Shown here: piece after piece, positions 1 to 64,000 of the stretch
Layout: every line of letters begins with the position of its first letter
Position numbering within the stretch: position 1 is the stretch's first letter
Assembly (NCBI GenBank): GCA_012862575.1
Contig: BLSF01000102.1
Coordinates: 1 to 64,000 of the forward strand
Origin: Parietichytrium sp. I65-24A
Taxonomy: Eukaryota > Sar > Bigyra > Thraustochytrida > Thraustochytriidae
Length of the DNA: 64,000 nucleotides
Direction of reading: 5' to 3'
Made by a program: the position numbers and the translations under genes
The notes under the pieces: model-generated
Seen by the model: the letters and a program-made list of their open reading frames with translations, nothing else
The model's database searches: none
What the model was told of the DNA's origin: nothing

Positions 1-953
1 TATTGAACGCAAGATCGAGGTCGATTCTGGGCGGGTCAAGTGATTTTGAATTCGGTGTGTTATTGGCATGCTTTTGGTTGCTGCTTCTCTCTCCTTCCTC
101 GTCTGTTTCCCCGAACAAGATACTTGCTACCACCTTAACGTACCCGCCTATACCCCTTCTCTCTTCTCTCTTACCTCTTCCTTCTGTCCCACTTCCTCTC
201 CTCCTTTCTACTCACCCAACTCCTTACCGGAATTTTAACAGTGGCTACTATCACCCTTCCTCCTCCCGCTCTTCCCCCTACTTCCCTTTCTCTCCTCCCT
301 CCTCCTCCTCCTCCCTAGGACCTACCACTTCTAACTACCCATTCATTAGCATACACAATGATACGGTAACCACCACTTACCATTCTCTCTAAACAACCAA
401 CCTAAGCCGTGTAGAACCCCACCAACGAAGGTTCTACCGAAACACCTTAGCCAACTGTAGGACACACAGGGCCGCGCACAATAGCTCGATTCTAGACGAA
501 ACGTTAGTAGAAGTGTGGCATTAGCGTACACCGAAGTAAGCCTATCCGTCGGAAGAAGACATCTTGTTGAGAGGGACAGCAAGGGCCTCTTGTCAGTCGC
601 AGAAAACTGCGAGTTCGCGGAACGGGTGCGCGCGCGTTAGGCGAGGTGTTAGGCAAAGGCGTAGCGGCGTAGCGGCGCCTGCCGTGTGCCGTGCAGAGTC
701 TGTTGTGTGCGTGTGCGAGAGAGAGAGAGAGAGAGAGGGGCGAAAGTGGACGGTGAGTTTGAGGTGATAAGGAAGTGTATTGAGAGTGATTGCAGTCGGA
801 ATTTAGCAGGTGAAGGTGGGAATTGAAGATTGAATTATTGAATCATTGACCGCTCGTCGCAAAGTGTTGGCAGAAATTGGCAGAATCGAAAATAATCGAA
901 ATCGGGAAATTGGATGAAATTGGGAAATCGGGTTGGTTGGGTTGTGAAAGTAA
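1..953. other. Intergenic / 5' flank of histidine kinase gene
   Basis: No gene is supported here. The top strand is strongly pyrimidine-rich from about 80 to 330. A Ser/Pro/Leu-rich open frame at 3-392 is low-complexity, has no domain and touches the window edge, so I do not call it. A (GA)n tract lies at 717-737, about 215 bases before the kinase ATG, and probably sits in its promoter or 5' leader. Confidence 0.6.
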
Positions 954-3900
954 ATGGGTTCCGCTCGGGCTCCGGCTGAGATGGAGATGGAGATGACTCC
1001 CAGCGATGAGATGGCCCCGGAGAATAATGCGAGCATTGTCATCTCTGTCACAGAAGAAAAGCCTGCGGCCGCCAAGGAGAAACAAAGTCCAGCGGCGCTG
1101 ACGCCAAAGGACAAGAAGAAGAGGAAGAAGAAGAGTGTGGAATGGCCACGTTACTGTGGACGGCTTCCTCCGTGGCTTACACCCGGGACTTTGGCGATAG
1201 TTCTCGTGGCCATGGCTATTGCATTTCTTGCGCTTGCGCTGTTGGTCGCATTTGAGCGCAGAAAAGTTGCGGCAAACCAGGATGATGTCTTTTACAGAAT
1301 TTCATTAGCTTACAGAACGGCGCTTCACAACCAGCTTGCGAGGCATATTCACAACATTGAGGCGCTTGGCTCTTTCACACTCGCATATGATTCCAAATAT
1401 TACGTGGAGGAGCCCTTTAGGTCTTTGTTCCAAGCTCTCGCCCTCAAATTGCGAAGTCAAATTTCAGGAGTGATCGCCTATGGTGTGGATGTGGTCCTCA
1501 ACGGCACCCAGGAGCACGAAGAGTTCCTCAACATCACGTCTGCTATTTGGAAGGAGTACTTCAATTCCACAGAGGACATCTTCCCTTTTCAAGGCTACAA
1601 TGGCACGCACATTACGGAAATAGACGTGCCAAGTGGTGTCTCCCTCGTCGTTGCGCAAAGAGCGCCGCTCCCGGCGAACGGAACGGCTTCATACCGTGCA
1701 GTAAACTTGGTTCACAGCGACATTGACGATTACAATCGCGCTTTCACTGAGGCAGTGCTCAAGGGGACGGTGAGGATCTCAAGAAGAATTAATGTCACCA
1801 CGAACGGCGAACAGTACGGCTGCGGACTGTTTGCGTCCGCCTCCCCCAACATGGCCGCCCCCAGCGAAGCAGAGCAAAACGGCTCGACTCCCGTTGGGAT
1901 TTATGGCTTCTTTGGTTTCCAGACTCTCTTGCGGAGTACTATCAACTATGTGGACTGGTCCATGGAGTCCAGCGACCGCGAGACGCTGCTGACAGACTTG
2001 ACGCTCGCAGCCAAATCAACTGCAGTGTACCTCTACGACATCACCGATAGCAAAAATACATACTTGCACGCCTATGACGTGTCGACTTCGAATGACATTC
2101 CGGAGGAAACGGCTAATATTGACGTTGCGCTGAACCCCGGGGACGATAGGCTCGTCAAGGCGTTAGATGTCAAAATTGGTGGCCGTGATTGGTTGCTCGT
2201 TACACATGGGTTCAGAACAATCACAGATACCACGCTCGTCTACTCTCTCACCATTGGCGTGTCGGTAGTCATCGTTTTCACTTTGGGCTCTGGGTTTTAC
2301 CTCATCCGGCGCAGGAGCAAGCATTCACAGGAACTCGCCATTGCGCGCATCAGGAAGGAGTCACAGAATCGCCTCATGAGCTACATGTGCCATGAGCTTC
2401 GAAAGTAAGTTAGGCACTCATTTTCTTTTCAACGTTCAACGTTGGGTTTCGCAGAGCAGCCTGCGACAAATGTTTGGATGCGATTTTGCTAACTTGTTCT
2501 CTCGACTTCAATCTCTCCGCTTCCGTGCTCCTCTCCGTTCGTGGTCCCTGCTCTGTTTGACTCACAGTCGTAAGTTTCTGCTCGCCTCTTCAGTTTGTTT
2601 AGTTTAACAATCCTTTCGCTGGTGCTGACCTAATTTGGCTCGTGGTTGGATTGAGCAGCCTTGCACAGCCTTTTGGCGCTTGTGGCGGAGCTCTCTGTGG
2701 TAGATGCTACTCAAAAGGCATTGGTGGACCAACTTGGTGCGATCTGTGCACACATGAGTTACCTTGTGAACGACTTTTTGGACTTTAGTAAGAGCCAGCT
2801 CACTGAGTTGAAGTTGGTCAAGCTTCCTACAAACATCTCCGACCTCGCACGCGACTGTTACAACCAGTTTCGAACGTTGTGCCGTAGCTCCGAGGTTGAG
2901 CTCGTGTTGAAGCTTGACCCAAATCTGGCAAATGCTACGTTTATGATTGACCCGCAAAGGTTACGCCAAGTTTTGAGTAATGGCATGAGCAATGCTGTCA
3001 AGGCTTGCGAACGGGGTCAGATCAGCTTAGAGGTGTACATAGAGGATAACAAAATCATGTACCGAGTTCTCGACGAAGGGCCAGGTCTGGGCAAGACTGA
3101 TCCGGATGAGCTTTTTGCAGAGTACAAACAATTGGAGAATGTTAAGGTTTCCCCAGGGACAGGACTTGGGCTTGGGATTTCACGTAGCATAATGCGGCTC
3201 ATGGGCGGCGATTGTACTCTTTCAAACCGCTCCGACAAAGACCACGGTGCTTGCTTCATGGCGTGGATGCCGTATTTGGAAACTTTGAAACCGATTCTGT
3301 CACCGATACAAACGGGTTCTCCATCCACAGGGTCCGTGTCCACAGAGTCGTTCAACTTGAGCGAAACCATCCACGTCGACCCTGGCGCCCTCGTAATCGG
3401 TGTGGATGAGTCGCTTTCGGCCGAGACTGTTATCGCCATTCGCGAAGCGTGCAAACCAATCGCAAATTGCACGGTGGCGGAGTTCAATGCCTCCCAAAAT
3501 TTGCAGGAGCACTGCATCTCCCCTCGGCCAGGCATTGTCTTCGTTGGATCTTTGGCTACCGTTAAGAGGAACCTGAACGTTTTCTTCGTTAAGGTTCTCC
3601 CCGAGTCCTTCTCCAACGCGAATAATGTTGATGATACCCCGTATTACAATGCTGGTTTCGACATGGCGGTGCGTGGAACAGCGCCAAAAGACATTCAGAA
3701 TTGTGTGTCCAATTTTTGGAATGAAACCGAGAGTTGCCTCAAGCTCTCCAAGAAGATTCGGGTAATAGCTGCAGAGGATGACGCTGTTGTTCACCACATC
3801 CTCGCAAAAACTGTGGCGAGAACCTTTCACCCGCAATCTGTGGTTTATTTCGATGGTGTTGATGTCATCCGTCACGTGAGCAGCGACGACTTTGTGCCGG

Positions 3901-4127
3901 ATTGCATTTTGTTGGATATCGTCATGAAATTCTCTCGTGGCGACGAAATACTTGTTCGCCTGCGAAGCGAGTTCAGCCTTACTTTGCCAATCTTAGCCGT
4001 GACGGGTAATTCAACTTCAGTGGACATTGAGAACTACCGCGAAATCGGCTTTGACGCCGTTCTCACCAAACCTTATAGTGCGAAGAGCCTCGAAAAGATC
4101 GTCTGTGACGTTGTGCTGTACAAATAA
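954..4127 (+). CDS. CHASE-domain hybrid histidine kinase (three coding exons)
   Basis: Membrane sensor kinase of the two-component type. Seen: coding exons 954-2404, 2568-2569 and 2659-4127, which join to 973 codons. A basic N-terminus is followed by TM1 (about residues 75-102), a CHASE-like extracellular region with several N-glycosylation sequons, and TM2 (about 425-450). The H-box CHELRNPLHSL has its His near residue 480. The HATPase has an N-box (NGMSNAVKA), DEGPGLG and GTGLGLGIS. A C-terminal receiver domain shows the acidic pair EDD, the phosphoacceptor Asp in LLDIVM and the Lys in LTKPY. Family knowledge: CHASE domains bind small ligands (cytokinins in plants), and hybrid kinases pass phosphate His to Asp and then to an HPt protein. 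The ligand here is unknown. The H-box crosses both introns: exon 1 ends inside the Asn codon and exon 3 begins inside the Pro codon, with two bases missing that a 2-nt exon supplies. Without it the frame fails. Confidence 0.9.
2568..2569 (+). other. Putative 2-nucleotide microexon (TC)
   Basis: The dinucleotide TC is preceded by a pyrimidine-containing tract ending in CACAG and followed directly by the strong donor GTAAGT. Exon 1 ends with CGA AA (GTAAGT follows at 2405) and exon 3 begins CC TTG CAC after TTGAGCAG. Inserting TC gives CGA AAT CCC TTG CAC, that is R-N-P-L-H, exactly the conserved histidine-kinase H-box. Direct joining of exon 1 to exon 3 is out of frame. The flanking introns are 163 and 89 bases. 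A longer exon from 2457 to 2569 also keeps the frame, but it would insert about 37 unrelated residues in the H-box. Confidence 0.75.
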
Positions 4128-4613
4128 AATGCCTCTCGTTGCCTGGATGCCAAGGTATCATGATGTAGACTATCAAAGTTATATGTTTCTTTTGTCCCCT
4201 TCTGTTTGCGATCGCGTGCTCTCGAAGGCGGCGCGTCAAAGAGTTGTTCATCTTAAAATGAACGGAGGTGGCCAAGTTGGGCACCCTTACCGTTCTGCAC
4301 GATCACACGACGGTTGATGGCGTGTCACTACGAGCCTGCAAAGGCCGCGCCTCGTTTCAGCTCACATCCTTGAAGCATTAAACATGCGCGAGATCCACTG
4401 ATTCTTCGCCAACCCCTTCGGAAACGTTGCTGCTTGCAACACAAAACATCGATTGTAAATTTTCGAGCATCTTGCACATCGGTACTCTACCTTATAATTA
4501 TCTCTAACGGCACCGCTGCGTCGAAGTGACGGAATAGCTCTTTGTTTTTTTGGCTGGCAAAGAGGGAGAGACGCAAGAGGGGTACTCGAACGAGGACTTG
4601 GAGCACTTGGCAG

Positions 4614-4647
<34 letters not shown>

Positions 4648-4697
4648 CAAAGCGTTCCAGAGTTCCACAGGCAAAGTCGACGTACAAGAGATGAGAG
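4128..4697. other. Intergenic between kinase and LRR gene
   Basis: No gene seen. A possible AATAAA poly(A) signal overlaps the kinase stop codon at about 4123-4128. A short run of AATAGAG units (4614-4640) lies just upstream of the LRR gene start. Confidence 0.5.
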
Positions 4698-7600
4698 ATG
4701 GGCAAGTACGTGGACGTGTTGACGTGTGGCGAAGTGTCGAAATTTTGGTGTGCAGAGTCGTTGGGCGAAGTGCTTGAGGCGGTCGACCGGGAAGTGGCCT
4801 TGTGGTAAGTGAGACTAGCTGGGCACAGCCGAGGGAAAGGTAGACGCATTCGTTTACTCATGCATACTCATGTGCCTTCCATTTCACGCACAGGATCGAT
4901 GTGAGACTTAGGGTGAGGCTGGGGGGTGCGATTAAGCTTGCCGTGGCGCTTAATGGGAACAAAACGCTTCGACAGGTGTGGTGAGTCTTGCGTGTGTTTG
5001 AACTTGCTGGAGCAGAAGAGCTCCGCGAATGAGTGTGAAGTTTTGGTGCAGCACTGTGGATGCACACCAAAATTTCTCATCTTTGGTGTTCAAGGTTTGG
5101 TGGAAGAACTTTTCACATACAGACGATACTTTTTCGTTTCGCCTGACACGCGCTCTCTATCTTTGTGCACAGTCTACGTCATAGCCAAATCGGTGTTCTA
5201 GAAGCAGTCTCGCTCGCAGAGGCGCTCAAGGCGAACAACACGCTGACTTCGCTCGAGTGAGTTGCTTTGAAGATGGCTTCGGGTCTTGGAATTTACAGTT
5301 TGGTATTTTTCTAATCATTCTCGTACTTGATCGCGGACGGCTTCATGTCTTCTTGGTTAAGTAGTCTTTGTTTTAATAACATCAGCGCTGAAGGAGCATC
5401 AGCGATTGGTCACGCGTTGGAGAAGAACACTGCGCTGACTTGGTTGTCGTACGTGTGACTTGTGCACCGATTTGATTGGAAAATTATTAACCCTGCTAAA
5501 CTTTCTCGTTCTTTGTGGCTATCGATTCCATGTCCTTTGGACTGATTGAATAATAGCCTTCAATACAATGAAGCTAGCGATGGAGGAGCATCAACGATCG
5601 GTCGCGCATTGGAAAATAATACTGTGCTAACTTGGTTGTCGTACGTGTGACTTGGGCACAGGTTTGGCGAAAACGGTTTGTCCCTTGCCGAGTTTTGTTG
5701 TTCTTCGTTGCTGATGGCTTCATGTCTTTTTGATGCAAAAGTCTTCTTAGGAATAAAGTTGGCGACGAAGGAGTATCTTCGATCGGTCGCGCGCTGGAGA
5801 AGAACACTGCGCTCACCTCATTGGAGTACGTTTGACTTTGACTTTCGGTTTGCTGAGCTTTGTCGCTCTACGTGGCTGATGGTTTCATGTCATTTTTATG
5901 CAAAAGTCTTACAAAGAACATAGTTGGCAACGAAGGAGTATCTTTGATCAGTCACGCGCTGGAGAAGAACACTGCGCTCACCTCATTGGAGTACGCTTGA
6001 CTGTTTAGTAAGGGACTAAGCTTTCTCGGACTTGAATGGCTGACAGTTCATGCCCTCTTCACGAAATAGACTTGGACGCAACAAAATTAGCACTGAAGGA
6101 GCATCCGCGATCGGTCGCGCGTTGGAGAAGAACACTGCGCTCACCTCATTAAAGTACGCTTGATTCTGACACCGATTCGATCGAAGAGAATACTACCTTA
6201 CTCAGCTTCCTCGGACTTGATGGCTTACAATTCCATGTCCTCTTGACGACATAGACTTGGGTACAACGAAATTGATGATGAAGGAGCATCGGCGATTGGT
6301 CGCGCGTTGGAGAAGAACACTTCGCTCACTGTGTTGGAGTATGTGTGACTTTGATACAGGTTTGGTGGTTACCTTGCTGAGCTTTCTCGGACTGATGGCT
6401 GATGATTTCATGTCCTTTTGTAATGAAATAGTCTTGGCTCCAACAAGATTGGCGCTGAAGGAGCATCAGTAATCGGTTTCGCGTTGGAGAAGAACACTGC
6501 GCTGACTGGGTTGTTGTATGTGTGACTTTGATACATGTTTGCTGAATATTCTCGTTCCTGGCGGCTTACATATGATGTCTTTCTGATGGAATAGTCTTTG
6601 GAGGAACGACGTTGGTGCTGAAGGGGCATCAGCGATCGGTCGCGCCTTGGAGAAGAACACTGTGCTGACTAATTTGGAGTACGTGTGGCTTTGATACACG
6701 TTTGGTGGTTGCCATGCTAAGCTAAACTTTCTCGATCTTTGTGGCTAAAAATCTCTTGTCTTTTCTGAAAACAAACAGTATTTCTGAAAATGAAATTGGC
6801 AACGAAGGAGCATCTACGATCGGTCGCGCGTTGGAGAGGAATAATGCGCTCACTTCGTTGAAGTACGTGCGACTTGACCCCGGTTTGGCGAAAAATTCTA
6901 GTGCCATGCTAAACTTCGTCGTTCTTCGTGGCTGACGACTTATTGTTGAGTTAGTCTTGAAGGAAACGAAATTGATGATGAAGGAGCCTCAGCGATTGGT
7001 CGCGCGCTGGAGAAAGACACTGCACTGACTTCATTAAAGTACGTGTGACTTTGACACCGATTTGGCTGAACGCTTAGCGCCTTGCTAAATCTTCTCGCTT
7101 TCGTTGCTGACGATTTGATGTCCTTTTGACTGTTGGAACTAATAGCCTTGCTAATAATATATTTGGCGCTGAAGGAGGATCAGCGATCGGTCGCGCTTTA
7201 GAGATGAACACTGCATTGACTTCGTTGAAGTATGTTTGACGTTGACACCGGCTTTCTGCAAAGGCTTCGTACCTGTACCCTGAAAAACACGTTCTGATGC
7301 TGGTGCTTGGTAACTGACGACTCCATTTTTGTTTGGATGAAATAGTCTTGGGAAGAACGAGCTTGGCGCGGGAGGAGCAACTGCGATCGGGAGCGCGTTG
7401 GAGAAGAATACTACGCTGACATGCTTGGAGTACGTATGACTTTGTCTGGGTCTGGCGAGAGAGTTTATTACCTTGCTAGCCTAGACTTCCTCGTTCTTTG
7501 TGACTGACGAATCCATGTCTTTTTTATGGAATAGTCTTATGTGGAATGACATCGGCGCTGTGGGGGGATCAGCGATTGGTCGCGCTTTGGAGAAGAACAC

Positions 7601-7827
7601 GTCGCTGACTTGGTTGAAGTAAGTTTGACTTTGACACCGGCTATGTGCAAGACCTTGGTGCTCGCTGGAGCTTCTTGTTCTATATGGCTGACAATTGCGT
7701 GTCTTTTGTCTGAAATAGTCTCACCTCGAACTGCCTCTCTATTGAGGTAGAGTCAGCGATTGATTGCGCGTTGGAGAGCAACTCTGCCAAAGCGCTGACT
7801 GCATCGATTGAGAGACACGTGCTTTGA
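4698..7827 (+). CDS. Leucine-rich-repeat (RNI/NLRC3-like) protein, 17 exons, one repeat per exon
   Basis: I deduced the exons from conserved repeats plus GT-AG sites: 4698-4804, 4894-4980, 5173-5256, 5365-5448, 5557-5640, 5742-5825, 5907-5990, 6070-6153, 6255-6338, 6432-6515, 6595-6678, 6779-6862, 6955-7038, 7146-7229, 7346-7429, 7535-7618 and 7719-7827. They total 1479 nt (492 residues). Exons 3-16 are each exactly 84 bp, and every intron is phase 2. Each exon encodes one 28-residue ribonuclease-inhibitor-type LRR close to L..N.IG.EGASAIGRALEKNTALTSL. The N-terminal exon (MGKYVDVL...) resembles no domain I know; the last exon is degenerate. RNI-type LRRs form curved protein-binding solenoids; the partner is unknown. 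No signal peptide or transmembrane segment is seen, so it is probably intracellular. The introns resemble each other, showing growth by duplication of exon+intron units. The start ATG (4698) and exon 2 boundaries are less certain than the repeat exons. Confidence 0.88.
5173..7718 (+). repeat. Tandem exon+intron units (~165-200 bp) of the LRR gene
   Basis: Fourteen units each hold an 84-bp exon and an intron of about 80-115 bases. Introns typically start GTACGTGTGACTTTGA or close variants and end near TGATG(G)AAATAG, with the shared phrases CTTTCTCG and GGCTGA(T/C) inside. This shows tandem duplication of whole units rather than intron insertion into a finished coding repeat. Confidence 0.85.
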
Positions 7828-9080
7828 CATCGCTTTCGTGATAATCATCAGCTTATCAGTGCTCTGTTTTGTGACTTTGACACCATTGCACGTCCCAAGT
7901 CACAGCTGAACGTCGATTGCTTTGACCATCGAGATTTGATATGTATTTATCTCGGGCGCCTTAGCCTACCAATTCACTGTGCTGCGACGAATGAATGAGC
8001 CAAGCTTTTCGTATGTGTCACCAAAGAATGCAAAGGAGGAAACCACTCGCTTGTTCAGCGCCGGCAGTGAAGGTGGTGGCAGAGCTTGTGCACCTGTACA
8101 GTCTTGTCGGCCATATATCATCATGGCCCTTCGGGAATCAACCAATCAAACCTCCTTAACTTCTCGACCCAATCACGCGCCCGTTTCAACTACAGCAAAC
8201 GCACCGTGAGCGACCTTCCTCGAGCCTCTGAGTGTCCACCATAAATTTAAAAACATTCCACATCCAAGTACACATCCAGCGAGGGAGCCCAATGCCCTCG
8301 CCTCATCAACTTCACAACGTCAATCAATCCAATCCATAACACATCAACTCAATAAATCGACCCTCTTCCGCCCTCCTCTTCCATCACCTACCTCTTTCAC
8401 ACAACCCCCTTGTGCACACCTTCTCCGATCGACTAGCGCCACATATCATAAACTGCAGCAGTGGGGAACGGGGGATTCGAGTTAGTCAAGTTGGAAGTTT
8501 GACTCACAGTCTATCTATCTAAATTCTATTTATTTATCAGAGAGGGTAGAGAGGGACGCACACGCATATCGCATAGTTCAATGAACATACATGCATAGTT
8601 CGCACAGAGACAAGAGAGGGTAAATGAATTGGGTAAACATGTTAAAATGTGTGAACGATAGTGACGATAGTTGACGAAAGTGACGAGAGAGCAAGGCAGG
8701 CACGTGAGGCGATTGCGCGGGCACTTTTTGCTGCGGCAGCGGAATCTTGTGGGACTCGAAAACGCGGGCAGCGGTGCGTGGAGTGCGTGGAGTGCGTGGC
8801 ACTGGGACCTTCCTGGCACTTTGACGATCTTTGACCTTTGACAACCTTTGACCTTTAACATTTGACCTTCAACCTTTTGGCTCTTGGGCTCGTCCGGTGG
8901 CGACTTGCGCAGCGTTAGAGGGACAGCGGCCGCTGGTGCTGATTGGATTCTGTGCCGGTGCGTGCAGGCTCTCGGTTTGTTGAGCTATTGTGACGCTGGA
9001 GACACGCAGTTTGGGTGGGTACCGCGGTGTGTTGTTCCGGGAGGCTGTTGTGGGATCGAGAGAGTCGCTGAGGTGGAGAA
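7828..9080. other. Intergenic, upstream of LIM gene
   Basis: No gene supported. A cluster of TTTGACC/TTTGACG-type heptamers lies at 8818-8878, about 200 bases upstream of the LIM start. A copy of the dispersed motif TTGACTCACAGTC occurs at about 8499-8511. A (TCTA)n-like stretch lies at 8512-8535. Confidence 0.5.
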
Positions 9081-10604
9081 ATGGGGGACAGCGTGGTGAG
9101 TGAGTCGGTGAACTGGTTCGAGGTGCTCCCTCCTCCGCCTCCGGAAGACGATGACGATGAGTTTGAGGCCACACTCATGCACGGGTTGGCGCCGCCGCCG
9201 CCGATGAGTGCCGAGGAGCCAGCTCTGCCTTTCGATGCGGTGCCGCCGCCGCCGGGGATGGACATGGAGACGGAGAGGTTTGCCAAAGGCGTGGGTAATT
9301 TGCCGCCGCCACCGGGCTTGGAAATGCCACAGTCGCCACGCACAGCGGTACTCCCTCCACCGTCGACGATGGTGGTGCCCAAGTCTCCTAAACAAGCGCC
9401 ACCTGCCCCTCCGGCGCGCTCGAATTCAGTGGACACAGGCTCCAAGCGGAGAAGCGTCTCGAGCACGGGGAGCAACCCTGGAACTAAGGTAGTCGGGAAA
9501 ACGCTAATGCGAGATCGGCTCACGAAAATCTATTCAAAGAAGGTGGCTGACGGGCCGACCGCAGAGCCACCGGCTGAGGAGGGCTATAAAGAGCCTAAAC
9601 CACTGAACAAGGATCGACGCGAAAGTATTCTGGACCGCGAGTTGGGGTCTTTAAAAAATGAGAACAAGGCCAAGCTTATGAAGAACGTGATTGGGGAGTT
9701 GCAGCTCCGGATCGTTGACAAAGATGACAGCCAAGGACAAAGTCAACCCAGACGCAAATCCTTGCGAGCGTCCCTGAGCTTGTCAAAGAGGTTGAGTAGC
9801 GGTTCAAAGCCTCCTTCCATGCCACTCGACTTTGGGGTCGGGGTATGCGGCGGATGCGACAAGGTGGTGAAAATGGAGACTCACTTTCTTTCACCCGAAG
9901 GTGACATGTGGCACGTCGGTTGTGTAAAATGCAGCCACTGCGGCAAGGGCGGCCAGACGAAGTTTTATCTCGTGAACGACCAACCAATCTGCGAGGATTC
10001 TTTCCAAAAGCTCTACAATCGCGACTGCTTTGCGTGCAAAACCTGGGCCGACCCGGAAGACGATCTCATCGAAACTTCGAATCAAGTGTTCCACATAGAC
10101 TGCTTCAAGTGCGAGACTTGCGAGAAAGCCCTGGCCCACTTGTCTAAACGGGACCTTCGAACTGACGCTTTTGTGCTCACGAAAGAAAAACTTACATGCG
10201 CTGCGCATTCGTACCGTTACACATGCTATGGCTGTGGTGAAGGTATTACCGCTGCAGACAAGAACTGTCTCCAAGCATCCGTGGCGCCAAATGAGGCTCC
10301 GAAGACCTTCCACGCAGACTGCTTTGCCTGCAGCGTATGCGAAAAGCCGATTTCTCAGCTGGGTGGCGGCTATGTGATGTACGAGGGGTCAATTTACTGC
10401 AGCAAGGACTATGCTGAGGCGCTGAATTTGTTCTGTTCAAGTTGCACCAAAGCGATTACCCCTGAGAGCAAATATGTCAAGGCTTTTGAAAACGAAAAGT
10501 ACCATACCGACTGCTTCAAGTGCACAGAATGCAAAACCCGTCGCGATGGGATGACTTTAGACTCTGATGGCAGCCTGCACTGCCCTGCATGCCTGGCAAA
10601 GTAA
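9081..10604 (+). CDS. Four-LIM-domain protein with proline-rich N-terminus
   Basis: A 507-residue intronless protein. The first quarter has polyproline runs (LPPPPPEDDDD, PPPPM, PPPPG, LPPPPG) typical of profilin, EVH1 or SH3 ligands. A basic Ser-rich linker (RRKSLRASLSLSKRLSS) follows. From about residue 256 come four zinc-binding LIM modules: CGGCDKVV...HVGCVKCSHCG; CFACKTWADPED...HIDCFKCETC; CYGCGEG...HADCFACSVC; and CSSCTKA...HTDCFKCTEC...HCPAC. Family knowledge: LIM arrays with proline-rich N-termini (zyxin/paxillin-like) link membrane sites to actin, and this one may work alongside the formin at 58769-63508. Placement in a specific LIM subfamily is not possible by eye. ATG 9081 follows an in-frame untranslated leader and opens with the acidic MGDSVV. 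Confidence 0.9.
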   Translation: MGDSVVSESVNWFEVLPPPPPEDDDDEFEATLMHGLAPPPPMSAEEPALPFDAVPPPPGMDMETERFAKGVGNLPPPPGLEMPQSPRTAVLPPPSTMVVPKSPKQAPPAPPARSNSVDTGSKRRSVSSTGSNPGTKVVGKTLMRDRLTKIYSKKVADGPTAEPPAEEGYKEPKPLNKDRRESILDRELGSLKNENKAKLMKNVIGELQLRIVDKDDSQGQSQPRRKSLRASLSLSKRLSSGSKPPSMPLDFGVGVCGGCDKVVKMETHFLSPEGDMWHVGCVKCSHCGKGGQTKFYLVNDQPICEDSFQKLYNRDCFACKTWADPEDDLIETSNQVFHIDCFKCETCEKALAHLSKRDLRTDAFVLTKEKLTCAAHSYRYTCYGCGEGITAADKNCLQASVAPNEAPKTFHADCFACSVCEKPISQLGGGYVMYEGSIYCSKDYAEALNLFCSSCTKAITPESKYVKAFENEKYHTDCFKCTECKTRRDGMTLDSDGSLHCPACLAK

Positions 10605-12761
10605 ACGCTTTGCAATTGTACGTACGTAATACAACAGCGTAACTGGAGCGAGTCTTCAGTGCAAGGCCTATTGACAATACAACGCTACTGTGCTCATTCC
10701 TTCCAGTCAACCTCTCAAACGTTTTTTCTTCTTTCGCCAAATCGTTTCTGTTCGCGCCTGAACATTGTGTCCAGCTATTCCACTGCATGCTAAGTATCCA
10801 ACTTGGAGATTCTTGTTTCCAACAACGAACATAAAATTACGCAACTTTTTGATGGTTAAGCTCGGAGCGAACAGATTCAGGCTGCTCTAGTTCTTTCACG
10901 CACACGCTTCTCAAATTTTGCAATCCGCACGACTTTGGAACTCCATGCAAAATTTAAGCCTCATCTCCCGCGACTTTGAGAATTTCACATCGTATATTAA
11001 GCAGTCTGATAGTTATAGTTTAAACTATCCGAGTAGGACTCTTCTTCTCAAGTTTTAATAATATGCATAGCTTGGGTGTAGCGAAGAGAGGTTTGACAAA
11101 GTTGAACTCTGCTAATTGTTCTTATAGGAAAAGTTTAGGTTACCTGGTACGATGAAGTTTCTCGGTCGATCCAATCATTGCGTTTGTGACACGTTTCATA
11201 CAGAGCAACTACCGCCTTGAGCTGGTCTCCAAGGGGGCACTTAGATAAGTCTTGAAACATAATTCTATACTCTACATACAAGTATACATTAATACTTACT
11301 TTGGCTACAACCTCTGAATCGCTCAATACCCCCGCCCCCATTGCTATACGTGTACTATTGATCGCATTAGCCAGCTCGCCTATCGTTGACGCTAGCCAAT
11401 TTGAACTGACTGTGAGTGATGTGCAGTGAGTCGACAAAGGCAATCCACAAGATTCCAATCCTTGAGACTTTGGTCGAAGGACGCTTTTTAATATCTGTTA
11501 CTAAATGTGTTGTATTAAATGACAATATTTAAAGCAGGCTGGCAACTTTCGCTTCGGTTGGGTGCGTGAATGAGAAAATTCAGATTCAGAATTTCAAAAT
11601 TAAAAAACATTAAAAAGAGTCAAGGTGCATCAAGGTGCCAATACTTTTGCAAATCAGCAATCCTTTCCTTTCTTTGAATCAATTCTCTGATTGAAAAGCC
11701 ATTCTTTCGAGCTTCCAAACTTTTTTGTTTGACTAAAGGAAATGCGTCGACCATCCCATCATCCAAGTTGTACATTTCTCAATCGATCAAGAACAAGAAC
11801 AACAGTGCAACGTAGATCATGGCAACTCGGAAGCCTTAAATTGTGAAAGCAAACCGAAGAAGAAAGACAGCGTGAAAAGAAACAGTCACTGAGTTGAATT
11901 TTGAATAACTGACTGTTTCTGAATTCTGATCGATCGTCAGTGTTGGAGGTAAGGAAGGAAAGATATCACGGATATGCCTTGCGCCATCCGTGATTCTCAA
12001 GGATGTGCTCACTGCAACGAACAGTCGTGTACTAGTACTGTACTCAGTACCGATTATAATTTTCCTGGACAAAAGCCGTCGCGAAACTAGTTTATGATTT
12101 TCAATCAATCAATCAATCAACGCTCAAAAAGAAAAAAAAAAATGATTTGCTTTCGTAAACGCGCAATAGAAGGTCATATGCCTTAATTGAGCCTGGAGAA
12201 ACCCTAAGCCGCTCTTCCCCTCCCCAGCTACCAAATCCCCTATATAAAGTATTAGGCGGGCCCGAAGTTGCTGCATACAACCTTTGGCTCTACCCCACGT
12301 GGTAGTGACTCCTACCGCTCCACCTTCCTCCCAGTAGGCCTTCTCAGCCTAAACAGTAGTCCTAGCTCCTCCCGCCCAGCACAAAAAAGCAAGGTCCAAA
12401 GTTTCGCGTTCTTTGTGAGAGCAATTTCGTTTTTCACTCTTTCGCGCTCTCTCACACTCTCACATTCTCACAATCGCTTCCACCCTCTTATCAGGTCCTA
12501 CCGACACCGCTAGTTGTACTGAGGGTGCGCGCCGAGTACCCCTCTCCTCGCAGCCGCCTGCGCGAAACGTTCGCGGAACGTTACGGGAAACCCATCGCGG
12601 CGGGGGCTCGCTGTGTGTGTTTGGTCAACATCATCATCATCATCTTACTGGGGGAGACGGAACGTTCGGGGAACAGGAAGGGCTGCCGCGGGGACACCGC
12701 CCGCCAGCTGCGGGTATAAGAGTGAATAGCGCGCTGTTAAGGCGAGGGTGCGCGGGGAAAG
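10605..12761. other. Intergenic, 2.2 kb AT-rich
   Basis: No gene supported. It contains the dispersed motif GAACTGACTGTGAGT at 11403-11417, an ATTCAGATTCAG stretch near 11580, a GTAC palindrome cluster at 12031-12052, (AATC)n at 12100-12120, and a TATA-like TATATAAAG at 12241-12249. The TATA-like site may be the core promoter of the next gene, although about 510 bases before its ATG. Confidence 0.45.
12241..12249 (+). promoter_or_regulatory. TATA-box-like element
   Basis: CTATATAAAG sits in a locally GC-richer leader upstream of the gene starting at 12762. If used, the 5' leader would be about 490 bases long or contain an intron. Sequence match only. Confidence 0.3.
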
Positions 12762-14417
12762 ATGTTCGGGAGCGGCGGACAGAGCGGACAGATCGGAGGC
12801 GGCGGGAAAGCGTCGCTAGCGGAGTTAGGGAAAGTGCGTACGATTGCTGGGATGGAAAGCGTGTTGTCGATGGCAGCGAAACGTGCGAACGCTGGTCAGC
12901 AGCAGCAGCAGCAAGTGAAAACTGCGCTGTCTCCGGCATTACTGGCGGCTTACTTGGAAAGACTGCGTATGAATGGACAAGGTTCCGCCCAGCATGTCCA
13001 TCACCAGCAACATCAACACCATCAAAATCAACATCAACATCGTCAAAATCAACGTCAACATCATCAGCGACAGTCTCATTCTCAGTCTCAGTCTCAGCCG
13101 CAGCTGCAGTTGGCTCAAAGTCGCCATCATCAGCAGAATCAGCAGAGATTAGACCAACCCCGGAGGCCAGTGGCGGGCAATTCGGATTTGACGGACAAGT
13201 TGAATCTTCTGCAGCAGCTGTTCGTGCAGCGGATGAACATCGAGCTGCTTAGCTCCCTTCTCATGTCGAACTCGCAAAAGAAGCCGGAGAATGCCAGCTG
13301 CGGCGGCCCCATGGAGGCCCAAGATCCTATTCAGCAGCCACAGGACCAGGACCAGGACCAGGACCAGGACCAGGACCTGAGCGAGGGTCCGATGCCCGCA
13401 CAGCGAGGTGGATTATACGATCTTGCGCAGCTGCAAGAGGGCTTTTCGTCGTTGGATCCTGCGCTCTCAATGCCCTCCCCGCTTCACAGCGGGTGCACAC
13501 CCGTCCATCGCAAGGTGAAAAGCGTGACCGGCGCATTCAACCCGGAGGACTTCTCGCCGCGCTACCAGCGAAATAACAAACGAGGAGGTTTGAAGAATTT
13601 GCGTTGTTTCCCCAAGTGCGGGCCTGATCACAGAGACAGGGGCTTTTGCGGGCGGTCCTGTTCTGCGACGCTCACAAGGAATGACAAGGCGGTCAACATT
13701 CTGGATATTCAGTGCTGGGCTCAATTCATTTGTCTTGATAAGAACCTCAGCGGGTCCGACGACGTTAGCGCACCGGAGAGCATTCAGCCGGGGCAGGAGT
13801 TTGAGCTCTCGCAGCTCTTGCGCCTGGAGCGCAACCGTGACCACCGAGACCGGCCGTGGGTGAAGGGGGAACTTGTGTACGATTGCGCCAACGGGTCTGG
13901 GTACGGTATTGACCCGAGTGAGCCAAACTCGTTCGACTCGCTGCGCTCGATCTCGTCGATGGATTCGGAGTCCTCTTGTACCTCCTGGTCAACCACGGCA
14001 GCCTCGGTGATCTCGAGCTTCCAAGCGAGCCGCCCTGCGAAGCCGCAAAAGATGGAAAATGTCAAATTTGAGTTTAACAGGCAAAAGTGGGGTTGGCACT
14101 ACTCGTGGATCTCAAATAAATACTCGTGTGATAGCAGGCACTGCTTGCAGGTTTTTGTTTTCCTGCCAGTCTCGAGTGGCTCGTCGCGGTATGTCTGTGT
14201 GGATATTTTCCAAAGCCCGCAGTTTGTTCTCTTCTGCCGCCGGAGGAGGAAGGCGATGGAGGAGCTGGCTGCGGCGGAGTCCCGCAAGCGCCGCTCTGCT
14301 CAGGAGGGGGAAGATGAGGAAATGGATGATAATGGCGAGGAGAGTGAAGGCGAGGACGTTGCGAGGAGGTATAAGATGGTGAAGCGCGGTTCGGGGAACC
14401 TCCGTCTGTTACAATGA
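12762..14417 (+). CDS. Gln/His-rich protein of unrecognised family with a Cys/His cluster
   Basis: A 551-residue intronless protein that I do not recognise. The N-terminal third holds Gln, His/Gln and Ser/Gln runs (about residues 45-130), then a repeated Gln-Asp stretch encoded by six CCAGGA hexamers (about 13339-13374). A compact conserved-looking block (about residues 255-330) follows, with the Cys/His pattern C-FPK-C-GPDH-7-C-GRS-C that could bind zinc. A C-terminal block (about 433-497) is rich in aromatic and beta-type residues (FNRQKWGWHYSW, LQVFVFLPV, YVCVDIFQS) and ends in the basic CRRRRK. The tail is highly acidic, then basic. The composition suggests a nuclear regulator, possibly DNA-binding; this is inference. 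Start ATG 12762 is the first in frame after a long leader. Confidence 0.75.
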   Translation: MFGSGGQSGQIGGGGKASLAELGKVRTIAGMESVLSMAAKRANAGQQQQQQVKTALSPALLAAYLERLRMNGQGSAQHVHHQQHQHHQNQHQHRQNQRQHHQRQSHSQSQSQPQLQLAQSRHHQQNQQRLDQPRRPVAGNSDLTDKLNLLQQLFVQRMNIELLSSLLMSNSQKKPENASCGGPMEAQDPIQQPQDQDQDQDQDQDLSEGPMPAQRGGLYDLAQLQEGFSSLDPALSMPSPLHSGCTPVHRKVKSVTGAFNPEDFSPRYQRNNKRGGLKNLRCFPKCGPDHRDRGFCGRSCSATLTRNDKAVNILDIQCWAQFICLDKNLSGSDDVSAPESIQPGQEFELSQLLRLERNRDHRDRPWVKGELVYDCANGSGYGIDPSEPNSFDSLRSISSMDSESSCTSWSTTAASVISSFQASRPAKPQKMENVKFEFNRQKWGWHYSWISNKYSCDSRHCLQVFVFLPVSSGSSRYVCVDIFQSPQFVLFCRRRRKAMEELAAAESRKRRSAQEGEDEEMDDNGEESEGEDVARRYKMVKRGSGNLRLLQ

Positions 14418-15932
14418 GCCAGCCGCGGTGAACGGATGACCACAACATTTATTGCCAAGAGCTCAGAAGACATTTTCGAGCCCGGTGGCAGAGTACAGTA
14501 TTTATTTGTGTTTGTTTTCCGATTTTCTAATTAGAAATAATTCATTCAAGAATCAGGTCTTGTTCTCTTTTCTCCTGCATTCTTTACAGACAGAACCTTT
14601 TATCCACTGTCAATCGCCAGCTTTAATCAAGGCCTGCAAAGTTCATTCACTGGCTGCCAGTTTTGCCAAGACCAGCAAGCCGATGATGACGATGACGTAG
14701 ACTCGCCCCTCTGTCAGTCTCATTGCGCTAAGAGAACAGCGCAAGCCGCACAGGCGCACCCCACCTTCCGATAGGGTTTGTTTACGCTGCACTTCGTGTC
14801 TTCACTCAAGCTGGCACAGGCGCGTTCAAGTTTTTCCCACAAAGTTTTATGGCAGGGGTTACAGCTACTCACTGTCGTTTGCCTCCGCTGGAACTGCAAA
14901 AGGATGCAAGTGGCGAGCTTTTGCTGTACTAGGCTCGTACCGGGGGCCCAAACTAGATTCGATTGTGTCATACAGGGAGCTCGACACGGCTGGGAATACG
15001 AAGGCCACGCTGTCCCCACTTTTTTCAACTATCGCCCGCCACTAGTTCCGGTCGAGACTAGTGTGCAGCCACACGTATCAGGTTGTGTCACACTCGCCAC
15101 GCTCTCTCACTCGGCCCTGAAACCGGCAGCCGTGTCGCCATGCATCGCCATGCTCACTCCGTCTCCAACATCCCAATATGTCCCAACCTTCCAGCAATAC
15201 AGCTCAGCATTCCACATGCTGCGGCGCAGCCAAGGCTTCCACGATCTCGATCTCGATTTCGATCGTGAAAACATCGAGAACATCGAATACATCGAAAACG
15301 TCGAAAATCGAAAACACGCTAGTCCACACTGCGAGAGCACATGCAACAAGCTATCGCTAACCAACTGCATGTGGTGTGCACTCTTTTCTTGGTTTGTTTA
15401 TGCATGTTTCTGCGGTGGGTCTAGGTCTAGAGCTCTCTGTTCGTATTGATCGATCTATCTATCTCCCAAAGTTTTCTATCAAGCATCTAGACTAGAGTCC
15501 GCAGATAGATCGATCACGCGACGAGCCTAATCCTTCTAAAATTGAACTAATGTAAATCGATCGAAAGAGTGTGCGCCTGCCTGCCTTCTTCTCGTTTGTT
15601 GTTTGTTGTTTGTTGTTTGATTGATTGTTTGTTGATGTTTGTTGTGTTTGTTGTGTTGTTGTTGTTGTTGTTTGGATTGTTTGTTTGATTGATTGATTGT
15701 TTGTTTTGCACTTGTTCATACACGTGCAAGTGATTGTGCTTGGGTCGTGGCGTGACTCATTGCGGGCAAGCTGCAGTTTCAAAAATTTGCGCCCGCTGGC
15801 GTTCTTCGGCAACAGATACTTTGCTTGTTCTCTCTCGCCAAGGTTGTGGTGTGCGCGAAAGCGTGACCGCTCGGGTTGCAGCGGTTGGATTGTTTAGGGT
15901 GAGTCCGTGTTTTCTCGATCGAGAGTCCGCAG
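14418..15932. other. Intergenic, 1.5 kb with simple repeats
   Basis: No gene supported. An open frame at 14778-15449 lacks any domain and ends in a TCGA-type simple repeat (15240-15318), so I do not call it. A long TTTGTTG/TTGATTG repeat runs from 15594 to 15708, about 225 bases before the next ATG. Confidence 0.5.
15594..15708. repeat. TTTGTTG / TTGATTG simple repeat
   Basis: About 115 bases made almost only of T and G in TTTGTTG, TTGTTG and TTGATTG units, near the 5' leader of the RING-like membrane protein gene. Confidence 0.85.
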
Positions 15933-17261
15933 ATGGCTGAGGAGGACCAAGTGAGCGTGGCGGTCGCAAAACCAGTCGAGTTGCCGCCGCTCGCAGAGCC
16001 TGTCGACAGTGACTCAAAGTCACATGACACGCGCGAGTCTCCGAAGCCGCAAGAAGAGCCGCGAAGAGACGGCGGCGTGAAGAGCGTGCTGGGCCTCTGT
16101 CCCGCATGCAATGAGCGACCGCGGTTGTTGAAGGGGTTTCCTTGCGGACACAGGGTGTGCTGCCTGGACAGGGCATGCCAAAACAAGATGCTGGACGGAG
16201 GAAAATGCCCTCGATGCAGAAAAGCCGTGACTTCGCTCGAGGAAAGTAGCAGCCTGGACAAGGATCTTCTAGATTGCTTGGAGGGAATCGGGGAAGAGCT
16301 TTCCAAGCACGACATCAATGATATCAATCAGGCGGCTGAGGTTTTCCAAAGGGAGATCTTGGGGAAGGTGCGCGATTTCGAGTGCAGTCCTGGAGACTGC
16401 GAATGCAACTGTAACTTTGTCGTGGTTTTGATCCTTCTATTCACCTCTCCGTTCGCAATCGCCGCTCACCTTCGCGACCAGTATGACCTGGTTGACGATG
16501 GAGAAAACCTCAACTCGCTGAAAACGATGCAGTACAAAACAATTGGGCTCATCTTAGCGTCAGTTCTCCTCGCTGGTATCGTTGCTGGAGTAATAAGCTG
16601 TTGTTGCCTTGGTGGCTGCGATCGCCCGAAGAAGCGCGATGCAGATATCGAGAGCCGCGAAAGCTCTGGTGATGACCACGATGACGACTATGCAGAAAGC
16701 CATCATCACCACGGAGTGCGCTTGGACCAGTGGAATAAGAAGAGGCACCGAAGGGTCATCATCCGAAAGTTTATGACTCGTGCAGCCCGCGCGGGCTTCT
16801 GCACTCTATTTGTGTGGCTTGTGACCGATGCTCCAGTGGTTCCTCTCGTGATAGCTTTCGGGGTGCAGAATCTACTCGAGTTTGCATTTGATACTTGGAA
16901 GAGATACAACAAGAAGCTCCAGCGACAGAAGCGAAGGGAGCAAGGCAATAACGACGAAGAGACCGACGAGGGGGACGAGGGCCACGACTCTAGTAGCGAA
17001 GAGAATGAGGCAGGGGAACACAGGTTGCAATCAATCAAGAAGGCCAGGAAGCGAAAGGAGCCGAAAAAGTTTGACCCCACATTTATAGTATATACAATCA
17101 TCAGCATGACCGCAGCTCTAGCGTCTGCGTTGTATATCGACCAAGGTTTGCATCGCGTGGACCCCTCAAACGTATTGTACACTGCTGCGCTCTTGGCTGG
17201 CGCCATGCGTTCCGCGTTTGCTGTGCCATTCCTGTTAGTTGCGTACCCCACTCTCTTTTGA
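15933..17261 (+). CDS. RING-like zinc-finger multi-pass membrane protein
   Basis: A 442-residue intronless protein. An acidic N-terminus leads to a RING-like C3HC4 cluster (about residues 56-95): CPACNERPRLL, CGHRVCC and CPRCRKAV, with a Cys-rich middle. Four hydrophobic segments follow, beginning at about residues 160, 201, 285 and 385. Between them lie a His/Asp-rich loop (DDHDDDYAESHHHHG) and a highly charged Lys/Arg/Glu loop. Family knowledge: membrane-anchored RING proteins are usually E3 ubiquitin ligases acting in ER or endosomal quality control. The RING spacing is somewhat unusual, so E2 binding is inferred. The His/Asp loop could bind metal. Ligase subfamily and substrate cannot be assigned. 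Confidence 0.75.
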   Translation: MAEEDQVSVAVAKPVELPPLAEPVDSDSKSHDTRESPKPQEEPRRDGGVKSVLGLCPACNERPRLLKGFPCGHRVCCLDRACQNKMLDGGKCPRCRKAVTSLEESSSLDKDLLDCLEGIGEELSKHDINDINQAAEVFQREILGKVRDFECSPGDCECNCNFVVVLILLFTSPFAIAAHLRDQYDLVDDGENLNSLKTMQYKTIGLILASVLLAGIVAGVISCCCLGGCDRPKKRDADIESRESSGDDHDDDYAESHHHHGVRLDQWNKKRHRRVIIRKFMTRAARAGFCTLFVWLVTDAPVVPLVIAFGVQNLLEFAFDTWKRYNKKLQRQKRREQGNNDEETDEGDEGHDSSSEENEAGEHRLQSIKKARKRKEPKKFDPTFIVYTIISMTAALASALYIDQGLHRVDPSNVLYTAALLAGAMRSAFAVPFLLVAYPTLF

Positions 17262-18288
17262 CCAAGTATACATTGATCATGCACATATTATCACATATTC
17301 AACGAATAACTTCCCACCCAAACCTCTTTCGAAACCCGTTCCCAATTCATCTTTTTGCCACATCCCCGTCTCCCAAACTACCTTGAAAGAACAACGAGTT
17401 CGAAGGCCGGTCTGTTCTGTGAAACCTCATAACCTGTAAATTGCATGTAATCTGAATTCTGAAACAATTAACCCGTTTTCGTTGGTACTTGGCTACAGCT
17501 CTGTTCTGAACTCGTCGGGCAAAGCTCAGTCAATGCGACGGAAAGGTGGCCATTCGACGTCGTCCATCTCTGTCCATTTCTCATGTCACAGTCCATCTCA
17601 ACCAACCTACTCATTTGTCAACTTGTCCAGTCAAAATGACTTTAAGAATTAAGAATGTTCAGAGAAATGAAACAACAGTATTAAAAAATAGAGAAATGAA
17701 ACAACAGCGAACGAAGAACAACAACACACCTCGCCAAATCCCGCATTCCACCGTGCCAGGGCATCCCAAATTTACTCCTAGATATCTCCCTCGCCTCCCG
17801 CGAACATAGAAGCCCACAGAAACCCTTGACACAAGCATAGCTACTGCCACCCACAGAACAGGGAACACTGGCGGCTGCGAACTTGCTCGCGCGTCTCAGT
17901 ACGGATCGGGACGTGGAAACAAAGCCATGCAAAAGCCTGTTCGTTTCTAATACAGAAGGTTCCAGCGAGAACTGACAGTGCACATTAGAGCATTCGTTTA
18001 TATATACGTAAGTTTGAGCAAACAGCTTTGGCAGCTTTTCCACAGAAGTGGCAGAGGCACTCCAAACAACAACAAACCAAAGACGAGTCGCTTCAAGTGC
18101 AGACCAGAAACGAGGAAAGCGCTGCGTGGAAGAGCGTTTGGGCTCAGCTCTTCAAGTTGAAGGTTGATTGACGATTGACGATTGACGTTTGACGATTGAC
18201 GTTTGGCCACTGCGTTGGTGCCAGCAAAGCTTCTCGCGGGTGAACGAACGAACGGTCTTTCTTTGCTCGCTCCTGCGCGGAAGACGAG
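17262..18288. other. Intergenic, upstream of glutaredoxin-DUF547 gene
   Basis: No gene supported. A GATTGAC(G) tandem repeat at 18163-18207 lies about 80 bases before the next ATG, and resembles the TTGAC cluster before the LIM gene. Confidence 0.5.
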
Positions 18289-19734
18289 ATGGGGCGCGTG
18301 ACAATCTTCACGATCGATGACTGCCCGTTCTGCGCCAAGGCGAAGGGCATCCTGAAGGCGAACAATGTGGAGTATTATGAGATCAACCTCTTTGATTACC
18401 CACAGAAAAGGTCTGACATGCTCAAAGCCGCCAAGCTTTTGACGGTGCCGCAAATCTTTTTTAATGAGAAACACATCGGAGGATCGAGTGATTTAGAGAA
18501 GCTTTCCAAGGAGGCAAACTTCACGCAGCTTCTTGAAGAAACTCTTGACGGCGAGGATCCCGCCACGGACCTCTTGCAGCGACCGAACGTGGACCCGGCT
18601 CCGCGTCCAAAGCCGAGCCCGCGCTCTGATGATCATGTCACAGTAGGGGAAAAGTCAGTTTCTGTTGCAGAGCTCATCATGGACATGGAGCGCGAGCTGG
18701 GCAAATCGTTCAAAGCAAGCGCTCTCGTAGCCATGATCCAAAAACGGTATGGCGCTCAGTCCAAGGACGAGGCGGTTAAGGCTGGAAAGCAGGTTGCAGA
18801 AATGGGGCTTATCCATGCTGCCAATAAGAAAGACTCTTTCCAAGGGGACGGGTCTTCTTTTGTGCTCGAGAGAGCAGAAAATAATACATGCTTGAACAAC
18901 TCTCGAGTGTGGAAAGACCGTGTGGACGAGCCTATGCTGGTTATCGCAAATCTCAAGAAGCAGCTCGGCTCCGTTGTGGGCAAGCATCGCGACGACGAGG
19001 GTCTGGTGGACTATGTAGAGGTGTCCAAGGACCCCGCGTTTTACGCTTTCGACGAGGCAACTTGTGAGCTCCAGGGCATTGACTTGGGGAGTATGGATGC
19101 CAAGACGAAGCTTGCTTTCGTGATAAACGTGTACAACACTGCCATCATTCATGCATTTGCCAAAATCGGAGCACCAAGCAGCGGCCTGCAACGTGCAAAG
19201 TTTTTTCCAGCTATCGGCTATAACATTGGTGGCAACTTTTACTCGTTTGATCAGATGGAAAATGGACTTTTGCGAGGCAATCGTGCAGGAGCTGGGTTGA
19301 GCCGCCACGGACCAATCCCGAACAACGACGCCAGGCTCAAATATATTCTCAAACAAGACGAGGTGGACAACCGGATCCACTTTGCGCTCAATTGCGGCGC
19401 CAAGTCCTGCCCTCCCGTGAAAAAATTCACCGCAGAGGCGATTGACGAGGAGTTGGACATTGTCGCCAGGGCGTTTCTCATGCAGGAAGAGAATTTTGGA
19501 ATCGAAGGCCATACCGTCAAGCTCTCCAAAATCCTGTCTTGGTACAGCAAGGACTTTGGTGATAGCAAAAGCGAGGTCGTATCCACTGTTTCCAAGTGGC
19601 TGACCGAGGAGAAGGCTGCCAAGGTTCGGGAGCTCATCGACTCGAACAAGCTTGACGTGTCGTACAATCACTACGACTGGTCGAATGACTCTAAGCGCAG
19701 CAAGTCCCCTCCGAGCGCATGCTGTATCATGTAG
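18289..19734 (+). CDS. Glutaredoxin-DEP-DUF547 fusion protein with C-terminal CaaX box
   Basis: A 481-residue intronless protein. Residues 1-75 form a glutaredoxin domain with the dithiol active site CPFC (12-15), the TVPQIF cis-Pro loop and IGG. A DEP-like module (about 120-195) follows. A DUF547 domain spans roughly 225-400 (KLAFVINVYNT, NIGGNFYS, DARLKYILK, RIHFALNCGAKSCPP). The protein ends ACCIM, a CaaX box (CCIM) expected to be farnesylated, so it probably sits on a membrane. Glutaredoxins reduce disulfides or glutathionylated proteins, DEP domains help recruit proteins to membranes, and DUF547 has no settled function. The extra Cys before the CaaX Cys could be palmitoylated. The combination suggests a membrane-tethered redox regulator; that role is inferred. 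Confidence 0.88.
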   Translation: MGRVTIFTIDDCPFCAKAKGILKANNVEYYEINLFDYPQKRSDMLKAAKLLTVPQIFFNEKHIGGSSDLEKLSKEANFTQLLEETLDGEDPATDLLQRPNVDPAPRPKPSPRSDDHVTVGEKSVSVAELIMDMERELGKSFKASALVAMIQKRYGAQSKDEAVKAGKQVAEMGLIHAANKKDSFQGDGSSFVLERAENNTCLNNSRVWKDRVDEPMLVIANLKKQLGSVVGKHRDDEGLVDYVEVSKDPAFYAFDEATCELQGIDLGSMDAKTKLAFVINVYNTAIIHAFAKIGAPSSGLQRAKFFPAIGYNIGGNFYSFDQMENGLLRGNRAGAGLSRHGPIPNNDARLKYILKQDEVDNRIHFALNCGAKSCPPVKKFTAEAIDEELDIVARAFLMQEENFGIEGHTVKLSKILSWYSKDFGDSKSEVVSTVSKWLTEEKAAKVRELIDSNKLDVSYNHYDWSNDSKRSKSPPSACCIM

Positions 19735-20269
19735 AGGTACAGCGCGATCTGCTCTGTCGACCCTTCGTAACTAGTTCGACGTGCAGGTCTTGCAGATGAG
19801 GTTTCACGTTTCCCAATCTCTTCCTTTACTCTAGCTACTAGCTTCTTGGCAAAATTATGCAAATTTGACTATTTACTATTGACACTTTCGCTTTCGGCAC
19901 ATGTGCGAGACCACCATCGTCTGCATAGATCTCTTGAGGAGGATTTTGCACTCCCATTTCTGAACGAAAGAGTTGGTGACGAGAGAATGTGTACTTTTTT
20001 TCCTTAAACGTGTGAGTATATTTTATTTTGAAAATCGATAATGGAAACACCGGACGGCTCAAGCGGTATAAACTTCATGGTGGGTTCGACTCCTGAGCCT
20101 GATAGAAAAGCCCGCGTTTGAGGTAGAGCCAAGGGAATTTGCGTTCAGAATCTCGAGCCTCGAGATACTGAGCAGTGGTTTCTTGCGTCCTTTTTGTTCA
20201 AGTTTTTAGGACACAAAAGAGCAAGTCAGCCCCAGCTTCTGAATACAAACGTCAGGTAATAAAACCAGC
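19735..20269. other. Intergenic between convergent genes
   Basis: No gene supported. At 20050-20095 there are A-box-like and B-box-like sequences resembling a tRNA promoter, but spaced too closely to leave an anticodon arm. Confidence 0.5.
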
Positions 20270-20719
20270 TTAGAGAGACAGAGAATGCCCTTGGCGAAGG
20301 CCAACGCCAAGGAACTGCCCATTGGACATGGTCTTGACGCTCTCGTAAGGGTCTGCATCCTTGCCGCAGACCGCAACGGCGTTGTAGGAGGATACGTCGT
20401 AAGGCTCCCCGACAGCCACAGGAACGATGGTGCTCGCCAAATTGAAGGTCACCGTGACGCCGCGAGGCTCGAGGAGCTCAAAGGTGCCGGCCACAGCCTT
20501 GGTCATCTTGATGAACTCGACCCAGCCAACATAGAGCCTCTTCTTGTCCTCGCGGATGTTCCTGATGATCTCGCTGCGTCCTCCGCGCTGCACAAACTTG
20601 AACTTTGGCACAGGCTTTCCGGGATGGATGACCGCCAGAGCGCCTTCCACGGGCTCCTCGCTCCAGTGATAGAACAGCGACCCCAGGGAGGCCACGTCAA
20701 ACTCCAGGTAGCACGCCAT
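20270..20719 (-). CDS. Small conserved-looking protein of unknown function
   Basis: 149 residues from ATG 20719 (MACYLEFDV); a frame extension to 20731 has another Met but a less likely context. I do not recognise the family. The sequence is globular and mixed alpha/beta in appearance: a hydrophobic start, a basic middle (FKFVQRGGRSEIIRNI, EDKKRLYVGWVEFIK), and a Val-rich C-terminal half (GVTVTFNLASTIVPVAVG). There is no signal peptide, membrane segment or Cys cluster. The even codon use and good start context support a real gene. It is convergent with the glutaredoxin-DUF547 gene. The size and the charged beta strand resemble small actin-binding or PH-like folds, but this is too weak to name. 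Confidence 0.65.
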   Translation of the reverse strand: MACYLEFDVASLGSLFYHWSEEPVEGALAVIHPGKPVPKFKFVQRGGRSEIIRNIREDKKRLYVGWVEFIKMTKAVAGTFELLEPRGVTVTFNLASTIVPVAVGEPYDVSSYNAVAVCGKDADPYESVKTMSNGQFLGVGLRQGHSLSL

Positions 20720-22220
20720 TCTTCCAATCAATCCGCAACAAACCTACGATCGATCGACCGGTGCAGCTGCCCTTGCTTCCTTTCTTTCTTTGACAACCTG
20801 CAAAACCTTCTGCAAAACCTGCAACCTCGGAGGCACCTGCTTTTCGTGTTCGTGCTTGCTATCTTCTTTAGACGTTTACAGATGTTTAAGTCTATGCTCA
20901 ACTGCGAGACATTCAATTCATTGCACAATTTGCCAACTCTACCGCTCTATTATTGGCCTTGCTCTAGATTTGCCCGCATGTCCTTGGCCTAGGCCGCACT
21001 AGCGGAAACTAGTGCACAAAGGCGGTCTCAAAGTCGCCCCTGCTGGCGCCAGCGTGGGGGTGTACTAGTGTGTGATGTGCTTTTTGATAGGAGTCGGGGG
21101 AGACCTTTGGGGAGATGACGTCATCGGTACATGGTGGGAGGCGGTCCGAAGGGGGCGCGATGCGCGTGGTTGTGTAATTGAAGTATGGATAGTTATCATG
21201 GTAGATTGAGTGCATTCATGAATGGAGGTTTGGGACAAGAACAAGAGTGAAGTGCTCGAGGCACGTGACGAATAGTTTTAGAATCCCACTCATAATGAGA
21301 CCGCAGTCCTATCTATCAATAGCTTTGTTTTATTGCTCGTGACCACACTTTTAACATTGCCTACTCACGTTTGATCGCTTGACGGAATTTAGGTGTCTAT
21401 GATTTGATATAGATACATGAGAAAGCGACGCACCTGCGGCACGAGCTCGAGAGATGACGGAAGAAGGGTGCTCAATACCCCTGCGAACAAGAATTTGCTC
21501 GTTTTGCTCCTTGACCTAATTTTCTTACTTGTTCAGTTGAAACTGACAAACTGACCGTGAGTAGCATTGCAAGTTGGGTGGGAAATGGAGTGCAACCAAT
21601 TCGTTGTTGCAACAGAATGAAGATCGCGATGTCCAGTGCTTATCGTTGCGTAGCGGGACGGGTTTCGTTTGTTGAATTTGTAAATTGACCGTAAACCTAC
21701 AACAGTACCTTTACATCAGTACAACAGTACAAGGTCCAATGACTGGCACATTGCCGATGCTCGATGCGGTTCGAAAAGAGCCAATGGTGCGGGTACTCAA
21801 CACTTGCTCCTCCGCGCAGCGCGGTAATTCCTTCGGTCTTGTGAGTCTTTCGCCCAAGTTCGCAATTCCCTTCACGTGAAGGACTCAGCGTCTGAAAGGA
21901 AAGTATTGCCAGAGCATTGCGGTTCGGTCAATGCCCGATGCTATATGGTCGGAAGCATTCGGCCGAGCGGTCTCGTGAAGCTTGACGCTCCAGAGCTACC
22001 AAGCGTCGACAGCCAACAACCGTTCTCGAGGCTTGGAGTTGCTGGCCAGGAGCATCTTTTCCATCTGTTATATTCATTAGACTCAAGTGAGTCCACATCG
22101 GCGTTGTTTACACCGTGCAGCACTGTTTTGGCACGCATCTTGTTTACTGGTGCTTGAAGTTGACCTTGGGTCACCATCAAGTCGCTCTGCTGCGGTGGGA
22201 ACAGAGAGATAGGTAGATAG

Positions 22221-22253
<33 letters not shown>

Positions 22254-23276
22254 TGGAGAGCACGTTCAGTCAGAGCATGGAGAGCTAGTCCTCAAGCCGC
22301 ACCGGAACTCTCCAAACGACGCTGAAGCCAATCCACCGCATCCTATCAGGTCCTATCGGTCTTTCCAAACGTGAGGAACGAGAAGAATCAACGAGCGAGA
22401 TTTTCGCCGCCCGTCAAGAGCCGCATCAACAATCATCATCATCTGCATTCGCTCTGCTTCAACTGTTTGATCCATCTTTCTTACCAAAGCAGGACACCTA
22501 ATCCACAGATCAGTTGATCATGACTCTGATCTTGTTTCTGCAAACGGATCTGTAATTCAATGCTATTGTATAGACTATATGCACGGTAGGACTGCTCAGT
22601 CATGAAACGACGATCGGGTAGAGAGTGAGAGAGAGCCTGAGGGAGAGAGAGAGACGTGTTGAAGGGAAATGGGTGACGCGAGAGGAATGAATAAAATGTT
22701 GATTTGCCGCTTTGATGGGTGGGACCAGCTAGCATTTGAGTTGGGGAGCGAAAGGAAGCAGCCCCCTTCTAGGCTGGTGTGGATGGCTGGTTGGATGTTT
22801 GGATGTTTGTTTGGATGGCTGCGTGGTTGTTGGGAGAGATCGAGGCGGAACACGAGTCGGAAACTTGCTAGATTTCTTGTTGTCGTGGGAGAATTTACTG
22901 CCGTACACATTCTCTGCCTCTCTGTCTCTGCCTCTTCTTCGCATCAGAGCTCGTTCGGCAGAGATAATCCTATGTTTGTGCCTTCAAGCTGACTCGTCAT
23001 TCGCGACTGGCGTAGAGGTAGATAGTTGGCATCATTCAGTCGGCCGGGTTTGGTCGAACGCATATATTGCCATTGTCGAAATTTGTTAGCACCAGCAATA
23101 CTTCGGACTGTGGCCACAAGGACAGGCGGAGAAGCGCGCGAGGGCCGCGTGTTGCGCTGCGTGTTGTACGGCGTGTTTCCTCGCGTTCCAGCCGTGTAAG
23201 AGGTGGCTGAAGTGGCCTGTGACACGACAAGTGGCTGGAGAGCGGTGACTCAATGTGTATAGATAGCTGAAGGAAA
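20720..23276. other. Intergenic, 2.6 kb
   Basis: No gene supported. Short overlapping open frames at 21685-22180 have no recognisable domain. A GATA/GA microsatellite lies at 22212-22254. The dispersed motif CTGACCGTGAGT occurs at 21551. Confidence 0.5.
22212..22254. repeat. (GATA)n-(GA)n microsatellite
   Basis: Seven or so TAGA units run directly into a GA tract, about 1 kb before the K+ channel gene. Confidence 0.9.
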
Positions 23277-25508
23277 ATGACAAGTGCCAATAGCGGCAGT
23301 CGCAAGTCCATGTTTCACAGGCTGACTTCGAATATTTTTGCCGATGATTCGAAAGGTAGCGCAAGCGATCTTCTGCAGGCCAAGAGCACCGGGCCCGTGC
23401 ATGGCAGGCAAACACCAGTGTACATGGGGTTCTCGAAGAAGAGCTTTGTTCAGCCTTCACCCAAATACAGCGGAGAAGAGGTTTTGCAATCAGCTGATAA
23501 TTCAGGAAAAAGTCAAGGGAGAAGCTCAAAAGTATTTGAAAGAGAGGCGTGGTTGAACGACAGCAAGGTTTGGGAACACTATTACAAGGCGAGACAGGAC
23601 AGAGATGCGCAAAAGCAACAGCAACGAGGAGAGGCAGGAGCCCCCAAGTCGCCAACTTCCGCGAGGAGCACAGGGCCGGTGTTGACGCTGGATAAAGAGT
23701 CAAGCAGCAAGCTTGATCTGCGGCTGGGGTCGCATAGCAAGGTTTTGCCCGTCAGCGAAATCTCAGAGGCAAAGCTGAAGTCTTTTGCTCGAGCACCAAG
23801 CAGAGGCCCTCAAGAGCTCATCTGGGCCAAGATCCGCAGGATTCTATTCGTGGAAGTGATTCTCCCGCATTACACCTTCAACAAATTCTGGGAGCTGTGG
23901 ATCGTGGGGTGCGTCTTGTGGAATGCAATTTTTCTCCCTTTCACATTGGCATTTACGCCGGATCCGGAAGACAGAAATGCGGCCGTGGTCGCGATTGACG
24001 ATGTCATTGACTACATGTTTATAGTGGACCTTGTGTTGAACTTTGCCAGCGCCTACGTGGACGAGTGGGGGAACTTGATAGTGGGCCGTCGCGAGATTGC
24101 TCGAACATACATGTCTAAATGGTTTTGGGTCGACTTGCCAGCGACACTTCCATTCGAGCTCTTTGTGGACTCCAGTCAGGCCACTGCTATCAACATGGTC
24201 AAGTGCGTCCGCTTGATTCGAATCACCAAAATCTTCAAATTCATGGAGCGCTTCAGATTTGCGAATTCGGCAAGAATTATGCGGCTGTTTGCATCGCTCA
24301 TGCTCGTCTGCCACTGGATTGGATGTTTATGGTTTTTCATTGGAAAACACGCCTCCACGCCTTGCGACGCTTGGCCCGATTTCTTTGACCCCACGATACA
24401 CGATGTTGTACTGAATGGCGTCTGGGTGTTCCTCGGTGAAGCGGTTTCATCCGACGAGGTGCTGTACTGCTCCTGGCTGTCTATTCACAGGCTTGGGACG
24501 GACACCGTCCAGACCAAGACCAAGTATCTGCGGTCTGTTTATTGGGCAGTCACTACGATCACGTCGGTCGGGTATGGTGACATTGTACCCGTCACAGACG
24601 GGGAGACCTTGTTCACAATCCTGAACATGCTTCTCGGGGCGGGGATCTACGCCATGATTTTTAGTAATTTCGTGTCGTATATTGCGAGGATGGATCAGGC
24701 TTCTACAAAGTACTCGGAGAAAATGGAGGACATTCGGAGCCAGATGAGGTTTCTCCGGCTGCCAAATGAGGTGCGGGAGCGCGTTGAGCAGTACTTTGAG
24801 TATGTGTGGGTTTGCCACAAAGGCTTGCTTGACCGTGATAATTACTTTTTCGACGAGCTCCCTCTGCCACTTCACCTGGAGTGCGCGGAGTTTCTGCACA
24901 TGGAGATGGTGCAGAACAACCCGCTGTTTAAAGATTGCTCCAAGTCGTTCCTTCGCGGGGTCCTTGTTCGTCTCAAACCTCAAATTGTCGTTCCGGGCGA
25001 GTATGTCGTGAACAGAGGCGATGCAGCCACCGCCATGTTTTTCGTCACACGTGGAGAGCTTGAGGTTTTGACTGATCACAATGGTCAGCAGCTCACGACC
25101 ATGACATCGGGGGATTATTTTGGTGACATTGGCGTGCTTACAAAGCGCAAGCGAACAGCTTCAATCCGAGCCTTGACATTTTGTGATTTGCATTTTTTGG
25201 TGGCAGAAGAACTTCGAGACCTGCTGCTCATGTACGATGAGGACGCAATCACACTCTCCAAAAATGCTCTCGACTTTGTGAAAAAGTTTGAGAGTGATGA
25301 TGGTGCTGTGGCGGGACTTGGGGCACAAAGCGATTTTTTGAAACATTCTCTCAGAACGCTGGTGGAAGGTGCTGAAGAGCACAAGTTTGTCGCCGATGAT
25401 TGTGAGTTGAGACCTGCTGTGGACGCAGTCGCTCGGACGCAGCAACACGCTCCAATCGGGGGAAAGACACGCAGACCTAGTATTACCTTGAGCCCAAAGC
25501 CTCTGTGA
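23277..25508 (+). CDS. Voltage-gated / cyclic-nucleotide-binding-domain K+ channel
   Basis: A 743-residue intronless channel subunit of the CNG/HCN/EAG superfamily. Seen: a long Ser-rich cytosolic N-terminus; S1 beginning near residue 203 (FWELWIVGCVLWNAIFLP); S2-S3 with the acidic DVIDYMFIVDLVLNF; a basic S4 (NMVKCVRLIRITKIFKFM); S5; and a pore helix with the K+ filter SVGYGDI (about residues 430-437). S6 and a C-linker lead to a cyclic-nucleotide-binding-like domain (about 565-655). The phosphate-binding cassette reads YFGDIGVLTKRKRTASIRA: the usual Glu of FGE is Asp, although the Arg before TAS is kept. Nucleotide binding is therefore uncertain, as in EAG-type channels. It likely sets plasma-membrane potential as a tetramer. 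Confidence 0.92.
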   Translation: MTSANSGSRKSMFHRLTSNIFADDSKGSASDLLQAKSTGPVHGRQTPVYMGFSKKSFVQPSPKYSGEEVLQSADNSGKSQGRSSKVFEREAWLNDSKVWEHYYKARQDRDAQKQQQRGEAGAPKSPTSARSTGPVLTLDKESSSKLDLRLGSHSKVLPVSEISEAKLKSFARAPSRGPQELIWAKIRRILFVEVILPHYTFNKFWELWIVGCVLWNAIFLPFTLAFTPDPEDRNAAVVAIDDVIDYMFIVDLVLNFASAYVDEWGNLIVGRREIARTYMSKWFWVDLPATLPFELFVDSSQATAINMVKCVRLIRITKIFKFMERFRFANSARIMRLFASLMLVCHWIGCLWFFIGKHASTPCDAWPDFFDPTIHDVVLNGVWVFLGEAVSSDEVLYCSWLSIHRLGTDTVQTKTKYLRSVYWAVTTITSVGYGDIVPVTDGETLFTILNMLLGAGIYAMIFSNFVSYIARMDQASTKYSEKMEDIRSQMRFLRLPNEVRERVEQYFEYVWVCHKGLLDRDNYFFDELPLPLHLECAEFLHMEMVQNNPLFKDCSKSFLRGVLVRLKPQIVVPGEYVVNRGDAATAMFFVTRGELEVLTDHNGQQLTTMTSGDYFGDIGVLTKRKRTASIRALTFCDLHFLVAEELRDLLLMYDEDAITLSKNALDFVKKFESDDGAVAGLGAQSDFLKHSLRTLVEGAEEHKFVADDCELRPAVDAVARTQQHAPIGGKTRRPSITLSPKPL

Positions 25509-25883
25509 GGCGGCGGGCCTGTTTTGTTTGTTCAATATATCTTTTTTTCCAAAAAAAAAATTGTAGCTGATGTTTTCCTTTGAGATTATTATTTCAAAAA
25601 CCCGCATTTCGTTCACGTGTCGCTGGTTTCGGTTGGTATTGTTCATGCCGCTCGGCCGGAGTTGAGCTTGTCAAGACCATGTCAACACATTTTGACAAAG
25701 GTCATGGTTCACTTCTTCTTCTCCTCCTCATTTTTTTTTCACAGCCTTTCAGACTGCAAGGCTACACACATATTGATTAAAGAAAAATGAATGAAAAAAA
25801 CAAGGGAAGGTGGAAGAAGACTAAGAAAAAAAAAGGTTGGCCTCATTCAAAAAGATCTCCGCACTAAAAGATGAAGAAAGGAA

Positions 25884-25914
<31 letters not shown>

Positions 25915-25944
25915 AAGAAAGAAAGAATGGAAATTGAGCGCAGA
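25509..25944. other. Intergenic between convergent genes
   Basis: No gene supported. Contains A/T-rich 3' flank sequence and a (GA)n tract at 25883-25908, just past the stop of the minus-strand enzyme gene. Confidence 0.5.
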
Positions 25945-26925
25945 TTACTCAGCCTGCGGCTGCTGCTTGGTAAAGCCGAGGACTTCCTGCTTGTCGATCT
26001 TGAGCGAAAAGTCCATGCATGAGTATCCCTGCGTGAGCTTGCCCATGGACACCACGTCGACGTGCGGGCTAAAGTAGTCGGCGAGTGTGTCCTCCGTGAT
26101 GCCGCCGCTAGCCTCGACCGTCACGTGCGGGTACTTTTCCTTGAAGAGCTTGGCGTCGGCCTTGAGCTCCTCCGGCGTGTAGTTGTCCAGCATGACAATC
26201 TCCGCTCCGGCCGCCGCCGCCTCAAAGGCCTCTTGCAGGTTCCTGCACTCGACCTCGATCTTGGACGAGAAGCCAGCTGCCCTGCGCGCCTTCTTGACCG
26301 CCTTGGTGATGTCGCCCACGCTCCATACGTGGTTGTCCTTGAGCATGACCATGTGCGACAGCGTCATGCGGTGCGTGGAGCATCCCCCGACCAGCACGGC
26401 GTACTTTTCCACCGCCGCGAACCCGGGCGTGGTCTTGCGCGTGGCGGCCACCTCGCCGTGCCACCCGTGCTCCCGCGCCAGCCCGCTCAGTCCCGCGGCC
26501 ATGGTGGCGATGCCGCTCGCGCGGGACAGCACGTTCAGCGCGCACCGCTCCGCCATGAGAATGCGGCGCGCCGGGCCGCGCACCACGGCCACGGCGTCTT
26601 TGCGTTCCGCAGCCTCCGCGGTCACGCGCGAGCCGTCCGCCACCGACCACTCAGCCGTCACGCCGCACGCGTCGAACACGGCCTGCGCGAACGGCACGCC
26701 CGCCACCACGCACGCGGACTTGCCCAGCAGCCGCGCCACCTTGGCGTCGTCGCCCACCACGAACCCGCCCACGTCGTGCTCCGGCGCGTCGCTCTCCAGC
26801 CACGAACGCACCAGCCGCGACAGGTGACCGTGCGGCGGCAGCACCAGGCTCACGTCGACCGGCCCGGGAACGTTCCCCGCGTTCCCCGCGTTCTCCACGC
26901 GCGCACGCTTCGCCGGCGTGGCCAT
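25945..26925 (-). CDS. QPRT: Nicotinate-nucleotide pyrophosphorylase (quinolinate phosphoribosyltransferase)
   Basis: A 326-residue intronless enzyme. It converts quinolinate plus PRPP to nicotinate mononucleotide, CO2 and pyrophosphate, the entry step of de novo NAD synthesis. Signatures: ERCALNVLSRASGIAT; the substrate-binding ATRKTTPGF (near residue 165); LVGGCSTHRMTLSHMVMLK followed by DNH; EVECRNLQEA; IVMLDNYTPEEL; and VEASGGIT. Length and motifs match animal and fungal QPRT. A short Ala/Arg-rich N-terminal extension (MATPAKRARVEN) is present, and no targeting signal is clear. The coding sequence is markedly GC-rich at third positions compared with its neighbours. Together with the NAD kinase at 38684-40381, this window carries two NAD(P) biosynthesis genes, although they are not clustered. 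Confidence 0.95.
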   Translation of the reverse strand: MATPAKRARVENAGNAGNVPGPVDVSLVLPPHGHLSRLVRSWLESDAPEHDVGGFVVGDDAKVARLLGKSACVVAGVPFAQAVFDACGVTAEWSVADGSRVTAEAAERKDAVAVVRGPARRILMAERCALNVLSRASGIATMAAGLSGLAREHGWHGEVAATRKTTPGFAAVEKYAVLVGGCSTHRMTLSHMVMLKDNHVWSVGDITKAVKKARRAAGFSSKIEVECRNLQEAFEAAAAGAEIVMLDNYTPEELKADAKLFKEKYPHVTVEASGGITEDTLADYFSPHVDVVSMGKLTQGYSCMDFSLKIDKQEVLGFTKQQPQAE

Positions 26926-27370
26926 CTTTGTCCTCCTGTCCTCCTTTCCCGACTGACAGAACTAGCTAGCTCCCCGAGGCGGCGTTCCGGGAACGTTGCC
27001 TGATGCCTGATGCCTGATGCCTGGAGCCTGGAGATGTAAGCGGTGCTGGTGCGGTGCGTGCGTACGCGGCGTATGTGTGGGTGCTCGGGGACTGACACTG
27101 AGTGAGGTGCTCGTTCGTTCGGAGAGAGGAAAGAGGAGAGAGAAGAAAGTGCTAAAGTATTAAAGTATGCTAAAGTGCTCCAACTGTAAAAATCCAAACA
27201 AAGATCCGTTCCTCAGTGGATCATCATGATCATGATTGCGAGCAGCATGATCATGAGTGGCTCAGTGCAAGTCACCTGACATTTTTTGTTGGGATTTTCA
27301 TGCGTTGAACGATGAAAGTTGTGAACGAGCTGTCTTTCAAGCTTTAAAACTTGAACTTGGCTGTGAATAT
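26926..27370. other. Intergenic, 5' flank of QPRT gene
   Basis: No gene supported. Short direct repeats TGCCTGATGCCTGATGCC lie at about 26999-27018 and a palindromic ATGATCATGAT run at about 27223-27256. Confidence 0.5.
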
Positions 27371-28662
27371 GTTTACCGAAATCAAACAAACACACAAGCG
27401 AGTTCTCACTGTAAGGCGGTTTTTTAACTTTACAATACAATCAAGCGGATTGTATTGTATTGTATTGTATTTGTCGTATCAAGTTGTGTTGCGTTGGATA
27501 AGATTGAATGTGATGGATGCGAGACTGAGAAAAGCAGAGGGAAGCAGAGAGAGGAGGGAGTGTTGAACGTGCGGTTGGGAGGTTGGCTTTATGTGTCTTT
27601 TTGTCTTTCGTGACTTTCGTGCTCAGCTCTAGCTAGAGACTAGATTCGGAAGCTTTTAATTAATGTACCGGTTGTACCGGTACTCAGTACTGAGTACCAT
27701 AGCCTAGACTGAGTAACGGTGACTGGTAAGTCTACTTACTGACAGTGAGTACTCACACGTACTCTCCGCTAGCTGCTGATTATCGTTCATACTACTAGTA
27801 CCAAATTGCGATGGAATAACTAGTATGCAGTAGACTTTATTAAGACATGCATTAAGAGCACGAAAAGTGTGAATGCGATTTTCTACTAGGTTAACAACGT
27901 GTACACTCTCTCGAGAGCTAGTACCTAGTACGCAAGTCAGTACCAGTTTTAAGAATGCTTAGTCAGAATTAATGAATTGCTTTTCGAGTTCACGAACCGT
28001 TCTCTTGTTCATCTCCGTTCGGCATCGAGCTGGAGGAGGGAGTTCCGCAACCTTGCTTCAAGTTTGCTCTGCTTCTGTTCTGATGCATGGATGGAGATTG
28101 GTAACTGTGGTGTTGTAAAAGAGCAGAAGCAACAGATATTTTAAAACTCACATTCTTGAAAAAAAAAAAAAATAATTGAAAGAACAGAGGACGAATGATG
28201 ATGTAATCCCATTGTCCAAATTGCCAGTCAGTCAGTCAATCAGGCACATGATGGCACAAGACAACAGGGAAGAATTTGCGACTGGAAGAGCATTCTCTCG
28301 TTCTCCATACCTCGCGTATCCAGTTCTACCTGTTCTGTCTAAGATTCTGAATTCCTCCCATCACAAAATGATCGCAGTCAGGATCAACACAATCGGTGAG
28401 ACTCATTCACCAAGAACACTAGTAGTCACTCTTCATTTCGCCATCACGTGCACCGAACCTGGCTAGATGGATAGCTTACGATGCACACCGATGCCTTCTT
28501 ACGCAGATTGTACTACGAACTACTACGACGACCTTACCGTCCGTCCCACTCCCATTAGCGCTCAGAAAATTCAGCTCATAATGCCCAACTAACCAATACA
28601 ATAGCACCACACCCATGTGCTACTTGCTCTTACATCCATCTACCCCATCCCGCGCCTAGTAC
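27371..28662. repeat. Copy A of a near-identical 1.3-kb duplication
   Basis: This segment is about 97% identical by eye to 28665-29971. It has no convincing gene: an open frame at about 28176-28466 is shared with copy B but lacks an ATG near its start. It ends in a 25-base string (28638-28662) immediately before a single N at 28663. The same 25 bases open the sequence after the second N, at 30037-30061. Contains GTAC palindromes and the motif ACTGACAGTGAGTACTCAC. Confidence 0.85.
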
Positions 28663-28663
28663 N
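28663..28663. other. Single-N assembly join 1
   Basis: One undetermined base separates copy A from copy B. Left of it the sequence ends within an element that resumes exactly after the second N. Confidence 0.9.
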
Positions 28664-30035
28664 AGTTTACCGAAATTAAACAAACACACAAGCGAGTTCT
28701 CACTGTCATGCGGTTTTTTAACTTATATACAAACAAAACAACTCAACTCAAGCGGATTGTATTGTATTGTATTGTATTTGTCTCGTATCAAGTTGTGTTG
28801 CGTTGGATAAGATTGAATGTGATGGATGCGAGACTGGAAAAGCAGAGGGAAGCAGAGAGAGGAGGGAGTGTTGAACGTGCGGTTGGGAGGTTGGCTTTAT
28901 GTGTCTTTTTGTCTTTCGTGACTTTCGTGCTCAGCTCTAGTAGCTAGCTAGACTAGCTTCGGAAGCTTTTAATGTACCGGTTGTACCGGTACTCCGTACT
29001 GAGTACCATAGCCTAGACTGAGTAACGGTGACTGGTAAGTCTACTTACTGACAGTGAGTACTCACACGTACTCTCCGCTAGCTGCTGATTATCGTTCATA
29101 CTACTAGTACCAAATTGCGATGGAATAACTAGTATGCAGTAGACTTTATTAAGGCATGCATTAAGAGCACGAAAAGTGTGAATGCGATTTTCTACTAGGT
29201 TAACAACGTACACTCTCTCGAGAGCTAGTACCTAGTACGCAAGTCAGTACCGGTTTTAAGAATGCTTAGTCAGTATTACTGAATTGCTTTTCGAGTTCTT
29301 CACGAACCGTTCTCTTGTTCATCTCCGTTCGGCATGGAGCTGGAGGAGGGAATTCCGCAACCTTGCTTCAAGTTTGCTCTGCTTCTGTTCTGATGCATGG
29401 ATGGAGATTGGTAACTGTGGTGTTGTAAAAGAGCAGAAGCAACAGATATTTTAAAACTCACATTCTTGAAAAAAGAAAAAAAAATTGAAAGAACAGAGAA
29501 CGAATGATGATGTAATCCCATTGTCCAAATTGCCAGTCAGTCAGTCAATCAGGCACAAGACAATTGGGAAGGAAGCCAAAGAATTTGCGACTGGAAGAGC
29601 ATTCTCTCGTTCTCCATACCTCGCGTATCCAGTTCTACCTGTTCTGTATAAGATTCTGAATTCCTCCCATCACAAAATGATCCCAGTCAGGATCAACACA
29701 ACCGGTGAGACTCATTCACCAAGAACACTAGTAGTCACTCTTCATTTCGCCATCACGTGCACCGAACCTGGCTAGATGGATAGCTTACGATGCACACCGA
29801 TGCCTTCTTACGCAGATTGTACTACGAACTACTACGACAACCTTACCGTCCGTCCCACTCCCATTAGCGCTCAGGAAATTCAGCTCATAATGCCCAACTA
29901 CCCAATACAATAGCACCGCACCCATGTGCTACTTGCTCTTACATTCATCTACCCCATCCCGCGCGTAGCACATCGCATAACGATAACCTTAACAGCCTCT
30001 GCACCCCTAAGCACAGCTACCCGTCTGCCCTAGTG
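28664..30035. repeat. Copy B of the 1.3-kb duplication, bounded by Ns
   Basis: 28665 aligns with 27371. Copy B continues past the end of copy A, so that 29972-30035 aligns with 30062-30125 and 29947-30035 is repeated at 30037-30125. Small indels and substitutions distinguish it from copy A. This fits an alternative haplotype contig placed in line. Confidence 0.85.
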
Positions 30036-30036
30036 N
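30036..30036. other. Single-N assembly join 2
   Basis: One undetermined base. The following 89 bases repeat, with differences, the last 89 bases before it. Confidence 0.9.
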
Positions 30037-30214
30037 ATCTACCCCATCCCGCGCCTAGTACACCTCATACCGATAACCTTAACAGCCTCGGCACCCCTAC
30101 GCACAGCTACCCGTCTGCCCTAGTGCTACGCAATCGCCTTTGACGCACCCTTGACTGTGAGAGCACTCTCGGCAGGAGGAGGAAGGAGCGCGCACCCCGG
30201 CGGGAGAAGGAAGG

Positions 30215-30280
30215 ATATAGATAGATAGATAGAGAGAGAGAAAGGAAAAGAGAGAGAAAGAGAGAGAGAGAGAGAGGGAG
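30215..30280. repeat. (GATA)n-(GA)n microsatellite
   Basis: ATAGATAGATAG followed by imperfect GA repeats, about 355 bases upstream of the U-box gene start. Confidence 0.9.
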
Positions 30281-30533
30281 AGCAGCGGCGGTGCGGGCGA
30301 GGCATAGAGTTTAGGCTGTTTGCAGGTCACTCGCGACGGTCCACAGTGATTATTGGTGTCTGCTTATCTTCTTTTGTGCGTTTGTGCGTTTGTGCGTGTC
30401 GCGACTCAAGACGTGCGGCATATTTTGTTGTCAAAGGCAGACGGAAAAGAGGAGAGCACAAATTTCTTTTCGTGGAACTGGTGTGTCTGAAATTAGAAAG
30501 AGGTGAAGGAAAATTCGAGACACCGTGAACTCT

Positions 30534-30611
30534 GCTTTGTTCGCGCTGTTTTGTTCGCGTGGTTTTGTTAGCGCTGCCTTGTTAGCGCTGTCTTGTTCGC
30601 GCTGTTTTGTT
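30534..30611 (+). repeat. 14-bp tandem repeat in the 5' leader
   Basis: About five units close to TTGTTCGCGCTGTC, with the variants TTGTTAGCGCTG and TTGTTCGCGTGG, ending 23 bases before the ATG of the U-box ligase gene. The unit is not a multiple of three, which argues against it being coding. Confidence 0.8.
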
Positions 30612-30634
30612 CTGTGCAAAGCGCGGGCCAGACT

Positions 30635-32494
30635 ATGGGCAACGGCGGCTCGGTGCAGGTTGAGAAGGCTGCTTTCGAGGCCGCCCGCGACAAAAAGGGG
30701 GACCAGAAGCTGCGGCAATTGTTCAGCAAGAACAATATTACGTCGCAGCAAAAGGTTGAACTGTTCAACTCACGCGATGCAAGTGGGAGGACGCTGCTGA
30801 TGGTGGCCTGCATCGCCGGCCACCCTCGAACGGTCAAATTTCTTATTGAAGAAGGTGCGCCGACTTCAGCTCTCGCCGCCAATAGCTCAGAATGCACGGC
30901 TCTTCATTTCGCCGCAGCACTGAAACGGGAGGAAAAGGCCGCTGAGCTGATCGCCATCCTTTTAGCGGCGTTTGCGGACCCAATATTTCGGGACTCGTCG
31001 AAGCGAAATGCTTTCCATGTGGCTCAGCTAAGCAACCATCTCTCCACGATTCGCCAATTGGAAGCCAAGGTCTGCGATTTTGTCGGCGAGCTAAAGTTCG
31101 AGTGCGCCACCTCGCTTCAAAGCGGCGTTGGGGCTGTTTTGGGCCAAACAGCACGCAACTCGATGATATCGCAGTTTGGGTCGCGCTGGAAGCCACGCTG
31201 GGCTGTCATCACGAGACTGCGTGGGTCCGACCGACTGGCTAAATTTCCAAAGTTAAGGTGCCCGAAATGCCTGGCCTTCCAGGATGAGGTACGGGACAGC
31301 AGCAAAGTGCACCTTATCTGCCGATGCGGACAGGTCCTTATCATTCCTCCAAAGCAGCGCGCAACTTACAACGTGCTCACACTCTATGCACACTGCAACG
31401 CAACGATACCCGATGTTGTGTATGATCTTTCTGATTGTCGGGCTGAGCTCGTGCGGGACAAGGGCCAAAGCATCGTTGTCCTTAAACTCTGTCCAGATAC
31501 AGTCAACCTAGTGGACCCGGCTTATGCTGCTCGACCACGTGTTCTCGAGCATTTCCGCTCCTTCAAAAAGCGTTTTGCAGTCAAAGATTTCGCCACCCTG
31601 CACATCACTGCAAAGGATGCTAAAACCGTGCAGCTTGCATACAACGCACTCTGCCGGAAACTTCGCAGCTGGCCGGAGCCAGATGGCATAGCCACCGTCG
31701 GTCTGTATGGACCCGCTCCACCACCTCCGCCTCCCCGAGATTACGGCGGCGGAGATGTCCCACTTGCAATTCCCGTCAACCCCGAGTCCGAAGGCAGTTC
31801 AAGCCCAGTCCGCGTTGAAAGCCCAGAGTATTTATCTGAGTTTGACAGGTCTCTAAGTGCAGAAACTGTCAAGCCGAGCCATGCTTGGAGTACAGAAAGT
31901 GCTCCGTTTTCTCAAAACTCTTTTGGCCATGCTGAGGATTGGAGTTGCGCTGGCTGTACATATCTAAATAATAGCTCCAGGGTAAGCTGTGAGATGTGCG
32001 GCGACGGGAGAAGAATCGCTCGTCCTTCTCCACCTTCACCTCCTACTCAAAGCCCTCCGCGCAACACGCCGCCACCCCCTCCTCCAAGATCGCCGCGCAC
32101 CGACTTGCAGAGCCAATGCTCCTCAGATACCACAGACTCTCCAATGGAGCCCTCTGCTCCGATGCAATCAGAAGTAGAGTCTACGACCATGGCGGCTGCA
32201 GAAGCTGCGTCTATTCTGGAGGTCCCTGACGCTGTGGGCAGAACGCCATCGAAGGAGATTGATATCGAGCCCTTTCTTTGCCCCATCACCCAAAAAATAA
32301 TGATTGACCCTGTCTCCACCTCTGACGGAATCACATACGAAAGAGCCGCGATCAAGGAGTGGTTTGACGCCGGTCACGTCACCTCTCCGGCTTCTGGCGA
32401 ACAGCTGCAGAGCACCCTACTGGTCCCAAATATTGCACTTCGGACGTTGATTGCATACCGTCGGTCACAGGGCGAGCTGCAGAGTACCTCGTAA
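30635..32494 (+). CDS. Ankyrin / PH-like / RanBP2 zinc finger / U-box E3 ubiquitin ligase
   Basis: 619 residues from ATG 30635. The start MGNGGSVQ is a good N-myristoylation signal; upstream in-frame codons lack an ATG. Ankyrin repeats span about 45-145 (GRTLLMVACIAGHPRTVKFL, TALHFAAALK). A PH-like region starts near 184 (WKPRWAVITRL) and seems interrupted by a zinc-ribbon-like CPKC...CRCG insertion (208-235), closing with a LHITAKDAKTVQLAYNAL helix. Proline-rich linkers surround a RanBP2-type zinc finger (about 434-460, WSCAGCTYLNN...CEMC), which often binds ubiquitin. A U-box ends the protein (about 545-612: FLCPITQKIMIDPV, DGITYERAAIKEWF). Family knowledge: U-boxes recruit E2 enzymes. A membrane-tethered ligase with ubiquitin and lipid or protein docking is inferred; its substrate is unknown. 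Confidence 0.9.
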   Translation: MGNGGSVQVEKAAFEAARDKKGDQKLRQLFSKNNITSQQKVELFNSRDASGRTLLMVACIAGHPRTVKFLIEEGAPTSALAANSSECTALHFAAALKREEKAAELIAILLAAFADPIFRDSSKRNAFHVAQLSNHLSTIRQLEAKVCDFVGELKFECATSLQSGVGAVLGQTARNSMISQFGSRWKPRWAVITRLRGSDRLAKFPKLRCPKCLAFQDEVRDSSKVHLICRCGQVLIIPPKQRATYNVLTLYAHCNATIPDVVYDLSDCRAELVRDKGQSIVVLKLCPDTVNLVDPAYAARPRVLEHFRSFKKRFAVKDFATLHITAKDAKTVQLAYNALCRKLRSWPEPDGIATVGLYGPAPPPPPPRDYGGGDVPLAIPVNPESEGSSSPVRVESPEYLSEFDRSLSAETVKPSHAWSTESAPFSQNSFGHAEDWSCAGCTYLNNSSRVSCEMCGDGRRIARPSPPSPPTQSPPRNTPPPPPPRSPRTDLQSQCSSDTTDSPMEPSAPMQSEVESTTMAAAEAASILEVPDAVGRTPSKEIDIEPFLCPITQKIMIDPVSTSDGITYERAAIKEWFDAGHVTSPASGEQLQSTLLVPNIALRTLIAYRRSQGELQSTS

Positions 32495-33044
32495 AACTAG
32501 ATATGCATCTGTCCCGCGCAGCAACAACGCTTTGCCAGGGTCTTGTATTTACACATTGTCACTGAATGAATGAACTAGATTGAATGAACTAGATTGAATT
32601 TCATATGAATATGTCTACATAATCTTTGCCTTTGTCCTCGTTTCACACATTTCGCTGTTGGTGAACTTTTAATTGAGAGGGATTTCCCGCACACAGTGAC
32701 GAGCTAGTCACGTGTACGGCGATGCAACGCTTCAAAATCAGCTACTTTGGCAAGCTAGAGCGAAGCGCTGGGGCGTCCCGAGCTCCTAAAACAAAAGGGT
32801 TGATTGAGAGGAATGTTTGCTATGTATTTGATACCAAGCTGTACAAAATAAAATTTACATGGTTCTATGGTCTTCTCGCAACCTTGTGAAAATGTTCGCG
32901 TGATATTTGACAGTTTCGAAGGATATACGTACACCTACGAGACAAGCTTCTCGGCCGCAACACGAGTCTGATGATACGAAAGCATGGGCAAGCACACACG
33001 GAACTTATCTCACAGGTGCCCCACCGATCGCCGAGTTGCTCAAC
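32495..33044. other. Intergenic between convergent genes
   Basis: No gene supported. AT-rich 3' flanks, with TTGAATGAACTAGA direct repeats at about 32561-32598. Confidence 0.5.
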
Positions 33045-34616
33045 TCAAAAATATTGAGGCTCCGCTTGCCAATACCGGGGCGACTCTCTTTCCCACTCCA
33101 ACCGAATCCGGTTGACCTCTGTCAGATGCGCAACAGTCCCTGTCGTGTCGCTGTCTTGCATGTACTTGAGAAATGCCTCCAAAATCCGCCGGTTTTCGCT
33201 GGCGCGAGCGACACCGATATGCGCAATGCGCACGACAGATTGTGCAAGATCTTGCTCGGTCTTTGCTTTCGCAGACGACATATCCTTCTCCAGATCACCG
33301 AGACGCTTTATATTGAAGGAGGCCCTCTTGATCGGCTTTCCAAGAGCCTCGAGTTTCTGAATCTCCCGAAGCTCGGCGATGCACCTCTCAAATGCGGCGC
33401 GCGCTCCTTGCACGACCAACGCGCTCTGCAGCGCTGGCTGCAAGCAGCCCATGCTTTCATCTCGATGCTTCGCTTCTGTCACGAAGTCCAGGTCATTTGC
33501 ACTCAGCTGCTGGAGCGCCCCACTGAAGGCTTCGTTGAGCTCTCTCTCTTCCTGACTAATACCGGTGTCGCAATCATTTAAACCGAGGAGAGCGTCAGCC
33601 ACGAGCGTCAGTTGGGCTGCCTCATCATCAACTGCCCGCACCAAGCCCAAAAAACTCTTGGCAAAGTGAGTGATGGCCTCCACTCGCCCGTTTTCCGCGT
33701 CAAACTTAACATGGAGGCTCTCCGGTAGTGTTGTATCAGGAAATCCTGCTTTGGTGGTTTCCAGCGGCGTCGGAGTACTGCACAACAGCGAATATGCACG
33801 TTGCATGGATTGGAACTTGACGTTGAGCTTATCGTGGCACTGAAGCCAGCCCTCAAATGACTGCTTGGGACCTCCGCGAAAGATCTTGTCCGACATCGAG
33901 GTGAACAGCTGAGAGAACGAGTTTCTCGACCCAGTAGGAGAGTCCCTATGCTTGTTCTTGCCTGTCTCCTCCTCCTCCTCCTCCTCTTTCCCTTCGTTCC
34001 AGCCAAGCAACCTGCTCATGCTCGACTTCCACTGTGACACAAAGTCATGCGAGTTGTCTGTGAGAAGAAGTTTGTCGAGTCTGTTCTGCCACTCCTCTGT
34101 CTGATCAAAGAGAAAGTGCCTCACCCAGTCGCACTCTCTCAAAACTTTGTGTTGGTGAATAACACGGAGGAACGCTTGGATCCACTCCACACGTTCTTTG
34201 CAAATTTCTTCGGTGTGATTGGCAATCTTTTTGGCAGGGTGCACCGGCACCAAATGCTGCGGGAAAATTTGCACAAGGAGGTTAAACAGGAGAACGACAT
34301 CCGAGAACCTCCGGTAAACCGAGATCTTTCGCTTATTAGCACACCGCGTGATCTTATACCTACAATGCGCGTTAAATGCCGGCCCGTGCCACTCGTACCC
34401 TTCGACAACCACCATGGTAGTATCCACCGCAGGAAGGTCCTCGTACATGCTCAGCGTTTGGCGCATCTGCCCAAGCTCCTCTTCCACCGATTCCGAACCG
34501 CCACTTGACTCCAACACATCCCGGCCACCAGCAGGATTCTTCGCCGATGATTCGCCGCATGGGTTGGCCTCCAAACCCAAACCCAAACCCATAAGGCTCT
34601 CCTCCGAGCTGATCAT
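33045..34616 (-). CDS. PX-domain sorting nexin (SNX8/Mvp1-like, putative BAR C-terminus)
   Basis: A 523-residue intronless protein. A PX domain covers about residues 64-165 (VEGYEWHGPAFNAHCRYKI, VYRRFSDVVLLFNLL, PAKKIANHTEEICKERVEWI). It includes the RRFSD phosphoinositide-contact motif and the proline-containing membrane loop. An acidic Glu run follows, then a long helical region (about 230-515) with heptad-like spacing, consistent with a BAR-type dimer. PX-BAR sorting nexins bind PI3P on endosomes and shape retrograde carriers. Length and order fit the SNX8/Mvp1 branch, but subfamily assignment is by eye. The protein ends REPRYWQAEPQYF or a close variant, with no lipidation signal. Confidence 0.88.
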   Translation of the reverse strand: MISSEESLMGLGLGLEANPCGESSAKNPAGGRDVLESSGGSESVEEELGQMRQTLSMYEDLPAVDTTMVVVEGYEWHGPAFNAHCRYKITRCANKRKISVYRRFSDVVLLFNLLVQIFPQHLVPVHPAKKIANHTEEICKERVEWIQAFLRVIHQHKVLRECDWVRHFLFDQTEEWQNRLDKLLLTDNSHDFVSQWKSSMSRLLGWNEGKEEEEEEETGKNKHRDSPTGSRNSFSQLFTSMSDKIFRGGPKQSFEGWLQCHDKLNVKFQSMQRAYSLLCSTPTPLETTKAGFPDTTLPESLHVKFDAENGRVEAITHFAKSFLGLVRAVDDEAAQLTLVADALLGLNDCDTGISQEERELNEAFSGALQQLSANDLDFVTEAKHRDESMGCLQPALQSALVVQGARAAFERCIAELREIQKLEALGKPIKRASFNIKRLGDLEKDMSSAKAKTEQDLAQSVVRIAHIGVARASENRRILEAFLKYMQDSDTTGTVAHLTEVNRIRLEWERESPRYWQAEPQYF

Positions 34617-36054
34617 TGTCGCAACCGCCGCTGCTCAACACTCTCAACACTCTCAACACTCTCAACGACACACTCTTCCAATACTCAAGACTCAAGACTC
34701 TCAACTCAAGACTCCCAAAATGAGTTGGCAGCCAGCCAACGAGCGAAACCTTTGCTCTCCGCGCTGCCAATTGAGGACCCCCGGAGAGCTGCCAGCACAG
34801 TTTCCCAACCTCCTCAGCCTTCTCCTTCTACTTCTTCTCCTTCTTCTTCTTCTTCCCGCGGCAGTGTACGCGGCGCGGACTGACTCCACGTATGCGCCTC
34901 TCTTTTCCTCCTTCCTCCTTCTTTATCCTTGTTTGCGTTATGCCAAGTAGTGTGTCTCACAGTCAATGTGACTCCCCGTTAGAGACCTACGTCCGATCTA
35001 AGCGTAACATTAAGACCAAGTTCTCGCCGGTGTAGGAATTAGGATAGCTATCAAGTAGCATAACCTCCTCACCGCCTGGAGAGATGTTATAGTTTGGCGT
35101 AAGGAGGGATTATTGTACGCATCTTAGGACGTTCTATTGTGGACTAATGGAACGGCCTATGATGCGAAGTGTTAGAAGAGGCTAGATGGAACGTGATTTG
35201 CTGGTCCGTAGAAGGTTTCTATTCGAGCGAGTATACGCGAGCGTAAGGAAGGAGTAGTCCCTGGCTACAGGCGGGCTAGGAAATATCTCCGAAGGTTCCG
35301 AGAAGGTTTGAAAGGTTTTGGAGATGTTGCGTGTACACCTACTGACTGTGAGTACTGATCAAAGTGGGTCTAACAGTGGGTTCTCCTGATGGTCGCGTCG
35401 GTTCTAAGCCGGTTCCACAAGCTGGTTCCACAAGCCGGTTCCATATCCTGGTTCCACGAGTTGGTTAGAAATCAGAATTCAGAAATCTGAGTTCTGAGTT
35501 CTGAATTCTGAATTCTGACGGAGCCAGATCGGTTTCCAAGTTGGTTCTCCCATCGAATTGAAGCGAAAAGCAAATATTAGTCCAGTCCAAGATGTGAAGT
35601 CGCGATAGCGTTCGCCGACGCGTCAGATGAGGCGCAAGATTCGACAACTTTCTCCAAGGCACCGCTCTTTGTATGTCTACAGATACCGCGGCAACGCGCT
35701 CATTTTCACTGCAATCACCTCCAATCTCGCAAACAGCACTCGAATGGATATGCTTATCGAATGCTCCAAAACGCACTGTGTGTTCTCCTCCAAAGGTCAA
35801 CGGCAGCGCTCCCTCAATCAAACTTTTTACGCAGATAAATTCCCATCGAAGAACCATCACCATGTCTCACGTCTTGACCATATAGACAAGCGGTGCGGAA
35901 CGCACTGCGGAACGCGGTGCGGAACGCCTCAGCGGAGCCGACGAGAGCCCTTTTACTCTTACACAATTTCCTATCTGGCCACGTACGGCGTGCATGTGCA
36001 TTCCCACTTGCTCTTTGCATACTTTTTCCATCTTTTTCCATCCACCCAAACCTC

Positions 36055-36086
<32 letters not shown>

Positions 36087-36210
36087 CAGTCCCCGCGCAC
36101 CAAACGTGACGTACGTGCGTACGCGCCGCTAGCAACGGTCCGTAGTAGCGCGCGGTGCAGGCGTGTCGAGGAGGAGGAAGGAGGACGGAGTAAGGAGGAG
36201 GAAGGAGGAG
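34617..36210. other. Intergenic between divergent genes
   Basis: No gene supported. CTCAACACT direct repeats lie at 34634-34664 and a CTT-rich tract at 34815-34855. GGTTCCACAAG(C/T)(C/T)GG repeats lie at 35400-35465, and an AATTCAGA/TTCTGAATTC array at 35470-35519. A CT/TA microsatellite at 36054-36083 lies in the 5' flank of the TTL-like gene. Confidence 0.55.
35470..35519. repeat. AATTCAGA-type heptamer array
   Basis: Imperfect repeats of (T)CTGAATT and its complement. The same unit forms arrays at 49379-49446, 51629-51691 and 52591-52646. Confidence 0.8.
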
Positions 36211-38025
36211 ATGGTGTCCGTGAGCAGTCCTAGGAAACCGTCCTCGCGCAGGTCGGGAGGGTTCGTGTGGAGGAACGTTCTTTTGTTCTCGCTCATTCCG
36301 GGAAACGTCCTCGCGCTGGTGCTCCTGTGGCACGCACAGGCGCAGAGCGGCGCGCCCAAGCAGACCGTGCTGTACAAGCACGTGTTCTACACTGATCCCA
36401 GCGCAGTGTGGCAGGAGCTGCCCGAGAATGTCCAGGTTGAATCGGCCGGCCTTAATGATGAGACGGACTTGAAGAAGAAGAAGGCGATCTCATGGGATGC
36501 TCAAGATGAGTTGGAGCAGCAGCAGCAAAAGCAGCAGCAGCAGGCTGAGCGGGGATTGGACTCGAGCGCAGTGAAGGAATTCGGACAGATTGAACAGATT
36601 GGGCTGATGGATGAACTCGCCAACTTTGATGAGGGTAGGGTTGATCACGAAAGGGACGATTTGGGCGCTCGGGAGGGCGAGATCATAAGTGAATTGAACG
36701 CCATTGCTCATGAGCTCGAACAGGAGAGCCAGGAAGAGAAGGAGAAGGAGAAGGAGGTCCGCAGGATGGGCGACAACCAGGCTGCAAACCACCTGTCTTC
36801 CTGGACACAGGCCAAGGCCGACGAGTACGCAGATGATGCGAGCGATGACTTTGTGAACCTTCCAGTCCAGATCTCTCCGACTCATAGAAGGACATTTGCA
36901 AACCTTAGAACCTCCAACTGTGCGTATTTGTGCGACACACTCAAGCAGAGCAATTGGAAGCTGGTGACCAGCTACCCGTCCATGTTGTTGCTGAGGTGGT
37001 ACAGCTACGACAAGTACAAGCATCTCAAGCGCACGATCATCAACCAGGTTGGGCACGGATCTTCGTGCATTGGCGGTGGGAAAGGCGCTCAGCTTCGCTG
37101 CAGACAAGACCTCGTGGCCCGCAGGGGAAAGTGCGACTACAACGACTTGCAGATTCAACCCCGCCAGTGGAATATTCAGAACGTGTCAGAGTGCAGATCT
37201 TTCTTTGACCATGTCTCTCAGCAGCCAGACAAGATATACATTCGCAAGCCTGGAGGCTCACAGCACGGGCGTGGAATCACTTTACACCACGGCATCGAAG
37301 GACTCACGTCTTACAAGTCATGTAAAAAGCGGCTGAAGGAGGGTGTCATTATGCAAGAGTACCTCGAGAAACCAGCGCTGATGAAGAATCACAAATTTGA
37401 TCTGCGGACCTACCTTTTGGTGGCGTCCACAAATCCCTTGCTAGTGTTCTTTCACGAGGGCTTTATTCGTCGATCAGAGCGCCCATACGTGACCAATAGC
37501 TCCTCCGCGCTTTCCGACGTCCGCGTGCACGTCACCAATTCTGTCAAGCAGAGCAACGACAACCACTTTTTCAGCTTTGCCCAGCTCAACAAAATGCTGG
37601 TCGAAGACTACGACTTCCCGAAGAACTTTATGCACGACGAGTTTAGGCAGCGCGCCGTGCAGGTGAGCGAGTTTCTCGTGCACGCCGCTGGATTCGAGAG
37701 ACGCCGGGGAAGGTTTCAGCTCTTCGCTTTGGACTGGATGTTGGACACGAAAGGGAATGCTCTCTTGCTGGAAGCAAACGGTGACCCTTCCGTTGTGGAC
37801 TATCCGGGAACTGGCCTCACGCCCATCTTGTGGGAGAGCATGTTTGATCTCATCGACAAAGTTCACACCTCGCCTTCCTCTCTGAAAATCCCTCGCAACA
37901 CGATCAACGATCGCGGGCTTCCAACTTATGACTTCAAGGGTTGGCACCTGGTTTACAACGAGCTAGCGGCAGACGCAACCCCGACACGATCTTACGACGC
38001 CTGCAAGGTTTTCGGTGGCCGTTAG
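36211..38025 (+). CDS. Tubulin-tyrosine-ligase-like (TTL) domain protein with N-terminal membrane anchor
   Basis: 604 residues from ATG 36211 (MVSVSSPRKPSSRR). A single hydrophobic segment (about residues 20-45, VLLFSLIPGNVLALVLLW) after a basic start looks like a type II signal anchor. A Gln/Glu-rich stalk with a CAG-encoded Gln run (36515-36545) follows. The C-terminal 350 residues show TTL ATP-grasp features: YIRKPGGSQHGRGITLHH, VIMQEYLEKPALMKNHKFDLRTYLLVA, FHEGFIRRS, FALDWMLDTKGNALLLEANGDPSV. Family knowledge: TTL enzymes ligate Tyr, Glu or Gly to proteins, mostly tubulin, in the cytosol. A signal anchor would put this catalytic domain in the secretory lumen and imply a non-tubulin acceptor, which is inference. 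The acceptor and added residue cannot be told from the sequence. Confidence 0.85.
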   Translation: MVSVSSPRKPSSRRSGGFVWRNVLLFSLIPGNVLALVLLWHAQAQSGAPKQTVLYKHVFYTDPSAVWQELPENVQVESAGLNDETDLKKKKAISWDAQDELEQQQQKQQQQAERGLDSSAVKEFGQIEQIGLMDELANFDEGRVDHERDDLGAREGEIISELNAIAHELEQESQEEKEKEKEVRRMGDNQAANHLSSWTQAKADEYADDASDDFVNLPVQISPTHRRTFANLRTSNCAYLCDTLKQSNWKLVTSYPSMLLLRWYSYDKYKHLKRTIINQVGHGSSCIGGGKGAQLRCRQDLVARRGKCDYNDLQIQPRQWNIQNVSECRSFFDHVSQQPDKIYIRKPGGSQHGRGITLHHGIEGLTSYKSCKKRLKEGVIMQEYLEKPALMKNHKFDLRTYLLVASTNPLLVFFHEGFIRRSERPYVTNSSSALSDVRVHVTNSVKQSNDNHFFSFAQLNKMLVEDYDFPKNFMHDEFRQRAVQVSEFLVHAAGFERRRGRFQLFALDWMLDTKGNALLLEANGDPSVVDYPGTGLTPILWESMFDLIDKVHTSPSSLKIPRNTINDRGLPTYDFKGWHLVYNELAADATPTRSYDACKVFGGR

Positions 38026-38683
38026 GTCGTGCGGAGCCCACGTCGATACACAACAAGCTATAACGAATTTGACTGACCGACTGACTGTGATGTGAAAAGA
38101 ATAACCATGTTGAACTCAACTCCGCGCCCATCTCGATGGCGGCAAATTTTATCTTGCTCTTATCTTGCTTTCCTCCCGTTGTTGGCCTTCAAGTTCTGAT
38201 CGACCTAGTACACAATTGCTCTTGGCTACGTTGGCGACCTTGAAGTAGCTCTCTCCACTAGTAGACTAGCGCAAGCAGAAACAGACGAAGAAAGCATAGA
38301 GATGACTGAGATGACAGTGAACACGGGACAAAACGAAGCAGAACGGAACGACGCGAAAAGTGCCAAAGAAACTTCGACCAGGCCATTGCGTGAACAAACA
38401 GCTCCTGCTTTCAAACCTCTCGCGGCGGGAAACCTGCCAAGACTGCTCGCATCAGCGGCATCAGCCAACGCCAGTCAGTCCACGGTCCGCAGTCCTCGAC
38501 TGGAACGAGTCCACACTGAGAGAGAGGAAGAGAGAGAGAGAGAGAGCACCGGGCCGAACTTTCCACCAAAGATACACGCTTCTCTCGCGTCCCTCCATTG
38601 GCTCACGCTCGAGGCGCGCTGGCGGACTTTGCGGACTTTGCGGATTTGAGCTCGGGTAGCAGCGACACACAGCGGCGCAGGGT
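38026..38683. other. Intergenic / leader of NAD kinase gene
   Basis: No gene supported. The dispersed motif GACTGACTGTGATG occurs at about 38078-38092, just after the TTL-like stop. A (GA)n tract lies at 38517-38546. A short upstream open frame at 38302-38649 could be a uORF of the NAD kinase leader. Confidence 0.5.
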
Positions 38684-40381
38684 ATGGGCGACGAGGACGA
38701 CCTGGAGCAGCTGCGGGCTCAGCTATGCCGCGCACTGGACTCCGCATCCCTGGCCCGCTCGCAGGCACGTCGCATCTCCGAGCTGGAAGACCAAGTGCGG
38801 GCATTGCAGTCTCGATGTGCCGCACTGAGCCGCCGACCGGAGCCTTTGCAGCTTCCATCACAGCCCTCGCAAAGTGAGGCCCAAGCTCCAACGCCGATAT
38901 CCATTCCGGCGCAGCTGCAAACACCGATGCCCACGCCAGCGAACCAGAGCGAGCAGCAGCAGCAGCTAAAGGCGAGCAAGGCTCTGCGGCCGCGGGCTTC
39001 GTCCGCAGACGGATCGCCGTTGTTCTGCAAGCTCCGACGCGCGTGCTCGTTCTCGGAGGAGCAGGCCGCGGCGCTGGGCAAGGCCTTGCACGCGCCGTCG
39101 TCCAAGGACGCGAGAGAATTGAAGGAGTTCAAGGAGGCGGACGGGCAGGACAGCCTGAAGAAGTTCGGCATTCTGAGCAGAGGCAGTGAACCGTCGACGG
39201 CGGAGCGGAGCGGGTACCGCCTGCTAACGTGCAACGACGACAGCTGCTACCTGGAAGAGGTTCGCTCCGGGCTGGTGCACTTTCCGCACCTGACAAAGAT
39301 GCTCGTCAAGTGCAAGTGGATACGCGAGCCGCGCACGGTGCTGCTGGTCAAGAAACCGCGGGAGCTGGCATGTACGCGCATGATGATATCTGTCGCCAAG
39401 CTGTTCTCAGAACGTGGGTTAAAGGTCCTTGTGGAAAGCACAGTTTTGGAGGTTCTCCACCCCAAGTCCAATGGGGCGACGCGTCGGAGGAGCAGCGATC
39501 TCAATGCCGGGGAAAGCGACGACAGCGATGAAAGTCGGTCTGAGCGGGAAGAAGAGGTTGAGGAGCAGGCGCTTCTCGAAGAGCTAGTTCGAATCGGCGC
39601 GATGGGTGTCTCCCCGAGCTCGATCAGACTCGAACCTATTGACTTTTGCGTGTGCATAGGCGGTGACGGAACTATTATCTGGGGTTCGCACCTCTTTCCA
39701 AAAGGGTGTCCCCCTTTTGTATCTATAGCAATGGGGTCTTTGGGATTCTTGAGCACCTTTTCCGTAGACTCCTCCAGGGAGGCTCTCAGGCGGGTTCTCT
39801 CCGAAGAGATGACCCTCACGTTACGCTCTCGTCTCGAGGCACGCGTGGTATCTCGCAAAGGAAATCAAGTAAGGGTCGAGACCGTGTTGAACGAAGTTGT
39901 TGTCGATCGGGGCCCCAATTCCAGTATCGTCAACTTGGATGTGTTTGTCGGCTCTCAGAAAACCCCTATCACTCATGTTCAAGGGGATGGGATAATTATT
40001 TCCACTCCAACTGGCTCAACGGCGTATTCCCTTGCTGCTGGTGGGAGCATGATCCACCCGTCAATCCCTTGCGTTGCTATAACTCCTATTTGCCCGCACT
40101 CGCTATCGTTTCGGCCAATTGTCATCTCCGACACCAGCATGATTCGATTAGTCGTCTCGGATGCGGCCAGGTCCAGCGCTTTTGTGTCATTCGACGGCAG
40201 GCACCAGGTCGAGCTTCGCAGAGGGGACGAGTTGCGCGTACAAGTATCAGAGTTTCCAGTACCATGCGTGTGCGCCCAATCAGAGTCGGCCGACTGGTTC
40301 CAAGCCATAAAGCACGGATTCAAGTGGAACGAGCGCACCATACAGAAAAAGCATGACGGCGAGATCCCGTCCTCTTTGTAA
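38684..40381 (+). CDS. NADK: NAD kinase
   Basis: A 565-residue intronless enzyme that phosphorylates NAD to NADP with ATP. Catalytic-domain motifs: CIGGDGTIIWGS (GGDG near residue 327); FVSIAMGSLGFLSTF; the NE/D motif VLNEVVVDRG; GDGIIISTPTGSTAYSLAAG; and ITPICPHSLSFRPIV. The N-terminal 170 residues hold a coiled-coil-like Arg/Leu/Glu start and Gln/Pro-rich linkers with no known domain. An acidic insertion (SDDSDESRSEREEEVEEQ) sits between the first sheet and GGDG. There is no clear organelle presequence, so the enzyme is probably cytosolic. The length exceeds the usual 300-450 residues because of these extensions. Confidence 0.95.
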   Translation: MGDEDDLEQLRAQLCRALDSASLARSQARRISELEDQVRALQSRCAALSRRPEPLQLPSQPSQSEAQAPTPISIPAQLQTPMPTPANQSEQQQQLKASKALRPRASSADGSPLFCKLRRACSFSEEQAAALGKALHAPSSKDARELKEFKEADGQDSLKKFGILSRGSEPSTAERSGYRLLTCNDDSCYLEEVRSGLVHFPHLTKMLVKCKWIREPRTVLLVKKPRELACTRMMISVAKLFSERGLKVLVESTVLEVLHPKSNGATRRRSSDLNAGESDDSDESRSEREEEVEEQALLEELVRIGAMGVSPSSIRLEPIDFCVCIGGDGTIIWGSHLFPKGCPPFVSIAMGSLGFLSTFSVDSSREALRRVLSEEMTLTLRSRLEARVVSRKGNQVRVETVLNEVVVDRGPNSSIVNLDVFVGSQKTPITHVQGDGIIISTPTGSTAYSLAAGGSMIHPSIPCVAITPICPHSLSFRPIVISDTSMIRLVVSDAARSSAFVSFDGRHQVELRRGDELRVQVSEFPVPCVCAQSESADWFQAIKHGFKWNERTIQKKHDGEIPSSL

Positions 40382-40841
40382 AATACTCTTTTCTCAATGT
40401 GAACTTGATGCCATACCGAGCTTGAGATTAACCAAGTCCTCTGCCGCTCCGAGCTATCTAGCTTCGAATTGCGCTCTTTCTCAACGGATCAAGATCACTC
40501 CACGCGCGGCCGTCCCACTTTCTCCGTCACATTTATAATTGATTGATTTGAGTATGATGAGAAAACTAAATTGCTAATTCGTTTTCGTTTTTGGCCTTCA
40601 AAGCTGCCAAGGGGAAATCCAGGGGAAGAAACACGACTGTCGTGGCCATGAATTGATGGTTGTGCAGGTGTCTCGCATTCAAGGCTGCTGTCCCGCACTG
40701 CAGAGTCGGCCCAAGGGGTAATCAATTGTTGTCAGGTATCTTGAAACCATTATTGTTTATTGTTTTATTTTTTCTACAGAATGGAAGGGCATGCGACACG
40801 CAAAATGCGCATACAGCGACAAATAGTAATGTGTACAAGCT
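40382..40841. other. Intergenic between convergent genes
   Basis: No gene or repeat of note seen. Confidence 0.5.
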
Positions 40842-41192
40842 TCAAGAGATAATGCATCGCCCGAACGGATCAGGCTTGCCCCGTTCCTCCTCCAGCTTTC
40901 GAAGCGATTCGATCACCGTGTAAAAATCCTTTTTGAAGTTTTCCTTGTCCTCAACCTCATTATACGCCACCTCGTGTATCAGCCGATTTCGGATTGTTGC
41001 TACTTTGCGCATCTTGCGCTTCAGATCATCCGGGATCCCTTGCGCCGTAGAAATCTTCTCGTGGAGACCTTTCCCCGTGGCACTAAAGTCTCGCTCCAGC
41101 ACGTGCTCTATGTTCTTGCTGGCAATTATGACCAGCTTGACGTCGCAGCAGCAATTGCTGAACACGTCAGACGACCCGAGGACGTTTCCCAT
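40842..41192 (-). CDS. Small HEPN-like protein with predicted N-myristoyl and CaaX lipidation
   Basis: A 116-residue intronless, mainly helical protein. The start MGNVLGSS fits N-myristoylation, and a CCC cluster at about residues 14-16 could be palmitoylated. The centre contains IRNRLIHE, an R-N-x-L-x-H pattern like the RNase motif of HEPN and DUF4145-type domains, flanked by amphipathic helices (DDLKRKMRKVATIRNR; FKKDFYTVIESLRKLEEE). The C-terminus is GRCIIS, a CaaX box (CIIS) expected to be farnesylated. HEPN proteins include toxin and anti-phage RNases in bacteria and domains of RNase L-like proteins in eukaryotes; many are catalytically inactive scaffolds. RNase activity is not shown here. 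A doubly lipidated membrane-bound HEPN-like module is inferred. Confidence 0.7.
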   Translation of the reverse strand: MGNVLGSSDVFSNCCCDVKLVIIASKNIEHVLERDFSATGKGLHEKISTAQGIPDDLKRKMRKVATIRNRLIHEVAYNEVEDKENFKKDFYTVIESLRKLEEERGKPDPFGRCIIS

Positions 41193-42670
41193 GCCTGCTC
41201 GCTGAGCACGACGCTCTTGACACGCTCCAAACTTCTCCCAGCGCCCCCGCTTTCGTGCTTACTTGCTTACTTGCGCAAACGGCTCCAGCGCCGGAATCCT
41301 CACGTTGCCGCCTTTCCTTTCCCCCGTTCCGCTCCTCTCCACTGCGCTCCCAGCTTTCTTGCGAATCCCGAAAGGGCTCTGAGGCGGGTGTACTCGAGTA
41401 CCACGTTTATCGTACACGTACGCAACCTTCTTCTGGAGAGTGCAGACTGTAGCTAGCTAGAGGCAGCATGTACACGTACCCGTTGACATGAGAGAGAGGT
41501 CTTCTCCATGGAAAGTTATGGAGAGAAGCACCTAGAGCAAGCACTCGCTCAAATGAAAGCGGTCCCGGAAAGAAGCGAAGAAATAGAAACAGAAAATCAA
41601 AATCGAAATTGAGGTAGAAACGGACGCATGTCTCGAGCTGCGGTCAGTGCTTTTGGCTTGCGAGTTCCGAAGCAGTGCCTCTTTCATCTCTTCCTGTTCA
41701 TGCCCCCTATTTGGAAACGCGGCTTGCTTTCATCGCCAAGCGGGGCCTCGGAACCTCTTTGAGAACTGTCGAGGCGCAGAATGCTCCTCTACCTGTTCGG
41801 CATTCGCGGTTGATGTGGGGGACTCTCCACGCGCGTGTACTCGTGAATGCTCTTCGGATGCCGGTGCCGTTGGGCGCCATCATCACAGTGCGCTGTCCAT
41901 TGGCCTTGAGCAGGTTGGGTCTGTGCATAAGACGGAAGGCGCGGTAACAGTAACTCAACGAAGCGGCTTTGATGCAGGCCTGCGATCGCAGTGCAACTTT
42001 CTTTCCAATTCCAACTTCTAATTCCATAAATACCAGCGAATCAACATCCCACAATTACATTGTGCGGCCGGAACAACCGATTCGCAGTAGCCCTGAGAGA
42101 AGCTCGGCAGCTCTATCCACGGACCAAATCGGTCTCGATGCTCCCAGACTTGCCACCGCTAAAAGGACTAAAAGGAGGGCATTCGTCAGCCCCCAGGGTG
42201 GGCTCGTTTGCTCTCTTCCATCGACGCGAACAATCGACCTGTGTATGATATAGTGCGCTGACCAGCTGACTGTGGGCACTAGCAAAAAACCAAACTGACA
42301 GTGAGTACGAGCACTTTCCAATTTATCGGCGCCGCCGCCCTCTCAACGAAACAAGCTGGCAAAGCTTTTGCTCCAAGTTCTAAATTCTTTTAGCAATTCA
42401 CAGAGAGCTCTTTGCGCGGTTTCACATGTTCACATGCGTTCACTTGTTGGCCAATTCTTATCGAATCGTCTGAATACATTCATAAGACCCCGAGGATAGG
42501 ACAATCGCTCTTGACGTCCTTTCTTGGCAAGTCAACAAGGCTTGAGAGAGGAAACCACTGGAAAGGTCGTTTCGAGACGTGCTTCAAACCCGAATCGAGC
42601 GTGTCAAACGTGCCGAACGAACGCACAGGAGCAGAGTTGGAGCGGGTGACGGTCGCATCGGATTGCGAAA
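41193..42670. other. Intergenic between divergent genes
   Basis: No gene supported; several short overlapping open frames have no recognisable domain. The dispersed motif occurs as CTGACTGTGGGC near 42267 and ACTGACAGTGAGTAC near 42294. Confidence 0.45.
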
Positions 42671-44378
42671 ATGGGCGCGAGCTTGAGCAAGGTGAGAGAG
42701 CTCTTCCAGCAGTATGGCCTCAAGCGCGTCTTGGCTGCTGTTGTTGCCCTGAGCCTGTTTAAGGCGACTGCGTGGTATAAAGTGCTGTACAAGCTAAAGA
42801 ATCGGCCGCCCGGCCCTGTGCCAATGCCTGTCATTGTAAGTTGCTAAGGGGCCGTGGCCTTTTCCCGAAGGAGGCAAGCGCAGTCTGACAAGTCGTGTAT
42901 TCTCAAAGGGAAACTTTGCCCTTCTCTCGCCGCCAAATACTGCCCCTGGAATCCACAGGGACTTTTACAAGTTGAGTCAGCAGTACGGTCCGGTTTACAG
43001 CCTCTGGTTTGGCTCAAATTATGGTGTTGTGCTCAACTCTCGCGAAGCTTATTTCGAAGCGCTAAAGGTGAAGCAGGACGATTTCGCTCACCGCCCTCAG
43101 CTTCGCTCTTACCAGGCGCTGACACATGGCTGCGGGGTTGCCATGAACAATGGTGCGCGATGGCGTATGATTCGAACGGTGCTGCAGCAAAGCATCACAA
43201 ACAAGCAGAAAGGCGTCGAGAGCGAAGGGCTCTTCATGGAGGAAATTGGGAATGGGCTGGCTTGGCTCCGTGACCAATGCGAGAGGGGCAAATCTGCAAG
43301 TTTTGACCTTCGTCAACTGCTGCGAAGGGAGGCGCTGAATGCCATCATGCGGAAGATCTTCTCCTTTCGTTTCGGCAACGAAAACACACAAACGTACATG
43401 GAAGTTCAAGACTGGATTCGCATTATCTTTGAGCACATTGCGCAAGGATCCCCATCTGATTTCATGCCGATAGCCAAATTGTTTCCGAACGAAGAGGAGA
43501 AGAACTATTTTGAGACGGTGCTGAAGATGGAGGAATTCATCGACGCGGAGATTGAGCGTCACAAGACGACAATTGGTCAAGCAGACCCGAACGACTTTGA
43601 CTTTATCCATGCAATGCTCGTCGCACGCGAGGAGGCAAAGAAGTCAGACAAACCTTTCATGACCGATGTGGATATTCGAGTTACATGCTGGGACAGTATG
43701 GCTGGCGCTATCGACACCGCGTCTACGACTATGGAGTGGGTTTTATACACACTTATTAATCACAAGCACGTGCTGCGCAAGGCCCAGCGCATTTTGGATG
43801 AAGTGGTTGGGCCAGACCGCCTTCCGTGCCTCGAGGATATCCCCAAGCTCGGCTACATCACAGCAATCATTGATGAGATCTTTCGCTGGAAGCACTTTGC
43901 TCCGCAAGGCTTGCCCCACGAAGCGGCCTGTGACACAACTCTGTGCGGCTACAACATTCCAAAAGGCACACAGATTTTTCTCAATTACTTTTCGCTCCAT
44001 ATGAACCCAGACTACTGGCAAAAGCCAGAGGAGTTCAGGCCCGAAAGGTTCCTCGAAGAAGAGAGAGAGCTTCTAGATGTTTGCCTGCACCCAGAGACCT
44101 TCTTTACAAGCCCAGAGTCGTACAAATTCGTGCCCTTTGGACAGGGCCGGAGGCGTTGTGTCGGCTATGGGCTAGGCCGGATTGCAATTTGGCTCAAGGT
44201 GGCCAGTTATCTCCACTGCTTTGATTGGGACTCTGTCGACGGGAAGCCCTTGGACCTCGACACGGAGATTCTCGGCATCACAATGGTCCCAAAGGAACAG
44301 AACATCAAAGCGATCCCTCGTCCAGCAGCCCGGCTCGTGAAGAGTCTGGAAAACGTTCCAGGCTACGACCAGCGCTGA
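42671..44378 (+). CDS. Cytochrome P450 (two exons)
   Basis: Exon 1 is 42671-42835 and exon 2 is 42909-44378, with a 73-base GTAAGT...AAAG intron in phase 0; together they encode 544 residues. The join gives the P450 hinge RPPGPVPMPVI-GNFALL, which confirms the splice. An N-terminal hydrophobic helix (GLKRVLAAVVALSLF) anchors it in the ER. Further signatures are the I-helix AGAIDTASTTMEW, the K-helix EIFR (ExxR) and the haem-binding FGQGRRRCVGYG with its Cys ligand. It is a haem-thiolate mono-oxygenase needing a reductase; the arrangement resembles class II microsomal P450s of the CYP2 type. The substrate cannot be inferred. A G at position 2 (MGASLSK) makes an N-myristoyl site possible but unusual for a P450. 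Confidence 0.93.
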
Positions 44379-45483
44379 GGTTTCCGTTCATGAGTCTCCA
44401 TCAGTGTTCTTGTGCTTGAACAAGAAAGAATTCCCACTCCTTCGGCTCTTGACTCACTGTCAAACAAATGTTAAAGTACTTTTCACACGTGGCCACTTTT
44501 AATCAAATCAGTCAAGCAAGCTCTTCCAAATCCCTCATTTTCTTCTCCTTCAGGTGAATGAATACAAGCGCAGGGCCCATGGCCGTCTTGGCAATCGAAA
44601 AAAAGCCCAACGCTCCCGGCGTCCTCCACTCTGACTGTTCCTGAATTCTGATCAGCTTTCAGTTAATTGACTGACTGTGATAGATTGTTCACGAAACACC
44701 GCTGGCAACAGCAGAAACAAACAACCGCCAATCGAAACTTGTTGATGAAGTTACTGAGACGAACAACACCTCGAAAGATACTGATACGCAGTGCTAGCTC
44801 TAGCTGGCGATGTTACTGAGTACGTTGGGATTGGCCAAAGAGCGGACAAATGTGCTCAAATGCCGGACGCCAAACAGAAGAACAACCAACAAAAGAAAAC
44901 AACACAAAACAGAGAAGAAGAAGAAGAAGAAAACCTTTGCCAGGTCGGCGCTGCCATCGGCGTATTTGAATTGACTCGAATTTGAAGAAGGCCGCGACGC
45001 CCATCCTTCGACTTGATGTCCCGACATAGAATGATAGACAGAAGAAAGACTTGCAGTCTCATCCTCGAGTCTCGGTAAGATGCACAAAGCGCCGACTATG
45101 GCGCAGGCTGAAACTGACACTGTGAAACTCGAGTGTTGCTGTACTGAGCACCCAGTTTACCCAGTACTCCGAAGACTCAGTCAGTGTTGACAGAGAGCAC
45201 AAGGTGACGGAAGCGCGGAGAAAGCAGTCCCGTACCGCGTACAGGTACTCGAGCACCATAGGTGACTATCGTTTGTTTGCCTGATTGTTGGCTCGATTGG
45301 TTGACTGCGAGCGAGGCAGCACATTCAGACAATACTGCTCCGCAGAACAAGAACGGAAACAAAAACGCGGTACACAGCGACGAGCACGAGGGCAGGAAAG
45401 AGAACGGGAACGAGTATTCGCTTTGCAGCGGCGAGCTCTGCAGTGCTTGCGTGAGTTCCAATACCGAGCTTGGTGCAAACAAG
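44379..45483. other. Intergenic, upstream of HPP gene
   Basis: No gene supported. Contains a CTGAATTCTGATCAG fragment (44640-44655), TGACTGACTGTGATAG near 44669, an (AGA)n tract at 44912-44932, and GTACTGAGCAC / CAGTACTCCGA near 45140-45172. An in-frame non-ATG extension of the next gene runs back to about 45262, but its composition is unlike coding DNA. Confidence 0.5.
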
Positions 45484-46188
45484 ATGATGTCCCGAAATCT
45501 CGCTTCTTTGTCTCGCCGGATCGCGCTTTGCACCAGGCGAGATGCAGCGTGGGCAAGGGTGGACGCGATGCGATTGTCTGTGGTTGCCCCGCCGAAGCAA
45601 GGGCAGGACGAAAAGAAGGAGAGCAAGGTGGAGGGAATAAGCTTGATGGAAAAGTTGAGAGGAGTCCAAGGCGCAGCCAAGCCCCCGGTGCCTGATAGTG
45701 CTTTTATTGCAATGTCAGGCTTGGGGAGTGCTCTGGGGATTGGTTCGATCTCGGTCATGCATTATTGGATTACGAACACACACGACTACACGATGTTACT
45801 CGGGTCGTTCGGGGCGACTGCAGTGCTACTATTTGGTGCGCCTGCCGCTCCGTTCTCGCAACCTCGTAATGTGATTGGCGGACATTTGGTGAGTGCCTTT
45901 TGTGGGGTTGCCGCGTATCAGGTTTTTGGAGCCGCACTGAATCTCCCAGTACTTGCTGCGCCTGTCGGAGTTGCGCTCGCTGTGATGAGCATGCAGAAAA
46001 CAAACACCGTGCACCCGCCCGCGGGCGGGACTGCCTTAATTGCAGTGCTTGGCTCACCTGCTATTCATGGCCTTGGTTTTGGGCTCTTGATTCCTTCTGC
46101 TGTTGGGTCCGCCAGTCTGGTGCTGTCAGCCGTTTTATTCAACAACTTGTGCCGCGGAGGAATGAGATACCCTCAGTATTGGCTCTAA
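45484..46188 (+). CDS. HPP-family integral membrane protein with mitochondrial-type presequence
   Basis: 234 residues from ATG 45484. The N-terminus MMSRNLASLSRRIALCTRRD is Arg/Ser-rich and amphipathic without acids, typical of mitochondrial import. After a basic linker come four or more hydrophobic segments: AMSGLGSALGIGSISVM, LLGSFGATAVLLFGAPAAP, VSAFCGVAAYQVFGAALNLP, and GLGFGLLIPSAVGSASLVLS. The family signature TNTVHPPAGGTAL includes the His-Pro-Pro that names it. Family knowledge: HPP proteins occur in bacteria, plants and algae, and plastid and cyanobacterial members are implicated in nitrite transport. Here the predicted location is mitochondrial rather than plastid. Transport function is inferred from family. 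Confidence 0.88.
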   Translation: MMSRNLASLSRRIALCTRRDAAWARVDAMRLSVVAPPKQGQDEKKESKVEGISLMEKLRGVQGAAKPPVPDSAFIAMSGLGSALGIGSISVMHYWITNTHDYTMLLGSFGATAVLLFGAPAAPFSQPRNVIGGHLVSAFCGVAAYQVFGAALNLPVLAAPVGVALAVMSMQKTNTVHPPAGGTALIAVLGSPAIHGLGFGLLIPSAVGSASLVLSAVLFNNLCRGGMRYPQYWL

Positions 46189-46411
46189 CTGCACGTTCAA
46201 GTCACTGTTCCTCGTCGAGAGTCACAACGGGAAACAAGAGCAGAGCCCGAGAAAAGAACAAAAGTATTTAAACCTCTTTTTTAAATATATATTTTTTAGA
46301 AGAAAGCTACAATCCAGCATCGAAATTAAACAACATTCGAGGGTTGAAATAAAAAGTGAGGAGACAAGTATGCAAGGAGGCGATACGTCTGCATGCGTTT
46401 CAGATGGCTTT

Positions 46412-47529
46412 CTAGAGCTTGGATGAGTATGCCATCCTGATACCTCCGTCAAGGCGAATAGTCTCACCGTTGAGGTATGCGTTGTCGATGATTGCAAGAG
46501 CCAACTGAGCAAACTCTTCTGGGAGGCCCAAGCGCTTTGGAGCGACCACGCTCATTGCCAAGCCTTGGCGCACCTTGTCCGAGGAACGAGCCATCATTGG
46601 GGTCTCCCTAAACACATGAAACAGGGAAGCGAGAAAAGAGGGTTAGATTGCTGCCCAGTAGAACCTGAACCTGGAGACGGCAGTTAAAACTTACATAATA
46701 CCTGGCGCGATGGTGCACACGCGGATGCCGTAGGTTCCGAGGTCGCGTGCCATCGGAAGGGTCATCTGGGTGACAGCACCCTTGCTTGCAGCTTTGGACA
46801 TGTTGAAAACACGGAGTGGTCAGCAACACAGGCTCGAGCACATCGGCGCTCATCGGCTAAACAACAACGTACCATAGGCAACCTGCCCTTTCTGGCCATC
46901 GAATGCTGCGACACTGGCGCAGTTGACGATGCAGCCGCGCTGTCCGTGCTGGTCAGGTTGATTTTCCGCCATCACACGAGCAGCATACTTGCAGACATTG
47001 AAAACTCCGTACAAGTTGACCTTGAGGACAAAGTCAAAGATGGAGGAGTCATGCACGCCGCTCTTGGTAAGGGTGGTGGCGACACTTCCTGGAGATTGTA
47101 AAGATCGCGAGAGGGGTCAGCACACGGTAGTCTTCAACCACTAAAATTCGCAAGACCACACACACACTTACCAACTCCAGCGCAGGTGATAGCGCCGTGA
47201 ATAGAGCCGAACTTGGCCTTTGCGGCATCAACTGCGGCCTTGATGCTCTCTTCGCTTGTCGCGTCCATGTTGACGAACAAAGCGCGGCTTCCGAGCTCCT
47301 TCTCGAGCTGCTGTCCACGCTCGTCATCGCGGTCGAGGATGGCCACATTGGCGTTCTGAGCAATCAAAGCACGGCACGTGGCCTCTCCGAGCCCGCTCGC
47401 GCCTCCGGTCACCACATAGGTCTTGCCTGTCCACACCGATCGCAAAAAGCACCTCGCAGTCCAAGGTCAGACGACGCTTGCCACCTCACAGCTCTCTGCC
47501 CAGCGACACTTACCTTTACGGTCCGTCAT
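46412..47529 (-). CDS. HSD17B10-like: 3-hydroxyacyl-CoA dehydrogenase type 2-like SDR (HSD10-like), five exons
   Basis: Exons in transcript order: 47529-47514 (16 nt), 47426-47172, 47088-46873, 46791-46695 and 46607-46412. They total 780 nt, 259 residues, close to the 261 of human HSD10. Every splice restores a codon expected for the family: MTDRKG-KTYVV, CAGVG-SVATT, VAYA-ASKGAV, APGIM-ETPMM. Signatures: the nucleotide-binding [11 protein letters not shown]; the second Gly/Ala loop CAGVG; the catalytic Ser in NCASVAAF and the YAASK Tyr/Lys; and [14 protein letters not shown] near the end. HSD10 oxidises short or branched 3-hydroxyacyl-CoA and steroids in mitochondria, and in animals is also part of RNase P. 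No presequence is obvious beyond the very short first exon. This is the second most intron-rich gene in the window. Confidence 0.93.
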
Positions 47530-47968
47530 TGTCGATGTCTTTGCAAATGCAACTTGTCCTTCTCTTGTGCTTCTCTTGTCGCAAGTCAATCTGCGCCGTC
47601 GCGATGGGAGTCTGCTCGAGCGTATCTTTTGGTCCGACACAAGCACTACTTCCCTACTCGCAGTACTCGCAGTCCACGCATCTCTACTACTAGTACCGAT
47701 ACAGTGTCTTTGGCAGGATCGGACTGTAAGCAGCGAGCAGCTCACTGTTCCCCGGCGTCGGACTCTCTGTCTACTCTGTCTGTGAAATGTGTTCGAGTCT
47801 AGTTTTGATTCAAATTTCTTTCGATTGGTTGAAGATGAAATACAGATGGAAAGTATTGGAGGGAAGGTGTGATGGAGTGGCCAACAGCGCTTGCCGGGTA
47901 CTTCCGGGTGTTTTGTGCACACCTCCTATTTCTTGGATGGCCGAGACCCGAAAGCTTTGCAGTGCAGA
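47530..47968. other. Intergenic; includes start of segmental duplication
   Basis: No gene supported. From about 47777 onward the sequence matches 49779 onward, marking one edge of the HEAT-gene duplication. Confidence 0.6.
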
Positions 47969-48946
47969 TTAGAAGTCTGAGTCCGAGTCTGAGTCCGAGT
48001 CTTGGTTGTTCGGATCGAGCTGCATCATGTTCTCTCCATCGACGGTTGTTTCGTCTCTCCGTGCCGAAACCAGTCGCTTGAGCTCTGATAAATCTCCACA
48101 GTGGATAATTTCAACATCGTAGTCGCCGTCGCGAACTTCAAGGAGTTCTTCTAGATCACTACCCAGCGGACCGTTACGCGCTAGAGCCAGCGCACAGGCT
48201 GCCACACTCAGCGCAGCTTGGTCGGGGCCCGAATCCTCTGAAAGCGAAGCAACAAGATCTGCAAGAGGATCTTCCGGATCGCCGGTTGGGAGCAAGACAG
48301 CGTAACTTAGCGCAGCTAGCGCGCGCCGCATGGGAGGGTACGGCAAGTTCTCCATGACTTCTTTCAGCAAGGGAAGGGAGACAAACGCCTTTCTCGGAAA
48401 GCTTGACAGGCAAAAGATTGCAGTTTCTGCCAAATCTTCGTCCGAATCGTGCACGAGAGGCATGATAACATCCCAGGCTATCTCCTCCACCGCCACATAA
48501 CAATCCCGCGCCCAGATTTCCATTCGGAGTTGCTCCTCGTCCGAACCGCCGTATGTTGGGGCGCCGCCGGGCTCCACCATGCCTTGCACGTTCGCAAACA
48601 TCTTATCCGGGTCGAGTGGCTCGGCGAGAAATGTATCCGATGGTTCTCCCGTTGCCAAGTGGTGGAGATAAGACACCAGGAACCGCTTCAGTTCATAGTC
48701 CTCCGGGCCATTCTGCAAGATGTCGGCGAGAAAGGGCACAGCATGTGCGCTGGCCTGCCATACCGACCCCTGATGGTACACATTGCCCCACAAAACCTCG
48801 CGCACCTGACTTAGTCCATCCACTGACAGCTCCGGATCGTTCAGCTTGCGCAAGAGGTCGGGCACATCTGTCGCCGGACCGTAGGCGTGGTGTATCGAGC
48901 CCCACGGCACGTCGTCCAGACCACTCAGGTCGGCGGCTTGTCCCAT
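47969..48946 (-). CDS. Bacterial-type HEAT-repeat protein, copy 1
   Basis: 325 residues from ATG 48946 (MGQAADLSGLDDVPWGSIHHAYG). The open frame extends upstream to about 49036 but has no ATG there, and the paralogue is frameshifted in that stretch, so 48946 is preferred. The sequence consists of helical HEAT-like repeats: DVPDLLRKLNDPEL...VREVLWGNVYHQGSV, SAHAVPFLADIL, EEIAWDVIMPLVHDSDEDLAETAIFCL, MRRALAALSYAVLL. The tail is (DS)n-rich. The opening LDDVPW..IHHAYGPATDVP followed by a HQGSV-type motif is one I associate with bacterial HEAT-repeat proteins, so acquisition from bacteria is plausible (inference). It is intronless. HEAT solenoids bind proteins; the function is unknown. Confidence 0.85.
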   Translation of the reverse strand: MGQAADLSGLDDVPWGSIHHAYGPATDVPDLLRKLNDPELSVDGLSQVREVLWGNVYHQGSVWQASAHAVPFLADILQNGPEDYELKRFLVSYLHHLATGEPSDTFLAEPLDPDKMFANVQGMVEPGGAPTYGGSDEEQLRMEIWARDCYVAVEEIAWDVIMPLVHDSDEDLAETAIFCLSSFPRKAFVSLPLLKEVMENLPYPPMRRALAALSYAVLLPTGDPEDPLADLVASLSEDSGPDQAALSVAACALALARNGPLGSDLEELLEVRDGDYDVEIIHCGDLSELKRLVSARRDETTVDGENMMQLDPNNQDSDSDSDSDF

Positions 48947-49036
48947 GCCTGTTTGCGCGCTCTCAGAGCCTCGCCACCACACCGCTTTATACTGCAAAGC
49001 TCGAGACGCCTGCGAATCAAAAGATTCCAGTGGCAA

Positions 49037-49954
49037 TCAGTGGCAATCAGTAGCACCAGTGGCCTATCGCACACCTCTGAAACATTTTGGAACATTTTGG
49101 AACCCCGGAACGTCTAGTCACGGGTATTGGAGAGTTAGTTCATTTTGGACAAAGCACGTTCCATTCCTTTCTTCTGCAACATTCTGCAACAACCTTTACA
49201 GTTTTGTGGGGTTGCAGGATCGGCGTGGTGAAGTGTGAGCCTCGTCAGTCAGAGGGTCAACCCTTGCGCCACGGTGTGAGAGGTGTGATGGGTGATAGTG
49301 AGCGAGCCAACACCCGTCAAGTTTTGAAGAACGACTGGCTCGGGGCTCATAGTCGCGCATTTTGGAAGACTGCAGCCCAGAATTCAGAACAATAAATTCA
49401 GAATTCAGAAGTTCAGAATTCAGAAGTTCAGAATTCAGAATTCACAGTCAGGACAAAAAAATCAGACAAACCGAGTACCGGTACCAAAACCCGTCCCGGT
49501 GTGGAAAGTAATGGGTAGACTAGACATCAATACTGTTCCAGGTACGTCCAGGTACAGACTGTGAGTGAGAAGTTACGAGTGAGTACACGAAAAGAGACTT
49601 TGGGTCCAACCTTTCCAACCCATTGTTAAAAATAAATTCAAAATTTCCAAATTCTGAACTCTAAAGTTCTAAATTGAATTTCCACATCTCTCGCAATCCG
49701 CGCAATTCCCTGTCAAACACAGCAGAGATGTTTCCTGAACAGTTATGCATTTTTTCTTTCTTTTTTTGGACTCCCCTGTCTGTAAAACGTGTTCAAGTCT
49801 AGTTTTGATTCAAATTTCTTTCGATTGGTTGAAGATGAAATAGAGTTGGAAAGTATTGGAGGGAAGGTGTGATGGAGTTGCCGGGCACTTCCAGGTGTTT
49901 TGTGCGCACCTCTTTTTCTTGGATGGTCGAGACCCGAAAGCTTTGCAGTGCAGA
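49037..49954. other. Intergenic spacer, part of the duplication unit
   Basis: No gene supported. 49201-49760 matches 52410-52935. It holds an AATTCAGA array (49379-49446), CCGAGTACCGGTACC, and the motif ACAGACTGTGAGTGAG near 49556. Confidence 0.6.
49379..49446. repeat. AATTCAGA heptamer array
   Basis: Imperfect repeats of AATTCAGA/GTTCAGA in the spacer downstream of the copy 1 HEAT gene's 5' end. A shorter, differently phased array sits in the matching position at 52591-52646. Confidence 0.85.
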
Positions 49955-50920
49955 TTAAAAGTCTGAGTCCGAGTCTTGGTTGTTCGGATCGAGCTGCATC
50001 ATGTTCTCTCCATCGATGGTTGTTTTGGCCCTCCGTGCCGAAACCAGCCGCTTGAGCTCTGATAAATCTCCACAGTGGATAATTTCAACATCGTCGTCGC
50101 CGTCGCGAACTTCAAGGAGTCCTTCTAGATCACTACCCAGCGGACCGTTACGCGCTAGAGCCAGCGCACAGGCTGCCACACTCAGCGCAGCTTGGTCGGG
50201 GTCCGAATCCTCTGAAAGCGAAGCAACAAGATCTGCAAGAGGATCTTCCGGATCGCCGGTTGGGAGCAAGACAGCGTAACTTAGCGCAGCTAGCGCGCGC
50301 CGCATGGGACGGTACGGCAAGTTCTCCATGACTTCTTTTAGGAAGGGAAGGGAGACATACGCCTTTCTCGGAAAGCTTGACAGGCAAAAGATTGCAGTTT
50401 CTGCCAACTCTTCGTCCGAGTCGTGCACGAGAGGCATGATAGCATCCCAGGCTATCTCCTCCACCGCCACATAACAATCCCGCGCCCAGATTTCCATTCG
50501 GAGTTGCTCCTCGTCCGAACCGCCGTATGTTGGGGCGCCGCCGGGCTCCACCATACCTTGCACGTTCGCAAACATTTTATCCGGGTCGAGTGGCTCGGCG
50601 AGAAATGTATCTGACGGGTACCCTGTCGCCAAGTGGTGGAGATAAGACACCAGGAACCGCTTCAGTTCATAGTCCTCCGGGCCATTCTGCAAGATGTCGG
50701 CGAGAAAGGGCACAACATGTGCGCTGGCCTGCCATACCGATCCCTGATGGAACACATTGCCCCACAAAACCCTGCGCACCTGACGTAGTCCATCCTCTGA
50801 CAGCTCCGGATCGTTCAGCTTGCGCAAGAGGTCGGGCACATCTGTCGCTGGACCGTAGGCGTGGTGTATCGAGCCCCACGGCACGTCGTCAAGACCATGC
50901 AGGTCGGCGGCTTGTTCCAT
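49955..50920 (-). CDS. Bacterial-type HEAT-repeat protein, copy 2 (tandem paralogue)
   Basis: 321 residues from ATG 50920 (MEQAADLHGLDDVPWGSIHHAYG). It is nearly identical to copy 1 through its whole length, with scattered replacements (for example VREVLWGNVY to VRRVLWGNVF, SGPDQ to SDPDQ). The terminal DSDSDSDSDF is shortened to DSDSDF by four residues. Just upstream, copy 2 lacks one A in the CAGTATAAAGCGG stretch, so the longer frame seen in copy 1 is not conserved. Both genes point the same way, about 1 kb apart. An intact frame with mostly conservative changes suggests both copies are, or recently were, functional. Confidence 0.85.
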   Translation of the reverse strand: MEQAADLHGLDDVPWGSIHHAYGPATDVPDLLRKLNDPELSEDGLRQVRRVLWGNVFHQGSVWQASAHVVPFLADILQNGPEDYELKRFLVSYLHHLATGYPSDTFLAEPLDPDKMFANVQGMVEPGGAPTYGGSDEEQLRMEIWARDCYVAVEEIAWDAIMPLVHDSDEELAETAIFCLSSFPRKAYVSLPFLKEVMENLPYRPMRRALAALSYAVLLPTGDPEDPLADLVASLSEDSDPDQAALSVAACALALARNGPLGSDLEGLLEVRDGDDDVEIIHCGDLSELKRLVSARRAKTTIDGENMMQLDPNNQDSDSDF

Positions 50921-51628
50921 GCCTGTTTGCGCGCTCTCAGAGCCTCGCCACCACACCGCTTATACTGCAACGCGCGAGACGCCTGCGCTCAAGAGATGCC
51001 AGTGGTCTATCGCACACCTCTGGGGCCACTGCAACCTCTAGTAGTCACGTGTATTGGAAAGTTCATTTCAGACAAAGCTCGTTCCATCCTTTCTTCTGCA
51101 ACAACCACTGCGACCTTCGAGTTTCGTTTTGCTTTGTGCGAGCGCCGCCTCCCGCTCGTTCACTGCGGCGGAGTCACGGTCAAAGCACGTGTGAAACAAA
51201 GCTGGCTGGCGTGCTTTGACAAAGCCTTCGCGAAAGGCATCTTGTCGAGCTCCGTCTCTGGCCTCGCCAAGAGTGCGCTCCTGCTGCTCCTGTGGGGTCG
51301 CGTTCAACACGCCGGAGACAACAAGACAACAGGCGGAGCAAGTTAGATGATCACGGCTCCTTTCAATTCTACGGTGGAATGCATCTTCCCTTGGAGCATC
51401 GCTCGAGAGCGAGATGGAGACTGAGAGCGAAGCTGCTGACTTCGGAAGACTCTTCCTTCGTCTGTCGTTGTCAGCGGAGCTGCTCACAATTACGCCGGCT
51501 CTCGCGGCGTCTGCTCGCACTTTATCCCCGGTTTTCTCTTTCCTGACTTTGAATTCTGAATCTCGATTTGAGGCTGCTTTACTTGTATTCTGATGACCAA
51601 CTTGCTCTTGTTTCAAGAACGACTTCAC

Positions 51629-51691
51629 GGAATTCAGAATTCAGAATTCAGAAAATTCAAAAATTTTCAGAAAATTCAGTTCAGAATTCAC
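51629..51691. repeat. AATTCAGA heptamer array
   Basis: GGAATTCAGAATTCAG followed by degenerate AAAATTCAG units, ending in CACTGTCAG. Confidence 0.8.
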
Positions 51692-52590
51692 TGTCAGTCT
51701 TTTTGGGCCTGTGATGGATTTCTCTGACCTTCTTCGCAGCATAATTTTCTCAAGGCTTGGGTTTCTCAGCTCTTGAACTTTTCGAAACGAGTTGATTTCA
51801 AAGGCCTGGGAAAACTACCAACGTTGGCAGCAAGGAGCAAGCCAAAGGGGAAAACGTTTCTTTGGCTTATTACAATGGCTGAACGTTCACTGTGACGACC
51901 GCCTTGATTTTAAAATTCGCAATTCAGAAGCTAGGACAAGAGACAGAAGGTGGCACGGCTTGGCTGGCACTCGAACGGTCACCTGCCACTGAGCCTCCGC
52001 GAAAGTGAGAATGAGACAGATCTGTTTGTGTGTCTGTGTGCGGTCCGACAGTGTGGATACTTGATCAGCTGCTAAACTTCTTTGGCGAACAGAATCAACG
52101 GTCCGAGTCAGTTTTCAAATTGTACCGCTCCGTGATAAAAGCCCGAACTGCAGAATCAGTAATTCAAAATTCAGTCCAGAAGAAGCCCCTGAGCAAGCGT
52201 TACAGCAGCACTCGAGACCTGTGCGTCTTGGCCAGTTGTTCGACCGACTCGATGACACGGGACTGGCCACAAGTAGTGAGAAAACCAAGAACCAAAACAG
52301 CGTGACACATGGACTGTGGAATGGGCACCGCCAGTCTCACGTCTCGCTCTCTTCCCAACGTGTGAGTGACTTGTTTCCAACCACGTTACGGAGAGCTGCA
52401 AAAGCTTAGTTTTGTGGGTTGCAGGGTCGCACTTTGCTATGATGGTGTGGTGAAGTGTGAGCCTCGTCAGTCAGATGGTCAACGCTTGCGCCGCGGTGTG
52501 ATAGGTGCGATGTGATAGTGAGCGAGCCAACACCCGTCAAGTTTTGAAGAGCGATTGGCTCGGGGCTCATAGTCGCGCATTTTGGAAGAC

Positions 52591-52646
52591 GTTCAGAATT
52601 CAGAATTTCAGAGTTCAGAATTCAGAATTCAGAATCAGAATTCACA
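52591..52646. repeat. AATTCAGA heptamer array (unit 2 counterpart)
   Basis: GTTCAGAATTCAGAATTTCAG and following units, in the same relative position as the array at 49379-49446. Confidence 0.8.
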
Positions 52647-55547
52647 ATCAATTCCGTTTGGAGAAATCCGAGTCCTGGCAAGGTACTACGGTACAGAGTA
52701 CCAGAACCCGTACCGGTATGTAAAGTAATGTCCAGGTACAGACTCCTGATAACTGACAAGTGAGTACGAAAAGAGACTTTGGGTCCAACCTTTCCAACCC
52801 ACTGTTAAAAATAAAATTTCCAAATTCTGAACTCTAAAATTCTAAATCTAAATTTTAACATCTCTCGCAATCCGCGCAATTCCCTGACAATCACAGCAGA
52901 GATATTTCCTGGAGAGTTATGCTTTTTTTATTTTATTTTATTAGATGTAGAAATTATTTTTTCAGGTTTGCGATAGATAGTAACTTATTTGTGTTGCCAG
53001 CACAACGAAACACAGACAGGGTCGTGAAACTACTTTGTGAGTATCAGTAGTACGCCTAGTGCGCGTGTGGCGCCGTGCCAACGACAACAACAACAGCAAC
53101 GACAACGATAACGACGACGACAAGCAGGAATGAAGCTCTGTCATGCTCTGCCGATCGGAGAGCTGAACTGGCAGTGAGTAACAACTCATGAACCGGATCT
53201 TGTAGAACGCTCTGCAGCTTCCGTAAAGGAAGGAAAGAAAGAAGGGAGAGGGAAGAAGGTGTTCAGAATCCAGAGTTACAGTTCAGATCAGAGCAGTGAA
53301 GGCATTGATGAGTGCTGTGAGGCGAAGGAGAGCGGAGAAAGGGAAAGATCGAATCGGTGAGAGTAGTACCACTCAATAGTAGAGACGCTTCGGCGGCAAA
53401 AAGTTCAGAGGGGATGTGCGTAATCTTTCTCTTAATGATTGTTAGCAGCTAGCTGCCTCTCTGTCTCAGCTGTCTCTCTCCAGCGTGTTTCAACTTTAAT
53501 TTTTAATAGACGTTATACTTTGGAGCCTCACATGCTGCTACCTTGCGGAAGCAGAGTGACTAACTAACAGCGCCTTTTGAGCTCTGTTAATGAAAATAAT
53601 AACTGCATCGTTTTGGTGCCCATCGATGGCAATTCGATTTGGGGGTTGTGTTGGTCGTGTGCCAGGGATTTACAGTTAGGAACTAGGACCATGCAGTCCA
53701 TGCATACACTGTTTGAGGTGCTTGTTTCATTTTGTACGAGTGAACATGGGACTAGTAGCACTGCTTTGACTTGGGAAAGGGAAGGGGGGAAAGTGCCACT
53801 GGGCAGCTTACCTGTACTCGTAGCGTTTCCGAGCAGAGTATGGAGCGAGGAGAAAGAAGGGCATTGCTCTTGGAGTTTAGAGTCAACGAGGATAGTCTGG
53901 GCCAGTCATCCATTCAGTGCCCAAGATCCCCGCTAAATTGAACGCATCACTAGCGGGGCTCACAGTCAAGTCGACCCGCGGGCCGATGAATACTCCCCTC
54001 CCAAGAAGTCAGTACTTCATAAATGAAAACACACTGTATTGAGTATATTCCGAGACCATTCTCCACAATGGCCAGTGCCACAGTGCAGTACCATGACCGT
54101 GACTCAGTGCTGAGTACCGGCTCTTACAGCCGTTGTCTCGCGACAGCACTTAGGTTAGGTTAGGCACTGGTGGCACTGGCAGCAAAACGCAAAACAGCGA
54201 GCAGAGAGAGCAGAGAGCAGTGCAGAGAAGAAGGAACCGGTGCAGCCTTCAAGCTTCTCAAGTATCAGTAGGCTATCACTTGGTAGAATTGGTCTTACTT
54301 ATCACAAGATCCAGAGCACACCCGACTTGCAGTCGATTAGATTTAATATAAACCTGCTCTACTGAGGGTCTCCTTCAATGTGTCACGTCTTGTTGTCGTG
54401 TATCAGTGGCACGGATGCAGTCCTGAATTGAAGTGAGGACAGTGCAGTACTCCGAAAAAGTGAGAATGAATGATCCGAACGGAAAGTCTCTCTAATGAGG
54501 TATTCTATACTACCGCAGATATTGAGTCAAGTAGTAGTGGCAAATAGAACTACCTGACCTTTGCCCTTGTATTTCTTTTCGTTTCTACTCCTGGGAATGA
54601 ATTATAATAAAAAATTCAAATTCAAAAAATTCAAAGAAGGAACAGACGTATGAGAACAAGTGGGTCAAGAAGATAGTCGTATTGAAGCCAGTCAGACAAC
54701 CGGTCAGCCGAGTTTGAGTTGAAATGGTTCGCTGATTTGGAATACTAATCCCGTCTGCGGTGTGCGTTGCGTTCTCTTGCTTCAGTAGCTTCAGTCCTCA
54801 GTCGATTCTAACTGGATCTCGTTAGTCAATTTAAAAGCGGATTATCCGGTCGCTTGATTCATTTATTCTTCACAGTCAATCAATCAAAAACTTCACTGTC
54901 GGAATTCAGAAGTTCACAAGTCGGAGAGGAGGAACCCGGTCAAACATAAGGCTCGCGGTCTTACGGTCTGGTCCCCATTCCCACGTTCTCGTGTTTTGTT
55001 TTGCAAAATCCTGGCAGGAAAACGAATTCGCCAACGTTCTCATGGGAGCTCGGAATTAGGAACCAAGAACTAGGTCTCCATCGCGAGGCAAGTCGGCATT
55101 TGTCTGAATGAATAACTGCCTGTGAAACTTGGTAAATCGACTGGCTCGCGTCTATTTTGCTGTCAAAAAATATCCGTATCATTTATCATTTTACATTTAA
55201 AATCTTCTATCGACAACCTGGTCACCCTCGCGACTGCGGCGTACGTGTAGGCTACATTTCTGAACTGACCTTAAACTCTGGTTGATAAGTGGGGTATGGG
55301 ATTGATGAGAATAGCTTTAACGAAGACAGGAGCTGTGAGAGTGAGAGTGAGGGTGAAGCAGGTGACGGCGCAGTGAGAGTGAGAGCAAGAGCGAGAGCGA
55401 TGGGAGAAAGCGGAGACATGTTTAGAAAGTGAGAGGAGAAATTGAGATGAGGAGAAGATCGCTCAGTGGTTCGTTCGTTCGTTCCAAGGTCATCATTGCT
55501 CCCACTGCTCGCACTGGCCCAACTGGTGAGAAAATGGAGGAAAAAGC

Positions 55548-55616
55548 GACTGACTGACTGACTGACTGTCTGACTGATTGAGAGGGAGTGAGTGAGTGAG
55601 TGAGTGAGTGAGTGAG
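55548..55616. repeat. (ACTG)n and (GAGT)n microsatellites
   Basis: Seven ACTG units followed by eight GAGT units with a short interruption. Confidence 0.9.
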
Positions 55617-56384
55617 AGAACGCTATTTAGTAATCTGACACATGGAACAGTGACCACGAATGAAATAATGCCAGAGAATTGCCGAAGCAAAGTAGGAAGG
55701 AAGGAAGGCCAAAGAAAAGTGAGAAGAAGACACAGTCCTGGCGCGCCCTTCCAAGCAGGGAGGAATGGAGAAATGGAGAAATGGAGGAAGGAAGGGAGGA
55801 AGGAAGGAATGGGAAAGGGAAGGAGACCAGGAGCAAACAAAAATGAAACAAGTTAGTTCTTCAGAGAGCTGGTCCCAGCCACGGTCGCAAGACTCTACGT
55901 GGACCCTATCCACCCCAGCCACGCCAAGACACTGCGAGTGAACACAGACACTCCACTCGCTGCTCCTACGACCCACTCTACGCACCACACTACTAATGCC
56001 ACTATCGTACTATCACCTCCTTCTACACATACTGTAAGCCCGTGTGAGAAGTGTGAGTGTTGCGAGTAATGTGCGCCTTCTCCTCCTCCTCTTTCTCCTC
56101 CCTCCATTTCTTCCTCCTCCTCTCCTGCTCCTACACCTCCTGCTACTCCCCTCTTACTCCACCTCGTCCTCCTTCCTTCCTCCCTTCCTTCTGCCTTGCC
56201 TTGCCTGCGTCGCTGGTCCATGGTCATTGGTCTATGGTGTCTATGGTGTCTATGGTCAATTGTGTCTATGGTCAACTGTGTCAATTTGACCAAGATGCTC
56301 GAGCCACTTCAGTCCGTGTTCACCTGAAAAGAGTGCAACAAAGAGCGAAAAGCGGCGAGCAAAGCTGGTCCTGTCGGAAAAGTT

Positions 56385-58121
56385 ATGCACGCATCTTTGA
56401 GCCAGCGGCCCCCGCCTGTCAACATCTCGGAGAGCGCGGGGCATAACCTGAACGCAACCGTCCCGCACAACAACGTCGTCGTCAGCGGAGGCGCAAGAAG
56501 CGAGCGAAGAACCAGCAGCAGCAGCGGCAGCAGCAGCGGCGGTGGCCGTCGCAGAGAAGTATCGCACAGCAGCCTCCACCACTACCACCATCTTGGCAAC
56601 CGTTTGGAGACTAGACACGAAGAAATCCCCGAACTCTCTGCCGCATCCTCTTCGCAAGACGAGTTCCCGATGTCACCAACTGCTTTATTTGCGTATCCAG
56701 GATCACCTGCGGGTCTTGGGTCGCCGGCGTACACTTTCTCACCCTCGGGCGGGCACCATGTGGCCAAAAGCCACTCCGGTTTTGACTTTGATGTGGGCAT
56801 CTCGCCGACACCCATGATCCTCCCAAAGTCGAGGATGGAGGACCAGCAGCAGCACTGGAAAGGATTCTCAGATCATCAACAGCAGCAGCAGCAATTCGAC
56901 TCTGCGTTGCAGAAGATACGGCCTCGTATTCAGAGCGTCGAGTTCTCTCTTGGCTCTCCGACAGACATGTCAAACATTTCTTCCTCAATTTTTGATGGCC
57001 ACGAACGGACCATGCGCAGATATTCAAAGACCGATACGATGCCGTGCTCGCCTCAATATGTGGACGAGAACCATTCTCGAAACAATGGATCCACGCCGAA
57101 GAGCTTGTTTGAGGGCATTCTCCTACAACACGGGGGTGGCGCGGCTGCCATGTCAGCCTTTATGGATTCTGCAAATTCTCTGAAGCGTAAAGTCGAGCTC
57201 TCGGAGTCTTCCGAAGGCGCTAAGCGCTCGCGCTACGCGCAGGAACTGGCACAAGACTTCGTTCAGGCCTGTGGAGGAATTCCAAGTGCGCTATCGCTCT
57301 CCGCACTGGAGCGATTCCAGAGCGGGCAAGGAAGCCCAAACGCTCCAACCCCGTCGTCCTTCTTCGGCCAACAACGGTTGTCTCCCAAGGAGAGCTTCAA
57401 CACTCACAGCAACCACTCGTCGGATCCAGGGCTTGTGTTTCCAGCGCATGGCCTCGGTTACGGGTCCCCGCTCATGCGCGCATCTCAACATTTGAAGCCT
57501 CAAACCTTATGCAAGATCTCTCCACACGGATATGCGATGGGATCAGGTGGGTCCCCAACCATGCAAAAGTATTCTTCGCAACCTGGGCGAAAGCGTACAG
57601 CTCTCGACGAAATTCTTGCTGCTGGGGCTACCAAGTCTGCCGGCCTTCGATGGACTGTCGAGCAGGATGCACAACTCAAAGAGGCTGTAGAAAAGTACAA
57701 TGGATCTAATTGGAAGGCAATTGCGGAAATGGTCCAGGGGCGGAACCATGTTCAGTGCTTGCAACGGTGGAAGAAAGTGCTCCAACCGGGTCTCATCAAG
57801 GGAATGTGGAGTGACGCAGAAGACCGGCTACTTTTGGAGCTGATGGACAAGTACGGCAAGGAAAAGAGCTGGACAAAGATTGCTGAGCAAATTCCTGGTA
57901 GAACTGCGAAACAGTGCAGGGAGCGATGGTATCTCAATCTGGATCCGAATATTAATAGGGAGCCTTGGTCCAAGGAAGAGGACAAGATTTTGCTAGACAT
58001 GCATTCTAAGCTTGGAAACAAATGGGCGGAGATCAAGAGAAGGCTTCCTGGAAGGACTGAAAATGGAGTCAAGTCTAGGTTCAAGAGTATTCAAAGAGCG
58101 ATGCGTAAGGGCCCTCGCTGA
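56385..58121 (+). CDS. R1R2R3-Myb transcription factor
   Basis: A 578-residue intronless nuclear protein. Three tandem Myb repeats occupy the last 165 residues: R1 GLRWTVEQDAQLKEAVEKYN...NWKAIAEMV...CLQRWKKVL; R2 IKGMWSDAEDRLLLELMDKYG...SWTKIAEQIPGRTAKQCRERW; and R3 NREPWSKEEDKILLDMHSKLG...KWAEIKRRLPGRTENGVKSRF. The spaced Trp residues and recognition helices match the c-Myb/plant MYB3R class, which binds AACNG-type sites and often controls G2/M genes. The first R1 Trp is kept, whereas R3 keeps Trp at its first two positions and has Phe at the third. The N-terminal 400 residues are Ser/Gln/His-rich with no domain, and probably regulatory. The basic LKRKVELSESSEGAKRSR may be a nuclear localisation signal. 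It is convergent with the formin gene. Confidence 0.93.
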   Translation: MHASLSQRPPPVNISESAGHNLNATVPHNNVVVSGGARSERRTSSSSGSSSGGGRRREVSHSSLHHYHHLGNRLETRHEEIPELSAASSSQDEFPMSPTALFAYPGSPAGLGSPAYTFSPSGGHHVAKSHSGFDFDVGISPTPMILPKSRMEDQQQHWKGFSDHQQQQQQFDSALQKIRPRIQSVEFSLGSPTDMSNISSSIFDGHERTMRRYSKTDTMPCSPQYVDENHSRNNGSTPKSLFEGILLQHGGGAAAMSAFMDSANSLKRKVELSESSEGAKRSRYAQELAQDFVQACGGIPSALSLSALERFQSGQGSPNAPTPSSFFGQQRLSPKESFNTHSNHSSDPGLVFPAHGLGYGSPLMRASQHLKPQTLCKISPHGYAMGSGGSPTMQKYSSQPGRKRTALDEILAAGATKSAGLRWTVEQDAQLKEAVEKYNGSNWKAIAEMVQGRNHVQCLQRWKKVLQPGLIKGMWSDAEDRLLLELMDKYGKEKSWTKIAEQIPGRTAKQCRERWYLNLDPNINREPWSKEEDKILLDMHSKLGNKWAEIKRRLPGRTENGVKSRFKSIQRAMRKGPR

Positions 58122-58768
58122 ATGCAGCGTATTGCATCCTTGCAAGGTTGGTGCTTTTGACATGTCGTGACGCTCTGAGGTTTTTCAACTGCCTGACCAT
58201 AAGAAGACGCGGTTGTGCCTCATCGGAACGATCTCCTATCGTCGTCAATGCACGAGGTTCTTGGATGACGAATCTTGTGTTTTGTTTGGAGTCCGTGAAG
58301 GAACGCCACCACGAACTCTCTCCCGGTACAGTATTTTTTGGTCCTGGTCGAGCTGTGGGTGAGCGGGCTCACATTTACTGCTTGAAATGGAAATGGATAT
58401 CAATTTTTCACCCATGCAATGACCTGTAAATTTTTCAATTTTCTTTTTTAATTATATTTTTACAAGTTTTACCCACTCGGTTTCTTCTCAGCTTTTGACA
58501 CATTTGCGAGTAGGGTTCCGAGTGTCGCAGCACGCTAGTGCTGCCTTCCTCAAGGTTGCATAGAGCTCTCTAGAGCCCCAGGGGAAATTGAGGATCCTCA
58601 TTCATATTGTTTCATCTCCAAGTTGATCAATCAAGAAAAAAAGGAAATGAAGAAAAGGGAGCTTTCATTGTACTACATATTACACAGAGGGCAGATGAAA
58701 CTATCACACTCCACCTTTTTAATTATGTGAGTAAATGTACAAGAAACGAGGATCAAAGGAGCCAGATG
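58122..58768. other. Intergenic between convergent genes
   Basis: No gene supported; AT-rich 3' flanks. Confidence 0.5.
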
Positions 58769-61700
58769 CTAACTTGATCCAGGAAAAGACTTCTGTGGCA
58801 CTGAAGACGATGGTGGCTTCGAGCCCGCTTTCACAGGCATTGCTTGCTTGGCTGAGGCTTCTGACTTTGGCTTTGATTGCGTGGCGGCGGTACTGTTATT
58901 CTTGCTCTTGGACGAAGATGCGGATGACGTAGATGATGACCTAGAGCTCCGTCCTTTCGTAGCTCCGGTCGAAACAACCTTGGAAGTTGTGCTTCCTTTT
59001 TTCGCCCCAGTACCTGGTGCGCGCTTCAAATCTTCCTTGCTTTTGTCGGTTTTTGCGTGCTCTTGCCGCTGCCTCTCTCTCCTTTTTGCCTCACTCTGCT
59101 TTGTGGTATCATTGAGTGCATTCTGAAATTCGACAAAGAAGCTATGCAAGGTTCGAAACAGCACCTCAGACGTCGTCGAAGTGTCCTCGCACAAGTACTC
59201 GAGGGTCTGCTTAAAAAGATCCTCAGTACTGGAGCCCAGCGACCGCAAATCCTCCAGTGATTCCTGGCAAACCTTGTAGAACCGCGTCAGCTCCAGAACA
59301 AAGTATTGGTCATCCTCCGTCATTTTACTCCTCTTCTCTTCATCGGATACGACATTCGCCCAATACTTGTGCTCAGTCTCGATGATGCGTAAGCCTGCCT
59401 CCAAGACCTGAAGCTGTGTCACCGCATTCGTCAAAGAGATATTTGCAGCTTCTCGAATAGAATCAGTATCGGATTTGACAAAGGTAAGAATGTCTCTCTC
59501 GCGAGACTGAATTAACCACACGAGATAGTGAAGAGCGGTAGTGTTGGACGCAAAACTCTTGACATCCCGAAGTTTGTTTAGCGCGTCCAAATGGAAACCC
59601 GGAGCGACTCTTGCCTTTGGTGCGTCTGGCCCCTCATTCATAAAATTACCCATCGCAAGAACGATCTCCATCATTCTTCGAAACTTCTTGCTTTCGAGAA
59701 GATCTTTACATGCTTTTTTGATGTCCTCAAAGTCTCCCCTGGCATCCTCGTATGCCTCATCAAACTTCATCCTGTAGAGCAAGCAATTTGTGCGCTGTTT
59801 GTAGCGAGGGATAGACATGAGTTCTAGGAAGTAAAATTCCCCTTTTCCAAGGATTTCGCGCGGTCCATCGTAGGCAGATAAAATCTTTTCTTCCTCCGGA
59901 GTTGGCGCGAGGCCCAGAACTTGGCGGACGTCTTCTGTATTAACGTCTTCGGGAATGTTCAGGTTGAAAAGACATCTTTTTATCAGAGCTGCGTGAACGC
60001 CAAGACCAAACATTCTGGACAGGACGATAGCGATGTTGTTGGAACGCTGGGGCTCCAATAACTGCTTCGTCTCCTCCTTCACTTTCTTTTTCTTCGGGGC
60101 GGATCCAGTGGCACCTTCTGTCTTTGCTCGCTCAGCCTTCTCTTTCGCTTTTTGGCGCTCCTGCTCACTGACATTGACGGTAAATAGTGCGGTCATTTCC
60201 TTTATTTCGCGCTGCTCAAATATGTATGCTTTTGACTTGTTCCAAATCGCATTTTCAACCTTGTCCAACGTGTTATTATTTACCTTTCTCCAGTGAAGCT
60301 TTCGCCGCACAATCTTATCCGGCTTCTTCTCTGGAGGCTTGGGCTTGGGGGGTGCAGCTCCAGCTACGCCAGAGCCCTTTCCGCCAGCTTTTGTTGGTGC
60401 AGGCGACTCCGGATCCATGTCCAGATACTTTGGGTCCAGCCCTTTCGCCATCATTTTTGCTTCTATCGCACCGCGAGGCACCTTGACCGCTAGCATTTTT
60501 ATAAACGGTCCGTAATCCTTGTCATCCTTAAGCTTTACAACGGGGCCATTCCCTCCAGCATTCCCGCCAGCCTGCGGAAGCTCGATCATTGTTGCCTCTG
60601 GGTCCATGTCGAGGTATTTCACGTCAAGCCCTTTTGCAATCATCTTAGCTTCCACTGCTCCGCGAGGCACCTTGACCGCAAGCATTTTCAAGAATGGGGA
60701 GTAGTCAGGATGATCCTTGAGCTTCACCTTTTGCGCCGCAGCAGCACCAGAGCCGTCGCCGGAAGGGTTGAGCTCAATCAGGGTATTTTCAGGATCCATG
60801 TCCAAATATTTAACGTCAAGTCCTTTAGCACGCATTTTGACCTCGATAGCACCGCGAGGAACTTTCACGGCGAGCATTTTGAGAAAAGGGCTGTAGTCTG
60901 GGTGCTCACCAAGCTTGACCTTCTCGCTAGCGGCAGCCTCGGCCGCTTCAGAGGCAGGCTTTAGCTCTATCATTGTCGTCTCTGGATCCATGTCAAGGTA
61001 CTTGGGATCCAAACCCTCTGCGGTCATTTTCCCCTCCACTGCGCCGCGAGGCACTTTGACAGCAATCATCTTGAGGAAAGGACGGTAGGCTGGATGATCC
61101 TTCAACTTGACCTTTTCAGCTGCAGCGGATTTCCCAGCACCATCTTGCGGCGGGGCCGGTTGCTCCGGGTCGAAGTCTAAATACTTTGGATCCAGACCCT
61201 CGGAAATCATTTTTGCTTCGATCGCTCCTCGAGGCACTTTGACAGCAAGCATTTTGAAGAACGGGGCGTACCTCTCATCATCTTTAAGTTTCACCACGGA
61301 GCCACTTCGTTTGCTATCTGTTTTTGAATCGTCCGCGATTATCGTTGTTTCCGGGTCCATGTCCAGATACTTTGGGTCAAGACCCTTTGACTCCATCTTG
61401 ATCACGATTGCCCCACGAGGGACCTTCACAGAGAGCATTTTCAGAAATGGGGCATAGTCGGGGTGATCTTTGAGCTTGACCCCTGTTGTTTGTCCAGCAT
61501 CACTTGCTTTTGACGTGGGAGAAGGGCCCTCGGGATCCATGTCCAATATCGCGGGGTCTAATTCTTGCTGCAACATCTTATTTATGACTGCCTGGCGCGG
61601 AACTCGGACAGCCAGCATCTTGAAAAATTGCCCGTAAGTAGGATCGTCCTTTAATTTGACGACATCGGCTTCTGGTGCCGCTTCCGTGGATACGCCTTTG

Positions 61701-63508
61701 CTCTCCATCAACTCCCTTGGTGTCGGGGCATTAGGATCACAGTCCAAATATTTCGGATCAAGGCCCTTTTCAGCCATTTTGTTTTCCACTGCTTGCCGGG
61801 GAACTCTCACTGCTAGCATTTTCAGAAAAGGCCCGTATTCTGGGTGGTCTTTGAAAGGCGGCGATTGCTCTTCTTCGGATCCTATCTTGGCGTTTGTGGA
61901 AGATGGAGGCGAAGCAAGCTCCGCGGGTAGGGGGTCATCCGGATTTAGATCAAGATACTTGATATCCAAGCCCTCCTTCTGCATTTTTAGTTCGACGGCA
62001 GGCCGGGGCACCCCAACTCCGAGCATCTTAAAGAAGGGGCCATATTGTTCATGTTGTCGAATCGTTTTTGGAGAGGCACTGCCCGATTGATTCTCACTCC
62101 CGGCAGCACTAGACGCCTCGGAAGCTTTGGGCTGATTTGGCGATGGGCTGTTTGGATCCTTGTCCAAAAATGTTGGATCTAGGCCTTCTTGAAGCATCTT
62201 ATTCTCGATTGCCTGACGAGGTACCTTGACAGCCATCATTTTAAAGAACCGGCCATAGGCTGGATCATCTTTGAGTGCAACGGGCGAGACAATCGTGCCT
62301 TTCGGTATGGCCTCCCCGAAAACGACCCCGGGATCAATTCCCTTTGCCCGCAGTAATTCCTCTAGCTCTGCCTTGGAGAAGGTTTTCTCTTTCTCCTCCT
62401 CCTCCTCCTCCTCCTTGCCACTGGCATTCTCCGCTATTTGTTTACCACTAGGTTGCGCTTCTGCTCTGGGCGGCACCAACACAGGATTAGCATTCGCAGC
62501 GGCCGGCGGTTGTGGTGGAGGCGCAGCAGCTTGAGGCGGAGACGCGTTTGACTTTTCAAGTTCCTGCTCGGAAGCTGCAGAGGGAAAACCGCTCGCATTT
62601 ACCTTGGCCCTCGCCATGGCTTCCGCAGCCTGCTTGGCTGCCTCCTGGTCATGGGCATGCTCCACTCTGAGAGCCACATTTTCATGTAAAAGCATCTCGC
62701 ACTCTGCCATTTTCGAAGAGATCTCCTCTGCCAATTTTTGGGTTTCTTGTTCAAGTATCACAGCAGTCTGCAATAGTTGAAATGCACGTACTTTGGCACG
62801 ATCCACGAGCCTGTGCAGTACACTCTTGATGATTATCGCACCAGCTCTTTGCAAGGGATTCACGACGCCATCTGGTTTGGTATTTACTTCCAAAGTCGCT
62901 TCGGCTACCCGCTCCTGCTCGTCTTCGCTTTTGCTCTCGCTCGAATCACCAATCGCTGTAGTGCCGCCCGCGCTCTCTCTCCTTTTGCCCCCAAGCAGCA
63001 TGTCCGCCAGCGTAATTTGCTCCATCTTGCCTGTGTCGAGATTCTTTACCCAGAAAAGTTCCTCCTCATCGTCGTCGCCCTCTCCCTCGCCGACATTGCC
63101 TGCCACCTGTCTTTCGTCACTCTTGGCGGCTGGAGGAATATGCTGGCGCAGTCCCACGTGCACTGCCGAGCCCTTTGGTGACAAAACTGGTGACGCGCTT
63201 CTCGCCATCTCCCCATTTGTCTTGGGCACTTGGGCGGACATGGGCTCATGATTTGAGCCCAAAGGAGCGGAAGGGGGCGCTCGAGGCCCGGAAAATGCTC
63301 TCTCGCGGCGTACGGGAGAGCCAGGAGCATCACCATCCGGAGACTGCGGTGCAGTGTGGCGTCGAGGCAGCGGGTGTGCCGCAGCGTATTCCGTGGGCTG
63401 AGGACTAGATGTGGCGGAGTCGTCCGAAGAGAGCGGCGCTGGAGAAGAGGCGTCTTGGCTGCTAGTATCTTCTGGACGACGCGACTCAAGGAGTCGTCTG
63501 ACAAACAT
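58769..63508 (-). CDS. Formin (FH2) with ten CCDC53/WASHC3-like repeats
   Basis: 1579 residues from ATG 63508 (MFVRRLLES); no ATG lies further upstream in frame. Order: a Ser/Pro-rich N-terminus; a coiled-coil-like helix (about 238-305); a proline/alanine-rich stretch (APPPQPPAAAN); ten tandem modules (about residues 411-1030) of the form Y.PF.KMLAVKVPRGA(I/V)E.KM...GLDPKYLDMDPE; a short proline patch (PPKPKPPEKKP); an FH2 domain (about 1060-1440; RRKLHWRKVNNN, RSNNIAIVLSRM, MKFDEAYED, MEIVLAMGNFMNEG, TTALHYLVWLIQ); and a basic Ser-rich tail. FH2 dimers nucleate and elongate unbranched actin. The module resembles the core of WASH-complex subunit CCDC53/WASHC3 and replaces the long FH1 expected for profilin-actin delivery. 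The FH2 has a Lys/Glu-rich insertion after the lasso/linker region. Confidence 0.93.
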   Translation of the reverse strand: MFVRRLLESRRPEDTSSQDASSPAPLSSDDSATSSPQPTEYAAAHPLPRRHTAPQSPDGDAPGSPVRRERAFSGPRAPPSAPLGSNHEPMSAQVPKTNGEMARSASPVLSPKGSAVHVGLRQHIPPAAKSDERQVAGNVGEGEGDDDEEELFWVKNLDTGKMEQITLADMLLGGKRRESAGGTTAIGDSSESKSEDEQERVAEATLEVNTKPDGVVNPLQRAGAIIIKSVLHRLVDRAKVRAFQLLQTAVILEQETQKLAEEISSKMAECEMLLHENVALRVEHAHDQEAAKQAAEAMARAKVNASGFPSAASEQELEKSNASPPQAAAPPPQPPAAANANPVLVPPRAEAQPSGKQIAENASGKEEEEEEEKEKTFSKAELEELLRAKGIDPGVVFGEAIPKGTIVSPVALKDDPAYGRFFKMMAVKVPRQAIENKMLQEGLDPTFLDKDPNSPSPNQPKASEASSAAGSENQSGSASPKTIRQHEQYGPFFKMLGVGVPRPAVELKMQKEGLDIKYLDLNPDDPLPAELASPPSSTNAKIGSEEEQSPPFKDHPEYGPFLKMLAVRVPRQAVENKMAEKGLDPKYLDCDPNAPTPRELMESKGVSTEAAPEADVVKLKDDPTYGQFFKMLAVRVPRQAVINKMLQQELDPAILDMDPEGPSPTSKASDAGQTTGVKLKDHPDYAPFLKMLSVKVPRGAIVIKMESKGLDPKYLDMDPETTIIADDSKTDSKRSGSVVKLKDDERYAPFFKMLAVKVPRGAIEAKMISEGLDPKYLDFDPEQPAPPQDGAGKSAAAEKVKLKDHPAYRPFLKMIAVKVPRGAVEGKMTAEGLDPKYLDMDPETTMIELKPASEAAEAAASEKVKLGEHPDYSPFLKMLAVKVPRGAIEVKMRAKGLDVKYLDMDPENTLIELNPSGDGSGAAAAQKVKLKDHPDYSPFLKMLAVKVPRGAVEAKMIAKGLDVKYLDMDPEATMIELPQAGGNAGGNGPVVKLKDDKDYGPFIKMLAVKVPRGAIEAKMMAKGLDPKYLDMDPESPAPTKAGGKGSGVAGAAPPKPKPPEKKPDKIVRRKLHWRKVNNNTLDKVENAIWNKSKAYIFEQREIKEMTALFTVNVSEQERQKAKEKAERAKTEGATGSAPKKKKVKEETKQLLEPQRSNNIAIVLSRMFGLGVHAALIKRCLFNLNIPEDVNTEDVRQVLGLAPTPEEEKILSAYDGPREILGKGEFYFLELMSIPRYKQRTNCLLYRMKFDEAYEDARGDFEDIKKACKDLLESKKFRRMMEIVLAMGNFMNEGPDAPKARVAPGFHLDALNKLRDVKSFASNTTALHYLVWLIQSRERDILTFVKSDTDSIREAANISLTNAVTQLQVLEAGLRIIETEHKYWANVVSDEEKRSKMTEDDQYFVLELTRFYKVCQESLEDLRSLGSSTEDLFKQTLEYLCEDTSTTSEVLFRTLHSFFVEFQNALNDTTKQSEAKRRERQRQEHAKTDKSKEDLKRAPGTGAKKGSTTSKVVSTGATKGRSSRSSSTSSASSSKSKNNSTAATQSKPKSEASAKQAMPVKAGSKPPSSSVPQKSFPGSS
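60420..62290 (-). repeat. Ten tandem ~60-residue CCDC53-like coding repeats
   Basis: Each unit has a DDP/DHP.Y opening, a (F/L)KM core, V.VPR(Q/G)A, KM, GLD..(Y/F)LD and DP. The first four keep VPR-Q/P and differ more from each other. The last six use VPRGA and are more alike, suggesting recent unit duplication toward the FH2 side. Spacers between units are variable, Pro/Ser/Gly-rich. Confidence 0.85.
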
Positions 63509-64000
63509 GGTGCACCTGCGCACTCAGACTCACGCGCTGCACAGGCTCATGGCCACCGGCAAGTCGCTATTTCCTGTGCTTTCTCGTCGCTCCTCGACGT
63601 TCGCTGCGCGTCGCTGCCCGACAGGATCCTCCTTTGGTCTCTGCCACTCTTAGCTGTTCAGCTGTCGCTCCTTATCGCCGCAATATGTTGTCGCCGTATG
63701 TTTCAGTGGGTCGCCGTATGTATCATGTATCAGCTGCGCCTCTCCGTCCCTTCCTTGTCGTTCGTTCGATGTGTCAGTTGGTCAGTTGTGTCGATTAGTT
63801 GTTCATCGCCGTTCGTTCGCTATTACGCTTTGGATTAGCTCGCGATGTACCTTAGCTTAGTGAGTGATGCTATGGAGACTCTAAGAGTGCAGGTGGGCTG
63901 GCCAACTCGCTGTATTCGCTGCTCGAAAATGACCAGAATGACCAGGTTCCATCTCTTCTGTAGGAGGGCATCAGGGGCATGGAGCACTTAAAAGGTTCTG
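63509..64000. other. 5' flank of formin gene to window end
   Basis: No gene supported. The short open frames here lack domains. Partial repeats of TCGCCGTATGT occur at 63690-63721. Confidence 0.5.

Follow-up and report, generated by a model that had tools for sequence, protein, structure and literature searches.

The window analysed here (the whole stretch of DNA, positions 1 to 64,000 of contig C102, in a searched genome of 42.5 Mb and 172 contigs whose spliced genes mark it as eukaryotic) carries a gene for a hybrid histidine kinase at 954-4127 on the forward strand. The open reading frame listing breaks this gene into two open stretches, 954-2408, which has no Pfam match, and 2655-4127, which has a HATPase_c domain and a receiver. 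In the spliced model described below, HisKA (41.9 bits), HATPase_c (66.2) and Response_reg (45.2) all exceed their cut-offs within one protein, and this combination assigns it to the hybrid histidine kinases. Elsewhere in the window, 58772-63523 on the reverse strand holds a 1584-aa open frame in which an FH2 (formin) domain is accompanied by ten stretches that match the CCDC53 model (WASH complex); these ten matches may be a low-complexity artefact. A single open frame at 18244-19731 (forward strand) contains Glutaredoxin and DUF547 domains as well as a sub-threshold match to DEP. The features of the kinase gene and of its two closest relatives in the genome are as follows.

954..2404, forward strand: exon 1, 1451 nt; start codon, sensor region and first half of the H-box (CAT GAG CTT CGA AA)
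2405..2567, forward strand: predicted intron 1, 163 nt, GTAAGT...CACAG; donor position common to C78 and C43
2568..2569, forward strand: predicted exon 2, TC, 2 nt; completes the Asn codon and opens the Pro codon of HELRNPLHSL
2570..2658, forward strand: predicted intron 2, 89 nt, GTAAGTTTCTGC...GAGCAG
2659..4127, forward strand: exon 3, 1469 nt; remainder of HisKA, HATPase_c, receiver domain and stop codon
2667..2668, forward strand: alternative AG, 10 nt into exon 3; counterpart in-frame AG in C78 and C43
C78:11516-14751, forward strand: paralogue, AG/CC/GTAAGT, HELRNPLHSL
C43:350834-347746, reverse strand: paralogue, AG/CC/GTAAGT, HELRNPLHSL

Exon 1 ends ...CGAAA/GTAAGT at 2404/2405, two bases into a codon, and exon 3 begins at 2659, preceded by TTGAGCAG. 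When the two are joined directly, the frame is off by two and a stop follows after 526 codons. The dinucleotide TC at 2568-2569 is flanked by TTTGACTCACAG and GTAAGTTT, and its inclusion gives one open frame with a 2922-nt CDS (stop included) that encodes 973 aa and reads HELRNPLHSL at the junction. A preliminary description of this DNA had proposed that the frame needs exactly two more bases and that this TC, lying between CACAG and GTAAGT, completes the motif; the junctions and the translation bear this out. The description also cautioned that the acceptor lies within TTGACTCACAGTC, a motif found outside the gene. It does recur at 8499, but the caveat is weak, given that 2040 different 14-mers recur on the forward strand of the window. 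The acceptors of the paralogues have a different upstream sequence from that of the window gene, and CACAGTCGTAAGT occurs once in the genome, at the window gene.

The paralogues were found by a protein search of the same genome with the window kinase. Both copies cover nearly the whole protein, and both are interrupted near query residue 485. The junctions are GAGAAA/GTAAGTTA...TTTTCATAG/CC/GTAAGTTTCCGC...CTGACCACAG/CACTGCATAGC in C78 and GAGAAA/GTACGTTC...CTTGACAG/CC/GTAAGTTGCTGC...GTGAAATAG/CCTTACATAGT in C43, and inclusion of CC gives AAC CCN ... (N-P-L-H-S-L). All three genes are thus cut at the same codon, each with a 2-nt exon bounded by canonical AG and GT sites and by two introns of workable size (163 and 89 nt in the window gene, 112 and 94 in C78, 90 and 77 in C43). 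These are the only introns visible in the coding part; the other coding exons are single open frames of full length, with gene starts placed at the most upstream in-frame ATG. With the 2-nt exon, HisKA scores 41.9, 40.1 and 43.5 bits against a cut-off of 26.9. The preliminary description had suggested a comparison with the orthologous gene in related species; made here with two diverged paralogues in the same genome, it comes out in favour of the exon, since both need it and both have it, at the same codon.

The divergence among the three genes is extensive. Protein identity is 42-44% of aligned residues, and identity at four-fold degenerate sites is 0.24, 0.31 and 0.28, compared with 0.25 expected at saturation; neutral sites are saturated. 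Alignment of the intron interiors is no better than for shuffled sequence, with scores as high in 42 to 187 of 200 shuffles, and the same comparison for whole introns, splice sites included, gives 14 to 151 of 200. Despite these unalignable interiors, AG-YC-GTAAGT is retained in all three genes, and the 5′ end of intron 2 shares the pattern GTAAGTT[TG]C[TC]GC. A 21-residue block, ESQNRLMSYMCHELRNPLHSL, is identical in the three proteins; 18 of its 63 bases vary, all synonymously, and six of these fall in codons 16-20 (N-P-L-H-S). The first base of the 2-nt exon, at the wobble position of the Asn codon, varies (T, C and C), and the second, which begins the Pro codon, is invariant. No other 2-nt exon of the same context was found in the 42.5 Mb: AGYCGTAAGTTKYYGC, a 16-base pattern derived from the three genes, occurs in exactly those three places, a count that by construction says only that this context has no fourth copy. 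The exon thus appears conserved in three of three paralogues within one genome.

The chance expectation was estimated from 20,000 dinucleotide shuffles of each interval (window, C78 and C43, in that order below). A bare AG-NN-GT is frequent in such shuffles (8084, 5148 and 5105 of 20,000), so the case for the exon rests on the strong donor and on the paralogues. AG-NN-GTRAGT, with both introns of 40 nt or more, arose in 44, 20 and 27 shuffles (0.10-0.22% per gene) and AG[TC]CGTAAGT in only 2, 1 and 2. For C78 and C43, which were found after the fact, the joint probability for AG-NN-GTRAGT alone is about 1.4e-6. It is very unlikely that the pattern arose by chance or through sequencing error, and since two old sister genes carry the same 2-nt exon, it is almost certainly genuine and not a coincidence. 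We infer the splicing from the need for frame, the splice-site dinucleotides and conservation: the gene very probably encodes its kinase in coding exons of 1451, 2 and 1469 nt, with the 2-nt exon spliced into the mRNA.

The motif completed by this exon can be compared with that of homologues, of which 238 were collected: the best 120 of 3010 from a whole-protein search, plus 118 new ones from the best 120 of 3705 found with an exon-3 profile. HExRxP is present in 237 of the 238 homologues listed, and is wholly absent from one (P0125); in 6 of the 237 a different HExR-like word, without the Pro, comes first in the protein. The exon-3 query begins after the Pro, and among the matches listed first with it, 117 of 118 have HExRxP. 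Of the 237 listed homologues that carry the motif, 235 place a Thr immediately ahead of the Pro and 2 an Asn. HELRNPLHSL, previously called a textbook H-box, is accordingly so in its HExRxP framework but not in its Asn, and is a less usual form. Within the same genome, a kinase at C8 has HEIRNPV in unbroken sequence, and the H-box is likewise continuous in the histidine kinase loci C66, C39 and C1; a motif search of loci C19, C122, C16 and C18 did not find it. A HisKA search of the unspliced genome returned six loci, and the three microexon genes were missed because their introns cut the H-box. Among the best 120 matches of the whole-protein and of the exon-3 search, many of them unnamed, no eukaryotic relative was recognised, and the named homologues among the matches listed are prokaryotic. 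A search of genome contigs gave 37 loci, all with prokaryote titles, and a search of viral contigs for relatives of the kinase gave none.

The sensor half (954-2404 in the window) is common to the window gene, C78 and C43, and two hydrophobic stretches (putative membrane segments, by eye) flank the sensor region in exon 1. Pfam found no recognised sensor domain such as CHASE or Cache in exon 1 at E <= 0.001; up to E 10 there are two matches only, both below cut-off. Of 7997 candidates scored against an exon-1 profile, none reached E <= 0.001. With no relative detected outside the three paralogues by these Pfam and profile searches, the sensor half is possibly a lineage-specific sensor domain.

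Other ways of splicing the region were enumerated as in-frame models with the exon-1 donor fixed, canonical sites, at most one internal exon and introns of at least 40 nt. There are 96, 35 and 16 such models in the three genes, and by exon length and acceptor only three are common to all: the 2-nt exon, a single intron with its acceptor at the AG 10 nt into exon 3 (the +10 acceptor), and a 6-nt exon. The last of these, which uses a weaker donor and the +10 acceptor, was rejected; it gives HELRNRN-L, also without the Pro. Also rejected were other exon-1 donors combined with a single intron (window gene only), all of which cut HELRN or earlier.

The +10 acceptor raises the idea that two forms are made, in addition to and compatible with the 2-nt exon, and that the two introns were kept around the exon through ancient duplications as a splicing switch at the catalytic motif. 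Under this idea, the product of two-step splicing would be an active kinase and that of the +10 acceptor an in-frame protein lacking PLHS (a kinase-dead receptor, its inactivity being assumed), while skipping would yield a truncated sensor, in a regulated manner. The arithmetic is suggestive: 2 nt and 10 nt make 12 nt, so the frame is kept, and the +10 AG is in frame in all three genes, while skipping of the exon or retention of either intron would end the protein at most about 50 residues from the H-box histidine in each of them. The +10 AG is, however, already accounted for by the Ser codon in which it lies, which is of the AGY type (of 18 all-Ser columns, 5 are AGY in all three genes). We regard the switch as unlikely, both as a pair of regulated products and as the reason for which the introns were kept.

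A rival reading, not considered in the preliminary description, dispenses with the microexon altogether: one canonical intron (GTAAGT...GCACAG) would run from 2405 to the AG that ends at 2668. It is in frame in three of three paralogues and would probably be the choice of an automatic annotator. The resulting H-box, HELRN-LLALV, is four residues shorter, with PLHS deleted. HisKA then drops to 24.5, 20.1 and 23.4 bits, below the 26.9 cut-off, and the Pro kept in 237 of the 238 homologues listed is lost; a narrow pattern for the PLHS-deleted form matched none of the homologues listed. The bases that such an intron discards vary only synonymously for P-L-H-S, that is, they evolve as codons, and AG-YC-GTAAGT, conserved in three diverged intervals, is left unexplained. 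This reading as the sole form is very unlikely, though the +10 intron is possible as a minor isoform. The 2-nt exon appears to be what both the frame and the conserved H-box call for, whereas the single intron would satisfy the frame and lose the motif.

Two further alternatives are barely credible; the preliminary description had named the longer exon and the indel error. A longer internal exon such as 2457-2569 (113 nt) has canonical sites and keeps the frame in the window gene, and C78 permits a 71-nt exon to the same donor, also in frame, but the former puts 37 foreign residues into the H-box helix of the window gene and C43 has no in-frame model of this kind. An assembly or sequencing indel, or a pseudogene, is a general possibility with nothing further in its favour; like a different junction pair, it fits poorly with the same arrangement at three separate loci, and the flanking frames are fully open.

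With the 2-nt exon as the preferred reading, the two bases would end the Asn codon and begin the Pro codon, beside the phospho-accepting histidine. Mechanistically, intron definition is the likeliest scenario, the two short introns being taken out in separate steps. Each intron (77-163 nt in the three genes) would be recognised across itself. Removal would be sequential because the AG, bound by U2AF, and the GTAAGT, bound by U1, are only two bases apart, too close for both factors to be in place at once. Whichever splice came first would leave either a normal donor (AAAYC/GTAAGT) or a normal acceptor (AG/YC followed by exon 3). The donor exon-side consensus is CAG; the exon side of the second donor is poor, GTC or GCC instead. 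The second donor itself is GTAAGTT in all three genes (one first donor is GTACGT), and this invariance probably compensates for the poor exon-side match. CTNAC-like sites, as candidate branch points, lie 47-79 nt from the intron 1 acceptor in all three genes, and nearer (7 and 11 nt) in two. The arrangement would be older than the duplications and since then maintained by selection on the H-box. The neighbouring gene at 4690-7800 encodes leucine-rich repeats (RNI-like by eye), with exons of about one repeat each and introns of roughly 80-120 nt (by eye), and many of its donors are GTACGT followed by GTGACTTTGA or similar. The 13 donor-like sites in it that matched a search expression comprise 9 GTACGT or GTACGC, 3 GTATGT and 1 GTAAGT, a loose comparison in that the search expression excluded other donors, for example GTGAGT.

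Placozoans reportedly have a single-base exon in mitochondrial cox1. Among nuclear genes, the available text of PMC4674806 describes a 1-nt exon in Arabidopsis APC11, for which stepwise intron definition was proposed, and that of PMC8831610 reports such exons across land plants, in APC11 and in VPS55, with a conserved GTRAGT as the second donor in VPS55. Like the kinase exon, these are smaller than a codon, lie between two introns and were missed by annotation, and the conserved GTRAGT of the VPS55 second donor is matched in the kinase genes. They differ in being 1 nt long, in plants and proven by RNA-seq and RT-PCR, whereas the kinase exons are 2 nt, occur in three paralogues and are known from sequence alone. 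A 1-nt exon in Fusarium CYP621A is reported from 20 orthologues in different species of the genus, two with transcript evidence (PMC12940212, as available). There too, homology led to a sub-codon exon without which a conserved enzyme-family motif is incomplete, but it is 1 nt long and known from orthologues across species rather than from paralogues in one genome. The 9-nt microexon of potato invertase, whose flanking introns are removed in two steps, the second first (as described in PMC4674806), resembles the order proposed for the kinases, in which removal of the second intron first is plausible; that exon is longer and has experiments behind it. Zero-nucleotide recursive splice sites also place AG beside GT and are removed stepwise, according to the accessible part of PMC13149111. 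The kinase site, with two coding bases between AG and GT, is ruled out as one of these, for the two bases are kept in the predicted mRNA, and the introns are short.

The preliminary description held that such an exon challenges exon-definition models, which is fair, yet the point had already been made for the 1-nt exon of APC11 (PMC4674806, in the text available). No description of a 2-nt nuclear exon was found in the open-access literature as far as its text could be searched, and two papers listed as mentioning a 2-nt or 2-bp exon deal, in the text available, with other matters. One may figure in the plant survey (PMC8831610), the available text of which counts microexons of 1-15 nt and mentions those under 3 nt; work on Creolimax microexons covers, in its available part, 3-15 nt only. 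Sub-codon exons of 1 nt are thus already published, and the kinase exon is a case of rare size whose special strength is its conservation among paralogues.

Kinases of this kind would be easily missed, or predicted with an incomplete H-box, because a search of the unspliced genome for HisKA skips all three genes here, which shows how a domain search can overlook genes. The three genes would also offer natural substrates on which to test which intron is removed first and how one site is shared between U1 and U2AF. If the exon is true, a spliceosome can handle a 2-nt exon reliably over long times, in three paralogues with saturated neutral sites.
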